This document shows, piece by piece, positions 1-64,000 of a stretch of 64,000 bases of DNA. The notes under the pieces are model-generated. The model saw only the letters and a list, made by a program, of their open reading frames with translations. It was not told the origin of the DNA and made no database searches. A program made the translations under genes and the position numbers. The stretch comes from Linderina pennispora (lineage: Eukaryota > Kickxellomycota > Kickxellomycetes > Kickxellales > Kickxellaceae). How positions within the stretch are numbered: the first letter of the stretch is position 1; every line of letters starts with the position of its first letter. The DNA is taken from NCBI RefSeq assembly GCF_002104995.1, contig NW_024468263.1, positions 186,001-250,000 on the forward strand. Direction: 5' to 3'.

Positions 1-207
1 GTTGTTATTGTCGACGAACGTCCCACCACGGTAGTTGATGCATCCAATTTGGTACGTGTTGTAGTCGTCCTGCGTGAAAATTTCGCAATAGTCAGCCGGT
101 GGCCGCTTGCGTGGGTCGAACGTGTTGCAGAACTGCAGCATGCCGCCACCACCGAGGTTAGACAGTGACTGGCAGTTGGAGTTGTGGAAGACGGTTGGAA
201 TCGACAT
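1..207 (-). CDS. Hypothetical protein, N-terminal 69 residues only
   Basis: An open frame begins with ATG at 207 on the minus strand and runs without a stop to base 1, so the C-terminal part lies outside the window. The visible 69 residues are rich in Asn, Cys and Gly, start MSIPTVFHNSNC, and include a GGGG run and five cysteines (residues 12, 27, 41 and 55 among them), but no signal peptide or membrane helix. A TATA-like element lies about 90 nt upstream, which supports the start. I do not recognise the family; cysteine spacing could fit an extracellular or metal-binding protein, but nothing decides this. Confidence 0.5.
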   Translation of the reverse strand, partial: MSIPTVFHNSNCQSLSNLGGGGMLQFCNTFDPRKRPPADYCEIFTQDDYNTYQIGCINYRGGTFVDNNN

Positions 208-297
208 GGCGAAATTGACGGAGGCTTGGCTTGAGTGGGTTGAAGGGGTGAGTGCGTATCTGCGCAGATGTATCAGGACTGCATCCGACATTCGCTG

Positions 298-305
298 CTT
301 AAATA
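298..305 (-). promoter_or_regulatory. TATA-like element of the partial gene
   Basis: On the minus strand the sequence reads TATTTAAG, 91 nt upstream of the ATG at 207. The spacing matches other TATA-ATG distances in this window (FBP1, the 58.6 kb gene). Assigned by motif and position only. Confidence 0.35.
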
Positions 306-1046
306 CTCGAAAAGCAACCCCAGCAGCGCCTGCAATTCAATAGGTGTTCTGGAAATCCCTCATAAGAATTCGAAGGGTGCTACCGGAAATGGACCATTAC
401 CCGCAGCAGGTATTTGGGTTGTCGAGATTTGCTGGGCTATTGGCAGGAGCTGTTTACAGATTTTCAGTTCCTTGAACCTTGGCCGCAGCCCAGGCAGACG
501 CATTTGTTGATTGCGTTGATTTTTAATTCAATATTTGTGGATATATTCCGATGAGGGTGGCAGCGGCTATTGCAATGTAGGCTCTCTAAACAAGGAGCAA
601 CGACTATACACGATGTGTCGAACTTGCAATACGTATAAGGTATGGCTGCAAGGACAGAAATATATCATTTGTTGTGTGATTCGAGTTGCTCTTTTCGGCT
701 ACGGGCGTTATACAGCTGGTCTCGTGGGCTTTAACCTGCAGTGCCTTCCTCTAGATTCGGTGTGGCCAAACTCAAAGAGGGGTAGATGTAGCCCTGGTGG
801 GTACCGCTGTTGCTTTGGTAGAGGACCCTGATGAGCTGTGCGATAGCTATTCGGGGAGGTGCGGTGAACTATACTCTTAGCGATGCGGGCAGCTACAGCG
901 GCAGCGGTGATGATTAGTAAGATTTTCGGACACTTCACAGCAAATGGTTGCGGATCTCAATGACAAGAGTAACCAGTACGTAATAGCTTATTCAAGGAAA
1001 TGGAAAATAAAAAGCGAAGAGTGGAAGTCGCCAGAGCAAAAGGCCT
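306..1046. other. Intergenic, no gene seen
   Basis: This 741-base stretch lies between the 5' end of the partial gene and the 3' end of FBP1. Short open frames occur on both strands but none has a believable start, composition or family. It should hold the upstream promoter of the partial gene and the FBP1 3' UTR. No repeats or RNA gene recognised. Confidence 0.5.
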
Positions 1047-2274
1047 TTACTGCTGGGTGCCATCAAGCCAGTTGTTGTTCTCCTTGAAGGCCTTCTCGAC
1101 ATCGCTGATGTCGTCGGCGCCGCCGAGGAAGATGGGGCAGCGGTCGTGGATGTGCTTGGGCACCAGGTCCAGCACACGGGTGGTTCCAGTGGTGGCCTTG
1201 CCGCCGGCCTGCTCGGTAATGTACGCCATGGGGAAGGACTCGTAGAGGATGCGCAGCTTGCCCTGGCGCGACTTGCGGTCGCTGGGGTAGGCGAAGACAC
1301 CGCCGTACAGCAGCGTGCGGTGGACGTCGGCGACCATGGAGCCAATGTAGCGCGACGAGTACGGCTTGCGGCCGGATTCGGGCGTCGGGAACTTGAGCGA
1401 CTCAAAGTAGGCCCTGGTGGCTGCGTCCCAGTACAGCGAGTTGCCCTCGTTCACCGAGTAGATCTTGCCGCGGTTCGGAATCTTAATCTATAGTGGCTTC
1501 CCACACCAGATAATCACATGCAGAAAAAAAACATGGGCAAGTTAGCATTGGCTGGAGAACTGGCACGCGATAAATGCCGGACAGTCACACTTTTGTTTTG
1601 CGGACAGCCGGAGCGGGGAGGGCAGACAGGTTCTGCTCCGCAACTTAGCAGGCAGACAGCAAGCGGGTACTTACATCAGGATGGGTCAGGATGAATTCGC
1701 CTAGGGCCGGGTCCAGCGTGAAGCCCTCGACCTGGTTGTTGCCAAAGGTCAGAATCAGGTTGCACGACGAGCCGTACATGCAGTACCCGCCGACAATGAT
1801 CTCGGAGCCAGCGACCAGAATCTCGTCGACGGTAGCCTTGGGGCCCGACGGCAGGCGCCAGATACCAAAGATAGTGCCGACGTTGACACCGGCGTCAATG
1901 TTGCTGGAGCCGTCGAGCGGATCAAACGTAATGCAGTACTTGCCGCGCAGCTCCTCGGGCACCACCACGATATCGTCGACCTCCTCGGACACCATGAACG
2001 AGAACTTGCCCGACGCCTGCAGGGCGTTGACGAACATCTCGTTGGACAGCACGTCCAGCTTCTTCTGGTCCTCGCCCTGCACGTTCTGGTTGCCGGCCAG
2101 CCCGACCAGGTTGATAAGCCGGGCCTTGCGCACGCACGCCTCGACGAACTTGCAGCCCACCTGGACCGCGTTCATGGCGATGGACAGGTCGCCGGTCGCG
2201 TCCGGGTGCAGGCGCTGCTGCTCGAGCACGTAGCGCGTCAGAGTCATGATGTTGGTCTGCTTGTGGTCTGTCAT
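1047..2274 (-). CDS. FBP1: Fructose-1,6-bisphosphatase
   Basis: Cytosolic gluconeogenic enzyme hydrolysing fructose 1,6-bisphosphate to fructose 6-phosphate. Two exons, 2274-1675 and 1487-1047, joined in phase 0 across a 187-nt GT-AG intron (donor GTAAGT, acceptor TATAG) give 346 residues, the usual family length. The metal- and phosphate-binding signature FDPLDGSS lies at about residues 117-124, preceded by the acidic pair VSEE near 95-98. Exon 2 opens with IKIPNRGKIYSVNEG, typical for the family, and carries the SSRYIGSMVADVHR substrate loop, the VFAYP stretch and the EQAGGKATTG motif near the C-terminus. The start is the first ATG, 112 nt below a good TATA box. I saw no clear carbon-source response element upstream. 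Confidence 0.95.
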
Positions 2275-2385
2275 GGTTTTTGCTGAATAAACGAACTAAT
2301 GTGTGTGTGAAAAAAAAAAAAAAGAAGAGGTCGTGTGGGAGTTGGTTTTAGCAGAGAAGAGATTGGCCATGCCTGGGCTCTGGGC

Positions 2386-2393
2386 TATTTATA
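2386..2393 (-). promoter_or_regulatory. TATA box of FBP1
   Basis: Minus-strand TATAAATA, 112 nt upstream of the FBP1 ATG, with a 14-base A run (T run on the coding strand) in the 5' leader near 2310-2323. Exact consensus match at a spacing seen elsewhere in the window. Confidence 0.6.
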
Positions 2394-2748
2394 CAGGGCC
2401 CTTGTCCTGAGCGTCTTCTGATAAAAAAAAACGCCCACCTGCCAAAATATCCTTGCGTGCGAAAGCATTTGTCAAGCGCGGCGCTAAAAACGCCCCTTCC
2501 ACTGTGCGGTCACTGTCAAACGACCGGACAAGAAAACCGGCCCTAGTGCCTCCAAGAGATAAGAGGGCAGCAGCGCGGGAATAGGGGACGCAAGAGGACA
2601 TGTTTCCGTATTGAGCGAGTTCCCCCCTTGACGCGGTTTTGCCCGAACAAGAAGCAGGGATTCACAGTCGCTTGCATTGTGCCCTCGAACCCGGGGCAGA
2701 GCTGGCCCGTGCACGGCTTGACTGCTTTCCGTAATTAAATAGTCTGAT

Positions 2749-4151
2749 CTAAGCATTTACTGCAGGCTCTTTTTGATTGCGGGCGCTCGGGTGGCCAATC
2801 AAGGAGCGCCTGGGATTGTACAGCGGCCCGCCGATCATCGACGGCTTCGGGTGGTTCAGCGGCCCGCCGATGTCCTCGTCGAACTCGAACTTTTTGTAGT
2901 AGATCGTCTTCTTGACAAACCTGTCGTTGCCGATGTCTGCAAACCTGGCGACATTGCGGTATCCGCCAATGGCCGACTTGCGCTGCACGTCCTGGTATCC
3001 GCCGAGCCCGCCGTTTGGGTGCAGCTCGGGCTGGATTGTGATTTCGTCGCTGATGCGGTAGTGGTCGCCGCGGAGCGAGTCGTGGCGGCGGCCGTGGTAC
3101 TGCGGCAGATGCAGTCTGGACTTTGAGGCCGAATGGCGCCGGGCCTGGCCCATGTCCAGGGACCGTGCGTACTGCGGGTCGTCGCTGCCCTTGGGCCGGG
3201 CCACGGAGATTGAAAGGCGGCGCGGACTACCTGCATACATGCTCACGGCCTCGTTGCGCGGAATGCCGCTGTCCCTCCGCTTCTCCTGCTTGTTCGCCTC
3301 CCCGACGATCTGGCCCAATCCCCCCATGTCTGAGCCCGGCGACTGGCTGATGCCCATCATTGAGAACGACCCGAGCACCGATGAGGCATCTGCATATGAT
3401 GCCCTTCGGGCAGCGCCGGTCTTGCGCTTATAGTCTAGCGGAATTTTGCGCGACGTCTCCGGCTGCACTGGCGACTGCTTGGTCGGCGAATTCGCGACAA
3501 TTGTGTAGTAGTTGTCGGGCAAGCCCGTGTTTGTCCAGCTAACCTCGCGGTACGGCTGCCGCTTAAGACTGTTGTGTCTCGGGTACGATACACTTGGATA
3601 GACAGCCTCCTGCAACTGTCTAGAACACGTTTACTTTTCGAGCACCTTTCCACGACGTATATTGAACGTATGAAATATGCTGTATGAAAGAAGGAAGGAG
3701 GAATCACCAGGTGAAAGGGCAGGTGCCCGTCTAAGTAGTGGCGCCGGTCGCCCAGAATAGTATGGCCGGCCATTGTGGCCTAAAGGTCTTGATCCATGGG
3801 TTCCTAAGATCATAAGGATTTGGAACCACAAAGACCATCGTGCCCGTAGGGCCTGTTCTTGAGGGACACTGTGGGCTGCGGCACGTCGGCCGTACGGTAG
3901 GAGTCCGAGGGCCGCCGGGGAGCTGGTATGCTGGATGAATTGGTCCAGTTGGCGGTGGAGGCTGGGGGTCGGGCGGTCTGGCGTTCCTTGGTGGTACCAG
4001 GAATGGCGATTGGGAGCGGGTGGTCCTTGGGCTGCATGGGTTCAGGGCTGGCTACCTGGACCTTGACTACCTCAACTTCCATATCCTCTTCCTCTTTCTT
4101 TGGGCGGTGGTAATGGCGGAAGATCGCGCTGATGCTAAAATGACGTGGCAT
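2749..4151 (-). CDS. Hypothetical disordered protein, at least two exons, intron unresolved
   Basis: A first exon starts at a true ATG (4151) and reads MPRHFSISAIFRHYHRPK then acidic and Pro-rich sequence down to about 3830. A second open block, 3615-2749, has no ATG at its head and must be entered by splicing; an acceptor (CTAGACAG) sits just before it. The two are in different frames and no strong GT donor lies between them, so the join is unresolved and two genes remain possible. The second block is low-complexity, rich in Ser, Arg, Tyr and Gly, with many basic RRxS sites that could be kinase targets (RRLS, RRHS, RRSL) and a repeated GGPL(N/Y) motif near the C-terminus. No enzyme domain is visible; function unknown. 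Confidence 0.45.
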
Positions 4152-4430
4152 ACTGAAGGTACAGTATTGTTTTGAAGGGCGTAGGAATGAAACGAAACAA
4201 AAAAGAGGAACGAGCGGCTAGAGTGTGGATTCCAAGTTCAATAAAAAGTACCGAAGAACTCAGCATTTGTTTGCACATGTGCGTGAGGCCCACCATACCG
4301 GGCATATGCATAGGGCAGACAAAATGGTCGGTAGATGTGTTTGTTTGCGTGCTGGGCCGGTCAAAGGCCAACAAACACATTTCTAACACAGTTACGCAAT
4401 GGGGCGGGGTGACACCAATCTGTCCCCGCA

Positions 4431-5195
4431 TCATGCACGCCATTCCTCGACAATATCCGCAACGCTTTCGATCCGCTTGTCCTCGTCCGCATCCACAACC
4501 TTCAGGATCTTCTCCTTCTTTGGCTTCCTGTCGCCGTGCTGCTTGTCCTTTGGGCGGCTGATCCGCTCGACGCCCGGGTAGAGCACCGGCCTGCGTCTGC
4601 GTCCCGAGTCCTGCCACTGCCTTAGGATCTTCTTCTCCACCGCCACCATGGCCCGGTCGACCTCCAGGAACAGCTGGTCCCTGTCCATCCGCGCCAGATC
4701 CGCGTGCGCGAAAAACAAATAATCGCATCTCTTCATGCCCTTGTCCGGCAGCACCATCATCGCCGCCGTCCGCAGCAGCCGCGCAATGCGCCAGCGCGGA
4801 TACACCTTCTTGAAGTTCTTTTTGGTCACCATGCAGGCCACGCGGTAGTCGCGGAACCGCAGCCCGTTGTGGTCGCGCGGGTGCTCGTCGGCGTTCCAGG
4901 GGCTGGCGTAGAGCGTGAAGCCGCAGGCGCTCTGCTTGGTTACATATTGGTGGTTGGTCAGCATGAACGGGAACATTGCCTCGCGGTCCAGGCCCTTGGG
5001 CTTGAAGTACTTGGATGCCGGAATCATCGGGTCGTTTGCGTAGGGGACGACGCCGGAGGAGAGCACGCCGGTGGTGCGGCCGGGCAGGGCAAATTGCATT
5101 TTAAACCTGTCCGAGATGCGAGACAAGGCGGGGCTGGTGCTGAGGGCACGGGAAAGGAGCCGTGCGGGCTGCTGGAGCATTCGCCGGAGAATCAT
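4431..5195 (-). CDS. Mitochondrial protein with RnpA-like fold, putative
   Basis: A 254-residue protein. The open frame extends upstream but without an ATG; the first ATG gives MILRRMLQQPARLLSRALSTSPALSR, an Arg/Ser-rich amphipathic leader typical of mitochondrial import, so I place the start at 5195. Residues around 90-195 (CMVTKKNFKKVYPRWRIARL ... CDYLFFAHADL ... LEVDRAM) resemble the bacterial RNase P protein RnpA/S5-domain-2 pattern of a basic helix with Arg spacing, then a D-(Y/V) beta strand and a final helix. This is pattern recognition, not a search result. The C-terminus is basic, then acidic. It shares a roughly 195-bp divergent upstream region with the gene on the plus strand at 5391. 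Alternatives: a mitoribosome-associated protein of the same fold. Confidence 0.5.
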   Translation of the reverse strand: MILRRMLQQPARLLSRALSTSPALSRISDRFKMQFALPGRTTGVLSSGVVPYANDPMIPASKYFKPKGLDREAMFPFMLTNHQYVTKQSACGFTLYASPWNADEHPRDHNGLRFRDYRVACMVTKKNFKKVYPRWRIARLLRTAAMMVLPDKGMKRCDYLFFAHADLARMDRDQLFLEVDRAMVAVEKKILRQWQDSGRRRRPVLYPGVERISRPKDKQHGDRKPKKEKILKVVDADEDKRIESVADIVEEWRA

Positions 5196-5331
5196 TGAAG
5201 AAATGGGAAAGGGAGAAGAGACAGGATTGATGAGGTCATCGGGTATCCGCCGACTGTGCTTCGCAGAAATCTGCCTGGATTCGGAGACTGTTACGGGACC
5301 AGCGGGCGTGATTGGAAAAAAAATCCCTAAT

Positions 5332-5338
5332 ATAAACA
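5332..5338 (+). promoter_or_regulatory. TATA-like element, 5.39-kb gene
   Basis: TATAAAC on the plus strand, 53 nt before the ATG at 5391, followed by a pyrimidine-rich leader. It supports use of that ATG as first codon of the short first exon. Confidence 0.4.
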
Positions 5339-5390
5339 ACAACTCGCTTCTCTTCCCCTCTTCCCCCCCTCATTTCAACCACAGTAAACA

Positions 5391-6120
5391 ATGCCCTTTG
5401 ATTTCGCAGGCAAGTTGCGCATTCAGCGAATTCCCCAACCACCAAGGGAGGCAAAGCCCCTTGTGAACGTGCTCTAACACTCCCAGCCGACGCGTAGGCG
5501 ACAGAGAAGCCCGGCGGAAAGCCCGCCAGCGCGGCAACCCCGCGTACCAGCGGTACCGACGCGAGGAGCAAGAGGAATTCGTCATCCGCGTGGAACCCAC
5601 CGGCAAAGAGAACGCACAGCGCAGCGCCGACAATGGAGCGAAGGCGCCCACGCATGGTACGCCAATAGGTGCAGCGATACAGCGCCCGGCAGCAGCTATG
5701 CGCACTGTGACGCACAACAATCCAAAAACGCCAACGACGCCAAAAAGTCTGAAGAGACAAAGACCTGTTGCCAGCGATGCGCTGCCCATTCGACGAACGC
5801 CCCTAAAGAAGCCCCCCGTGCGCAGCCAGATAATGCCCGAGTGGGAGGGCCTGAGTATGGGCGACGAGGAGCCTGAGCAGCATATGGCTGAAGTCCGCCG
5901 GCCCAGAGTCAGCCATGGGCAGGCGAAGAAGTCAAAGCGGCGACCCCACCGGAAGCCAGCGATCGACACCGAGGGGCTTGATGGCGTGCTGGAGCAGGCG
6001 CCGCAGCGCATGACGCGCTCGCTGGCCAGGAAAATCGGCGTGCAGCACGGCAAGCGGCGGTACGGCGGAGGAGTCCAGGCATCGCAGATTCTGAGGCCCG
6101 TCAACGCAGCGGGCGTTTAG
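5391..6120 (+). CDS. Hypothetical basic protein, possible GC-AG intron
   Basis: The main open frame (about 5498-6120) has no good ATG of its own. The ATG at 5391, placed below a TATA element and a CT-rich leader, joins it in frame if an 88-nt intron is removed: donor CAG|GCAAGT at 5410 and acceptor CGTAG at 5497, with a CTCTAAC branch site between. That gives exons 5391-5409 and 5498-6120, 213 residues. The protein begins MPFDFAGDREARRKARQRG, has a charged, possibly helical N-terminal third (EEQEEF), then a Pro/Lys/Arg-rich disordered body (SLKRQRP, TPLKKPP, KSKRRPHRKP) with nuclear-localisation-like clusters. No family recognised; probably nuclear. The GC-AG splice is inferred from frame and motifs only. 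Confidence 0.45.
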
Positions 6121-6527
6121 GTTGCGGGATCACTCCAACAACCGTCGGCAAGAACCACCGTCGGCATATTTATTTTGGGGGAGGAGAGACGGTGGTGCAA
6201 GCCATTGTCAGAGTCTAAAAACGCCAGTCCCATTGTGGGCGACCCCCAAGTGCCGTTTTAGCGCAATTTTCTCGCTGCCCGCCAAGGCCACACATGCTGA
6301 GTCTGAATAGTGGCCAGAGATGCCACACGTTTCTCGTATGTCTCCCTCCCCTCCCTGCCTTTCCGGCAATTGTGTCATCACCAGAAACACATAAAACCTG
6401 GTGTTGGTCATCCCTCCTTGTTCTCTATCTCTGAATATATTTTTCTCTTTTTGCTTGGCTCGATACATCTCGTACTCTATTCTCCACACTCGCTCTACTG
6501 CCACGATAGACACATATTCCAGCCACC
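6121..6527. other. Intergenic, promoter and leader of the 480-aa gene
   Basis: A 407-base gap between two plus-strand genes. The last 150 bases are CT-rich, as in other leaders here, and end in CCACC directly before ATG. No open frame of interest, repeat or RNA gene seen. Confidence 0.45.
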
Positions 6528-7970
6528 ATGATGCAGCGGGACTCGTTTCACACCAATAAAAGCCTACGCTCAGCCACCTCAGGCTCGGCAGACTCTGCGT
6601 ATTCTACACACCAGTATATGCTCAACATTATAAACCAATTCTCCAACAGCGGCTCGCCGCAGGCCAGCACGGCAGCCGCGGCAGCCCCACCAAGCGAGTC
6701 GCTGGAGCAGATGCAGCACCAGCTCTACGAGCTGCAGTTCCAGGTCGACTACCTCTCGGAACAAAACAAGCGCCTGAGCCGCCACCACAATTCCACCGAT
6801 TCGGCGCGCACCCTGGACGGGGACATGCCGACCGACTCTTTGGGCGACCTCGACAAGCCGCGCTTCGATTTCTGCAAGTGGTTCCGCACGCCGGGCCCGA
6901 AAACCGAAGTCCTGTACCGCCGGCACCTGAAATCGGTCACTGAGCCGATCACGTCGCCGCTGTTCCGCCTAACGAAGCCCGCCAGGGTTGCTGACCTGCT
7001 CGACACGTACCAGCAGCACGAGGCACCGATTGCCGAGTTTATGAGCAATCACAGGGCCGTTGACGTATTCCAGAAGTATGTTCTGGAGGATGCGCGCAGG
7101 CTGCCAACAGAGCCGCAGATCGCCGACTTGCACGACCAGACTACTGAGCATCTGCCGCCCCTGGCTGCTGAAGAGTACCGTAGCCATATCTCGCGGCTCT
7201 CTTACCTGATGCGCTCCCTGCATGCAATCGAGATTGCCGATCCAGTGTTCCTGAACGACCCGCGCACTCACCTCCTGCTTGACCTGGTGTTTGATCTCGA
7301 GCAGGCATTCACTCTGCCGCGCATCGACTTCTTGCGCTGCCATGCCAGCACCATCCGTGCCATGAACGAGACCAGCCCAGTGCATCGCCACAGCTCGCGG
7401 CTGAGGTTTGGCTATGCTGCCCGTGATTGGGACTACAGCGCCGTCCCCATGCGTCCAGAGTTTGAACATATACGACTCAGAGCCAACGCCATCCCACGCT
7501 ACCCTGATGACCTGCGCCTGGACTCCATAGCAATGACGATCAATTCGGATCTTTTGCCGCAGCCACAGCCCCCGCTACCACTACTTGGGCGCCATGACAG
7601 CGGGCTTGACTCCACAACAGAGGACTGCACAGGAGGGATACGTCTGGCGACTGAGATTATCAGCGAGGATGATGAGACCTCGTCCGAAAGCAGCTTCGAT
7701 CCGAGCGCTGCAAAGAACGCGAACCCATTGGCTCCGTTGACCGAGAAGCGCAGCATGGCCAGCGATTTTCCATCCAAGCTGCATCCTGTCGTCAGCCCCG
7801 AGTCAATGGAGGTTGGACCGCCTCTGCACTCAGACAAGCAGATGTATGGCCTGGGCCTGAGCAGTTTGAGTACCAGCCAGCTGATTCGCAGGTCACTATC
7901 GCATAACCAACAGCCGTCGCCACCTGGGTCAAGCAGGACATCAGGTTCAAGACTTAGACGAACACAGTAG
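6528..7970 (+). CDS. Hypothetical 480-residue protein, intronless
   Basis: Start at tandem ATGs in a CCACC context. Residues 1-60 are Ser/Ala-rich and disordered. Residues about 58-85 (LEQMQHQLYELQFQVDYLSEQNKRL) form a short heptad coiled coil. Residues 105-320 look folded and largely helical, with a conserved-looking segment (FDFCKWFRTPGPKTEVLYRRHL) and a helical stretch around 215-270 (HISRLSYLMRSLHAIE, THLLLDLVFDLEQAF). The C-terminal 160 residues are disordered, Ser- and acid-rich, with an RRSLS phospho-site-like motif, and end in a basic tail. No catalytic motif; family not recognised. A coiled-coil scaffold is the most that composition suggests. Confidence 0.8.
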   Translation: MMQRDSFHTNKSLRSATSGSADSAYSTHQYMLNIINQFSNSGSPQASTAAAAAPPSESLEQMQHQLYELQFQVDYLSEQNKRLSRHHNSTDSARTLDGDMPTDSLGDLDKPRFDFCKWFRTPGPKTEVLYRRHLKSVTEPITSPLFRLTKPARVADLLDTYQQHEAPIAEFMSNHRAVDVFQKYVLEDARRLPTEPQIADLHDQTTEHLPPLAAEEYRSHISRLSYLMRSLHAIEIADPVFLNDPRTHLLLDLVFDLEQAFTLPRIDFLRCHASTIRAMNETSPVHRHSSRLRFGYAARDWDYSAVPMRPEFEHIRLRANAIPRYPDDLRLDSIAMTINSDLLPQPQPPLPLLGRHDSGLDSTTEDCTGGIRLATEIISEDDETSSESSFDPSAAKNANPLAPLTEKRSMASDFPSKLHPVVSPESMEVGPPLHSDKQMYGLGLSSLSTSQLIRRSLSHNQQPSPPGSSRTSGSRLRRTQ

Positions 7971-8032
7971 AATTTTTGCATATCCAACATTAGTCTGTTC
8001 TAAACACATCATGGAAGGCTCTGTGAAGCCCA

Positions 8033-11000
8033 TTAAGCTGCTGAGTCATCGTCATCATCGGGCATGAGTACAATTGCTTCCAAGTCATCCGAGTCGATGA
8101 TTATATCGTCATATTGCTGGGCCAGGCTTGGCGGTGCATTTGAGGTGATCTGTTGTTGGGTAGCAGCGCTGCTCACTTGTCTGATAGGCACTTCTACGCG
8201 TTTTTCGCATCCGACTATGAGCAAAAGAAGCACTTGATGCGCATTAACGAACTGTTTCAGTTTAGCCCTCAGCTCAAGCATATATGAAGCTCCACTTACC
8301 GTGCCTCTCGGATGCTACCTCTACTATCACCGACGACCCTGGCGATGGATTACACAGCCCTGCCTGTGTTGCATAAAATGCTGACGCTGTACCGAAACTA
8401 ATAGCCTCGTACTTGAGTAGGACACCGTCAGAAGTATGAGCGAGGACAGTTGCGCTGATCTCATCGTTGCCATGCCGATTATCAGTGCCTGCTACCAATC
8501 GTTGCCGGTACTCGCAACCAACCTCGATCGTAAACACAACAGTGTCCGCATCTATCCAGTCTAAGAAGACCTTGGCAGAAAACGACGGTATACTTGCCGC
8601 TGCAGACAGCACCTTGGTGCCAAACGGGGGATTCCTTGTTAGCAGATACTCAATCTGCCAAGCGTTTGTTGACAGCAGACTTGTGACAGACTGGATATTG
8701 TTGCTCCACATTATCTCTGCATAGCGGGGTCCGACTCCATCAAGCTGCTGTAGTACTGCTGAGCAGCTCTCGAAGCATCGTGCCGAAATCTCGCGCGCAC
8801 TACGAAGGGATGCTGTTGTAGTAGCCATATGTACACCGGAGGATATTGGTATACTGAAAAATATATGCTTCGTGCTTACATTCTCACTCCCATGAATGAT
8901 CCCATCTCTGTCCCGCTTGTCTGCATAATAGTCACGGATGCACTTTGCTGGGCCAAGAGCCATCTGGATGGCTCTGCTCATATCACGAGATAGCCCGGCC
9001 GAGTACTTGGTATACGGGATATCCTTGCCCAGTAGCCGATACTATGCATCCCAAACACGAGGTCAATATCCGGTGTATACTTGTCACATACGCCATACGT
9101 ACAGTTTTCCAATTCATACCTGCAGTAGAACAAGGACTTTGTCTCTGATATCCTGGATGCGTCCCTTTAGCCTAAGTGGGAGCCCAGGTGCCTTGCTCAT
9201 CCCGTTGAGTACGCCTTTCTGCCCAGCTGTGATCTTGAGGTCATCGAATACATCACTACCGCATATTCCTTCAAACTACAAACACCTATTTTGGTTATCT
9301 GTAGGCTCATTTTATTGCGCAATGCTTTGCTCTCATCACTTACAATTTGCTGGTAGCTGGGCTCCTCTGGCATTGCCTCTAGCATCTTCGCCATAGCTAT
9401 TGGGTTGACTCGGTACTTTGCAACACACTTTCCGATATCTAGAAGCAGTTTGTGAGCAAAATGGATATGTAGGAGTGCTACTACTCGCCTTGCCTCTTAC
9501 CTGTCAGGCCGATCCCACCGTCAACTTCTGTTAGCAAATTTGTGCGCGTAAGCGCTGAGATTTCTTGTTTGACAATCCCTACATGTTTGTATATTAGGAA
9601 TGCTATACCAGCGCAACAGTGTAGTCGCAGGTAGATACTTACCATGTATAGCTCCTTCTGGGAATTTCTTTCGTATGCGCACAGCAAAGAATGTCTTTGA
9701 CAGCCTAGACATATAGTAAGCAATATATACTGAGTCCACTCTTACAATACGATATATGTCACTTACCACTCAACAATATCAGATGCCGTCTTGAAAACCT
9801 GTTTGTCGCAGTTGCAGAGAATTACTTCTGCTAGCTTGCTACGAAGACTATTTAAGAGTCCTGGTTAGTACTTGCTATAATTTTGCAGAACTGTCGGATG
9901 CGCAGAATACTTGCCAACTTACTTGCTCTCAAGAACCTCCTGGCCAGTCACCAAATCTCGATATTTATCGACATTGAAGCTCTCGGTAAGAATGATCGCT
10001 TTGCCACTGTTCCCAAACTGAGGCCGCCCCGCACGGCCAATAAACTGGAGTATCTCTGACGCACTGTATTCAACGTTTCCAGCGTCAACATAACCTAATA
10101 TGACCAGATGTTAAGATACCTATGATATTCTTGAAACTAAATTGTCCCTTTTTGCTTACCTTTTGTCCCTTTGACAATGACCATGTACGCTGGCAAATTA
10201 ATTCCGATTCCAAGCGTGGATGTTGAACCTACACCAACATCATCGATGTTAGCTGAGACTAAACAGCGATCAGAGAGCAAATGCGGTGTGCTACTTACAG
10301 AGAATATGGATCGATCCGCTCTTGAATAGTTGCTCAGAGTCTGGCTCGATCGCTAGCAGAGAGACCAGCATGATGGAATGCAATGCCATGCGGTACAATA
10401 TCTATACTAGGTGATTAGTAATAGTCATAACAACTTTGCATATCGTAGAAAACTGCACCTACCGTTGAGGATCTGGTTGCCTGAATCGAGTGGTCAAGTG
10501 TATCGGCTGGATGCTGGTTTTGCAGCATGTGCTTGTTGCGGACAAGGTAGCGACAGGTCTCTTGAGCAGACCCACGAGTGTAGCAAAATATCAAGGTTGG
10601 TCGACCGCCACCATGCTTATTGACAAGGCCAGGTATCTTGAAATCGAGACTTACGCTGAAACCTGTAGTACGACACGTCTGGTTTGAACCCCAGCACGAC
10701 CCGCTCCAGGGGTGCAGATCGGTATTTCTCACCAAATACAAGCGTTTGCGCGGGTACTCCCCTGCTTTTCTGCCAGCCATTCGGCAACATCACCTATATT
10801 ACCCACTGTAGCTGATACAGCGATGGTTCGGAAACCAGGGTTCGCGTGTCGCAACAGTGCAAACAGCTATTTCAAGGGATGCGACCCCGATTGCCTCCGA
10901 CAGTGTGGCATTCATCTATGAGAAGCCAGCTTGAACGAGCTCAGAAATTGGGACTTGGGGCTGATGCTACGTGCGAGCGATATCCACTTTTCAGGGGTAG

Positions 11001-11740
11001 CACACCAAATGTTGTATGCGTCTGACGCACGTACTGATGAACTGAACGAGTCCTCATCCGAAATCGTCGCCACCGCCAACCAGACTTATACTCTTCAATC
11101 CGCTAACCTGAAACCGCTTGGTCCACTCGCTGGATCTCTCCATACATAGCGCCCGCAACGGCGCCAGGTATAGGACCTTGTCTATGGATTTGGAGGATTG
11201 GCTGCCAAAGAGCCGTGCAACAGCGATCTCCATGAGGAGCGTCTTGCCCTGATGCGGTCGGCGCACTGACAACCAGGATTGATATCCGAGTTGAATATAT
11301 GCGCAAAGCATTCAGACTGCATGCGATTAAAGTGCGTGAATTCTGCATATGCTACCGCAAACTTGGCTGGCAGCGCAGTTACTGGAATCTGGCCTGGCCA
11401 CGCAGGTACCCCGGATGGCGGTGATCCGGTCTTGGGATTGCTTCAGAGTGATATTTCTGGGGGCTTCAATAGGATGAAGGCAGGGCTTTGCAGGCAAACC
11501 GGCACTCAGGCGTTCTACCTTTGATCGTTTGAGGGTGATTGCCATCGGAGGCTGAGCAGACACAGCTGGTCGCTTCTTCTGGAAGTAGGGGCTAGTGGCA
11601 GCAGATATAGCCTTGTCCTGTGGCCAGTGCACCGACCGATGGTTGCTGCCATCACTAGTTGTGCTGCTGATTCCAGAAAAGAATGTGAGCACGTCGTCGA
11701 ATCCGTCTGCGCACAGGTCGCTATCATCCGTGCCGTGCAT
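8033..11740 (-). pseudogene. HFM1/MER3-like meiotic DNA helicase, frameshifted core
   Basis: A multi-exon superfamily-2 helicase of the Ski2/Brr2-related MER3 group, which in other fungi promotes meiotic crossover. Start ATG at 11740. Motifs in order: Walker A (SAPTASG-KT, split by an extra base), YLAPLRALC (Ia), TPEKWD (Ib), DECH (II), AVSATVGN (III), PTLIFCYTRGSAQ (IV), STSTLGIGINLPAY (V), QFIGRAGRPQF (VI), then winged-helix and Sec63-like exons, and an acidic tail (DDDDDSAA). Introns with clean GTAAGT donors separate the 3' exons, for example 8215-8299. Between about 10.3 and 11.5 kb the frame must advance by one base about ten times to keep the homology, each time meeting a stop otherwise. 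The 3' half stays largely open. Decayed gene or local assembly insertions; not translatable as written. Confidence 0.75.
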
Positions 11741-11823
11741 TGTGCGAATATGTTTTAGAGCGTATATTCAAAGGAGAGAAGAAAAGCACAAAATAGTGGC
11801 AAGCCACAGACGCATACACGTAT

Positions 11824-12195
11824 CTAGTCGTCGAGCGAATCCTGCTTGACTCGGCGAAGGTTCAATGCACCTGCAATACCTGTGGTCCACGCAAGCCCGG
11901 CGAGTACAGGGCGACTAGCTCCAGCCAGCGATAGCAACCCGTTCACGGCCTCAAGGCGCCTCCTCCGATACCAGATGGCCCACGCCGTTGCTCCAAATAA
12001 TGCTACTGTTGCTGTGTTTTTTACCCACAGCTTTGTCGGCTCGTACTCGACGTCCATCGTTTTCGGGTTGACCCGCACGGCGATGCGCGGTGCCTCTGTG
12101 ATCCCGGCCAGGGCATGGTTCATATACCGAATAAACGGGCTGACAGTGATGTAGTCAGCTTCATTGTTCGCTTCAGCTTTCGGTTCTGCAGGCAT
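11824..12195 (-). CDS. Small two-helix membrane protein, hypothetical
   Basis: A 123-residue protein starting at ATG 12195. The N-terminal 60 residues are soluble (SPFIRYMNHALAG, VRVNPKTMDVEYEPTKLW). Residues about 61-80 (TATVALFGATAWAIWY) form a membrane helix followed by RRRR, and residues about 85-112 a second hydrophobic helix. The short KNT-helix-RRRR arrangement fits an organelle or ER membrane protein with a positive-inside loop. No family recognised. It lies 83 bp upstream of the helicase start, same strand, with its own upstream gap. Confidence 0.6.
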   Translation of the reverse strand: MPAEPKAEANNEADYITVSPFIRYMNHALAGITEAPRIAVRVNPKTMDVEYEPTKLWVKNTATVALFGATAWAIWYRRRRLEAVNGLLSLAGASRPVLAGLAWTTGIAGALNLRRVKQDSLDD

Positions 12196-12456
12196 AGCGG
12201 GTGCTTTTTAAGGAGAGAGAAGGGGTTAACAAAATTGTGTCGTTATCTCCACCAGCTGTGGCCAGTGGTTGGGTGGTGTGGACGGGGAATGATTGCAATA
12301 ATCACTTATGGCCGTCGTAAATTTCTGCGGCATGGACAGCTGGGCACTGTCCGCCCACTCCATTCCTGACAAGTGTGGAACACATACTCGCCAGACCATT
12401 CTGATGTCTATGTGCCTGTCAAGGTTTTCATTGGAAGAGGCTACAGGGTAAGACCT

Positions 12457-12858
12457 CTAGCTGGAGGCGTTTCGACTAAGCTTTCTCATATACCATTCTG
12501 TCAAGGTGTTCGCTTGAGTAAGCGGAACACACTCATACGTAGAGCGGGTTAAATCCATACCATCCTCTATGACTTGCTTGTGACGAATATACGCTGCAAT
12601 AACCTCAGGGCTGCGGTTCACTGCCTCTTCCCTTCTTTCCATTCCTATTTCCTGACCAAGTTTATCCGTGGCAGTCCTACGAGCGGCAAAGTATCCTAGC
12701 ATTGTTCTCAGTGACATATTAGACAGACGTCTGAGACCTGCAAGCTCATCAAGTAGTCTTGCTGACACATGCGGTGCAAGGTTGAGTGACTGCACAAGAC
12801 CAATTTCCTCCTGAGTATTGGTTTGTTCAGACTGTGCACTGGAGCTCGGGGCTGACAT
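12457..12858 (-). CDS. Hypothetical 133-residue helical protein
   Basis: Start ATG 12858. Mostly helical, charged sequence with two apparent helix pairs (SARLLDELAGLRRLSNMSLRT and RREEAVNRSPEVIAAYIRHK) and a conserved-looking C-terminus (LTEWYMRKLSRN). No signal peptide, membrane helix or metal motif. No recognised family; could be a small subunit of a larger complex, but that is a guess from composition. Single exon, normal codon use. Confidence 0.55.
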   Translation of the reverse strand: MSAPSSSAQSEQTNTQEEIGLVQSLNLAPHVSARLLDELAGLRRLSNMSLRTMLGYFAARRTATDKLGQEIGMERREEAVNRSPEVIAAYIRHKQVIEDGMDLTRSTYECVPLTQANTLTEWYMRKLSRNASS

Positions 12859-13616
12859 GGTGGTTTATAGAAAAGGATTGAGGATGGTTACTAGGTGTGA
12901 GCATGGCTGCAAACATTTCCATTAGCATATTGCTAGTTAAATAGCCTCGTGAGTTGATGACGCTCGTCATGCTTCCTTGTTCAAAACTCAACGATGCGCG
13001 TTCATTATTAGTCTGGAGACAGCAAAAGAAAGGACTTGTGAATGAAAATGGTACCTGGAGAAAAGGCTGCTAATGTGCTCAGTGAGGGACACTAAAAGTT
13101 TGCCGTTTCCAGGGGGTTATAGGGGTTGGCATTGGTAAGGAGCTTGAGCCAAAACACTTTGCTCTCCATCTCAGACCCGGCAGGGGATGATTTGTGAATG
13201 AAGCTGACGCATCCAGCTACTTTCTTGATGCAGTCCTTTTGGTCCTGACCGCTTGCATTCATAGCTGGGGCTCTCTTCAATTAGCCCACACTCATTTGCA
13301 CCAGCCATGCATGACAGCTCATATTCCCTCATAATGAAGGCGAACCTGCTAATAGTATGGTTGGTTATAATGTGGTTCAGGATCTAGGAAATGTCGAATA
13401 TGCTCCTGATCACAGCTCTATTGCTTGTAATAGACAGCTGGATTTGACTGGTCTGCTCGTGCCCGCGCAATTTCGGGCAGCAGCAGCAGCGGCCTAGTAC
13501 TCACGCTATGTTTTGGTCGATGTTTGAGTCCCCAGTGTGGCTTATTGAAAGTCAACATCTAATCAAATCTAAATTACAGATCATAGTTCTCATCTAGAGG
13601 CAGTCTAAGACACATG
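12859..13616. other. Gene-poor stretch
   Basis: Between two minus-strand orphans. A 62-codon minus-strand frame at 13092-13280 is present but lacks any recognisable feature and is not called. No repeat or RNA gene recognised. Confidence 0.4.
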
Positions 13617-14087
13617 CTAGTGCCTCACAGGTAGAGCCTCAATACATTCTTCCATGTCAATGATGTCGCTGTGGTTCCACGGGGAAAACTCATCGCTTGC
13701 AATGTAGTCAAAGTAGTCATAAAGGAACCACTTTATGCAGGCGATCTTGCTGGCTGGCAATAGGTAGCACAGCTCCTCGAACTTTCGCCTAATAGTGACT
13801 ACATACCATTCTAGAGCCCTGCGATACGCGGCTACAGCTGGGTCGGCCAATATTCTGCTGTACAGGGTATGTCGGTCCTGGGTGTGGGCATTTTCCTTTT
13901 GCATCTTCCACGAGATGAGCGACTTGTACGTAACCGCCGTCCCATGGCCCTCTTTCAGCATCGATGTCATGTATTCCACCCTTGGTTTAATTGTGGCTAC
14001 GTCGCTATCTGTAAATTGGAAGAACGCCATCCTGTATATTGGGTTCGCGTCGAGCATCACCATTGAAACTACGCAGCGAAAAATCAT
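13617..14087 (-). CDS. Hypothetical 156-residue protein
   Basis: The open frame continues 5' of 14087 but only with a TTG, so I take the first ATG (MIFRCVVSMVMLDANPIYRM); the second in-frame ATG eight codons on is almost as likely. The N-terminus is mildly hydrophobic. The rest is soluble and rich in aromatic residues (KWFLYDYFDYIASDEFSPW), ending in an acidic stretch and PVRH. No family recognised and no support from context, so reality of the gene is uncertain. Confidence 0.4.
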   Translation of the reverse strand: MIFRCVVSMVMLDANPIYRMAFFQFTDSDVATIKPRVEYMTSMLKEGHGTAVTYKSLISWKMQKENAHTQDRHTLYSRILADPAVAAYRRALEWYVVTIRRKFEELCYLLPASKIACIKWFLYDYFDYIASDEFSPWNHSDIIDMEECIEALPVRH

Positions 14088-15888
14088 GAAAATGAAGAGG
14101 GGAAGTGTTGTGTGGAGAAGAAATGAGTGTGGCTGAATGATGGGCAAAAAGCCCCTTTAATCGGTCTGGCCAAAGCAGGGTGTGGCGTATGTTATTAGGA
14201 ACAAGCATTTGCTATGGACTAGCGCTGTACCGTGAATCAGTAAACCCTGGTATAGATTCTTCGTCAAGGATATGTGGAGATATAGCTAGCCTATTATCAG
14301 GAGCTGACTTTCAGTTCTTCCACTCCGCAGCAGGCCACACCAATATGCCTATATTTTTGGACTGCTATCCGATGCTGCGCTGGAAAGAGCGTGTCGGCTT
14401 AGGCAGTTCTTATTGATGGCACCTAATGCTTCTTTGTATGGCATAATCGCTCTTGAAGTCAACATTATTGTATGTATATTCCAATTTCCTTGTGACCGTT
14501 GATTGACTAAATTCCTCACGTATAGGGAACATGCTTACGCTTTCTCAGAAAATGGTCAAAGTTGTATAAGGTTTAGAGCCACCACACTGCCACAACGAGG
14601 CTTTTATAGTCAGGTTGATCTGAAATGACCTCAACGTCGTAGGTAAGCCGAGTGGCGACTCTACGCTTTCATCAAATAGCCAAGGCATCGCGTTACGTGG
14701 TTGCATTATGGTACTACCTGCCCCACGGGAATGACATGAAATCCCTGTACGCAACCATGAAGCAATACTGTCAGCATCCAACTCACTGCTGAGATCGCGG
14801 CAGTAGCGTTCCCCTCAAACGGCAGAGTTCCTAGCACAAATTGCTGATGTTGGCCAAAGTTGCCTTATAGGGCTCAAGTGCATCGGACCTGACCTTGTAC
14901 ATCAACTCCCACCTGTACGCCTCGATCACAGTATGTGAAAGGTGGGCAGACCTAGCTGACTCTGAATTTTGCTGGGATCCACACGAGCGGCTTCTGCCAA
15001 ATCTAATTCTATATTAATATCTAGCTTTATATACCGGCCATTATCTATAGTTCTTACAGCATGTGAAGGTCGATGATGGCGAGGCATCGCTACTAGATGA
15101 TGCGCATAAACCAGTTCATCTTGGCATTGCCATTGGCTTTTTATACCCGAATTTGTAATACCTATTTACCTCTCATCCCTAATAGCAGCAAATGGTTTCG
15201 ATGAGGAATGTGGTGTGTATTATAATAATTGTGTATGTGTTGATTATCTTTCCGGCTTATGCTGGCAGATATGATAAATATATTGTGTCTTCTTGTAACG
15301 GCAGTCTGATGTGGTCAATATCACATCCATCAGTGTTTTGACAAGAAGTGTAGCGGCGGAACCGAAACAGTTGTTGGTTGGGGCATTCTCACGCAGATAT
15401 TATGATAGTGGTCAATACCCTCATCATCGCGTAAACATTGTCGATATATCCAAGAGGTATTTTCACTCAGTCAGATATCTACCTTCCAAAGGTTCTGCAA
15501 ATATCTAGTCTGTGGCTGGGGACGAGGTCACCTCAGCAGCTGATGGTGTCATGATGAATATTTTCACAGTATAAGCAACTCCAAACATATTGCTCAAGGA
15601 TGGTATGTGGCTGAGCCATGTTGTGTTCCCAAGTAGTAATCAAATTAGATATGTAGGCTCATATGTTGACATAGTAGACGACGAATAGCTTCCTATAAGT
15701 CTTTCTCTGCTTATATATCGGTATTCTGAATGGCGCGGCGGCTGAGTTTGCCAGTGCAATATGAGCGCTATTGAAATCACGGTGAGTAGTAGCCATGTCA
15801 ACATCTCTTACATTCACTGTCTCGATGGTTGATTTCATATCTATTTGGGTGAACAGGAATCGCAAAAAAGCTACTCGTCCAGAGTGAG
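14088..15888. other. 1.8-kb gene-poor stretch
   Basis: Only short frames on both strands, AT-rich with many stop codons; none has recognisable protein features. No tandem repeat, LTR or RNA gene identified. This is the largest empty stretch before the conserved block that starts at 15.9 kb. Confidence 0.4.
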
Positions 15889-17049
15889 TTAGAGCTCCAT
15901 CGAGTCAGAATCAGCAGGAGCCGCAGTGCTGCTTGTGGGCAGGGGGGCCGGGATCTGGGTCTTCAGCCTCGGCAGCTCCGGCAGCTTCGACATCTCGTAG
16001 TCCATAGCCAAGATCTTTCCAATCTCCGACTCGGGCGGGATCTCAATCGCCGACCGGACATTGGGCATAGGCAGCTGGGGCGTCAGACGAATGGGGCCGG
16101 TGTAGTGGCACATGACAGTGAGCTTGAACTGGGCAACAAACGTATCGCCGTGGGTCTTATCGACGGTGACAGTGAACGGGACAAGCAGGCGCGCCCTCAG
16201 ACATTCGTTAATGCCAGCCTTCAGGGCCGGATTGGCACTGGTAACATTGCGCATCAGGAACGGGAACACCGAGTACTGCTTGCAGACCTCGGAGAACAGT
16301 GCACGCGACGTGCGCAGCTTGAGGTTGTACATCTGGTTGACGTCGCGCTGGAACACGGTCGGATCAATATCGGCGCTGCGTGCCTTGCCGGAACCCGAGC
16401 TCAGCGTGCAGTCGATGGTGTAGATTTCGCCGGTCTCAAAAGTCAGCTCGGGCACCAGCAGGTCCGGGTCAAAGCGGTTGCCGAATGAGTTCTTGCCGTT
16501 CATCACGAACCGGTCCACCTGGCATGTGAACGTCTCCTCCGCCACATTGCAGTTGAAGCCGCCAGCCACCAGTCCGATCGCCTTGACCACATTGCGCGCC
16601 GTCTGCCCCGGCCGGATCATCCGCGCCGCCACCTCGCCTGCGTAGTATGCGGCGCTGATTGCGTCCGCCCGGCGGTCGGTGATAGTCATGGAGGGCGAGT
16701 TTGTCGCCACCAGTGTGTGCGCGGCCGAGGCTATATATCCGTCGATGTGCGCTGAGATGTCGATCTTGACCACGTCGCCGTCGCGAAGAATGTAGTCAGA
16801 TTCGGGAGACGGCGAAAAGTTCTGGATGATGTTGTTCACAGAGATAGTTGTCGGGAAGGCCACGCCGCGCTCAATTTCGCGCTCCTTGCGGAACACCGAG
16901 GATGACAGCGCTGTTACGAGTGAGTCGCTATAGGCACACAGAGCCGCGACCGATACGCCCGGGGCGGCAGCGCTGATCACCTGCTTCAGGACCTGGCCGA
17001 CGATGGCCGACGAGGTCTGGTACCGTGCAATGCTGTTGTCTGCGCTCAT
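15889..17049 (-). CDS. EBP1/PA2G4-like protein (M24 peptidase fold)
   Basis: A 386-residue protein of the proliferation-associated 2G4 family, which keeps the methionine-aminopeptidase fold but works as a ribosome- and RNA-associated growth regulator rather than a peptidase. The upstream frame has an earlier non-ATG extension; ATG at 17049 (MSADNSIARYQTSSAIVGQVLK) is the natural start. Family marks: ISVNNIIQNFSP, GDVVKIDISAHIDGYIA, the long RPGQTARNV helix and FETGEIYTIDCTLSSG. The C-terminus is Pro/Ala-rich rather than lysine-rich as in metazoan PA2G4. Divergent from the WD40 ribosome-biogenesis gene across a 238-bp shared upstream region, which would suit co-regulation of ribosome genes. 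ARX1 is the main alternative, but the length fits PA2G4 better. Confidence 0.85.
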   Translation of the reverse strand: MSADNSIARYQTSSAIVGQVLKQVISAAAPGVSVAALCAYSDSLVTALSSSVFRKEREIERGVAFPTTISVNNIIQNFSPSPESDYILRDGDVVKIDISAHIDGYIASAAHTLVATNSPSMTITDRRADAISAAYYAGEVAARMIRPGQTARNVVKAIGLVAGGFNCNVAEETFTCQVDRFVMNGKNSFGNRFDPDLLVPELTFETGEIYTIDCTLSSGSGKARSADIDPTVFQRDVNQMYNLKLRTSRALFSEVCKQYSVFPFLMRNVTSANPALKAGINECLRARLLVPFTVTVDKTHGDTFVAQFKLTVMCHYTGPIRLTPQLPMPNVRSAIEIPPESEIGKILAMDYEMSKLPELPRLKTQIPAPLPTSSTAAPADSDSMEL

Positions 17050-17287
17050 CGTTTGCTGCCGTCGTTTTATTTTGTGATATATGGGGAGGAAGAGGTGCTG
17101 AACTGAAGAAAGATCTGGCAATGGAAAAAAAAAGTGAAAAGAGCGTTTTTCATGGCAAATCCAATGATTTGATCAGCAATCACATCTGGAAAAATATGCG
17201 TCCGGATTGCTGGGGGCTGCACTTTCAGGCCAGCAGCGCTTCTCTATTCCTTCCCGCACCTCTAAACCTGGAATAATTTCATACAGA

Positions 17288-18658
17288 ATGGACGACAGCG
17301 CAGAGCGGCCAAAGTCGCTTCGGTTCAAGGAGCCGGTGATTGACATTGCGTTCAGCCCAACAGACAGCCTGGTGGCAAGCTCGCTGATCACTGGGCATGT
17401 CTTCATCCACCACTACGCGGTCGCAGGCAACGAGCGCAAGTACCGGCAGCGGATCCACAAAAAGTCGTGCCGTTCCGTGTGCTTCAGCGGTGACGGCGCG
17501 TCGTTGTATACGGCATCCAGGGACCGGTCATGGCAGACGCTCGATGTGGCGACGGGGATGGAGCGCATGCGCATTGAGGCAGCGCACGAGAAGCCGCTGA
17601 ACCTGGTCAAGCACGTGAACGAGCAGATAGTGGCGACCGGTGACGAGTCGGGGGTGGTGAAGCTGTGGGATGTGCGGCAGAACAAGGCCGCGTTCATACA
17701 CAAGGAGCACGTGGACTACATCTCCGACATGGTGTTCAACGAGGCCAAGCGGCATCTGCTGGTGACCAGCGGTGATGGGTGTCTGTCGGTGTACGATACG
17801 CGCAAGGCGAAGCCGTTTATGGTGTCTGATAACCAGGAGGACGAGCTGCTGTCGGTGGCGGTGATGAAGGAGGGCAAGAAGGTGGTGGTCGGCGAGACCG
17901 ACGGCGTGCTGGGGATTTTCACCTATGGGCAGTTCAGCGATGTCACGGATCGGTTCCCGGGCCATCCGCAGAGCATTGATTCGATCTGCAAGCTCACTGA
18001 GGATCTGTGCGTGACGGGGTCCAGCGACGGGCTGCTGCGAATCGTCGAGCTCTTCCCACACAAGCTCGTGGGTGTTGCAGGCGATCACGAGTCGCTGCCA
18101 GTGGAGAAGGTGGTGTTGAGCTACGATAGGCAGTGGCTGGCATCAAGCTCGCACGACCAGTCGGTGCATTTCTGGGACATTGGCTATATCTTCAACGAGG
18201 ACGGCGAGGATGAGGACCGGGAAGACCGGGAGGACCGGGAGGATCAGGAAGAGGAGCTGGATGCGCAGGCCATGGCGATCCGGATCACAAAGGAGATCGA
18301 GGACGAGGAGGACGAGGTGGATGTGGTTGGCAACGATACAGCATCGGAAATTGTTGATATCGTTGGTATTGATGACGATGAGGATGACGACGATGATGAA
18401 GACGAGGAGGTGGAGGTGGAGGAGACGAAGGCCGAGGGGGACATGGAACAGAAAGAGGAGGAAGAGAGCGAGAATGAAGGCGACGACGGGTGGGGCAGCT
18501 GGGGCGATTCTGACTCTGACTCGGGCGACACGAAGCGCAAGGTCAGCAAGCGCGACAAGGTCAAGGCCAAGCGCAAGGCTAAGCGCGAGCTGGCGCAGCC
18601 CGAGGCAAAGAAGAACAAGAAGCCCAGCAAGTCGGCCGCATTCTTTGCGGATCTGTAG
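17288..18658 (+). CDS. WDR55/JIP5-type WD40 ribosome biogenesis factor
   Basis: A 456-residue nucleolar protein. Start ATG 17288; upstream in-frame sequence lacks an ATG. Seven WD-like repeats fill about residues 15-305, with family-typical text (LRFKEPVIDIAFSPTDSLVA at the start, GDESGVVKLWDVRQ, VTSGDGCLSVYDTRK, LASSSHDQSVHFWD). Residues about 310-410 are extremely acidic with runs of Glu and Asp, and the C-terminus is basic (KRKVSKRDKVKAKRKAKRE) and ends KSAAFFADL, a tail typical of JIP5. In yeast JIP5 acts in 60S subunit maturation. A tandem GACCGGGAA-type repeat encodes part of the acidic tract near 18215-18245. Confidence 0.88.
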   Translation: MDDSAERPKSLRFKEPVIDIAFSPTDSLVASSLITGHVFIHHYAVAGNERKYRQRIHKKSCRSVCFSGDGASLYTASRDRSWQTLDVATGMERMRIEAAHEKPLNLVKHVNEQIVATGDESGVVKLWDVRQNKAAFIHKEHVDYISDMVFNEAKRHLLVTSGDGCLSVYDTRKAKPFMVSDNQEDELLSVAVMKEGKKVVVGETDGVLGIFTYGQFSDVTDRFPGHPQSIDSICKLTEDLCVTGSSDGLLRIVELFPHKLVGVAGDHESLPVEKVVLSYDRQWLASSSHDQSVHFWDIGYIFNEDGEDEDREDREDREDQEEELDAQAMAIRITKEIEDEEDEVDVVGNDTASEIVDIVGIDDDEDDDDDEDEEVEVEETKAEGDMEQKEEEESENEGDDGWGSWGDSDSDSGDTKRKVSKRDKVKAKRKAKRELAQPEAKKNKKPSKSAAFFADL

Positions 18659-18874
18659 CGGGAGACCCGGGCGGGCGGGTTCCAGGCCAAGCGGAGGGGG
18701 TTGATTTTCGAGTGCCACGGACACTTTCCCCTCGTTTTGCGTAATTTGGCTCTGCCCCACCACAGCTCCCTTTTCACGATCTCTTTCTCTTTCCTGCTCT
18801 CCAAACCTTAGACATTTATTTTTCCATACTCGCTTTTGTACCCCCCTCTATTTTCAATTCAAAACCCTTTCCGA

Positions 18875-20233
18875 ATGGGACCAAAACGTATCACATACCT
18901 GTATGACGATGAGGTGGGCAACTACAACTACGGATACGACCACTGCATGAAGCCGTTCCGGATCCGCATGGCGCACAGCATCATCACGTCGTATGGGCTG
19001 GACAAAAAGATGAACATGCGGCGGCCGCCGCGGGCGACGGCGGAGCAGATGACGCGGTTCCATACCGACGACTACATCACGTATCTGCGGCTGGTGTCGC
19101 CGGAGCTGGCAGAGCTGATGCCGACGTACAACGAGCGATTTCTGCCGCCGATGGACTGCCCGCCGTTCGACGGGCTGTACGAGTTCTGTTCGATCTCGGC
19201 GGGCGGGTCGATCGCGGGCGCAAAGAGCATCAACCAGGGCGAGTCGGACATAGTGATCAACTGGGCGGGCGGGCTGCATCATGCCAAGAAGGGTGAGGCG
19301 TCCGGGTTCTGCTACGTCAACGACATTGTGCTGGCGATCCTGGAGCTACTGCGATATCACCAGCGCGTGGTGTATCTGGATATTGATGTGCATCACGGCG
19401 ATGGCGTCGAGGAGGCGTTCTATACAACTGACCGCGTCATGTCGGTGAGCTTCCACCAGTTTGGCAACTTCTTCCCCGGCACCGGCGACATCAAGGACGT
19501 CGGGGTGGAGCGCGGCAAGTACTATGCGGTGAATGTGCCGCTGCGCGAAGGAATCGACGACGAGACATACGCTTTTGTGTTCCAGCGTGTCATGCGCAAT
19601 GTCATGGAGACGTACCGGCCCGGCGCAGTGGTGATGCAGTGCGGCACCGACTCGCTGTCGGGCGACCGGCTCGGGTGCTTCAACCTCAGCATGAAGGGCC
19701 ATGCCGCCTGCGTTGAATTCATGAAGTCGTTTGGCGTGCCGCTGTTCTGTGTGGGCGGCGGCGGCTACACGATCCGCAATGTCGCGCGCACGTGGGCGTA
19801 CGAGACCTCGGTGCTGGTGGGCGAAAAGGTCAGCCCGGTGCTGCCCTACAACGACTACTATGAGTTCTATGGACCCGACTACTCGCTAGACGTGCCTGCC
19901 AACAACATGGTCAACCATAATACGCGCGAGCAGCTGGAGAAAATCGTGGCCGATATCCACGACCACCTGCGGCATGTGCCGCACGCCCCGTCGGTGCAGA
20001 TGCACGAGGTGCCCAGGGACTGGCCGTCGGATAGCGAGGAGGAGAGCGACGGTGATATGGCGCTGGCAGAGAAGCGGCGCCAGCAGGCTGCCAGCAGGGA
20101 GGCCGCTGGCACACACAGGAGCAAGCGCGTCAGGGCCCGCCGCACCCGCCCGGCCGAGGACGAGCCCTTGATCCGGCGCGAGCAGCAGCGGGCCGAGGAC
20201 GACTCGGGGAGCAACTACAGCGAGAGAGATTAA
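18875..20233 (+). CDS. RPD3: Class I histone deacetylase, RPD3 type
   Basis: Zn-dependent lysine deacetylase of 452 residues, catalytic subunit of Sin3-type co-repressor complexes in fungi. Start ATG 18875 ([20 protein letters not shown]), the standard N-terminus of the family. Catalytic features: [20 protein letters not shown] with the His-His charge relay, [16 protein letters not shown] with the Zn-binding Asp and His, the Zn-binding Asp in QCGTDSL, and [15 protein letters not shown] with the catalytic Tyr. All are intact. Residues beyond about 375 form a charged disordered tail, shorter than or comparable to yeast Rpd3. Intronless. It sits 216 bp after the WD40 gene and 251 bp before RPB2, all on the plus strand, but no operon is implied. 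Confidence 0.95.
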
Positions 20234-20484
20234 ATGGGCTCTGGCACTGCTGCTGGCTTGGCCTGTGCTCGTTGCAACGCAGCCAAGCGAGAGCCCATTC
20301 CCTCCCACCCTTCATCGCTGCTGATTTTTCCTCCCACTGCTTGTGATCTAAATATCAGCGAGTTCTGTGTGGGCTTACAAATAATGCTAGGCTGGAGTGT
20401 GGGTTGCACGCGTCAATTTTGTTTTTTCTCTTTGCTCAGCCTTTTTTTATTATATACAGTTTTTCTCTAAATCCAGATTCCACA

Positions 20485-23400
20485 ATGGAGGCCGAGTACT
20501 ACGACGACGAACTCCCCTACGAGTACGACGAGTACGATGAGGAAATCACGCAGGAAGACTGCTGGGCCGTAATTACCCGGTACTTTGACGAGAACGGGCT
20601 GGTGCGCCAGCAGATTGCGTCGTTCAATGAGTTCATTGAAAACACGCTGCAGGAAATCGTCGACGAGAACCGCACGCTGGTGCTGCAGACGTCGATCCAG
20701 GGCAAGCAGCGGCAGGAGGTGTTCAAGCGCTTCCGCATAGAGTTTGGCCAAGTATATCTGTCACAGCCAGCGTTTACGGAGAAGGACGGAAGCTCAGCGG
20801 CTTTGCATCCGCAGGAGGCGCGGCTGCGCAACCTGACATACGCGGCGCCGCTGCTGGTGGATATCTGCCAGGAGACGTCGGTGGCTGACACGCTGAACCC
20901 GCGCAACGCCAACATCACGTCGGTGGCCGACATGGAGATGGATATTCTGAACCGCGACTGTCAGGTGGACGAGGACGGCCGGCTGTTTGGCGGGCGCAAG
21001 GTGTTTATCGGCAAGATCCCGATCATGCTGCGGTCAAACTTTTGTTTGCTGCATGGGCTCAGCGACCACGACCTGCACCAGCTGGGCGAGTGCCCGTATG
21101 ACCAGGGCGGCTACTTTGTGATCAACGGCTCGGAGAAGGTGCTGATTGCACAGGAGCGCATTGCCACCAACACGGTGTTTGTGTTCAAGAAGAACCTGCC
21201 GTACCCGCACTATACGGCGGAGATCCGCAGTAGTGCCGAGCGCGTGTCGAAGCAGGCAAGCCCGCTGTTCCTGAAGATGTCCAACAAGGGCGTCGAGAAG
21301 GGCTCGGGCCACACCATCCAGACCACGATCCCGTATATCCGCTCTGACATTCCGGCCGTGGTGGTGTTCCGTGCGCTGGGCATGGTGGCTGCCAAGGACA
21401 TCCTGGAGCACATTGCCTACGATGTCAACGACGCGCAGATGATGGAGATGCTGAAGCCGTCGGTCGAGGAGGCCTTTGTGATCCAGGACCGCGACGTGGC
21501 GCTCGACTTTATCGGCAAGCGTGGAACCACTGTCGGTGTCAGCCGCGACAAGCGTGTGCGGTATGCAACAGAGATTCTGCAGAAAGAGTTTCTGCCCCAT
21601 GTCGGCACGCAGGCGCACAATGAGACGGTCAAGGCGTACTTCTTTGGCTACATGATCCACCGGCTGCTTCTGTGTGCGCTGGAGCGGCGAGAGCCCGACG
21701 ACCGTGACCACTACGGAAAGAAGCGCATGGACCTGGCCGGACCCCTGCTGTCGATGCTGTTCCGCAACCTGTTCCGCAAGCTCACCAAGGACGTGACGCG
21801 GTACCTGCAGAAGTGCATTGACTCAAACCGCGACTTCAACCTGACCATTGCCGTCAAGTCCAACACTATCTCAACCGGTCTCAAATACTCGCTGGCCACC
21901 GGAAACTGGGGCGACCAGAAGAAGGCCATGCAGGCGCGCGCTGGTGTGTCGCAGGTGCTGAACCGCTACACGTTTGCGTCGACGCTGTCGCATCTGCGTC
22001 GCTGCAACACGCCCATCGGCCGCGACGGCAAGATCGCCAAGCCGCGCCAGCTGCACAACACGCACTGGGGCCTGGTGTGCCCGGCCGAGACGCCCGAGGG
22101 CCAGGCGTGCGGACTGGTCAAGAATCTGGCACTGATGGCCCACATCACTGTCGGCTCTGACTCCAAGCCTGTCAACCTGTTGCTGGAGGAATGGGGCATG
22201 GAGAACCTGACCGAGGTGCAGGCCTCGAGCATCCTCAATGCCACCCGCGTGTTCCTCAACGGCATGTGGGTCGGCATCCACCGCGAGCCCGAGGACCTGG
22301 TTCGCCCCTTGCTGGCTGCGCGCCGCAACCTCGACATGTCGTTTGAGGTGTCGATTGTGCGCGATGTGCGTGAGAAGGAGCTCCGCATCTACACCGACGC
22401 TGGCCGCGTATGCCGTCCCTTGCTTGTGGTCGACAACCTGCAGCTGCTGCTGAAGAAGACGCATATCCAGCAGATCGAGGCCACGGATGTGCAGGAGGAG
22501 AACGCCTACAAGTGGCACGACCTGCTGGCGGACGGCGTCATCGAGTACCTGGACGCCGAGGAGGAGGAGACGGCCATGATCTGCATGACGCCGCAGGAGC
22601 TGGGCGAGAGCCGGCTCTTTTTGCAGAAGGGAATCGAGCCGATGCAGGAGAGCGACCTGGCGTCCCGCGTGCGCTCTCGGCGTAACATCCACATCAAGAC
22701 GTGGACGCACTGCGAGATCCACCCGTCGATGATTCTGGGTATTTGCGCGTCGATCGTGCCGTTCCCCGACCACAACCAGTCGCCGCGTAACACGTACCAG
22801 TCGGCCATGGGCAAGCAGGCCATGGGCATCATGCTCACCAACTACCAGCTGCGCATGGACACGCTGGCCAACATCCTGTACTACCCGCAGAAGCCGCTGG
22901 CCACCACGCGCTCGATGGAGTACCTCAAGTTCCGTGAGCTGCCGGCCGGCCAGAACGCGGTTGTTGGAATCATGTGCTATGGCGGTTACAACCAGGAGGA
23001 CTCTGTCATCATGAACCAGTCGTCGATTGACCGCGGCCTGTTCCGCTCGCTGTACTTCCGCACGTACCAGGACGAGGAGGACAAGCAGGGCATGTCGCAG
23101 ATGGGCACGTTCGAGAAGCCTACGCGCGACACCACGCTGCGCCTGAAGCACGGCACCTACGAGAAGCTGGAGGAGGACGGGCTGATTGCGCCTGGCACGC
23201 GGGTGACCGGCGACGACATCATCATTGGCAAGACGACTGCGATCCCGGCCGACTCGCTGGAGCTGGGCCAGCGCACAAAGAACCACACCAAGCTGGATGC
23301 ATCCAAGCCGCTGCGGTCGACCGAGCACGGAATCATCGACCAGGTCATGATCACGACCAACTCGGAGGCATACAAGTTCGTCAAGGTGCGCATCCGCTCG

Positions 23401-24156
23401 ACGCGTATCCCGCAGATGGGCGACAAGTTTGCGTCGCGACACGGCCAGAAGGGCACTATTGGCATCACGTACCGCACCGAGGACATGCCGTTCTCGGCCG
23501 AGGGCGTGGTGCCCGACATCATCATCAACCCGCACGCCATTCCGTCGCGTATGACCATCGGGCATCTGGTCGAGTGCCTTTTGTCGAAGCTGTCGACGCT
23601 GCTCGGGTCCGAGGGCGACGCGACGCCCTTCACCGACGTCACTGTCGAGGCGATTTCGCGCGAGCTCCTGGAGCACGGCTACCAGCCCCGCGGCTTCGAG
23701 GTCATGTACAACGGCCACACCGGCAAGAAGCTGGCCGCCCAGGTCTTTTTGGGTCCCACGTACTACCAGCGCCTGAAGCACATGGTCGACGACAAGATCC
23801 ACTCGCGTGCCCGTGGCCCCGTGCAGATCCTGACCCGCCAGCCCGTCGAGGGTCGCTCGCGTGACGGTGGCCTGCGTTTCGGTGAGATGGAGCGCGATGT
23901 CATGATTGCCCACGGCGTGGCTCAGTTCCTGAAGGAGCGGCTGTTTGATGCCTCCGATGCCTACAGAGTGCATGTCTGCGACAGGTGCGGCCTGATGGCT
24001 GTCGCCAGCCTGAAGAAGAACCAGTTCAAGTGCACAGCCTGCAGCAACAGCACGCAGATCTCGCAGGTCCACATCCCGTATGCCTGCAAGCTGCTGTTCC
24101 AGGAGCTCATGGCAATGAACATTGCCCCGCGCCTGATGGTCACGGCACAAAACTAA
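20485..24156 (+). CDS. RPB2: RNA polymerase II second-largest subunit
   Basis: A 1223-residue intronless gene, normal length. Start at ATG 20485 ([20 protein letters not shown]); the open frame continues upstream but through the leader, and TATATA lies at 20451-20456. Landmarks: the [20 protein letters not shown] motif, [17 protein letters not shown] (active-site hybrid-binding region), [17 protein letters not shown], the [13 protein letters not shown] segment, and a C-terminal zinc ribbon (CDRCG ... CTAC). All are intact with no frame break over 3.7 kb, and the codon use is strongly GC-ending. This is the best phylogenetic marker in the window. Confidence 0.98.
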
Positions 24157-24222
24157 ACAAAAAGTTTCTATATAAAAATTTGACGTACTCAATATTGCCC
24201 CGCAAACAACACAACATGCAAT

Positions 24223-24776
24223 CTACTTGGATCCAGCAACAAACTCGCGCTCCAGCTCGCCCACGGCCTGCTTGAACTCGCCCACCTCCTCCCAGCAATC
24301 CAGCGTCCGTCCGCCCTTCTCCCGCAGGCACGCCGCCACCGCATCGCGCTTGGCCAGCGCGCTCTGGAACGTCGGCGACTTCTCTCCCCGCCGCTCCCCC
24401 AGCAGTGCCGTCGTATCGCGGATCTCATTCAACAGCTCCGCCGTGCTCGCCTGCCGCTCCTTCGCCTGCATTGCCGCCAGCTGCGTCTGCTCCAGAATCC
24501 GCGCCAGCTCCTGCGCTACCCCTTGCTCCACCTTATCTGCGATCTCCTTCTCCGACAGCTGCACACCCGAGGACTTGGTCGGCGCCGCTGGCTGCTTCTT
24601 CTTCGTCTGCGCTTCGCGTACCAGCTTCTCGTTCAGTCCCGGCGAAAACTACACGGATGGTATTTTAGAAGGACCGGTCTGTATTGGCTGCGTCAAGGGG
24701 GAGTTGTACTTACGCCAATGGGGACCTCGTTCGCGTAGATAACTACGGGCTCCTGCTTGGAATTTGACGCGCCCAT
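24223..24776 (-). CDS. MIC19: MICOS subunit MIC19 (CHCH domain)
   Basis: Inner-membrane organisation (cristae junction) protein of 162 residues from two exons, 24776-24714 and 24648-24223, joined in phase 0 over a 65-nt intron (donor GTAAGT, acceptor GTGTAG). The N-terminus MGASNSK is a good N-myristoylation signal, as known for MIC19/CHCHD3. The centre is a long charged coiled coil (residues about 50-110). The C-terminal CHCH part shows the Cys pair CLREKGGRTLDC (ten residues between) expected of the fungal one-disulphide form. Tail-to-tail with RPB2, 66 bp between stops. Confidence 0.9.
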
Positions 24777-27700
24777 TTTACAAAACCGTGACTGTGAATT
24801 GGAAATAAAAAAGTATGAAATCGAATTAGAGAGACGAGGGGAAGGTGAATTGGAGCTCGCTGCAATTGGGTCCAGTTCTAGTGGGCTGGCTTTTTTCTTT
24901 TGCTTCTGAGCCGCTTCATGTTAGACCAGGCAGCTTTTTGGAGACACACAGAGATAGCAGAGGAATTAATCTGCAAGTGATCGATCAGAGCTGATTAGCA
25001 TTTTCTGGAGACCGTCTATAGACTTTACCGATCGTCGTACCAGGCTATCACGGCAGCTGTGGAGGCTATTTGCAAAGACACGCTTTTGCAGTCTGCTTTA
25101 CACATACAAATAGCTGGCATTAACGACCGAAAATGCGATAGCGTATACTTGCCCAATTTCTACACATACCTGCAGCACTGCGCCTGTGATTTTTTGTTAG
25201 TGGCAGGCATCTGGAGTAGCTGGAGTAGATGGCTGACATCTTTTATGTCTGGAGCTTTTACTACGCAATACGATATATATCAAACACAGTCTGTCAGCCG
25301 TGTATTTGTTATAAAGTTGGACCAGTTGAGTAGGGGTTATTGTTCTTCAGAGTCATTCAGGCCATCATCTGGGTTCGGGCTCCATGGCTTTCTGTAGTCG
25401 GACGCTTAACTGTACCAGACGCAGCCACTTCTTCCTGCACCACAGTATGCACCGAACCGGCAATATTAGGGCCCCCACCGCTGAATGCAGCATGGGGAGC
25501 ATCTTGGGTACCACTATCAACTGCAGGTAGCGGTTCGCCAACTATTTGCTGGCGTAAGGCAGCAGTACCAGTATGGCCGGTAACTAGAAATAGTTCGGGT
25601 GGCCACTCCGACACTGGCCTACCCAAAATGGCACACATTCATTGCCTAAATGCCGGGTCGGGGATCAAACTGATATGTGCTTTTACATGCTCAGTTCAGC
25701 TTTCCAGGGATTCGCTGCCTATGCTGTTCTGCAGCTGCTCATCAACACGAAGGGGGTTGGAACTTGACTAGATAGGGTCGCTCTGATCGTCACTGGCGAC
25801 ATCGCCTGCGTTTCTGCGTCCAGTGCTGCTTCCCTGAATATTGCCATTTTGTATCTGTGGCACTCTTCCTACGGCCAAGCCTGTCAGTGAACCAGCTAGT
25901 TCATCCATGCCCGAAGTATCCACCTGGCTGCTCTCTTTGGCATGTTGTTCCACGACATCTTGCTCGTCCACCTGTCCACGAGGCTCGCCTTCTTGTGGAG
26001 TCGCTGGAAGCGCTGGTAGTCTGTGTTTGAGGTTATGAGGTATTGAGTTGGGTCGGGCTGTAGCACCCTAGTAAAAGAGAATATATTGAGAAAAGACAGA
26101 CCAATGCAGTCTTAAAGAGATAATAGGGAGCTTGCGGAAAAGGAGAGAGAGACCAGATCGGTGACTGGATCGATTCGAGAATAAAAGAAAGAGTAAGAAA
26201 AAGATTAGTCCAATTTTCTGATAAATACCATACCATACTGTGCTGTGCTGCTATTTGTTCATCGTTTCTCTCTGTCATATATATCAGAGTGGGTGGTCCT
26301 GCTACCTGGTGTCCACACATGGAAGTGATCTCTAAAAAAATAGCGCCCACTGCCTGACTAGGACCTTAGTCAAACGATTCTTTCGCAGAGCATACCGATT
26401 TGCACTAAAAGACTCATTGTACTGCTTCTGAAGGGCAGCAGCGGCAATGCATGCATTGCAGTCTATGTGGATCCGGAGCTTGGACTGAAAGTCCCGAGCA
26501 ATAAAAGTTTGGCATCGCTCGAATTCCACACCGGCAGGCCAAAAACAATGTTTAGCACTGAAGCATGCGGAGATGGAGCAGCGAGAATGAGTATGAACAA
26601 TGGCCGTGCATGTGGTGTCAGTCTGCTCCAAAATCAGGGGCTATTGGCATGAGCAGAACAAGCATTTTTGGTTGCGCAACAGGAGCTTAATTAACCGAAA
26701 ATGGCAGCTGCACAATGATCCGCAGCAGCACGCAGCGCAAGGCCATGTACAAAACACTTGATAGTGACAACCCGCTGCTCTGCTTTCTTCGAGCATGCAG
26801 GGGATGGAGGGGATTTTGGCAGTATAGACTGTGAGCAGCATAAAAGTAGGCGTGTATTTCCAGCCAAGACACTGTGTAAGCTGCATGGAAATAGACAATG
26901 CAAATGGCACTGCAAGCCTTTTGAGCAGGGCAGGATGCACTCCTTATTCGCTGTGGCAGCACCCAAGACCTATATGCGGAGCGGAGTTGCAAATAAGAAA
27001 CGTCACCATCAACAACTACAAGCTAACTGAGTAATGACTATTTTGTCTGGAAAAGAGGGACACAGCGCAAAAGGACCATGATTTGGCAAAACGGCTTTAC
27101 CAATCGCTCATGCAGCCTGCCGGCATAAGTGCCATTCAGCAAAAACCGAGCAGATGGTATAGTACACAGGAGGAGCTGCACGCACCTTCTGGGGCTCAAG
27201 AACCTAGCCCCAGCTCTATAGCACAGAGAGGGTGGTATCTGGGGCACCTTAAACCACCCCTGGATCCAAATATAGACAGCAGCTCATTTGCTGATCACAC
27301 GTGTTGCCGCACTCTTTTTGTGTGGGTAGCAAGTATCCCCGACCACATTTGTGGCCAGATGTCACTCTCTTGGGGAAAGGTATGCGGAGGCGATGTAGGT
27401 AGGCGCCCCCTTACTTGCCTGTGCAGCCAGGCTTGACGTTCTCCATAGCTGATCAGTATTTCTATTCCAGAAAAGGAACTTGATGGCACTGACGCCCAGA
27501 GGTTTGCAGATTGTCAGTGACATTTCTGTGGCCTCTACGGAATGTTGGTGCCGACCTGCGTCCATGAGCATTTGGATATGTACACATAGTGAATTATATA
27601 TAAATGAATACATTTGTCAAACCGTAAATGAGCTAGTATTCACATAAAAGAAATGGGTATGCAGAAACGATGGATAGAGGCCAGGGGAAATGGGGAAATG

Positions 27701-27972
27701 CATCGATAACCTGAACTGAAGCAGGTACAATGGCTAATTGAAGTGACAAAAACCCATCGGCAGCTTAGTCGTGCACCGAAATACGGCACATACACAAGCC
27801 ACATCTGCCTGCATGTGCAAAAAGGGACTGCCGACAGAGTGAGTTCAAGCAAGTACAGTAGACAGTGCCGCTGCAGTCGCCGTCCTACAAATCCTGGCTG
27901 CGCAAGCATCCTATGTGTCCTGTACTTTTGCCCTTTGGACATTATTTTTTACTTACACCTAACATTTAAACC
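24777..27972. other. 3.2-kb stretch without a supported gene
   Basis: Start of an accessory island. Two minus-strand frames (25971-25768, ending QSDPI, and 25638-25357) are Gly/Ser/Gln-rich and could be exons of a low-complexity protein; an acceptor-like CACAG at about 26022 precedes the first. No start, domain or second exon could be tied to them. The remainder is broken by stops on both strands. No LTR, terminal inverted repeat or RNA gene recognised. Confidence 0.35.
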
Positions 27973-30488
27973 ATGTCTGCCAAGCGCACAAGCAGTATCT
28001 CACTCAAGAACAGTCCAGGAAAGCGCCTGAGAGGGGGCGACGTGAGCAAAGCGCTCAGTCACTCACCGGTGCCGTCAGCGCCAAACGACAACACGTTGCA
28101 AAGCGGCAGCAGCAGCAGCAACAGTAAGTACTGGAAACATCCTCGTACGTTTTTAACCAAAAGAGCATGTCTACTAACACAACACTTGACAAATAGGCAG
28201 CAATCGAGGTCAAGAGAAGAGACAGCATCGTCGTCACCGGACAGACCGAGCTCCTGCAAAGGCCTCTGGATATAGACCAGCTGCCAGAATCGCTTCTTAA
28301 CCAAAAAAGAGATCCAGGCAGAGCGTGAGGAGCTCGCCGAGAGTGTTGTCTCTGGCCAACTCATCGAGGGTACCGACCAAAATCCACACCTATCATAGCT
28401 CCGAGGGGAGAGGCGGGTAGTGTTTCTTCATCCATAGCCGTCATTATCCATCCTCGAGCTGGAACATTTGCTGGACCCCAATCACGGATGGTTCCGATGC
28501 GAACAAAATACTCACTCACACCATGAACCTGTTGTACAAGGACGCCAAAAACGAAAGCCCGCGCTCGCGTCGACTTCGAACCAGAGGGTATAAGGCTAAA
28601 AGGAGGGAGTTCCTCGAAAGTCTGCGAGGAATCCTGGAGGAGCTGCAGGTGTGGGTCCGCCACCACAACAAGGGCAAGGCCGGCGGCAAGAAAGAAACGA
28701 AGTTGTACGCTCCCTTCCAGTCCTTCGTTCACTTTGTCGCCCCATTTGTCAAGTTCCTCTTTGACAAACTTGGTCTCGGTATGCTTTTCCCTTCTGTCGT
28801 TCATCAGCGCTGCATCATCTGCTATCCGAAGACGAACAGAAAGCCCCTATGTGGCGACGACGACCGCAAGATTGACATCGGGTTGACCACCTGCCGACCT
28901 GGCGATTTGGAAGAGCAGCTGCCTGATATGTCCTATGCAGATATATTCGCCATTGTCGAGGCAAAGTACTCAAACACCCGCAAGGACAAGAATGACGCAT
29001 ATAAGCAGCTTGTGGACTACTCGCGCCACATGTATGCCGCCCAGCCAAATCGCCGCTTTATTCTGGGACAGACCTTCCTGTGGAACCGAAGTGCGGGTCC
29101 TGCTTATTCTCAAATGACTGCATATTTGCAGAGCAACCCCATGGACGTATCAGCAAGTGCAGGTCGTCGGGAGTACATTGGGCTGCTAGTGAACCTCTCG
29201 CTGTGCGACAAAGACCAGCTGGGGTATGATCCGACGATGACCTGGGATAGTGAGCACGAGTACTGGACCATCGAGTGCCCTGACACCCCAGGCGAGTCAT
29301 CAGGGCAGCCAGGCAACAAAAACGTACTACTTCAGAGATGAAGTTGCCAAAGCCGATAGCCTTTTCGGTCGGCACACGAGGTGCTTTTTGGTAACAGATG
29401 AGGACCCTGCTGGTGACAGAATCAAGCCCAAGTTTGTTGTGCAAGGATGCATGGCCGGAGGTTCTACAGAACCATGACGACACGCGGGACGAAGGTGATG
29501 TTTATGCGCCAGAATCACAGAGGAACTTGCGAACTCAAATGTCGAGGACCTTGGTCTATCCGAAGGCTCGAAGCCGGTGGTCGCGTTTCGTTCGATACTG
29601 ACAGGGGTCCGATTTGAGGACAACACGAAAATGCACTGGGATCCGCTCTACTCGCTGCGCAAGCCAGACAACACAGCAATTCCGTTCCGCGTCCACAAGC
29701 GTCTGGTTATGTCACCGATTGGCGAGCCAGCTGGAAACCAGTCGAGTCTGTCCACGAGCTCATTGTTGTGCTAGGCGATGCGATGCGCTGCCACACCGAG
29801 GTTCTGCAGCGGTGCAACATCCTCCACCGCGACATTTCAGACAACAACATCCTTGTCGTGCGTGAGGAGGGCAGACCAGTACGCGGGCCTATTGGTGGAT
29901 TTTGATAATGCCCTGGATCTGGAAAAGGATAATGGCGCAAACCCGCTACTATTCAGTCAGGATCTCATATCTATAGGAGCATCAACAATCTGCTTGGATC
30001 TGATGTGGAACGGACAGAACTGGACGATTGGGAGTCACTTCTCTGTCTACTATGTCTCTGTGCAGCAGTCGGTATTGGAGAGAGATATCAGCGGTCACCA
30101 GAAGAGATAAAGAAGTTGCCCATTAAAAAATGGTGCACAGCAGATGCAGAAATTGTTGGGAATTCAAAGACGGTACAGCTCTCTTGCATCCAGGTGTTCG
30201 AGGATAAAATCATTCGCAGGTTTCAACCAGGCCCAGCCCGATATCGAATATTTGCAAAGGCTTGCAAGAGGCCTGTACACAGGCTTGTGCAATAACCAAA
30301 CTCTAAACAACCCTCGGTACAAGGGAACAGGCCTTGTGACGGTTGAAGGAGAGCCTGAGGGTGTTAATCCATTTGCAGAGCGGATAAGCATGAAGGGCAC
30401 GATTGTTTCGGACTTGCTTGAGATCATGGAAAAAGCCTGGAGGGACTCGATGATGGTGGTTAAAGCACTGGCAGATTCAGATGCTTGA
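27973..30488 (+). pseudogene. FunK1-type protein kinase, decayed copy 1
   Basis: Relative of the kinase gene at 31.0-34.7 kb. Starts MSAKRTSSISLKN (27973), with a 77-nt intron 28124-28200 (GTAAGT, CTACTAAC branch, CAG). The reading frame breaks at an A6 run near 28299, is open again 28523-29341, then breaks repeatedly through the kinase core. Readable homologous pieces include YADIFAIVEAKYS, LFGRHTRCFLVTDE, ILHRDISDNNILVV (HRD loop), LLVDFD, and a C-terminal tail VFEDKI...FNQAQPD that the other copy has lost from its frame. Direct comparison with copy 2 shows single extra bases at about 29491, 29510, 29551, 29563 and 29605. FunK1 kinases are a fungal family of unknown signalling role. Not functional as written unless these are assembly errors. 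Confidence 0.75.
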
Positions 30489-31026
30489 GTTTTTCAATCA
30501 TTTTCTATTAAATTACATGTTTATTATTTTTCACACTACATTGAAACTCAGGTACTGAGGACTAGAGTATAGTTAGATCATGTGCCATTATCGCAGCTTA
30601 CAGTAGTATATATCACATTGATGGTACACAATACCTCAATGGCCGAGAGGTGGCTCGCTCACCTGGTTAGCTTAACCTTTGCTGATTTGAGTGTCAAGAG
30701 CAATGACTATTATTGGAGAGAGTATGCGTAGCTCAAGTTTGTCGATTGCAGCCAATGTCTCGCTAGTAATAGTACAGCATTCCTCATCATCAGCCACATT
30801 TCGGGTGACAGATGCCTGGCTGGATCAGATTCGATTTGCTCAAGCAGTATAAGCAGCCTGATCTTAACGACAACAACCACATAGCATCCAAAGCAAAAGC
30901 CACACTGGTAGACACACCTGCTCAAAGAGCTGAGTTGAACTGTAGACTGTTGACGGCCTCTTGATCTCGCTTATTTGACCTCCTAGTTTAACATTTTCTG
31001 CATTTTCCCTAATTTCTTCATTTGTA
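30489..31026. other. Intergenic between the two kinase loci
   Basis: No supported gene. A TGGCCGAGAGGTGGC string near 30640 looks like a tRNA D-arm but no acceptor stem, anticodon arm or T-loop follows. The distal end must hold the promoter of the intact-looking kinase. Confidence 0.4.
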
Positions 31027-34000
31027 ATGAGCAGCAAGCAAATTCCCGCACAGCAACAGCAGGTACTCGAGGCGCACACTTGTGGCTCCATAGTCTGCAT
31101 CGGCACCAAGCGGCCGCTTTCGGACCCCGACCAGCCAGGCATCGACCTGCAAATATACCCACCCAAGAGGGTGTGCACTTCTCGTGTGTGTGACACCAGC
31201 AAAACGCTCAACCCCAGCACCAAGAGAAAGTTCACAGATGATGACGATTCGCTCGATGATGACAGACCATCGCCTGCCAAAAAGACACGCACATATGGTG
31301 ACGCGGAAGGTATGTAGGATATTCGCATTGTTGTGGCAGTAGGCATACTGACACCTCAGATACTAACCACACGATACATGACATTGTAGATGACTCGTTG
31401 GTGTTGCGCACCCGGATCATTGCCCGCAAAACTGACAGCAAATTATGCGCAAAGAAGCGCCAGGCCACAAGAAACAAGACTGTGGGCAGACGAGTAAGCG
31501 CTCACACCAAGCGGAGTATTCAGGCACTACTGGTGTGCCCTATCAACATTTCGTCACCGACAAGCACAGGGCAGGCTCAGACTTCAACTGGAGGTAAGTG
31601 TATGCTAGTCGTAGTTGTGCCTATACCTAGAACACCATACTAAAGTGAGCTGCTATTTATTTGTCACTGTAGTCGTACTATCAGCAGCAAGAGTTCTGTC
31701 TGCCACTGAACTGACTTCCAAGGCAGAATGCTCTATCACCAAGAGAAAGATGGCCGATGATGAGGATTCGTCTGATGATGAAGGACCATCGCCTCCTAAA
31801 AAGGCACACGCTTCAAGCGATTTGGATGGTAAGACATTGTTGTCAGTAGCATGGCATGTGCGTTTGCTTTTTAGATACTAATCACACAGTATAAAACTCA
31901 ATAGCCGGATCGCTGGTGTTGCGTACTCGGATTGTTTCCAGGAAGGGTGTCAGCCAACTACGCGCAAGGAAGCGCCAGGCCACAAGAAAAAGGGTTGCGG
32001 ACAGACGAGCAAGCGCCCACACCAATCAGAGCATTCAGGCACTACTCTCACACCCTATCGACATGCCATCGCTGGCAAGCTCGGAGCAGATTCAGACTTC
32101 AACTGGAGGTAAGCCTATGCTTGTGGTAAATGTGATGGCATCGAGAACACTGCATTAAAATGAACCACCACCTATTTTCCATCGTAGTCGTACCATTAGC
32201 AACAGGAGCTCAGCCCGCTGCTCAAACGACTGATCGGCCGGTAAGCTCTGGCGTCAAGATGCATCAGACAGACAAGAATCTGGTGAAGAAGAACAGGCTA
32301 TCGCCAGCAAAAACGGCGCAGGCAACAGTTTCAAGTGAAGGTAAGGGCATGGCGTATGTTTATAGTACGAAGGGAGAGTGGTAGTGTCGGATACTAATCG
32401 ATCAGTATATGGAAGTGTAGGCGAGTCTTCAATACCTAGCTCCCGATCATCTGCCAAAAAGGCTGGCAGCCAGTCGCGCAAAAAGAAGCATTTAGCAGCC
32501 AAAACTAAAGGCACTGACACGCAGCCCAGAATTCGCACCAGACAGAGTGCCCATGCACAAGTTTCAAGCTCAGGCAATAAATTGCTGTCGCCAATTAACT
32601 CACACACCTCAAGCCAACCAAAAGGTAAGCACATGGCTGTCGTCCTTGCAAGTACATGGATGTTTACTACATGATGACCAGCTAACATTTATGGAACAAT
32701 GTAGAATGGTCTCCAGAGTCCAGCAATATTAGGACCGCTGCCACGTTGAACGGGTCTTCCAGTTCCACAGTATCCTCAGCACCGAGTATGGCATCATATA
32801 CAGCGGAATCCTCGCTTGATAGCAGGTGGTGTAGTGATGACGACGACGAGACAGACACTGAGGCAGACATGCGGGTCAAGACGCGGCTCATCAGAGATGC
32901 AGATGCAGTGCTCGACATCGCAAAACCGCGGAGTGCTGCCGGGAGAGTGCTTGCCAGCAACATTTCCAAGCACATCTCAGCCGAGATGGAGCATCGGCTC
33001 AACACAACTAGCACATACGCAATAGCTGACACCAGCAAAACCCAGTCGGCTTTGGAAGCGCCCATGCAAAACAACAACTATCGACAGCTGCTGCTCTCCG
33101 ACACAGCATCTGCCATGAGCAAGGATGAGCACAGCGCAGCCACGGCCAATGCATTTGCAGGGTTTCGGGAGTGGATTGCACCCGAGTCGATACAGCATCA
33201 GCCTATTGGAGCACCATTTACACCACCAGACAGTACCTGTGGTGACAATATGGACGATGCTAAACAGATACACACATCCGTGCAGTCATTCATTTATTTC
33301 GTCGCACAGCAGATCGACAGTTTCATTAGCGCACTGGATGCAGATGCGCTTGGGGAGCATCGCACATATCGCCGTCTTCTACCATGCATGAATCGAGAGT
33401 GCCATCCCAGCAACACAGGCAATGCTCCAACCATCGAAGCAGGCATCACTACACAACACAGAGACAGCAGTATTGAGCCACTCAACAGCTTCTGCTATGC
33501 TGATGCATTCGCTGTCATCGAGGCACGACCAGGCAAAACTCGGCGCATCATTGACAAGGCGTACGCACAGCTGATGCAGAGCACATGCAACATCTATAAG
33601 GCTCAGTTCGACCGGCGCTTTGCTTTTGGCTTGACCGTCTGCGACAATGAGGTGCGGGTGTGTCTATTTTCCAACGATGTGGTCTTCTCATCCAGCGCTC
33701 TTGACATGTCCACTGCATTTGGTCGCCAACAATTCATCGAGCTGCTAGTCAACTGGTCTCTCTGCGATGAGGACCAGTTGGGATTCGACACAACAATCCA
33801 CTGGGACAAGGATAACAACTGCGGGACCATCGAGTGCCCTGACACAGCAGACGAGTCATCATGCTCTACAGCCACAAAAACGTACTACTTTGACAAGGTG
33901 CTACCAGGAGCAGACAGCCTTTTCGGTCGGCACACGAGGTGCTTTTTGGTGACAGACGAGAGGCCTTCTGGCGACGAAATCAAGCCCAAGTTTGCTTTGA

Positions 34001-34665
34001 AGGACACATGGCCGGAAGCCACAGAGGACCCCACCAGAGACAGACGAGACGAGGTGATGTTTATGCGCCGAATCACAGAGGAACTTGCGAACTCAGATGT
34101 CGAGGACCTGGTCTATCCAAAGCTCGAAGCCGGTGGTCGTGTTTCGTTCGATACTGACGGGGGCCGATTTGAGGATAACACAAGAAATGCACTGGGCCCG
34201 CTTTACTCTCTGTGCAAGCCAGACAACACAGCAATACCGTTCCGCGCCCATAAGCGCCTAGCTATGTCACCGATCGGCGAACCACTGGAAACTGTCGAGT
34301 CTGTCCACGAGCTTATCGTTGTACTAGGCGATGCGCTGCGCTGCCACTCCGAGGTGCTGCGGCGGTGCAACATCCTCCACCGCGACATCTCAAACAACAA
34401 TATCCTTGTCGTGCGTGAGGAAGGCAAACAACCTCGCGGACTACTGATAGATTTCGACTGCGCAGTGGATGTAAGTGAGCGTCAGGCGCCGAATTCAGAG
34501 AATGTGGGGACATTCCCCTACAGGAGCATCAGCAACATATCGGATACAGATGTGGAACAGACAGAGTTGGACGACTGGGAGTCGGTACTCTACCTACTGT
34601 GTCTCTGCGCAACAGTCGGTGTCAGAGAAGATTATGAACAAATACTCATAGATGCAAAGGGTTGA
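31027..34665 (+). CDS. FunK1-type protein kinase with triplicated N-terminal exons
   Basis: Seven exons (31027-31309, 31390-31593, 31673-31828, 31905-32108, 32188-32340, 32421-32624, 32705-34665) with 76-80-nt introns give 1054 residues. All internal junctions are phase 1. Exons 2, 4 and 6 are each 204 nt and homologous; exon 3, exon 5 and the end of exon 1 are likewise related. They encode basic, nuclear-signal-rich text (RKRQATRKRVADRR) and acidic KRK..DDDDS..SPxKK segments. Exon 7 carries a disordered acidic region, the FunK1 N-lobe, then HRDISNNNILVV and LIDFD (DFD in place of DFG, as is usual in the family), and GTFPYRSISN...LDDWESVLYLLCL. The frame stops at ILIDAKG, earlier than copy 1; homologous C-terminal text continues out of frame. 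Function unknown; kinase activity plausible but the C-lobe is cut short. Confidence 0.75.
31390..32704 (+). repeat. Tandem exon-intron triplication, about 515-bp unit
   Basis: Units start at 31390, 31905 and 32421 (515 and 516 bp apart). Each begins with a 204-nt exon; the first two continue with a 79-nt intron, a 153-156-nt exon and a 76-80-nt intron. Introns 2 and 4 are visibly alike (both follow ACTGGAG|GTAAG and end before TCGTAC). Third unit is more diverged. The end of exon 1 (KRKFTDDDDS..SPAKK) belongs to the same repeat. Confidence 0.8.
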
Positions 34666-35025
34666 GAATTAGGAAATGGTACACTGGAGATACTGACGAT
34701 GCTGCGTGTTCAAAAGATGGTGCAATGTTCTTGCATCGAGGTATTTGAGGATAAAATCGTTCGCAGCTTCAACCAAGCCCAGCCCGATACCGAATATTTA
34801 CAAAGGTCTTGCAAGAGGACTGTACATGGGTTGTTCAGTAATCGGGCTCTAAAAAATCCTCGGTATTGGGGGACGTTAACGCGAAGTATTGGAAGAATGT
34901 CCGAACCAAGTATCCCTTCCAAGGAGCGGGTGAAGATAAAGAATAGTGTTGCTGATACCCTGCTGACGACGATGAGTGCTGCCCATTTAAAATCAGCTAG
35001 TATCCTTTCCGCATCTATGAAATAA
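34666..35025 (+). pseudogene. Detached C-terminal remnant of the FunK1 kinase
   Basis: After the stop at 34665, kinase C-lobe homology continues in broken frames: IRKWYTGDTDDAACSKDGAMF in one frame, then EVFEDKIVRSFNQAQPDTEYLQR in the next, matching the tail of copy 1. At least two frame changes and a stop separate these from the main frame, so the C-lobe has been lost by small indels. Confidence 0.6.
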
Positions 35026-35522
35026 ATGTTTTATTACCGTCACTTGTCGACGCTGTCTGCTACAATGCGTGTCTGTTGCTTAAAGGGCTGTAGCCGTTAG
35101 GTGCAGCGGGCCACATGATGACGAGCACCTGGCGCATATGGAAGCAATATAGTTTTATGACTAAATTTGCTTTGTATTCTGGGGAAATCTCCGCCATAAC
35201 GGCACCACATTTGCCTGGGGGTATACTCGCCGATCGCCCCAGCCTGGAAGCTGCAGAAGCCTTATCGATCTTTTGCCGTACTCTTGGCAAGCCCGTCACT
35301 CTCTGCCCCATGTTGCTTGGAGGGATTAGGTGCGCGGCTTGCGGGAGAGTTAGCCCGGGAATCGACCAGTCGATAAGGACACGGGTTTTTGGTCAATGCG
35401 GCTAGAGCATACCCAACAATGCCGCATGCCAAGGGAGTGTCGCGCTTCTACCAAAGCTGGACGTGACAACAGGTCGTGTGGCAACATCAATTTATTTAAA
35501 AACATCTGAGGACTGAGTTTGG
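35026..35522. other. Intergenic, no gene seen
   Basis: Separates the kinase remnant from the minus-strand gene below. Short frames only, no recognisable element. Confidence 0.4.
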
Positions 35523-36687
35523 TTAGGCGGAAGTGGTCAGCAAGCAGTGCATGGCCCTAGCCAGGCCGCCTTGGGTAATGTTGAAGATCCCTTCTTTCAC
35601 CAGGGCTTCAACAATCACTTGTTGCTGAGCCACGGTGCAGATGCTCGAAAAGATGTTGACCTCGGAGCAAACGTTTCCATACTTCATTTTGCGAAGCTTG
35701 AAGATGCTGTTGCAGTCGACGAAGCCGGCGACCTCATTCCTTTCTTTGATGATCGTGTCAATTGCAGCAGCACGCCTGAATGCAGCACGAGCCTTTTTCG
35801 TAAAGCCGTCCCAGCTATCAACAAAATTGACCTCATTGGACAAAAAGTACCTGAGCAGAGGAGGTGAATGTGAAAGCAAAAACGTGTGCTTGGCAGTGTT
35901 GTCCGCATGAGGGTCCTTCAAGCCTGAAGCAATAAACTCGTTGATGTAGCCATCCGGGCTGTGGGCAAACTTGACTAGGTCAAAATCTACACTAGGCTGG
36001 ATACTCTTCACGGTGTTCACAGCTGGTACGTTCGTGTACGGTAAAGCACATAGGGCAGCTTGGGCCTGTGACCCGTCCTTCTCAACCGGATACTCACCGT
36101 TCAAAACCGACGTGTACAGGGCGATAGCCTCGTCGAGGTATGGAACAACTTTCTCAGTCAGCGCAGCTACTGAGGCAATAGCCAAATGATGCTGAGATAT
36201 CTGCTCCTGCATGCGGTTGATGTTCTTCCGGCGTTAGCGGCGTTATCATTTGCACTGAAATGAGTTTACTGACCAGCTCGCCTTGTGCGAGACCCAGCTC
36301 GGTCTTGCAGGCACCGTCGAATGAGGCCCTCATTTCTTGCAGGAGCTCAAGGAAGCGGTTGGCGTGGCCAGAATGGACAGGCGCAACCAGGGCTGGCGGC
36401 TGAGGAGGGCTGACATGGACAATGTCGTCAACGTCATCGGCAATGTCGAGACGGTCATCGACGTGAAGAGGGGAGGGGGAAGAGAATACATCTGGGGAAA
36501 CACCACCATTTTCAATGACGAGTACCTGCACAAAAAGAACGAGTAGACAGTGGGAGGAAAGTTTGCTGTTTGTGCTGAACGCTGAGAAATGAAGGGCTGG
36601 TCTTCGGGCGAGATGTCTGTCGCTCTTTATAGTCTTTGCACGGTGTTTAGATGAAACGGCCCAGGTGCAGGAGAGGCTGGCGAACAT
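35523..36687 (-). CDS. Hypothetical two-exon protein, 5' end uncertain
   Basis: Exon 2 (36206-35523) joins in phase 0 to an upstream frame across a 67-nt intron (donor GTCAGT, acceptor GCATGCAG). The upstream frame can be read back to an ATG at 36687, but a TATAAAG element lies inside it near 36640, so the true start may be further in or on another exon. Visible protein: hydrophobic HCLLVLFVQVLV, then an acidic VDDRLDIADDVDDIV stretch, then a helical domain of about 250 residues (SVAALTEKVVPYLDEAIALY, PPLLRYFLSNEVNFVDSWDGF, TVAQQQVIVEALVKEG). No known motif. A secreted or vacuolar protein is possible if the hydrophobic part is a signal, but this is not settled. Confidence 0.5.
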
Positions 36688-37219
36688 GCCTTACCGGCGA
36701 TGCAAAAATAGCTGCTGTGCCAGAAAAATGATTCGGTTGAGATGTACTATGTACACTCCTACCTTCATTGTACAAGTAGACCAGCCTCTGAAGTTGGTGT
36801 ATCAACAGATATTGATATACGCTGTTCAATGGCATCTTGCACAAGCTGTATTCATCTAGGGAATCTGAACAAAAGCCCCACGTGCTGAGCACGATGATGA
36901 AGCTGATTTTCGGAGACGCTGACGAGTGACCCTCGCTGGCGCTTGTGATGAGGCCCTATACATTAGCCTCCATGATGGCATCAAGGACCATTGCTTCTGG
37001 TGCGCAACAACTGCACTGATGGGCATAGTAACTCTATCTACCATCAATATATGGCTAGATACACAGCGACCACAAATATGATTATGTTGAACTTGAGCAT
37101 CAGTATGTGTGAACACATGACTGCATACTTAGCATATTCAAGTGAATGTCGTGGGGGTTAAAAGAGACATGTCAATATAAAATAGCGAGAGAAAAAATGA
37201 GAAAATTTGTGTTTTGTGT
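36688..37219. other. Intergenic, no gene seen
   Basis: About 530 bases between the orphan gene and the YRA1 stop. AT-rich, stop-dense; contains the 3' UTR of YRA1. Nothing else recognised. Confidence 0.4.
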
Positions 37220-37990
37220 TTAGTTGGCGGCAGCAGCGGGCTTCTCGGTCTCCTTCATGTAGGTGTCGAGGTCGGCGTCAAGCGACTCCTTGGTAGCATC
37301 CGGGCGCTTCTCGCGGTCGCCACCACGACCGCCCTTGTGGCCGCCACGGCGACCCTTGCCTCCGTTTGCAGGACCGTTCTGCTGCTTCTGCCGTCCGGCG
37401 CCATTGGCTCTGCCACCGCTCCTCGGCGCCTTGCCGCCAGCCGGCGATCCCTGCATCACAGCGCCGGGCATCATGGTGGGCATCATCATCGGCACAGCCA
37501 TCGGGTTGTAGGCGACCTCAATCTTCATGGTGCGGCCGTCGAGCGTCACGCCATGGTAGCGCTCGACTGCCAGGGCCGCGTGCGCCGACGACCGGAAGAT
37601 GACCTCGCCGCTGCCCTTCGACCGGCCATTGGGGCCAAAATTCAGCGTGGCACGCTTGACTGGGCCAACCTGGGTGAACAGCTCGCGCAGGTCCGCCTCG
37701 GTCACGCCATAGTCCAGGTTGCCAACCAGGATCTTGCCGCCCTGGCTCTGCTGCTGGGTGTTGGCAGCGAGGAATGCAGCCTGGTTCATCATCATTGTCT
37801 GCGCCGCCAGTGTTTGTTGCTGCTGCTGCTGCTTCTGTCCGCGCTTCTGGACTCCGCCGTCGCGGCGGGCGTAGGGCGAGCTGCGGTTCGACTGATGGCC
37901 GCTGCTGTTGTTGCTGCGACGTCCACCGCCGTTGCGGCGGGGGGTCTCCGAGATGATCTCATCGAGCGACTTGTCGAGGTTGGCGGACAT
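37220..37990 (-). CDS. YRA1: mRNA export adaptor YRA1/ALYREF
   Basis: REF-family RNA-binding adaptor of 256 residues that recruits the export receptor to spliced mRNP. Start ATG 37990 (MSANLDKSLDEIISE), which is exactly the conserved N-terminal REF box that binds the TREX helicase. One RRM follows at about residues 83-160, with RNP2 ILVGNL and RNP1 region GSGEVIF. It is flanked by RGG/Asn-rich linkers with a polyglutamine stretch (about residues 48-60) and Met-rich linker (VPMMMPTMMPG), and the C-terminal REF box LDADLDTYM is present. In yeast YRA1 autoregulates through a long intron; here the gene is intronless within the coding region. Confidence 0.93.
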   Translation of the reverse strand: MSANLDKSLDEIISETPRRNGGGRRSNNSSGHQSNRSSPYARRDGGVQKRGQKQQQQQQTLAAQTMMMNQAAFLAANTQQQSQGGKILVGNLDYGVTEADLRELFTQVGPVKRATLNFGPNGRSKGSGEVIFRSSAHAALAVERYHGVTLDGRTMKIEVAYNPMAVPMMMPTMMPGAVMQGSPAGGKAPRSGGRANGAGRQKQQNGPANGGKGRRGGHKGGRGGDREKRPDATKESLDADLDTYMKETEKPAAAAN

Positions 37991-40296
37991 GGTCTGACGT
38001 GTTGATAGACGGTCTATGTTCCACACGAGGCAGAATCCGATGCATGTGTGAGTGGGAGAAATAATTCAGCGAAAAGAGCGAGGGAGTAAGATGACAGTGG
38101 TTAGAAGCATGTGTTAGCGTGAGCAACGCGAGAGAGCTGGAGATAGAGGAAGAAATCCGACAATAATTGCAAAACACGAGCGGTCCTTTCGAAATAAGCA
38201 CTTGCGAACGACAGTTGGGCACGGTGGCTCCGAGTAAACACGCGAATGAGCCAGAGGTGCCTAGTCGGCAGCAGACTGAAGGGGGCGATGAACGGGGGAT
38301 GCTCCTGTTGGCCCTGGTTTGCTCAGCAGGCGAAAGCGAGACAAGCTCCAGTCCGCGATCCACTCTGCGAAACCAGCCAAAGGGGCCGAGCCAAAACGCT
38401 CAGTGCTGCTACGTAGAGCAGGGGACAGGGTCAAGCCGAGGGCCTGCGTAGGCTCTACCAAGTAGCTCGCCACTAGGCACATTCTCGCTGCAACTACGCT
38501 TCAGAGCCTCCACTGGCGTCCGCATCCCCTTCGCCCCAATCGCGCCCCTCTGCAGCTGATCCGCGCCAGGAGTTTGTTTGCGTAACCGGCGAACTGCGGC
38601 CAGCAGAGCAAAGAAAAGCGCTAGCGCTCTCAAGAGCAGCCACACCGCCCACGCTTTCATTCTTCGCCATTTGCTGCCAGTTACGCTCGCACGTGTGCCC
38701 GCCAGCCCCCGCCTCAAAGCACGGCCACCACCGCTGTTTCCGACCGACCCAGAGGGAAGGGGCTATCTCCAGACAGGAGAACGCATCGTCCACCAGCCAC
38801 GAAACGAGTGAAAACGCGTGCGCGCAGGGCAAAATAAAGCGACAGGACAAAGATACCCAGGCTTTCACAAGCGTGAACAGCGGCTCGCTTGGACTCAAAG
38901 ACCACACATTGCGCTGTCTTGAAAGAATAAGGACAGAACACCGGGCGACAAGTACCTTAAAGCGAGCAGGAAAGAAGATAATTGAGAACGACAAGCAGAG
39001 ATTGTCGAATGGGCGCTGGTAGAATAAAAAAGAGTACAGAGAAATGGCTAGAGAAGAAAAATCAGGAGGCAGAGTGTTTCAGGCTCGCAAGAAAAAGTGG
39101 CACAACGGAGCTGGCCAACAGCACATCCAATCACGATCGGCGAGCGCAGATGCGACCGATTGCGGCTTGCGGAGCTTGGCACACTGGGCTTCAGAACCAC
39201 TGTCCATGCCATGGTTCGGATTCTATGGCTGCTGAGTATCAGTAAGCGCATCGTCTGAGCAATAGTGGACAAGATGAGCGGACTAATACGGTACTGCTTC
39301 ATTTATGAGTTGGAGGCTGCAAGCATGGTAATAATAAAGGCTAATGATGCCACATACCAGGCAGCGAGCATGCCAGATACTTGGAACAATTGTAGCAGGC
39401 ACATAGCCGCAATATAGTAGTGTCTCAACCGGTTCGAGTGCTGGCCATAGCACTGCCCACTGAACCTCAAAGATGTTCAATTGACAGCATCTTTGCGGCC
39501 AGAAAGCGACATGGTATTTGTACTCTTCAGGCTCAGCTTACACACAAGCCCTTAAACATGAACAGACTCGCAGCTGCACAATGCCTGCCCGAGTTAGTTA
39601 TTACGCGGATCATATCTTGTCTCCTGCAAATCTTGGCCAAATCTCCTCCTCGCTACATGATTGTCAGCAGTCTAGGGTATGCGAAATGCCCATCACTTCT
39701 GTCCCTTCTACAGGTGCCCCAGACCTGAAGGAACGTAGCCGCTAAGGAATTCTACAAGCATGCAAGTATATTCCTTGGCCTGAAATGAGACCTTTGTGCA
39801 ATCTGCCTCCAAATACTAATCATTGAACTGGCGGCCGAGGAAAGCGTTCTGCGCTTTGTTAAGCAGGTAACCGTCCGTGTCAGATTCGATTGTATCTTTA
39901 ATGGTCGGGCTGCTGACCCACTGCAACAAGCAATCAGTCAGCGTGCATCGCATGCAGAGTTGCCCCATCTGGAACACCACCACATCTTCGGTATTCAGAT
40001 GTTCTAGCTTGACTCAGTCCATTTTCCAAAGCTGCCGAATTCAATTGCCAACTGAGCAGTGATAAGATCCAGGTGATGCTAACCATAGCGAGCGGGTGTA
40101 GTTATTGCACATCCTGACAAGTCGAGTCCAGCAGACAAAGTCAGCTACTTATCAGGCACAACCCCCAAATAAGAAAAAAATCAGAGAACAAACCGGCATG
40201 AAAGCCTTGGGTACAGCGTAAACTGCTCGTCTTCCCTTATCGTTTGCCTTCTACTTCCTCACCACTCCCAGTTTTATTGTCCTTCTCATAGTAATT
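37991..40296. other. 2.3-kb upstream region of YRA1, no gene supported
   Basis: The first 170 bases are the YRA1 leader. From about 38,190 to 38,800 the DNA is GC-rich and open on several frames at once, which reflects composition rather than coding. I looked for RNase P, SRP, U6 and 5S RNA signatures and saw none, but an unusual non-coding RNA cannot be excluded. From 39.2 to 40.2 kb the DNA is AT-rich and stop-dense. Confidence 0.4.
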
Positions 40297-43051
40297 ATGG
40301 CGAGTTCTACGTATGGTTGCCCCAAGTGTGATGAAGTATTTACATCACCTGTACAGCGGTGGTTTCATCGCGAAGTTCACCGAAACGTGGTGTTCGCAAA
40401 GATCCTGGGCCAGGTGACACTTGAGTTCCCTAAAGTCGACGATAAACGAGCGCATTGCCGATGTGGAAAGTTGCATACAGCGACCAATCTCAGGTATCAC
40501 CACGCAAAAGCATGCCCGGAATGCATCGCCGAAGCCAGAGCGATTCTTGCAAAGCAGACGGGCAATGTAGAGTTGGAGGACCTGGTGATCGATGAGTCTC
40601 GTGATTTCGAGTTGCAAACCCCGGTGGCGATCCAATACGACGAAGAAGCGGTAAGTAGGATGTATTATGAATACACCAGGTGGAAATATGGTGACTGTAA
40701 TTACTAATTGCATTACGCAGGGATAGGCTTTGCAAACTGGCCCAGCATTGGACAACGTCGGATTTGTTATCCATCGCCCCACTGGGCTGCTTATTTGCCG
40801 CATGTGTCGGGCAGCAACAGTCAATAGAAGGCTTCGAGATCACATCACGATGTGCGCACAGCAGACTACATCTGAACGCAAACAAGGAGCCACTGTTGAG
40901 AGCATCCAGGCAGCATGCAGCTACCTAAAGACAGTTGGGTGCCTGATAGGCGACAAGATCACTGCTCAGAAATGGCTTGGGTCACTAAGGGGCAAGGTAT
41001 TTGCGCGGATTCCAATTCTGCCAGCGTTTCCAGCATACAAGTGCTCTGTCTGCGGGTTTATTGGCAAGACCGAGTCTGCATACAGCAGCCATTTCGCAAA
41101 GTTCCATAAGGGACCCGCACGTTCTCGAGCTTTTATCAAGGTCCTTGCGCAGCAGCCGTTCACAGCGTCACATTTTTGCACGATACTCGAGATCAGCGAC
41201 GCATCGGCAATGGCTGAAAACATAGACAATCGGTACAGATATTGCGATTGGTGAGCTTATTGAACCGCAAGGTGCTATTCTCCTGCCATCGCCACCAGCA
41301 GGGCTGGGAAGAAGACTTGGTACTGATCTCCTGGGCTGGAGCAGTATTGCTCGGAATTCGATGTTTATGGAACTGGCAGCGCGAATGTGCAATAGTGAGG
41401 ATACTTGGTAGAGTCTACTCAAGGAGCTCCTCATGCGTGCAGTTGACAGGGTACGTATGGATTATGTACCAGCTGCCAGAGACGACGCTGGGGTCTTGTT
41501 GGCTGGTCTCAAGGACTCGCATATGTCTGATTCTAGTAGAAGTGAGCTGCTTCCGTTGGCGTGCAGATGTACACCATTATACTTGTTTCATGTGGGAATC
41601 CAGCATACCGGTGGATGCTAGGTATGACAGAGGAGCAAGTCAACGCAGCATCCGCATTAAAGCAGTCCCTTGAGCATGGCACAGGCTCAGGTATGGCCGA
41701 TATTCAACATTGGAATGAGATGTGGTCGCTATTCAAGGATCTTAATGCTGCGTTGTGGATGTACGCGCTACCAGAGTACAGTGAGTCGTGGGCAGACCAC
41801 TTTGTGTACAGGGTCCTGGGTTTATTTTTGTGGAAGGAAGGCAATCTCCTAGAGCAGCCGTTCATTGCCGATAGTGTACAGGCGACAATACTCTGGACGC
41901 ATATTGCACTTCATTTAGTGCACCAGTCTGTAGTTGGCGACCTTGACTACCCGGATTCGCAAGGGCTCCTTAACCTGTTCCACTATTATCTACAGCCCGG
42001 ACGACAGACGCCGTATGGGGTTATATCTGGTGTTGCTTGTGTCCTGGTGTGGGCGGCTAGATGGGATGACACATGTAAGGGTATGTGGTGGGTGCAAGAC
42101 AGCGGGTACTCTGAGATGTGCTACCTGTCACAACACATTCGCCTTGCAGATATTTCCCGCGTCTACCGTTGCATCCTTGATTGCCTCGAGTTGAAACAAA
42201 ACCGGATCCTGAGCGGCATTGATTCAGACCAAGCATTCGGGTTTGACACCAACGATGCAGTGGGTTCGGACAGCAGTGGTAGCAGCACTCTGGCATCTAT
42301 TCTTGGATGTAGCGAAGCCGAAATTGAGAGACAGTCGCAGCTTCTCTTTTCATACAAGATCGAGCAGCAGGCATTTACTCAGCGTGGAATCGACACGCCC
42401 TATGCGTGGGACTACACACAGATGATGGCATGGCAGTCTGAGGTTGGCGAGCTTGTAGACTACCTGATAGTTGCTTTGTGTATGGTAAGCGGCGCTGCTA
42501 CAAGTACGACTGGTCTTGCCAGTATCCAGGTGCAGGACATATCTACTTATCCGCCCGGTGAGTTATCCGGCGACAACACACTGGTGATTCTAATGGGGCT
42601 AGAGAAAAAGGTACCGATGGCTCTGCCGCACCGGATAGCCAATGTGCTGTTGCATTACCTGATGTTTATTCGGCCGTGCGAGCAGGCGGTTGCCGGGGCA
42701 TTGGTTAGCAGCGAGGAGTCGAAAAGTTGGGTCACGCAGAGGCACCAGCAATATTTGCTGATTAAGCGAGGCATGCAAGTTGGCGAAGGCGATATTTCCG
42801 GCATTTTTGCGCGTGTGTGGAGTAACGAGAGCCGATTGAGACTCCCATTAGATGACTGCTGGCGTGTAGCTTGGTCGTTTGCTGTAGCGCTGCTGCACAA
42901 AGAGCTGTCGCTGGAGCGGGTCGCCCAAATCTGTGGCTCGCTGAGCGGCAAATTCCAAAATCCGGCACCTGAGAGGGCTGGATTTTATGAAGAGCTCTGT
43001 GTATCCAAGCTCTGGAACACACTTCTGGAGTCATATTCGGATCAAAGATGA
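40297..43051 (+). pseudogene. OrsD-like zinc-finger protein gene, damaged
   Basis: Exon 1 (40297-40650) encodes a C2H2 finger (CPKC...HREVH) and a CxC...H..KACPEC motif. A 76-nt intron (GTAAGT ... GATAG) leads to exon 2 from 40727, with CRMCRAATVNRRLRDHITMC and CSVCGFIGKTESAYSSHFAKFH, the paired finger pattern I associate with OrsD-type (DUF3505-like) fungal proteins. Near 41203 the frame needs one extra base skipped (TDIAIGELIEP follows), and a TAG interrupts EDTW-SLLKELLMRAVDR near 41410. A 110-nt intron from the strong donor GTACGT (41451) to GTGCAG (41560) would restore the last 497 residues (MYTIILVSCGNPAYRWML ... ending SYSDQR), which are open to 43051. Role unknown; such proteins are often in telomere-linked or mobile contexts. 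Confidence 0.55.
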
Positions 43052-43206
43052 ATCTATGAACTTGACATGCAACATCTGGGTATTGTGATAAAGGGCCATA
43101 ACAACACGATGTGTAAAAATAAAAACTTTTTCAGAACGTTGCGTTTCCTAGATCCACCACACCCCTGTAGACGTTAGATCCCCTATTAACAAAAAACTAC
43201 CACATA

Positions 43207-43896
43207 ATGGCTACATCACAGTCGCAGCAGCAACAGCAGCAGCAAACTGGGCAGCAACAGCTCGATGCAGCGTTCCCGGCGCCACCCGACTACTACCAGC
43301 ACTTCACCGACGCAAATCTCGCCAACCCGTCCGACAACGCCTATCTTGACCCGCCGCCGCCACTCACAAGCGGCGACTACTCGATGTTTGGTCGCACATA
43401 TAAAGTGCACGAGCAGCTGCCGACGCTCAGCGAGCAATCAGCTACGCAGCTGTACCCGGAGGGCGCGATTGACCGGGTGGTGGAGCTGCGCAAACTGAAC
43501 CATAGCGTGTTGTTTGAGTTCCTCGAAATGGTCGATATTTTGATCAAGGACCCGTCGCAGTTTGGCGAGCGGTCGGCTGGCGTGCACAACATTTTCGTCA
43601 ACATGCACCATCTGATTAACGAGTACCGCGGGCACCAGGCAATGGAGACACTGAAGGTCATGGTGGCAGGGCAGATTGAGAGGCGGCGGGAGGCGGCGGA
43701 GAGAGTCAGGGAGACGTGCGCCGAGTTGGAGGAGAAGATCCGGGGGCTGAAGGAAGAGGCGAGGAAGAAGGGCGTGGAGCTGGCGGCTGCTGGGGTGGAG
43801 GCGGAAGTGGATGGTGTGAAGGAGGAGCGGCCGGAGAGGGACGTGGAGATGAGCGGGCTGCGGAATCTGATTGACGCCATCAGCCAGATCCAGTGA
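43207..43896 (+). CDS. MED7: Mediator complex subunit 7
   Basis: A 229-residue subunit of the Mediator middle module, which links activators to RNA polymerase II. Start ATG 43207. It opens with a Gln-rich tract (QQQQQQQ, residues 8-20), then the family signature FPAPPDYYQHFT, the LYPEGAIDRVVELRKLNHSVLFEFLEMVDIL helix, the HNIFVNMHHLINEYRGHQAMETL helix, a long C-terminal coiled coil (residues 150-185), and an acidic tail. No introns. Its stop is 66 bp from the convergent CSM1/PCS1-like stop. Confidence 0.93.
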   Translation: MATSQSQQQQQQQTGQQQLDAAFPAPPDYYQHFTDANLANPSDNAYLDPPPPLTSGDYSMFGRTYKVHEQLPTLSEQSATQLYPEGAIDRVVELRKLNHSVLFEFLEMVDILIKDPSQFGERSAGVHNIFVNMHHLINEYRGHQAMETLKVMVAGQIERRREAAERVRETCAELEEKIRGLKEEARKKGVELAAAGVEAEVDGVKEERPERDVEMSGLRNLIDAISQIQ

Positions 43897-43962
43897 GAGC
43901 TTTTGGAAATGTAGGCTTCATTTAAACAAAAAAAAAAAAAACAAAATACGAGAGCTAGCTTG

Positions 43963-45492
43963 TTATAAGTTGCCGTTGGTCGCAGGCTCCTGCAGTGCAA
44001 TCTGGTTGAGGTGGTCGCAGACGCGCCAGAAGAACAGGCTGGCGGAGTCCTGGGAAAACGACATGGTTTCGCGCAAAAAGTCTGGCAGCACGTCCAGCTC
44101 GGCGGTCTCTTCGTACGGCGTGTACTGGAATTCGTCGGGCAGATCGTCGAAAACCGTCAATACGTAGCCAATGGTTAGGGTGGGGCCGGCCTGCAAGCAT
44201 TTGTAGGACATGCCCTGGTCCTCGGGCACCACCTCCTCGATGGTCAGGCCGGAGATCATCTGCAGAATGCGCAGGCTGTCGCGCAGATTGAAGTCGACGC
44301 TGGTCTCGGCCAGGCGCTGGTGGTGTTCGAGCTGCTCGATCTGCGCATCCTTGGTGACCAGGTCCAGCGACAGGGTTTCGACCTGCTGCTGCAGCACCTT
44401 GACGTCCTTCTCCAGCGCCTTGCGCGCCTCCAATTCGGCAGAGTCTTGCTGCTTCTCGCCGTCCTTCTTTATCTGGCGCCTGAGCTCCTCGTTGTCCTTG
44501 CGCAGGGTGCTGATTACGGCCTCAGCGCTGGCGGTCTGTTTATGGGCAGACTTTTGCAGCTCGGCCAGGGTTTTCTCGGCCTGTGTGACACGCAATGCAC
44601 TGAGATCTTCGAATTTCCGGCGCCACCGCATGGTCTCGTCGGAGTCGGCGGAGCGCATGCGCTCAAGGGTGGGCACGGCAGCGCGGGCCTTGGCGAACCG
44701 CGCTGGCGAAACAATATCGACTATTAGGTCATTGGCGGGCGGCTCGGTGCGCGCGCGCTTGGCCTGGGAATGCTGGGCGGGCCGCGAATCGACGTCCGAC
44801 AGCGACTCTGCGACCGTGCGCTTCCGCCTCGCCGGGCTGGGCGTCGGGCTGCGGGGCTTTTTGGCCCGGCCCGCTTTCCGCACAGGCGTCGTCAATGGAT
44901 CAGTTGGTGTATCGGCGTGCTTTCGAGGCCGGCCAGGCCCACGACGCACGGGCGTCGCCAGCGGATCATCAAGCGGAGGTTCGCTGTGCTTACGAGGCCG
45001 ACCAGGCCCACGGCTAACTGAGGATTGGGGCGACGCAGCACTGGCTGCTGGGCTGTGCACCGGCGTAATAGCAGAACCGTCTGGCGTCTGATTCTTCCTC
45101 GGTCGGCCTGGTCCGCGACGCACCGGCGTTTCTGGCTGAGCTGCCTCTGGGTTCTTCTTTGCGCGACTCGATTTATGCTGTGCAGGCTCGTTGTCAGCGC
45201 TCTTCTTTGGCCGTCCTGACCCGCGCTTTACAGGCATTTCTGATGCGTCTAATGGCTCCTCTGTGGTCTTCTTGGGCCGTCCCCGGGGACGCGCTGGTGC
45301 GGGAGCGGCGGCCTTTGAGCGGATTTTGGTCCCGGAGGGTCGGCCACGGCCGCGCTTTGCGGGCTCAGCTGCGGTGCGTACGCCTAGGGGAGTGTCGGGC
45401 GGGGCTGCGCGTTTGGCGTTGGGCGGCGGCGTCAGTTTGCCGGCCTTCGCGGCTACTGCCAGGTCGTCGTCAGGAATCTTCCGAGGCGGCAT
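43963..45492 (-). CDS. Monopolin-type subunit (CSM1/PCS1-like) with AT-hooks
   Basis: A 509-residue nuclear protein. The frame extends upstream through hydrophobic leader sequence without a sensible start; ATG 45492 (MPPRKIPDDDLAV) is chosen. Residues 1-260 are basic and disordered and carry about six GRGRP or GPGRPRK AT-hook motifs alternating with TPVRRG. Residues about 300-415 form a coiled coil. The last 90 residues (LQMISGLTIEEV, YKCLQAGPTLTIGYVLTVFDD, EFQYTPYEE, LPDFLRETMSFSQDSASLFFWRV) match the CSM1 C-terminal globular pattern of kinetochore clamps. CSM1/PCS1 holds sister kinetochores together; AT-hooks would add direct DNA binding, an extension I do not know from yeast CSM1. Confidence 0.8.
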   Translation of the reverse strand: MPPRKIPDDDLAVAAKAGKLTPPPNAKRAAPPDTPLGVRTAAEPAKRGRGRPSGTKIRSKAAAPAPARPRGRPKKTTEEPLDASEMPVKRGSGRPKKSADNEPAQHKSSRAKKNPEAAQPETPVRRGPGRPRKNQTPDGSAITPVHSPAASAASPQSSVSRGPGRPRKHSEPPLDDPLATPVRRGPGRPRKHADTPTDPLTTPVRKAGRAKKPRSPTPSPARRKRTVAESLSDVDSRPAQHSQAKRARTEPPANDLIVDIVSPARFAKARAAVPTLERMRSADSDETMRWRRKFEDLSALRVTQAEKTLAELQKSAHKQTASAEAVISTLRKDNEELRRQIKKDGEKQQDSAELEARKALEKDVKVLQQQVETLSLDLVTKDAQIEQLEHHQRLAETSVDFNLRDSLRILQMISGLTIEEVVPEDQGMSYKCLQAGPTLTIGYVLTVFDDLPDEFQYTPYEETAELDVLPDFLRETMSFSQDSASLFFWRVCDHLNQIALQEPATNGNL

Positions 45493-45703
45493 AGCCCGAG
45501 GGGGTTTTTGTCTGTACAGAAAATAAAAGAAAATGGAAGTGAGCACAAATTGGAAAAGAGGAATCCGTACGCGTAGAGTAAAAAAGCGCGTTGTGAGGAG
45601 AAAAACAAAAAAATCGACAAGCAAAAGCACGGGAATTCAGGGGTTCTGATTGGCCAATGCATATTTACGGGCACCTCGCTTGGTTTTGAGAAAAGGGAAT
45701 AAT

Positions 45704-48031
45704 TTAGAGGTCGGTCTCGTCGTCGACCTCGGATGGAGCCGTGGTTTCGGCAACCACTTGCTCGCTCTTGGGCGTCGCAGAGTCCTCCATCTTGACATTC
45801 TCTATCTTGACGTCATCCTCAGACGCTGGATCGGCTTCATTCTTGGCTTCGTCGTCGTCCTTGGTGTCTTCGGGCTTGACCTCATTTTCATCATCATGCT
45901 CGGGCTCTACTGGCAGCGGGTCCGAGTGATGGTGTAGCGGGCGCAGCGTCCTGCTCACGCTGCCAATGACCGATGCAAGCCGCGCGCGCAGCACGTCGCT
46001 CTCGGTCTGGACCTCCAGGGTCTCCGCATCAACAGTTGCCCTGAGCTCATTCAGCTCGACCTCGATCTTCCGGCCCTCGGCCATGCGCACGCTCGAAAAC
46101 TGATGCTTCATAAACGGCACCAGACGGTCGGCCACGCTGCTCTTCACATCAACACGCAGCCCATCGTCGTGGGCGTGGGCACAGCTGGTCCGCGTCATCT
46201 TGACGGACGCCGGGCTGCACTCGATATTCAGCACCACAGCAACCACCGAGTCGGCCACCATGTCGCTCATGGCGCTGCCCTCCCACTCGATCTCGACAAA
46301 CGGCTTGGCCGTCGAGTGGGTGATGTTGACTGAGTCGTAGGCGCGCAGCACAGTGGTGACGTCCGACTCGGATTTGATTGTGGTCAGCGTGAGCACCCCA
46401 AACATGCGCTCCAGGTGGTGCAGCAGCAGCGCCAGCGAGGCCCGGCACGGCACAATCTGGTGCTGCTCGACTACGACCTGCTCGATGGCGCTGACGTCCG
46501 CCAGATCCGCCACGTCCACCAGCGTATACTTGTAATCGCGCTGCACCAGAATGCCCGCGGCTCGGTCGCCGTCACCTGGCACCTTGCGGGCCAAGGCGCC
46601 TATCACACGCGCCATTTTCTCGCCGCGGAAATGCAGCTGGACGGTCTCGGTGTTGCGCGGGGTGTGCAGGTGGATGGCGTAGTCGCTGCCCGCGTACTTG
46701 TCGGTCAGCGCCGAGCGCAGCCGCAGCATTGCGTTCTGCTCGCCATGGACCAGGATCACGTGCGGCGCCCGGATCTCGTCCACAAACGAGCTGTTCTGCG
46801 TGTAGTCTACGTGCGCCGAAAACGACACGTAGCTGACCGACATGCGGCGCGGGATCCGCTGCCCGGCCAGCGTCATGACCTCGTCGGGCTCGTTCATAAT
46901 CGTGCGTGCCAGCGTACCCTCCACCGAGTACCCCGTGATTAGCAGTCCATTGCGGCGGTCCGGCGCCCACCGGTCAAACAGCTCGCGTGACAGCCCGCTC
47001 TGCAGCATACCGGGACTGGCCACCATCACGCATGCGCTGGCGTCGTCGAACCCGCCCAGGTTCTTGAGGTTCGAGATGTGCTTGAACTTGAACGGGTTGC
47101 TGCCGGTCTCGCGCGCCTGCGTCTGGATCCGCTGGTTCATCATCAAAAGATATGTTTCGTAGAATGTCATGCAGCGGCTGGCCAGTGGCGATGCAAAGTA
47201 GATTGGGATGCCCTCGAGCTCGCGCGCATGCCGCTGCCAGTACTCCTCCAGAATCAGTAGCAGCTCCTGCGTGCGACCTAGCGCAAACACCGGCATCAGG
47301 CACCGCCCGCCGCGCTTCACAATGTCGCGTACCGCGCTGGTGAACCGGGCCTCGCGCTCTACCCGCGGCTCATGGCTCTGCACGCCATATGTCGATTCGG
47401 TAATCAGCACGTCTACCGGCACATGCGGGTTCTCCGCCGCCATCAGATGCCGGTCCTCCTCGCGCGAGTAATCTCCTGTATACAGGACCTTGACGCCGGC
47501 TATCTCAATCACATACATGGCCGCTCCCAATACGTGTCCGGCATTATATGCCGTGAACTTTATGCCGTCCACGTCGATTTGCTGGTGGATGTCGATGGCC
47601 TCGATTTTCCCATACGCGTTGTCCATGTCCCGCTGGTCGTACAGCGCCCCTGAAGACGCGTTGTTGGTCACCCGCACATAGTCCGCCACGAGCCATTTGA
47701 ATATCGCCTTTGTCGGGTGCGTCATGAAGGTCCGGCCCTTGAACGCCGTCTTTTCGATGTAGTACGGGACCGCCGCTGCATGGTCTACGTGGAAGTGCGT
47801 CACCAGGAGCACGTCCACTGACGCCGGATCCACTTCGTCTATAAACGGCAGGCTGTTCTCGCCCTCGTACGCCGGGTGCAGCCCGCAGTCCAGCATCACC
47901 GTCTTGCCCTTGTACCGCAGCACTATGCACGACCGCCCCACCTCCTGACCCGCGCCCAGCGGTGTTATCTGCAGAAGGTCGTCCTCGTCCTCAATCGCCA
48001 CCACGATATCCGCCTTGCGTTTTTGTGCCAT
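45704..48031 (-). CDS. YSH1: mRNA 3'-end endonuclease CPSF73/YSH1
   Basis: The metallo-beta-lactamase/beta-CASP nuclease that cleaves pre-mRNA at the poly(A) site, 775 residues, intronless, start ATG 48031. Zn ligands are present: HFHVDH at residues 79-84, GHVLGAAMYVIE, TGDYSREEDRH, the beta-CASP motif segments GRTQELLLILEEYW and VASPGMLQSG, and FSAHVDY. After residue about 490 comes the C-terminal domain that binds the partner subunit, and then a highly acidic tail (EPEHDDENEVKPEDTKDDDE) of about 70 residues. All active-site residues I can check are intact. Confidence 0.95.
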   Translation of the reverse strand: MAQKRKADIVVAIEDEDDLLQITPLGAGQEVGRSCIVLRYKGKTVMLDCGLHPAYEGENSLPFIDEVDPASVDVLLVTHFHVDHAAAVPYYIEKTAFKGRTFMTHPTKAIFKWLVADYVRVTNNASSGALYDQRDMDNAYGKIEAIDIHQQIDVDGIKFTAYNAGHVLGAAMYVIEIAGVKVLYTGDYSREEDRHLMAAENPHVPVDVLITESTYGVQSHEPRVEREARFTSAVRDIVKRGGRCLMPVFALGRTQELLLILEEYWQRHARELEGIPIYFASPLASRCMTFYETYLLMMNQRIQTQARETGSNPFKFKHISNLKNLGGFDDASACVMVASPGMLQSGLSRELFDRWAPDRRNGLLITGYSVEGTLARTIMNEPDEVMTLAGQRIPRRMSVSYVSFSAHVDYTQNSSFVDEIRAPHVILVHGEQNAMLRLRSALTDKYAGSDYAIHLHTPRNTETVQLHFRGEKMARVIGALARKVPGDGDRAAGILVQRDYKYTLVDVADLADVSAIEQVVVEQHQIVPCRASLALLLHHLERMFGVLTLTTIKSESDVTTVLRAYDSVNITHSTAKPFVEIEWEGSAMSDMVADSVVAVVLNIECSPASVKMTRTSCAHAHDDGLRVDVKSSVADRLVPFMKHQFSSVRMAEGRKIEVELNELRATVDAETLEVQTESDVLRARLASVIGSVSRTLRPLHHHSDPLPVEPEHDDENEVKPEDTKDDDEAKNEADPASEDDVKIENVKMEDSATPKSEQVVAETTAPSEVDDETDL

Positions 48032-48750
48032 TTCTCAATTGCTCTGTTATGTGGAAGGTGCAAAAAGTGCTGAGAGAAAACAAGCGTGCCTGCCAATTCA
48101 AGGTGCTGCGAATTGGGCTCTGCTTGCTCGTTCCTTGATTTAATCATCTGATAATAATCCTTCCTTGGTCTCATGCGGAGCACGCCCTTGGCCAAGCCAG
48201 CGGGCAACTGCAAATCATACGCCAATGCTCTTGGCGTGGAATTCTGCCAGAGTATTTATACACCAAGACCGTGCGAGTCCTGGAAGCGCCCAGCGACGCC
48301 CCCCAAATGTTTTCCGAATCGAATATGGCCGCCACGCAATGTTCCTGGTACCGGACAACTCACACTGGCTCCACATCTCTCCGCATCTCTCACGGGAGCT
48401 TACTTTTGCTGCCCTTGGCACTATACACAAACAATGATAGGTGGTTGATCCCGTGCCGCCAAGACACCACACATACAAACCGGCTCCAGAGCGCACCATG
48501 CAAGTGTCGTAACGATGACTGGCCTATTTTTATCGCAAAATCAACGCCGTCGCCGGGTTGGGGTGGCACACAAAGAAAGCCATTGTCGCATCGTCCTGAG
48601 CAAGAGTGCAACGTCCCTCCTGGCTTAAATACCACGCGCAACGGGGACGGTTGTCCTTCTGACTGTTCCTATTCATCGCTTTTTCGCTTTTCTCTTTCTA
48701 GGTTATTACTTCAGCAAACTTCCAACAAAAAACAAACACACCCACCACCA
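48032..48750. other. Divergent upstream region of YSH1 and tetraspan gene 1
   Basis: A 719-base intergenic region between the minus-strand YSH1 and plus-strand membrane gene. The last 110 bases are CT-rich then A-rich, ending CCACCACCA before ATG. The plus frame is open upstream of the called start but without good ATG context and with no hydrophobic leader, so it is not included. Confidence 0.45.
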
Positions 48751-49389
48751 ATGCTGCGCGGATTCCTGTTAGCACTCGTGTTCTTTCTCCTGGCCCTCCA
48801 GGTCATCTCTTCGCTATTCGAAACCGGCCTATACGCTGCCGAGAAGATCTATTTTGACCAAAACGACCTGACCTACACCAAGGGCTGGCTGTACTACTTC
48901 AAGTGGGTGGTGAAATGCCTGTCCTTGGGCGTGGCGCTGGTCCTTCTGGTCGGCAGCCTGTGCTCGTGCTGCTGCGGCGGACCGAAGAACTCTGGCTCCG
49001 GCGGCCGCAGGTTCCCGCGCGCCCTGGGCTTCTTCTCGCTGGTCCTGACTGCCCTGTGGGCGGTCGTGGTGGCATTCCAGGTGCGCAACAATGACAAGAC
49101 CAATGTCATGTCGATTGTCTCGACCTCGATCCAGGCACAAAAGTTCGTCTACCCGCTGGGCGACGGCTTCTCGCTCAAGAACGACTGCAGCGCGTATCCC
49201 TTCACCTCGATTGACCACGGCACCACTGCCTGCAAGCTGTTGCTGGCAGAGTCGGCCGTGGCCATTGCATGCCTGGGCCTGTGGGCGCTGACCCTGATCT
49301 TCTCGTTCTTCCTGTGCTGCACGGTTAGCCACACCCAGAAGAAGAACGTCCAGCAGGTTGCCTGGGCGCAGCCCCAGCAGAACTACTAA
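48751..49389 (+). CDS. Four-helix membrane protein, tandem paralogue 1
   Basis: A 212-residue protein starting MLRGFLLALVFFLLALQVI at ATG 48751. Predicted membrane helices lie at about residues 3-20, 48-72, 90-110 and 165-190, with a CSCCCGG cysteine cluster after helix 2 (possible palmitoylation) and a loop between helices 3 and 4 holding two cysteines (KNDCSAYPF and TTACKLLLAES). The N-C topology, size and loop recall MARVEL-type tetraspan proteins, though I cannot prove membership. It shares TxGWLYYFKW, FxYPLGDGFSLKNxC and HGTTACKLLLAES with the genes at 50145 and 52318. Confidence 0.8.
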   Translation: MLRGFLLALVFFLLALQVISSLFETGLYAAEKIYFDQNDLTYTKGWLYYFKWVVKCLSLGVALVLLVGSLCSCCCGGPKNSGSGGRRFPRALGFFSLVLTALWAVVVAFQVRNNDKTNVMSIVSTSIQAQKFVYPLGDGFSLKNDCSAYPFTSIDHGTTACKLLLAESAVAIACLGLWALTLIFSFFLCCTVSHTQKKNVQQVAWAQPQQNY

Positions 49390-50144
49390 CTGGCTTCTTT
49401 GTAAAGCCCCCATGTAAATTTTTTGTCCCCTCGTTTTACTTGCTCTCATTTTGCTTTTGGCGTGCGTTTTAATTTAACCACTAAAATGTTGTCTGGATAT
49501 TTGGCTTTTTTGCTCCCGCTTTTTTGCTCCCGCTTTTTTGCTCCCGTTTTCCTGCTTTGTAGAGTTACCCGCTGCGCAGCGCGGTCCTATTTTTAGAAGA
49601 GCGTAGATTTCTGTGAAAATCTGCAAAAGGGCATGGCTGCTTGGCCAGAAAAGTTGTCCGTCTTGCATATTCGCCGACAGACATCAGTGCATCGCTGCCA
49701 TCGACTGTCTGGCACAACACATCATCCTCTGCTGTCATCGAGCGCACTACGCCAACGATGCCTAAATCCGCCAGCCACTATACTGCAATGCCCTGCCAAG
49801 CCCGCAGCTGGCATCCAGTCAGAGGGCACTGATCAAAAATAAGCTCCAAAACTGTTTCTAATTCCAGAAAGCTGCACTGGACAAGAGCTGTCGACACATG
49901 CAAATCCAGGTCAAACAAACCGGCTAGTTTTTTCTTTGTTTATGAGAAGCGACAAGAAATCAATCGAATTTCGTCTAAAGGATGAAGCAGCAGATCACGC
50001 AGCACAACGGGGCCTTGCTGAAGATAGTGCCAGCTCTTTGTTTCCCTTCTTCTTGCACTTTACCTTCACTTTATACATTGTTAGCGCCACTCTTGGCCTT
50101 CTACTCCTTCCTCGCACACTTTAATTTTTTTTGCCTCACATCCT
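49390..50144. other. Spacer between tetraspan paralogues 1 and 2
   Basis: A 755-base spacer. Contains a short tandem repeat near 49505-49550 (listed separately) just after the first gene. Only short frames follow. The final 60 bases are a CT-rich leader for the second gene. Confidence 0.45.
49505..49550 (+). repeat. Three copies of a 14-bp tandem repeat
   Basis: The unit CTTTTTTGCTCCCG (14 bases) occurs three times in a row in the 3' flank of tetraspan gene 1. Nearly perfect copies. Possibly slippage product in the 3' UTR. Confidence 0.8.
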
Positions 50145-50774
50145 ATGCTTCGCACCATCCTCTACCCAATAATCATTGCTCTGCTCGGTGTGCAGACAGT
50201 GCTTTCGGCCGTGCAGGTCGGATTCTACGCGACCTACCGCATCCAGTACAGCCGCCACAGCCTCCGATACTACACTGACTGGCGCACATACTACCGTTGG
50301 GCCGTGCTCGGCACCTCGCTCGCCATCGCCTTCTTCCTGATGATCGCCAGCCGCCGCGCGCCCTTTGGCAACGACCCGTACCGCAAGGGCTGGCGCCGCG
50401 GTCGCACCTACCCGGCCGTGGTCTCCGCATTCGCCTTTCTCTGGACCGCCCTGTGGATTGTCATTGCTGTCCTCCAAGCCTACGACCACCGGCAATCGGA
50501 TTATAGGAGAAAGAAGGCTGATTCGACCGATGTGAAGGACTTCGTGTTTCCGCTGGGCCAGGGTTTCTCGCTGCAGAACAAATGCGAGACGTTCCCGTAC
50601 CCAAATATGGACCGCGGGAAGACAGTCTGCAGACTGCTGTATATTCAGTCGGTGCTAGATATTGTTGCTGTGTGCGTGTGGGGGTTGGTGTTTGTTGCCG
50701 CAGTGGCCCTGTTCTTTGCGCGGCGCCAGAAGCGTACACCGTCGATTGATGAGACTGTGGCTGCCGATTTTTGA
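50145..50774 (+). CDS. Four-helix membrane protein, tandem paralogue 2
   Basis: A 209-residue relative of paralogue 1, start ATG 50145 (MLRTILYPIIIALLGVQTVL). Four hydrophobic segments at about residues 5-22, 50-68, 90-115 and 165-190. Conserved with its neighbours: FYATYRIQYSRHSLRYYTDWRTYYRW after helix 1, FVFPLGQGFSLQNKC, and the paired-Cys loop (CETFPYPNMDRGKTVC). It lacks the cysteine cluster after helix 2 and has a basic segment there (RRAPFGNDPYRKGWRRGR) instead, so the cytosolic loop has diverged. Plus strand, same order as the others, consistent with tandem duplication. Confidence 0.8.
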   Translation: MLRTILYPIIIALLGVQTVLSAVQVGFYATYRIQYSRHSLRYYTDWRTYYRWAVLGTSLAIAFFLMIASRRAPFGNDPYRKGWRRGRTYPAVVSAFAFLWTALWIVIAVLQAYDHRQSDYRRKKADSTDVKDFVFPLGQGFSLQNKCETFPYPNMDRGKTVCRLLYIQSVLDIVAVCVWGLVFVAAVALFFARRQKRTPSIDETVAADF

Positions 50775-50884
50775 ATCATGCGTCGACACACACATGATGC
50801 AGAATGTGATTCGATAATGTTATTTGTTTTTTCTTCGCGATATATAATGCAACTATTTCTATGCCTTGTAAGGTGCGTAGAGAG

Positions 50885-51610
50885 TTAAGTGATATGGGGG
50901 GGCCTAGCAATTGCCCAAATTGCCTTCCATGTCCATGTTGAACCAATGCCTTGGCCACGGATCTTTTGCTGGGATTGGAGATACTGGTCGTCTGTCCTGA
51001 ACTTGAACACGGACAGCTCCCTTTGTATATTGACCAAACGGAACTTTAGGTCGCAGCCAGGTGTCGTTGTTTCATGTCTAGCAAGATATCCACCCTCAAC
51101 TGCGGCATTGAATTCAGTGTTGTCGACCTTGAGTTGGCGGATGACCTTGGGCAGTTCAGCAATTGAATCGACTTTCTCATCATGCCCTTGGTTATGTACC
51201 ACGGCCAGTATCCCACTTTCGTTGCCAATGACCCTGAATTGGCTATATACGTGATGTATTCTGAAGAAACCACAAAAGCTGGCCGATAGATGCTAGCATG
51301 TGGCTCGTGGATAGATATCCCAGGCCATCGCACATACCGACGTGCTCTTGTTCCACGATGATATGTGGCTTGACCGAGATAAGTAGATCTTAGCCATAGT
51401 TCAGGATTACGAGATCAAAGGCTGTATTTCCAAATAAAATTGCTGCATCATCGATTCGACTCACGAGTCGCCCGTCGATGCTGATGATGTCTGCTAGTAA
51501 AAGTACCCCATGTTGTCGCGGAAACCAAAATGGATAGAGACACCAATGCCTCAGGTAGAGCAGTGGCCTTTTATATTGCTTCTTTGCATGTCTCGATGGT
51601 GTCAGCAATA
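50885..51610 (-). pseudogene. HtrA/Nma111-like PDZ protein remnant
   Basis: On the minus strand, three frames in succession carry text that resembles the C-terminal PDZ part of fungal HtrA-family proteins. First LADIISIDGRLVSRIDDAAILF ... TAFDLVILNYG (PDZ-type GD(I/V)I..DG.LV) from about 51,510; then HEPHASIYRPAFVVSSEYITYIANSGSL near 51,300; then VDSIAELPKVIRQLKVDNTEF near 51,160, ending FRTDDQYLQSQQ. Each stretch is separated by stops or a frame change. No protease domain or start was found upstream. Recognition is by pattern only, so the family call is tentative; the degenerate state is more secure. Confidence 0.4.
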
Positions 51611-52317
51611 CCTTTGATGGCCTAATTCCATAGCGCCTTTAATGGCATAGATAGTAACGTGCAATGAATCCGTCCTATACCACATGCTTTTTTGATCGCA
51701 AAGCGATGTGCGATTGTTTAATATTGCTTTACAGGTCTCCCTTTTTCCTCTGTCGTGATGTACGACTAGCAAGCCGAGTGGAATTACCTTCGTGCCTGCA
51801 ACACATATCAGGTTAAGGGGTACAATGTGTGGGCAGCTTCTTGGCAGTCTGCGCTAAATGAGTCTGCCAGCTTATCCAGCCTTCCAAACCACAATTTGAA
51901 GTGCGCGGATTGATCAGCAACCTCTCAATGCACAGATATGCACATCTTGCATAGTCTATATTTGGATTTATAAAAATACTCATTCACCGAGGCTTGACGC
52001 TTGGTGAACTGCAGCCAGTATCAAATATCTTGTCTAAAAATAGATTGGCTCACGTAAAGTGCAAGAGCAAGAGCAAGAGCAAGAGCATTTCTCGTTACAT
52101 CATGGGCCAGGTCTTTGATAGACGCAGGCTGCCACCCCAGTGTCATGCATAGTTGACATGTCAGCTGTCTGTTATCTTTAAATAGACAACAGACAACCCC
52201 CTGCTCGCCGCGGTCCTCACTTCAATCACTCCAAGCTCCATTTCTTTCTCCCATCCCTTCTCGTATAATTTCATTCCACATACATTTCGCTTCCTATTTT
52301 TGCCATATTAAACCCAC
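51611..52317. other. Spacer before tetraspan paralogue 3, with hexamer repeat
   Basis: No gene supported. At 52061-52087 there are four-and-a-half copies of GCAAGA in a row, a simple repeat. The last 80 bases form a CT-rich leader before ATG 52318. Confidence 0.45.
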
Positions 52318-52965
52318 ATGTCACGTCGCAGCTACTCGATCATTCTCTTCGTGTTTATCCTACTACAGGTGATTGTATCAATGGCAGAATTCGGCCTGGT
52401 GGTCGGCAACCGGGCATACATTGGCAAGCACCTGCCATACACATCCGGCTGGATGAACATATACAAGTGGGTGATATCCCCGGCATCATTTGCAGCATCC
52501 ATAGCCCTCCTGTACTTTAGCAGCAAGTCGTTGACCGGGCGCACCGATGGACTTGGCGAAAAAGCAATTCAGCGTAACAGCTTCACAAACCGCAAGCGCA
52601 AGCGCAGTGGCCGGTCAGTCGAGTTCTACGCTGCTATCGTCTCCTTGCTGTTTGTTGGCGCTTGGTCGGTTGTTCTTGCGTTCCAAGTGCGCTACAAGCT
52701 CGATGCAACTGCCGGTAACGACTTCAAGTATCCATTGGATACAGGTCTCTTCTTGAACTACAAGTGCAGCGAAGCGCCATTCTCGCTCAACAGCCATGGT
52801 ACGAATGCCTGTCGGCTAATGCTGGCCGAGTCAGCTAGTACACTGGTCTGCCTGGCCCTGTGGGGAGTGATGTTCATTGCTTCCATGTTGCTCGGGTTGA
52901 CAGCAGCCCGCCGTCGCTCGCGGAGCGTCCGGAGGATGAAAGGGAAGATGGTGGACAACAGCTAA
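52318..52965 (+). CDS. Four-helix membrane protein, tandem paralogue 3
   Basis: A 215-residue protein, start ATG 52318 (MSRRSYSIILFVFILLQVIV). Four hydrophobic segments at about residues 7-27, 48-68, 98-120 and 165-195. Shared motifs: LPYTSGWMNIYKW, YPLDTGLFLNYKC, SHGTNACRLMLAES. The loop after helix 2 is basic and contains RKRKRSGR. C-terminal tail is basic (RRRSRSVRRMKGK). The three tandem genes keep the cysteine pair of the last loop, which therefore is likely a structural disulphide or metal site outside the cytosol. Function unknown. Confidence 0.8.
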   Translation: MSRRSYSIILFVFILLQVIVSMAEFGLVVGNRAYIGKHLPYTSGWMNIYKWVISPASFAASIALLYFSSKSLTGRTDGLGEKAIQRNSFTNRKRKRSGRSVEFYAAIVSLLFVGAWSVVLAFQVRYKLDATAGNDFKYPLDTGLFLNYKCSEAPFSLNSHGTNACRLMLAESASTLVCLALWGVMFIASMLLGLTAARRRSRSVRRMKGKMVDNS

Positions 52966-53165
52966 ATTAATATTAACAGCTGCTCAGCGTGTCAGTTTGT
53001 AAATTCCAACATAAATCTAGCTGCCTTGCTCCAAAGTCGAGCATGGCATAACGTTCCTGTCACGAGCATGTGGCTTCATTGGAAGGTTGGTTAGAAATAA
53101 ATGTGTAGCTTAATCTTTACTCCTTTATCTTTCTCTACATATATATGATTTTATAGTCCATAACA

Positions 53166-54201
53166 TGTGGGGCTGGGTCGCAGATTTAACATCAAAGCGA
53201 TTTAAGGAACATTGTGATAGAGGATTCCACGGAATGGCAACAACAGATGGTATAACAATATGCATTTTGTTGCAAGACAAGGTATCCAAGGCTGATGGTG
53301 CAGTAGATGCTGATGCTGCGGGAGGCGATGCTACAGCTGACTGTCGCTATATCCACCAGATCCCACAGCCATAGCTGCAGAATCTGAAAGGCCGCTGTGT
53401 ATTCATCGATCCAGGTCGGGGCGATTTACTGTACATGATGCACGAAAATAGCAGCAATGGGAAAGAGGGTGAAAAATGCTCTACCGCTACACACGGCAGC
53501 AGCGCAATAAGGAGCTCAAGCTGCGCCACTATGATAGGATTCGTCAGGCTACAAAGGATCAAGTCCCAGAAGATGCTGTCCGCAGAGCAGAGGCGGAGCT
53601 TTCCAAGCACTGCTGCCGGACCCTTAGCCCAGCAAAATTCCGTGCCTACGTTGCTGCCTGTGCATCTGTGCGGTGTATCCTAGCACCGTTTTATGCCAAC
53701 ACGATGACAACACGAAGGTTACCAGAGATCGAAGAACCCAACTGTGAAGTGCCATGGCCTTCTCCGCTGTACAAGCGAGTCACGTAAGCGGGCCATGGCA
53801 TAATACAGGCGGGCCTATTTGTCTCGACTCTTGAACCGCGATCTCGCAGCAGCTCTAAACTTCAGACTCATTTTCCAGTCACTCTGTGATTCAGGCAGTA
53901 TTCCTGAACGGTTCCGTCGTTCTACGGCCATTGCTGCCGATGCTTCTGGCACCACTCCAGCTACAAAGAACCCGCGCAAGAGGCATGCAGCAGCAGGGGA
54001 TTCTGCTACCAGCAGCAGCGAACCAGCGCTGAAGCGCCTGCGCTGAGCAGGCCACCAAGGTGGGGAAATGTCCATGATCGACATTGCACCAACAACCATC
54101 CGACACGTTCAAATGACCGGTTCGCCGTGATGTTTGTATCGACATGTTAACCCATGCTGACTAGCAGCCAAGCTCGCATAGCGAGCAGAGTAATTCTAGT
54201 A
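53166..54201 (+). pseudogene. Fanzor nuclease relic, 5' truncated and internally deleted
   Basis: Homologous in DNA sequence to the intact Fanzor at 59064-61667 but opposite strand. Homology starts at about TGTGGGGC (53166), so the N-terminal half is missing. A CAGCCATAG nonsense change sits at 53372 where the intact gene has CAGCCAGAG, and an A run is one base shorter (about 53475), shifting frame. A deletion of 383 bp removes the second RuvC region and the first zinc-finger half; its ends are both TACCAGAG in the intact copy, and one copy remains here (about 53719-53726). Homology ends near TTCTAGTA at 54201, 29 bp before the stop of the next gene. Not functional as a nuclease; the 3' non-coding block and hairpin survive. 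Confidence 0.9.
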
Positions 54202-54229
54202 CAGAGATAATATCAATTGAATGTGCTAT

Positions 54230-56131
54230 CTAAACACAGCCCTTGTCGCCGCCGTAGTAGCGCAGGTATGAATTGTACAGAATGTACTGCATGGGCTCGG
54301 ACAGTACACGCTTCTGTTTCGGCTTGGCACGCTGCATGCGGCTGCCGGCAGACTGGTGCCGACTGCCGTGCAGTGTGCCAGCAACATCCTCAAACCGGTC
54401 ATCCTCGTCGCTGTTAGCGTCGTCCTCGTTGCGATAGCGCTGCTGGCCGCCGGCCATCTCCTTTAGCGATGACAGAGCCAGAGCCGAGGTGGGCCGCATC
54501 GGGCAGCGACTGAGGATATCCCAGTAATCAGCACTCTTGCTGCTGTTGCTACAATCGCGCATGCCTCCATCGCAATGGCCCCAGGCAGATTCAGGGCTGC
54601 TGGCAGTGGTGTACATGTCCACATCATACTTCGCTTCACATGCATATCCGCCCATCATGCGGCTAAGCTTTGGCATGTATTGCATGTTGTGCACCGGCAG
54701 TACGCGCTTGGGCCACCACCGCCGCACTTTGGCCGTAGCCGTCTGCAGCTGCGACTTGCCGCACTTCACTGTGGATCCGCGCCCGATTCCCTCGTCATCA
54801 TCGCTGCTACTGTTGCTATCAGACGAGACCCGCTGGCCCAGGAACACCAGGTCGTCGTAGTCAAATACGTCGTCATCAACGCCGTGGTACAGCTGATGAT
54901 GGTGCTGGGGTGCACTGCCCATGCCCTCTGAATATCCAGGCGAGTCGAGTGCATCGAGCAGACTGTGTAGGTTCATCTCTACAGACTGCTTTTCGCACAG
55001 CGACGATGGCTCGTGACCGCCCATAGAGCCAGAGTCAGACAGAGTAACCGCTGATGACCCAGACGAGATCGTCGAGCTTGATGACGAATGGCCAGAACCT
55101 GATGGTGGCAATTCGCCCCTGTCCATCTCTGCGCCATCGATCCGGGCACCAAACATGCGGTCGATCGACTCAGAGAGCAGCCCGCTGCTGTCCTCGCCCA
55201 TCGTCCAGGCCTCATGCAAACTGTTGCCAGATGAGCCCGACGACGAGCCCGACGACAGCGACGACGAGCTGGAGCAAGCCGTCCCCGAGTACTGCTCGTG
55301 CAGGTCCTCGAGACTCAGCAACCGGAAGCCGGCCGACGGAGAAAGCGACGCACTGCCATTCGCCAGCTTCTCGCTGAAATCATTAGCCATGGACTCCGTA
55401 GTTGCCTGCTCAACAGCCTCCGCACTATTCTCTGCGACAGGCGGGGGGTTCGATCCCGCACGGTGCTTCCCACGCTGGCTCTGGCTCTGGGCCTTTCGCC
55501 CACGTGCACGCGATAGATGGCGCGTAAACCGGTGCCGGAAATCAAACAAGCCAGCGTTGCTCCCCTGGGCCAGCAGCACCGTCTCGTTCTCGGTCTTCTC
55601 AAGCCCGCTTTCCAGCGCCGTCATCTCCTCAGCTCCAACTACTGATGCATAGTTGATGTCTAGCGACTGCAGAGACTTGCTAGCCATCGGCAGCTCATCG
55701 CTGCCGACCGCCAAAGGCGCGGTATAGGTTTCTGCGGATGGTAGATTGGCGCATGACGACGATTTTTTAAACAGCCGGATCCGACCACTGCCACTGCTGC
55801 TGGCTGCCTTGTGCTCGATAGCGAGCTGTGACCGCGCCAGCATCTGCGACATCCCAAAATCGTCGTCCTCAATGACTATCGAATCACCGTCATCCATATC
55901 ATCAGTGCTCAGGTCGAACTCCACAGACATGGGGGCTGACAGTGCCTGCGGTGGGCTGCGCCGGAGCAATGAGCCGCGCAGCAGATCTCGCGCTCCCAGC
56001 CCGTGCTGGTGTCCATGAATTGTTGATCTTGAAGAGGCCGCTTTGTCGCTGCCGGCGCTGTCAATGTTCTGCATATGTTGCTCTAGTGCAGTATAATGGT
56101 CTGCTGCCATTACCGATTCTACCGTGCCCAT
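54230..56131 (-). CDS. Hypothetical Ser-rich disordered protein, 633 aa
   Basis: Start ATG 56131 (MGTVESVMAADHYTALEQHM). Mostly low-complexity: Ser runs (SSSSSLSSGSSSGSSG, residues about 290-310), acidic patches (DDMDDGDSIVIEDDDFG), His-rich GHQHG and HHHQ. A few ordered-looking islands, such as FDFRHRFTRHLSRARGRK and a Trp/Cys-bearing block near residues 465-490 (KVRRWWPKRVLPVHNMQYMPKL). The C-terminus (PMQYILYNSYLRYYGGDKGCV) is aromatic and ends in GCV, a weak lipidation-like end but not a CaaX box. No enzyme motif; family not recognised. Fanzor relic ends immediately downstream. Confidence 0.7.
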   Translation of the reverse strand: MGTVESVMAADHYTALEQHMQNIDSAGSDKAASSRSTIHGHQHGLGARDLLRGSLLRRSPPQALSAPMSVEFDLSTDDMDDGDSIVIEDDDFGMSQMLARSQLAIEHKAASSSGSGRIRLFKKSSSCANLPSAETYTAPLAVGSDELPMASKSLQSLDINYASVVGAEEMTALESGLEKTENETVLLAQGSNAGLFDFRHRFTRHLSRARGRKAQSQSQRGKHRAGSNPPPVAENSAEAVEQATTESMANDFSEKLANGSASLSPSAGFRLLSLEDLHEQYSGTACSSSSSLSSGSSSGSSGNSLHEAWTMGEDSSGLLSESIDRMFGARIDGAEMDRGELPPSGSGHSSSSSTISSGSSAVTLSDSGSMGGHEPSSLCEKQSVEMNLHSLLDALDSPGYSEGMGSAPQHHHQLYHGVDDDVFDYDDLVFLGQRVSSDSNSSSDDDEGIGRGSTVKCGKSQLQTATAKVRRWWPKRVLPVHNMQYMPKLSRMMGGYACEAKYDVDMYTTASSPESAWGHCDGGMRDCSNSSKSADYWDILSRCPMRPTSALALSSLKEMAGGQQRYRNEDDANSDEDDRFEDVAGTLHGSRHQSAGSRMQRAKPKQKRVLSEPMQYILYNSYLRYYGGDKGCV

Positions 56132-56583
56132 CTGTGCTGTGGTTCCTGTGCTCGTTGCTTCGGGTGCAATGCTTGTTGTGCTGCTGTTATGTGTGCTGAT
56201 GGCCGTAACCGGTAGGAGTGGCCACGCAAGGTCAAGCGAAATGTAGTCAAACTATATCGTGTAAGGTGGATAAAGGGAGCTCTGAGATACCGTGCAAGTA
56301 AGGTATGTAAAAGGAGGGGTATCAATTAGAAATGTGCAGCGGGCACAGAGGAGGCATGAAAATGAGGAGAAATAGAGTTTTGCCTGTGCGTTTCAGCAAG
56401 TCAGAACGAGCCGCATGCTCCTCTGGACAGCAAATAGCTTATATAAAGTCAGCAGCGTTCCTTAGTGTGGAGAAGCAGGGAGGGCCACGACTCTACGCTA
56501 TCAGCCCAAGGGTTAATGGCCTCCTCTCTAGTTTCCAACACGCTGAAAAGGGGGAATGCGGGGAGCGCAGCGAAAGTTTTCTG

Positions 56584-57769
56584 TCAATTTGGACATTGCG
56601 CCCACACCTCCACTTCAATAAAACAGTTACTTCTCGTCTGGACAGCCTGTGCGGGGGGAGAGACAAGAGTAGACGGATCACTGGTTCGTATGAGACAAAC
56701 ACTAGTCTCACACAAGCTGCTGCTACGTTTACTATCTCTCCTGCCCGCCACCGCAGAAACAAAATGTTCTACCCTCCGGTAAAGTAGCATCTGAACACAG
56801 CCCTTACAGTCACGCTGAGAACCAGTATATAGCATGCAAGCAGATGGTTAGCAGTCTGGGCGTGCCAGCGACTTACCTGTTCAAAATGCATGTCGATGAT
56901 GTCCGCTGGAAGCTCGATTACAACATGCTCCTACAGCATGACGGAAAAAGGCGGAAAATGCGCATGCACACCAAAGCATGTGCTTTTCGTATTTAGCAAT
57001 TAATGGTGTACGCGTCGCCAGGTATTGCCCATGAGGACCTGCATGTTGCACAAGCATGACACCTACCGGTGGACCACGTATTAACAATCTATCGCGCCAC
57101 GGCAGCTACAAGAACAAAAGGCGTTAGGATTGAGACAAACACGCAGGAAAAAAGGTCGCTTGTTTCGAGGAAAGAGCAGGGAAAACAAGTAGCCCTCGGC
57201 CGGCTGTCCAGTCCAGCCAATACAGCTGAGGGGTGTTGCAGGACAGGCAAGGCACCAGTTACTAGCTCTACCAACACCACCGGCCCTGCCAGACTTATTG
57301 CCTAGCTGGTAATGTGCTGCAGCCAGCCTCGGTATCATTCACTGGCCAGCTGCCTTCCGCCACACATCGGCAGCAAATATTAGCGAAATAGCTCTCAGCT
57401 ACTGCGCGGGCTTGCTCTGGCCTCTTTCCTTCTATCTATACACATGCTGCATGCCGCCCTTACCTTCTTCTGGCCAAACTCTGCAATAGCCGATATAACA
57501 AATTGGTTGTACACGTCCAGCAGGAGCCATATCAATGACCTCCGCTTATGACGCTGTGTGCTGCTGGACGACCGCCATCCCGGGTCCAGAACAGATATGC
57601 TCCACTTTCGAGCCGCGCGCTCCACCATCATATACAGCGACCAAGTGCACACCGCCGATATGTACAGCGTGGCTCGCAGAAGCCATATTCGCGGCAGCGA
57701 CGTTCCCCCGCCCGCACCGCGCCCGCCGCCCATCCCCGGCAAGTAGTCGCCAGGAAGTATTGTGGGCAT
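56584..57769 (-). CDS. Hypothetical four-exon membrane protein, 209 aa
   Basis: Exons 57769-57464, 57105-57067, 56930-56877 and 56814-56584 join in phase 0 throughout with donors GTAAGG, GTAGGT and GTAAGT and acceptors TTGTAG, CTGTAG and CTCAG, giving 102, 13, 18 and 76 residues. Exon 1 begins MPTILPGDYLPGMGGGRG and has two hydrophobic stretches (IWLLRATLYISAVCTWSLYMMV and LIWLLLDVYNQFVISAIAE) split by a basic segment. Exons 2-3 read PWRDRLLIRGPP and EHVVIELPADIID. Exon 4 has CKGC and ends in WAQCPN. The clean phase 0 chain of tiny exons is strong evidence for a real gene; I do not recognise the family. Confidence 0.55.
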
Positions 57770-58204
57770 TTCGAAGCCAGTTAAAAAAATAAGGGTCTCC
57801 CGGAATTAAGGGGCAGAAATATTATAAATTAGAAGCTAAAAAGTATACAGGAAATTGAAATTGGGAAAAGAAAAAAGGTCCAGGTCCCGCGTTGCTCCGA
57901 GCGCTTTTGACCAGCAAGGGATTCGCCTTTTTGGGTTCACAATGAGCAAGCGACCGCGGCTAGTTTCACATATTTTTAGGCTGCGCCTGTGCGACCCAAG
58001 TCGACCCCTCCAAGCGGTACACTGCTATAGACTGTGCAAGGCGCTGTAGGGCGACTGCTGAGGATTCGAGTGCACAGCAGATAATAATAGCTGCGGACTT
58101 TGGCCAGTGTTGGGGCTAGCGCATGTACTATTGGGTGAGCTCACACATAGAACCTGCTTGGAGATTTCGCCACATTGTCCCGCAGTACTTTCTAGTCCGA
58201 GCAC
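57770..58204. other. Intergenic, no gene seen
   Basis: About 435 bases holding the upstream region of the four-exon membrane gene and the 3' flank of the secreted-protein gene. AT-rich near 57790-57860. Nothing else recognised. Confidence 0.4.
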
Positions 58205-58582
58205 CTATTGCCTGGAGATCATTGCGTTGACAGCATGCGCATACGACTGGCTGAGGCGGGTGAGAAGGAAATCTACTGTGACCTGGCCGTTAGGATCTTT
58301 GATGGCCTCGGCGCGCGCCTTGGTGTTCAGCCCCTCCATCACCTTGTACAGCGACTCGCGGTAATCGTACTCGGCAAAGTCGTTGTTGAGGCCCTTTGCT
58401 GTGTCCTTGTCTTCCAGGAACTCGGCCAGCTTGATGTAGATGGTGCGCTCGTTGGGTGTGCCAGTGTTGGCTTTGGCCAGCTGCTGTCCAAGCGTGTAAA
58501 ACAGGACCTTTTGCTGGAGCGACCATGTGGCAGCAGTCAGTTGAGTAAACAATGCGAATAGCGCTACAGTACGAAACCACAT
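58205..58582 (-). CDS. Small secreted protein, hypothetical
   Basis: Start at ATG 58582, giving 125 residues beginning MWFRTVALFALFTQLTAATWS, a clear signal peptide with cleavage likely near TAA. An earlier ATG at 58645 exists but lies only about 5 nt from a TATATAAA box, too close for a leader, so the second ATG is preferred. The mature part is about 105 residues, helical and charged (LYKVMEGLNTKARAEAIK), with no cysteines. No family recognised. Its TATA element sits about 70 nt upstream of the called start. Confidence 0.65.
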   Translation of the reverse strand: MWFRTVALFALFTQLTAATWSLQQKVLFYTLGQQLAKANTGTPNERTIYIKLAEFLEDKDTAKGLNNDFAEYDYRESLYKVMEGLNTKARAEAIKDPNGQVTVDFLLTRLSQSYAHAVNAMISRQ

Positions 58583-58649
58583 AGTGTTGAAGATGAGAAA
58601 AGGTACGATGCTGGCTGTCTGCAGAAATGCCTTTGGGTATACCATGTCG

Positions 58650-58657
58650 TTTATATA
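58650..58657 (-). promoter_or_regulatory. TATA box, secreted-protein gene
   Basis: Minus-strand TATATAAA, 68 nt upstream of ATG 58582. It decides between the two candidate starts, because the first ATG (58645) is too near to leave room for a transcription start. Confidence 0.55.
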
Positions 58658-58939
58658 GCAAGGCTAGGGTGGGAGTGTAATGAATACATGTGTCAGATGT
58701 GGCTATTACTGCTCCAGTGCGGGATAGCCATTGACAAACAAATAGTGTGGAGCAGCTATCACCATTGAAACATGAATAAAGGTGAGAATGAAGTGAAGAA
58801 CCCTCGCTTGGCAATCGATAAACGGGATTGAGGGATAGTGCTTCTTGAGGCCAGCGATTGTTTTCTGGATGCTATAGAACTACACCTTAAATGGCAAGCA
58901 TTTATAGACAATGTATACCATCGGCATCTCTTGAGGTCT

Positions 58940-59063
58940 TACTAGAAATACTCTGCTCGCGATGCGAGCTCGGCTGCTAGTCAGCATGGGTTGACACGTC
59001 GATAAGGGCATCACGGCGAACCGGTCATTTGAACGTGTCGGATGGTTGTTGGTGCAATGTCGA
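58940..59063 (-). ncRNA. Candidate Fanzor omega-RNA scaffold and element right end
   Basis: The 124 bases directly after the Fanzor stop, read on the minus strand, are strongly conserved with the 3' flank of the relic (54047-54201), including about 65 nearly identical bases, although neither copy codes here. Features in the RNA sense: a CGG-TTCG-CCG hairpin with a UUCG loop, a GACACGT...ACGTGTC long-range pair in the intact copy, and a perfect hairpin GCTCGC-ATC-GCGAGC at 58969-58955 that the relic keeps with a changed loop (ATA). Conservation stops at TTCTAGTA. In characterised Fanzors and TnpBs the guide RNA overlaps the ORF 3' end and reads out across the right end. Function here is inferred. 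Confidence 0.5.
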
Positions 59064-61667
59064 TCATGGACATCTCCTGTCTTGATGGCCTGCTCTGCGT
59101 AGGCGCTTCAGCGCTGGCTCGCTGCTGATGGCAACAGAACCGCCTGCTGCTGCACGCCTCTTGCGCGACCTCTTTGTTGCAGGGGTGGTGCCAGAAGCAT
59201 CAGCAGCAATGGCCGTAAAGCGATGGAACCGTTCAGGAATACTGCCTGAACCACAGAGTGACTGGAAAATGAGTCTGAAGTTTAGAACTGCTGCGAGATC
59301 GCGGTTCAAGAGCCGAGACGAATAGGCTCGCCTGTATTGTGCCATGGCCCGCTTACATGACTCGCTTGTACAGCGGAGAAGGCCATGGCACTTCACAGTT
59401 GGGTTCTTCGATCTCTGGTAGGGCCGCGGGTTGGGAACATGCCGGAATGTCTGCAGCGACTTTTCGCAGCAGAACGGGCACATCGACGATGTCCGGAATT
59501 CGTCGATCAGATAGACTTCAAAGCCATGGTGCTTGAACCTGTCGTGCCACCCCTTGCCACGAATCGGCGCATGGTGTCGGGCCATTGGCGCACTCCAATT
59601 GCCCATGATCAGCACTGGATCTGGACCGAACTTGCTCCGGAGTTTCGCAGCAAGCCTGTGGTCTGCACGGGCCTGGTTCATGAATGAATCAAGGCGCAGC
59701 TTGCGGTGAAGCGGGTACACCTTGGGACTGGTACTGACACCTGGATGGGCCTTCCAGCGCCTTTGGTGCTGCTTGTTTGACTTAGTGAGTTGCTGCTCTG
59801 GTAACCTTCGCGCTGTCATCGTGCTGGCATAAAACGGTGCTAGGATACACCGCACAGATGCACGGGCAGCAACGTAGGCACGGAATTTTGCTGGGCTAAG
59901 GGTCCGGCAGCAGTGCTTGGAAAGCTCTGCCTCTGCTCTGCGGACAGCATCTTCTGGGACTTGATCCTTTGTATCCCAACGAATCCTGTCATAGTGGCGC
60001 AGCTTGAGCTCCTTGTTGCGCTGCTGCCGTGTGTAGCGGTAGAGCATTTTTTCACCCTCTTTTCCATTGCTGCTATTTTCGTGCATCATGTATAGCAAAT
60101 CGCCCCGACCTGGATCGATGAATACACAGCGGCCTTTCAGATTCTGCAGCTCTGGCTGTGGGATCTGGTGGATATAGCGACAGTCAGCTATAGTACTGCC
60201 TCCCACAGCATCACCTCCTGCAACATCGCCTGTAGCATCGCCTGTAGCATCGCCTCCCACAGAATTGCCTCCCGCAGCATCGCCTCCCGCAGCATCGCCT
60301 CCTGCACCATCAGCATCTACTGCACCATCAGCCTTGGATATCTTGTCTTGTAACAGAATGCATATCGTTACACCATCTGTTGTCGCCATTCCGTGGAATT
60401 TTCTATCACCATGCGCCTTAAATGGCTTTGATGTTAGATCTGCGACCCGGCCCCACACATCCCACACAGGTTGTGTGATCCCTTGGACCGGGTCGTGTGC
60501 ACAGACTGGGGGTGCTGATGCATATGCATTGTTAAGTGCTGCAACAGTGTCTGCTGCTGCTGCCGATGCAGCAGCAAGTGAATCAGCCGCTACTGCTGCA
60601 GTTGCTGCAGTGGCCTCTGTTGCATCCGATGGCATCTTCGCTGCTTCGCGTGCAGCCTTCTTGGCCAATTTTTTGCCCTTTTCTGCTGCTTTCCTTGCCT
60701 CTGTTGCTGCCCTCTTTGCGGCGTTGATCTGTGTAACCTGCTCGCATGTCTTCGAAATAAACACCTGCTTGATTATTTGCTTGTCCAAACGCACATGGCC
60801 TGGGATCCATGATGTCCGCAGAGGCAAGCATTGGGGAGGAGACTTGCCAAGCTGCTCATTCTCGATAAGCTGGCATAGGCGAATGTATGCACGCAGATGC
60901 TTAAGTGGATTTACCTTGGCATCATAGTATCGGCTGTCTTTGGCGAATCTGTACTTGGCACCATAGGCATTAAGGACTGGTGCCAGCTTGTTGTAGATTG
61001 CAAGCATCGGTGGGGTGAGCACACTGAGATCAGGGTGTCTAGAGGCAACTGCCTGGCGGAGCTTCTGTGCGGGTGTATAGATACACACTTGACATGCATT
61101 ATTGAACTCAGCCTTGGACACATTGCCCATTGTACTGTGCAGTGTGTTTTTGCGGCTGCGAATATCAATCAATTTGGCCAGAATCCGCTGTAGGCAAGTG
61201 CCATAGTGCAACACAATGTTGTTCTTGTATGCTGTCATCAGCTCGGTATCCACGTATGTCGCTACCTGATTCATTTCACGTACGCCATGTAGCTCGATAT
61301 CGCCATTATGTAATAGATAATCATAAATATGATATCTAACTACATCACCGAAATCTGCGCTCGACAGTTCTGACCTGTCCTTCCGGTTAACGAAATCCTC
61401 GGCAGATATGACAGTCTTCGCCTTCAGGTTGCGATAAATGAATAAATAAATAAAACGAAAAAAACCCTTTTTCACAAATGTTGCTGGGTCAAAGGCATCA
61501 TCGTAAGCTAGCTGATGGAGTAGTATCCATCGTGCAAGCATGTATGTATGCTCTTTGATGATATTGACGCTGTGTACAAATTGCTCTAGGCGGGGCAACA
61601 TAGAATCACGGAAGCCAATACCACCAAGTGATGTCTTTATGACAGTAGTGCTGCGGGTAATATTCAT
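59064..61667 (-). CDS. Fanzor: eukaryotic TnpB-like RNA-guided nuclease, intact ORF
   Basis: An uninterrupted 867-residue ORF from ATG 61667. Residues 1-300 form the Fanzor-type N-terminal region; 310-370 are Ala/Lys-rich (KAAEKGKKLAKKAAREAAK), a likely nucleic-acid or nuclear signal segment. A Gly/Asp/Ala minisatellite occupies about 450-490. RuvC-I follows (CVFIDPGRGDLLYMM, near 515). The second RuvC region reads LIMGNWSAPMARHH (near 685), where TnpB would have a catalytic Glu; an alternative acid occurs at YLIDEFRTSS (near 723), as described for the rearranged Fanzor site. A zinc ribbon follows (CPFC near 729; later KCHGLLRC and C). RuvC-III is NRDLAAVLNF (near 788). The C-terminus is basic. 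No companion recombinase is in the window, so mobility in cis is unproved. Confidence 0.9.
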   Translation of the reverse strand: MNITRSTTVIKTSLGGIGFRDSMLPRLEQFVHSVNIIKEHTYMLARWILLHQLAYDDAFDPATFVKKGFFRFIYLFIYRNLKAKTVISAEDFVNRKDRSELSSADFGDVVRYHIYDYLLHNGDIELHGVREMNQVATYVDTELMTAYKNNIVLHYGTCLQRILAKLIDIRSRKNTLHSTMGNVSKAEFNNACQVCIYTPAQKLRQAVASRHPDLSVLTPPMLAIYNKLAPVLNAYGAKYRFAKDSRYYDAKVNPLKHLRAYIRLCQLIENEQLGKSPPQCLPLRTSWIPGHVRLDKQIIKQVFISKTCEQVTQINAAKRAATEARKAAEKGKKLAKKAAREAAKMPSDATEATAATAAVAADSLAAASAAAADTVAALNNAYASAPPVCAHDPVQGITQPVWDVWGRVADLTSKPFKAHGDRKFHGMATTDGVTICILLQDKISKADGAVDADGAGGDAAGGDAAGGNSVGGDATGDATGDVAGGDAVGGSTIADCRYIHQIPQPELQNLKGRCVFIDPGRGDLLYMMHENSSNGKEGEKMLYRYTRQQRNKELKLRHYDRIRWDTKDQVPEDAVRRAEAELSKHCCRTLSPAKFRAYVAARASVRCILAPFYASTMTARRLPEQQLTKSNKQHQRRWKAHPGVSTSPKVYPLHRKLRLDSFMNQARADHRLAAKLRSKFGPDPVLIMGNWSAPMARHHAPIRGKGWHDRFKHHGFEVYLIDEFRTSSMCPFCCEKSLQTFRHVPNPRPYQRSKNPTVKCHGLLRCTSESCKRAMAQYRRAYSSRLLNRDLAAVLNFRLIFQSLCGSGSIPERFHRFTAIAADASGTTPATKRSRKRRAAAGGSVAISSEPALKRLRRAGHQDRRCP
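60196..60312 (-). repeat. Coding minisatellite in the Fanzor linker
   Basis: Tandem 12- and 15-bp units encode repeats of G-D-A-(A/T/V)-G and GGDA. The intact gene has about nine units while the relic at 53.3 kb has only two or three, so the array is variable between copies. It lies in a linker ahead of RuvC-I and keeps frame. Confidence 0.8.
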
Positions 61668-62458
61668 TTGAGAAATTCAATAGGCAAGTAAGAAGAGAAA
61701 TGATGCTGTTCAGTTTTGCTGTATTGCAGATGCATAGCATTAAGAACTTTTTATTAATAATGATCTGGCTTGCATGGTTCTTGGGGCTCTTAGCACTGAT
61801 ACAGTCTCTTGAATCAGTCTATACAGACTGGGTCCATTGTGACCCAAATACTACCGCTTACGCATGTTCATAAGACAAATTAATTTATAAAATAAACCCA
61901 CAAATATTGCATGACCGCTAGAAGAGCTATATGGCCTCATTCAATAGGTGCTCATAAATAAATATCCTAAGAGTGTTGCGCAGCCGGTGATGACCACCAT
62001 GATGACGCCATAGAAGTTATCAGGCTGACCGACAATGAGAGCAGCTCTTGTGCTGAACCAATGGAGATATCCAGTGGAGACCTATGACCACTACAATAAC
62101 AACTTGTCACCCTGGTTTCACCGATGAGGTCAGATGCCGCACAAGATCAAAAGGAGTTTACAGAGCAAGTCACTCAAACCCGTGTTGAAGCTTAAGAGTT
62201 TTTTTTAACCAATTAAATAATTTCTAGCGGACGGTCGGACACTTTTTGGACTATACAATCTTATATATAGGTAAAGATATAAGCATGTCTTGGGAAAAAT
62301 GCGCGCAAGTCCACAATCTGAACAAACCATATCCATCACAAGTACATGATCTGCCATGGCTAGCAGATTCCACACAAAGGACACAAATTTTATTTTCGCT
62401 ACTTTTAAAAAGATCAACCTCACCTACCTCAATATTCACCTACCGCTTGGTTGTCGAT
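61668..62458. other. Upstream flank of Fanzor and of the F-box frame
   Basis: A 791-base divergent region. The left end of the Fanzor element should lie here but cannot be placed: the relic lacks this end, and I see no terminal inverted repeat. AT-rich with an A/T tract near 61895-61905. The final part reads through in frame to the F-box start without a better ATG. Confidence 0.4.
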
Positions 62459-64000
62459 ATGGACTCAACGCTGCCTTCTGCACAGAACGCCTTGCCTGAC
62501 ATTCTTGGTCTTATTTTCGACCGCATCGAGTATGGCAAGAAGCTGAAGAACGAGTAGGAAAAGTTGGATCACAGAAGAGTGGTTGATACCACCAAGTCGC
62601 TTCTCTCAATTGCGCAGGTCTGCCGCTCATGGAGAACTGCTGCGCTGCCTTACTTCTACCAAAGCGCTGAGATGCTTCTCATGCCTGTATCGGATGAAAC
62701 CCGCTATTATCCAGAGATGGATTACCCAGAGCTCTCTATGGCAGCCGCTGCTGGGCACAGCCAACTTGTCCGCTCAGTATACCTCTTTCTGTCGCTTGAC
62801 CATATTGTTGACGGCATCTCCACCACTATGCTGAAAGCTGGCGCTCTTTCTGCGGCGATCTTCCCAAATGTGACTGAGCTCGTGCTCTATTTCAACAGAA
62901 GCAACGTCTTTATCCAAGGAAAATAATCGGAAGAAGTCGGCTCTTTCATTGAGCGTATCCACCAGCTGTTTCCGAATGCACAGGACAGCTCGTTCGTTAT
63001 TAATCCAGGCGTGTGGGCCGACTATGGGGGCATATGCCAAAACTTGATGGGTATTATTGCCCCAATGCCGAGAACCTTTCTATTCCGCGGGCTTGCAGAT
63101 GAAGGTACCGAAATTCAGGGAGAATTTGGTACTGGGATTCAGCGTATGTACCTTGAAATGTATCAGATCTCCGCATGTCAGCTCGCATATTCTAATAGGG
63201 ACACTATCAAAGAGCTGGTGCTTCGTCTAACACCGGATGCCGATGACGAGATAGCCCTCGGAGATATATCAGAGGACCTGGAATCGCTATTCAACTGCAT
63301 CTATCCGAAACTCACCAGGCTATCCATCGAGACAGGACAGGATGTGGTGGGGTGTTTTAGCTTGCCTGATATTAACCTGTTTCCATCGCTGACCAGCCTT
63401 TCTCTGAACACATACTGTGACTTTGACATTGGTTTTTTTGTTGACGACGCAAGCGATAACCTAACATCTCTTACGATATACCTCACCAAACCCATTGTGA
63501 GATCGCTTCGTGGCCGCGTGTTCCCTAACCTCGTTTGTGTCCGTATTCGGAAAACTGACATAACGATTGGGCTCTATGGTATCGACGCTGTAATTGAGGC
63601 GGCACATCTGCCTTTTTTAGTCGCGCCAAATGCCGAATATATCGAAGCCTACTGCCATTCATTGCGCTACCGTCAGTCTCCCCAATCTTTCATCCCGCAA
63701 AACCACTCGAATCCGCAGCTTCGCCATCTAATTATCAGCCAAACTACGCTTACCCTCAGCGTACTCCAGCAGGTTCTGGCTCATTTCCCTGGGCTGATTA
63801 GGATTGGAGTTGACGGGATCCAATCCGATGAAGGAGTCTATCTTAATACGTCGGACAACGAGGTTAGCAGGCTGCTGACGGAGCTCCCAATCCTCAGTAC
63901 TAGTCTGAGACGGATTGATTTTATTACCTCGTGGACTGTCGATTCGCTGATGGTCGTCGCTATTGCGAAGCTGCCCTCCCTCAGGATGGTCACTATCAGA
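62459..64000 (+). pseudogene. F-box/LRR-like protein frame with two stops, runs off window
   Basis: From ATG 62459 (MDSTLPSAQNALPDILGLIF) the frame stays the same to the end of the window, 514 codons, except for TAG at 62555 and TAA at 62924. The TAG falls inside the F-box (LPDILGLIFDRIEYGKKL ... SLLSIAQVCRSWRTAALPYFY), and the TAA after NVFIQGK. Between and after them the sequence is ordinary coding text with leucine-rich repeats (LTRLSIETG, LTSLSLNTYCDF, LTSLTIYLTK, FPNLVCVRI, NPQLRHLIISQTTLTLSVLQQV). The last 1,074 bases are open. F-box/LRR proteins usually act as SCF ubiquitin-ligase receptors. A recent pseudogene fits best; the 3' end is not visible. Confidence 0.7.

Follow-up and report, generated by a model that had tools for sequence, protein, structure and literature searches.

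Fanzor1 genes have been described in Helitrons of Chlamydomonas. Bao and Jurka (2013) reported them in the non-autonomous Helitron2 elements CRe-1, CRe-2 and CRe-3, which share their ends with a RepHel element and have a hairpin at the 3' end, and which are inserted after TTTT, often with TSDs (PMC3627910). In the fungus Spizellomyces punctatus, the elements that encode SpuFz1 are present in many copies. These elements are described as having inverted repeats, a conserved CA ahead of the element, and an omega-RNA at the 3' end; the TAM is CATA, and no transposase was found in them (PMC10432273). The Fanzor1 of Parasitella parasitica (PpFz1; PDB 9cf0-9cf3) has 5'-ATN as its TAM, and in SpuFz1, the residues D383, E541 and D606 surround two Mg2+ ions (PMC11423790). 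In bacteria, TnpB is described as a gene drive for IS200/IS605 insertion sequences on plasmids: as proposed, the guide is derived from the element's flank, and element-free copies are cut (PMC11870625). According to the Discussion of Saito et al. (PMC10432273), the role of Fanzors for host or transposon is not known; the cutting of empty sites is named there as a possibility for Helitron-borne Fanzors.

Here we analyze a window of 64,000 nucleotides from Linderina pennispora and a Fanzor1 element within it (Table 1). Our literature searches on Fanzor with Helitron and with Kickxellales names, whose scope took in few subscription papers, returned no report of this family among the papers listed. 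The window also encodes an RPB2 protein that shares 93% of its residues with that of Dipsacomyces acuminosporus across 79% of its length, which places the host close to Dipsacomyces, a genus of the Kickxellales.

A sequence-only reading of the window had reported an intact Fanzor ORF. The ORF does run uninterrupted for 867 amino acids from an ATG, at exactly 59064..61667, and it lies on the minus strand. (The strand, the surrounding mobile element, its copy number, and the second, shorter copy in the window were absent from that reading.) The motifs it named were located at residues 517 (IDPGRGD), 689 (GNWSAP), 720 (LIDEFRTSS) and 788 (NRDLAAVLN), and the cysteines of its zinc ribbon at 730, 733, 766 and 771. 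The family name was borne out by similarity to three Fanzor1 proteins of solved structure and to 119 homologues. A phmmer search against solved structures gave E = 1.2e-82 for PpFz1, 2.2e-31 for SpuFz1 and 1e-4 for GtFz1, and a profile built from 51 proteins matched the same three at 9e-245, 5e-108 and 2e-28. With residues 500-830 as the protein query, we found 119 proteins, chiefly from Coemansia and Mucorales, and the best of these was from Dichotomocladium elegans (48%). A Pfam scan of the 867-aa protein gave no matches, and an NCBIfam search gave a match to TnpB alone, below the cut-off. On its sequence, we firmly assign the ORF to Fanzor1.

The window protein belongs to the same family as PpFz1 over most of its length and shares its GNWSAP, LIDEFRTSS and NRD motifs. 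But the RuvC insertion of PpFz1 (FRI, ~100 aa) is missing, with ~33 residues instead, and residues 306-400 form an insert of 95 residues, rich in Ala and Lys, at a place where the median length among 50 relatives is 8. The RuvC triad D ... E ... D, with the glutamate at the alternative position, is present along with the C4 zinc ribbon and RD. When aligned to SpuFz1 by phmmer, with positions counted by hand, D518, E723 and D790 correspond to D383, E541 and D606. The earlier suggestion of an alternative catalytic glutamate is thus strengthened: E723 aligns with a Mg2+-binding residue, and glutamate is found there in 50 of the 51 aligned proteins. Aspartate is found at 518 in 51/51 and at 790 in 46/51, and position 690 is occupied by N in 35 of these proteins and by D in 16. 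Across copies of the element, D518 is present in 29/31, E723 in 29 of the 30 that have letters there, and D790 in 30 of 30.

Table 1. Features of the Fanzor1 locus, in coordinates of the window.
Feature	Coordinates	Strand	Remarks
Fanzor1 ORF, 867 aa	59064..61667	-	Catalytic D518, E723, D790; N690 in GNWSAP; zinc-ribbon Cys 730/733/766/771
In-frame tandem repeat that codes for a Gly/Asp/Ala stretch	60198..60311	-	Length varies among copies, mostly by multiples of 3
Element best read as a non-autonomous Helitron, one gene (Fanzor1), 3.34 kb	58942..62277	-	5' end TCTTTACC at 62277; 3' end CTAG at 58945-58942
5' non-coding leader of the element	61668..62277	-	Terminal ~80 bp are the end in common with the RepHel Helitron
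Host A that forms the left half of A^TA, ahead of the element	62278..62278	-	A in 15/18 distinct clean 5' flanks
Candidate omega-RNA scaffold, ~100 nt	58940..59039	-	Constraint in the last 90 nt
Stem-loop in candidate scaffold	59039-58993	-	
4-bp stem-loop in candidate scaffold	58985-58973	-	
Helitron terminal hairpin in candidate scaffold (CTAG and TA come after it)	58969-58955	-	
TA from the host's A^TA target; proposed part of the scaffold and last two TAM bases of the empty site	58940..58941	-	TA after CTRG in 64/65 tails
Predicted 15-nt guide of the window copy (flanking host DNA)	58925..58939	-	By analogy with known Fanzor omega-RNAs
Second copy, internally deleted, opposite orientation	53114..54199	+	CTAG then TA at the 3' end; boundaries from sequence

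Copies from the same genome are homologous to the window from 58940 to ~62279, and the homology stops sharply on both sides. In the sense of the gene, the ends of the element are TCTTTACCTATATATAAGAT... and ...GCTCGC-ATC-GCGAGC...TTTCTAG. When we inspected these ends, we saw neither inverted repeats nor a target duplication, so we rejected a TIR transposon with target duplication. Helitrons begin with 5'-TC, end with CTRR at the 3' side after a subterminal hairpin, and insert between A and T without target duplication. The Linderina element has just such ends: TCTTTACC at the 5' end and, in 65 of 68 tails, the GCTCGC-ATC-GCGAGC hairpin followed by CTAG or CTGG. Pattern searches (up to 3 mismatches) found 221 3' ends and 120 5' ends in the genome, and none for the reversed patterns; the 120 matches include RepHel elements, which have that 5' end too. 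As in CRe-1, 3' ends outnumber 5' ends.

A RepHel Helitron of the same genome, whose protein has Helitron_like_N and PIF1 domains, has the same first ~80 bp as the Fanzor element and a similar hairpin-CTAG 3' end. The terminal hairpins differ by a paired change (GCTCGC/GCGAGC in the Fanzor element versus GCTTGC/GCAAGC in the RepHel element). The RepHel protein is absent from the Fanzor element itself and is encoded by this partner, which is why we call the Fanzor element non-autonomous. We found 8 RepHel 3' ends in the genome (up to 3 mismatches), perhaps not 8 independent insertions, as the joints L043 and L090 have a common 5' flank. The 5' end of the family lies directly after all 8 of them, with the first few bases missing in some. 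What comes next at these head-to-tail joints is Fanzor-specific sequence in 7/8 and a third kind of element in one (C2). Given these joints and the common ends, we read the Fanzor element as most probably a non-autonomous Helitron, one that is also found joined to its RepHel partner. As to ends, target and partner, the Helitron setting is firm. As expected for a Fanzor1, the transposon that carries the gene is eukaryotic and is not an IS607; it has Helitron ends and a RepHel partner. The SpuFz1 element has inverted repeats instead, and unlike the CRe elements, the Linderina element has TC...CTRG ends and an intronless gene and is physically joined to RepHel copies.

Among 68 distinct 3' tails (of the 221 3' ends), CTRG occurs within 20 nt in 65; the next base is T in 65/65 of these, and the next two are TA in 64/65. 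Fifteen of 18 distinct clean 5' flanks end with A (5 of the 18 are from RepHel elements); 10 more 5' ends were unclean and were left out of this count. We also searched the genome with the flanks of 60 copies and found at least 11 apparently empty sites, with two of the searches limited to the best 40 of 76 and the best 40 of 47 candidates. The base ahead of the joint is A in 11/11 of these sites, and the base after it is T in 8/11. ATA is whole in seven, and the others read AAA, AAA, AAT and ATT. Because TA is present at empty sites, it is host DNA. Flanks, tails and empty sites fit insertion between A and T without duplication, as for a Helitron, and not after TTTT as in the CRe elements. 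Insertion is into A^TA, fitting the TAM of PpFz1, the closest relative of solved structure, although this preference could come from the Helitron alone.

We propose that RNA-guided cutting of empty sites favors the Helitron-borne Fanzor element, and on balance we lean toward this explanation. The RepHel Helitron of the same genome most likely moves the Fanzor element, by rolling-circle copy-and-paste into A^TA. A transcript of the element's 3' end, the target TA, and ~15 nt of flanking host DNA would then serve as the guide RNA. With this guide, Fanzor would cut the matching empty site (ATA plus the target) on other copies of the chromosome, and the filled site, which reads GTA at the TAM position, would be spared. 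If the break were then repaired with the filled copy as template, the element would become more frequent, as with TnpB for bacterial insertion sequences. The logic is that of the TnpB gene drive, but here the element is a eukaryotic Helitron, and the evidence is indirect. Our data show the family, the ends and copy number of the element, its link to RepHel, the target motif, and purifying selection; expression of the guide RNA, the TAM, cleavage, and copying into empty sites are what we infer.

The 3' end of the element is a candidate for the guide-RNA gene, and its candidate scaffold would be the counterpart of the omega-RNA of SpuFz1. Known Fanzor omega-RNAs run 14-15 nt beyond the element (PMC10432273), and for other Fanzor1 RNAs, the target duplication is described as read into the scaffold (PMC10711439). 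The sequence-only reading had claimed a recognizable non-coding partner 3' of the gene. A constrained stretch does reach to the element's end: in the last 90 nt, shared variants (in at least 3 of 31 copies) occur at 3/90 sites, versus 59/408 fourfold sites (P = 0.002). Singletons occur at equal rates in both (14/90 and 68/408). Even the 40 nt above the last 50 contain just 1 shared variant (P = 0.029), and the 5' terminal 80 bp of the element showed no constraint. But the 3' non-coding stretch had no credible match in Rfam, and its predicted RNA fold was no better than that of shuffled sequence (z = -0.43); nor did we find covariation in the 3' end among 30 copies. (Rfam matches to isrG and MIR7526 at 60537-60623 are far under the gathering scores and lie on an Ala-coding repeat, and we took them to be due to chance.) The constraint would fit a guide-RNA gene, and the needs of the Helitron could contribute to it. 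For the window copy, we predict a TAM of ATA (or ATN), a scaffold that ends with CTAGTA, and a guide that runs from 58939 downward.

A genome-wide protein search with the window Fanzor gave 75 match rows. We aligned 31 copies: the window's, L002-L030 (the best by protein similarity), and L039. Pairs of them diverge by a median of 5%. Between the window copy and its partner L019 (contig C175), 0.03% of aligned bases differ, but the ORF of L019 has two 1-nt indels. Ten of the 31 have no frameshift or stop ahead of codon 858, and one of these (L011) is without the first 12 codons. (Of the 30 other copies, 20 have TGA at codon 858, which lies a few codons ahead of the window's stop; we considered and rejected TGA as a recoded codon.) The other 21 are broken, some by common lesions, such as a 1-nt deletion at codon 277 that is found in 6/31. 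Amplification therefore also included copies whose Fanzor no longer worked.

Yet purifying selection acted on the protein during the spread of the family, as suggested by the variants among these copies, which were chosen by protein similarity and analyzed without a tree. Variants in at least 3 of the 31 copies include 109 synonymous and 103 non-synonymous changes, as compared to 119 and 296 for singletons. The synonymous fraction is 0.514 for shared variants and 0.287 for singletons (P = 4e-8, Fisher's exact test), and the neutral expectation, computed from the mutation spectrum of the singletons, is 0.299. From these counts, dN/dS is ~0.29 for shared variants and ~0.77 for singletons. The median pairwise dN/dS is 0.30 among the 10 unbroken copies and 0.37 among the 21 broken ones. 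As the shared substitutions are richer in synonymous changes than expected and the singletons are as expected, decay seems to be neutral after insertion, with the protein retained in those lineages that spread. The window protein may be an active nuclease, and this is likelier given the selection on its coding sequence.

We also considered that the Fanzor might be a mere passenger that the Helitron copies and whose nuclease is of no use to the element. RepHel can act in trans, and the broken copies that have the codon 277 deletion in common were probably copied after breaking. However, a passenger should evolve neutrally in both classes of variants, and the shared variants do not fit this, so we consider a passenger to be quite improbable. 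Selection on the protein would fit any role, including one in the transposition step, whether in choosing the target, in cutting strands at A^TA, or in regulation, instead of the cutting of empty alleles. Helitrons target plain A^T, and the A^TA of this family, with TA in nearly every tail, is stricter. The extra A cannot be assigned, because a free RepHel 3' end for comparison is absent among the 8: seven adjoin the Fanzor element and the eighth adjoins another element. Bao and Jurka suggested involvement in transposition (PMC3627910), but the Fanzors that were tested are RNA-guided nucleases (PMC10432273). We view a role in transposition as unlikely, and we favor the cutting of empty sites.

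Empty sites lack perfect matches to the proposed targets. Over ATA and the next 15 nt, 0 of the 11 match their filled partner perfectly, where 4.2 were expected from their own divergence farther out (P = 0.003; the test is post hoc with n = 11, compares the 3' flank alone at 8 of the sites, and uses one copy repeatedly for some pairs, L029 three times). With the third base of the TAM free, 1 is perfect versus 4.4 expected (P = 0.023). At the far edge of the same flanks, 5 are perfect and 4.5 were expected. Pairs of filled sites showed no deficit, with 15/28 perfect and 15.5 expected; this control comprises a first 16 pairs (8 perfect), 11 further filled partners, and L001/L019. Empty and filled sites differ by Fisher's exact test (P = 0.002, or 0.014 when the third base may vary). 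A test on the ratio of near to far differences separated empty from filled pairs neither with all filled pairs (P = 0.22) nor with the first 16 (P = 0.64). We left four groups of candidates out of the empty set: L096, a homologue of L016's flank with flanks apparently rearranged; L116-L121, a repeat family that matches the flank of L018; L111-L112, diverged homologues of the L070 flank; and ~12 places that match L063's flank from ~nt 15 onward alone.

These differences might instead be due to imprecise insertion, or the sites might be paralogous and not allelic, with no cutting. Two of the 3 empty sites with a comparable 5' flank have additional sequence at the joint (8 and 11 bp), so imprecise insertion can alter the near flank. 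But several of the differences are 6-13 nt into the flank, off the joint. Duplicated filled sites also lack the deficit, although filled pairs may descend from one insertion and hence have the same changes. We regard this explanation as a substantial possibility, though one we lean against. The deficit at empty sites fits the cutting of matching empty alleles, and imprecise insertion could contribute to it.

A more specific idea, which we offer tentatively and as possible rather than probable, is that this family is a eukaryotic RNA-guided homing drive. The TAM would be the Helitron's own insertion motif, ATA; the nuclease would be programmed anew by the flank at each insertion; and element-free alleles would be converted in diploid or heterokaryotic nuclei. 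If so, Helitron copy-and-paste and then Fanzor cut-and-copy would act in sequence, which would explain both the selection on the nuclease during spread and the mismatched targets at surviving empty sites. This one genome allows a direct test of the role of a Fanzor: similar copies are numerous, a RepHel partner is linked, the target motif is defined, the 3' ends are constrained, and filled sites can be paired with empty ones. It offers an evolutionary indication that the Fanzor protein was of importance during the spread of the element, and a concrete prediction of the TAM and the guide for the window copy.

The Helitron that carries the Fanzor1 ORF is not the only copy of its family in the window: a second, internally deleted copy lies in the opposite orientation (see the table), and its 3' end is also CTAG followed by TA. 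The locus at 58046-62659 is found as well on a second contig, C175 (L019; 99.4%, flanks counted in), where the Fanzor ORF has two 1-nt indels. L019 is an allele or a duplicate of the window locus.

Features in the window and at other loci of the same genome
Feature	Sequence	Position	Strand
Ordinary genes: WDR55, histone deacetylase, RPB2, CPSF73-like nuclease	window	17207-24156, 45704-48031	
Second copy of the window Helitron, internally deleted	window	53114-54199	+ (opposite to the copy at 58942-62277)
ORFs including a DDE_Tnp_4 transposase	L040	1008-4168	+
Distant RepHel copy (L041)	C68	192000-201900	
RepHel 3' end, then an element of a third kind (L086)	C2	649480-649900	

Residues 306-400 of the window's Fanzor protein form an Ala/Lys-rich insert of 95 residues; the median length at this position among 50 relatives is 8 residues. 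In four fungal gene models (P0030, P0085, P0100, and P0115), parts of Fanzor are joined to unrelated cellular domains; these are probably annotation fusions at insertions.

At L040, a Fanzor element is interrupted, and the ORFs that include the transposase separate its two parts: another transposon is nested inside it. The more distant RepHel copy at L041 (88.9 bits) lies within an open frame of 1,989 codons and is perhaps a member of another Helitron family. The third kind of element, at L086, has only its first ~55 bp in common with the Fanzor and RepHel elements.

The 5' termini of several copies (such as L006, L009, L042, and L045) bear (TCTTTA)n arrays that vary, and such arrays are also found on RepHel elements; repeated rolling-circle initiation or slippage is a possible source. 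L013 and L030 are head-to-tail arrays of Fanzor elements, in which the CTAGTA of one copy runs into the apparent 5' part of another.

We also compared flanks. In L093 and L094, the empty counterparts of two insertions, the joint itself holds an additional 8 and 11 bp. In two pairs of filled sites (L085/L123 and L066/L110), both members have the same outer flank, but the first ~10-20 nt beside the element end differ, as if joining had happened at neighbouring sites. About 12 other places match the 3' flank of L063, with the similarity beginning only at about nt 15 of the flank. Finally, the L018 insertion sits in a multi-copy repeat (L116-L121), so its predicted guide would match several related sites.
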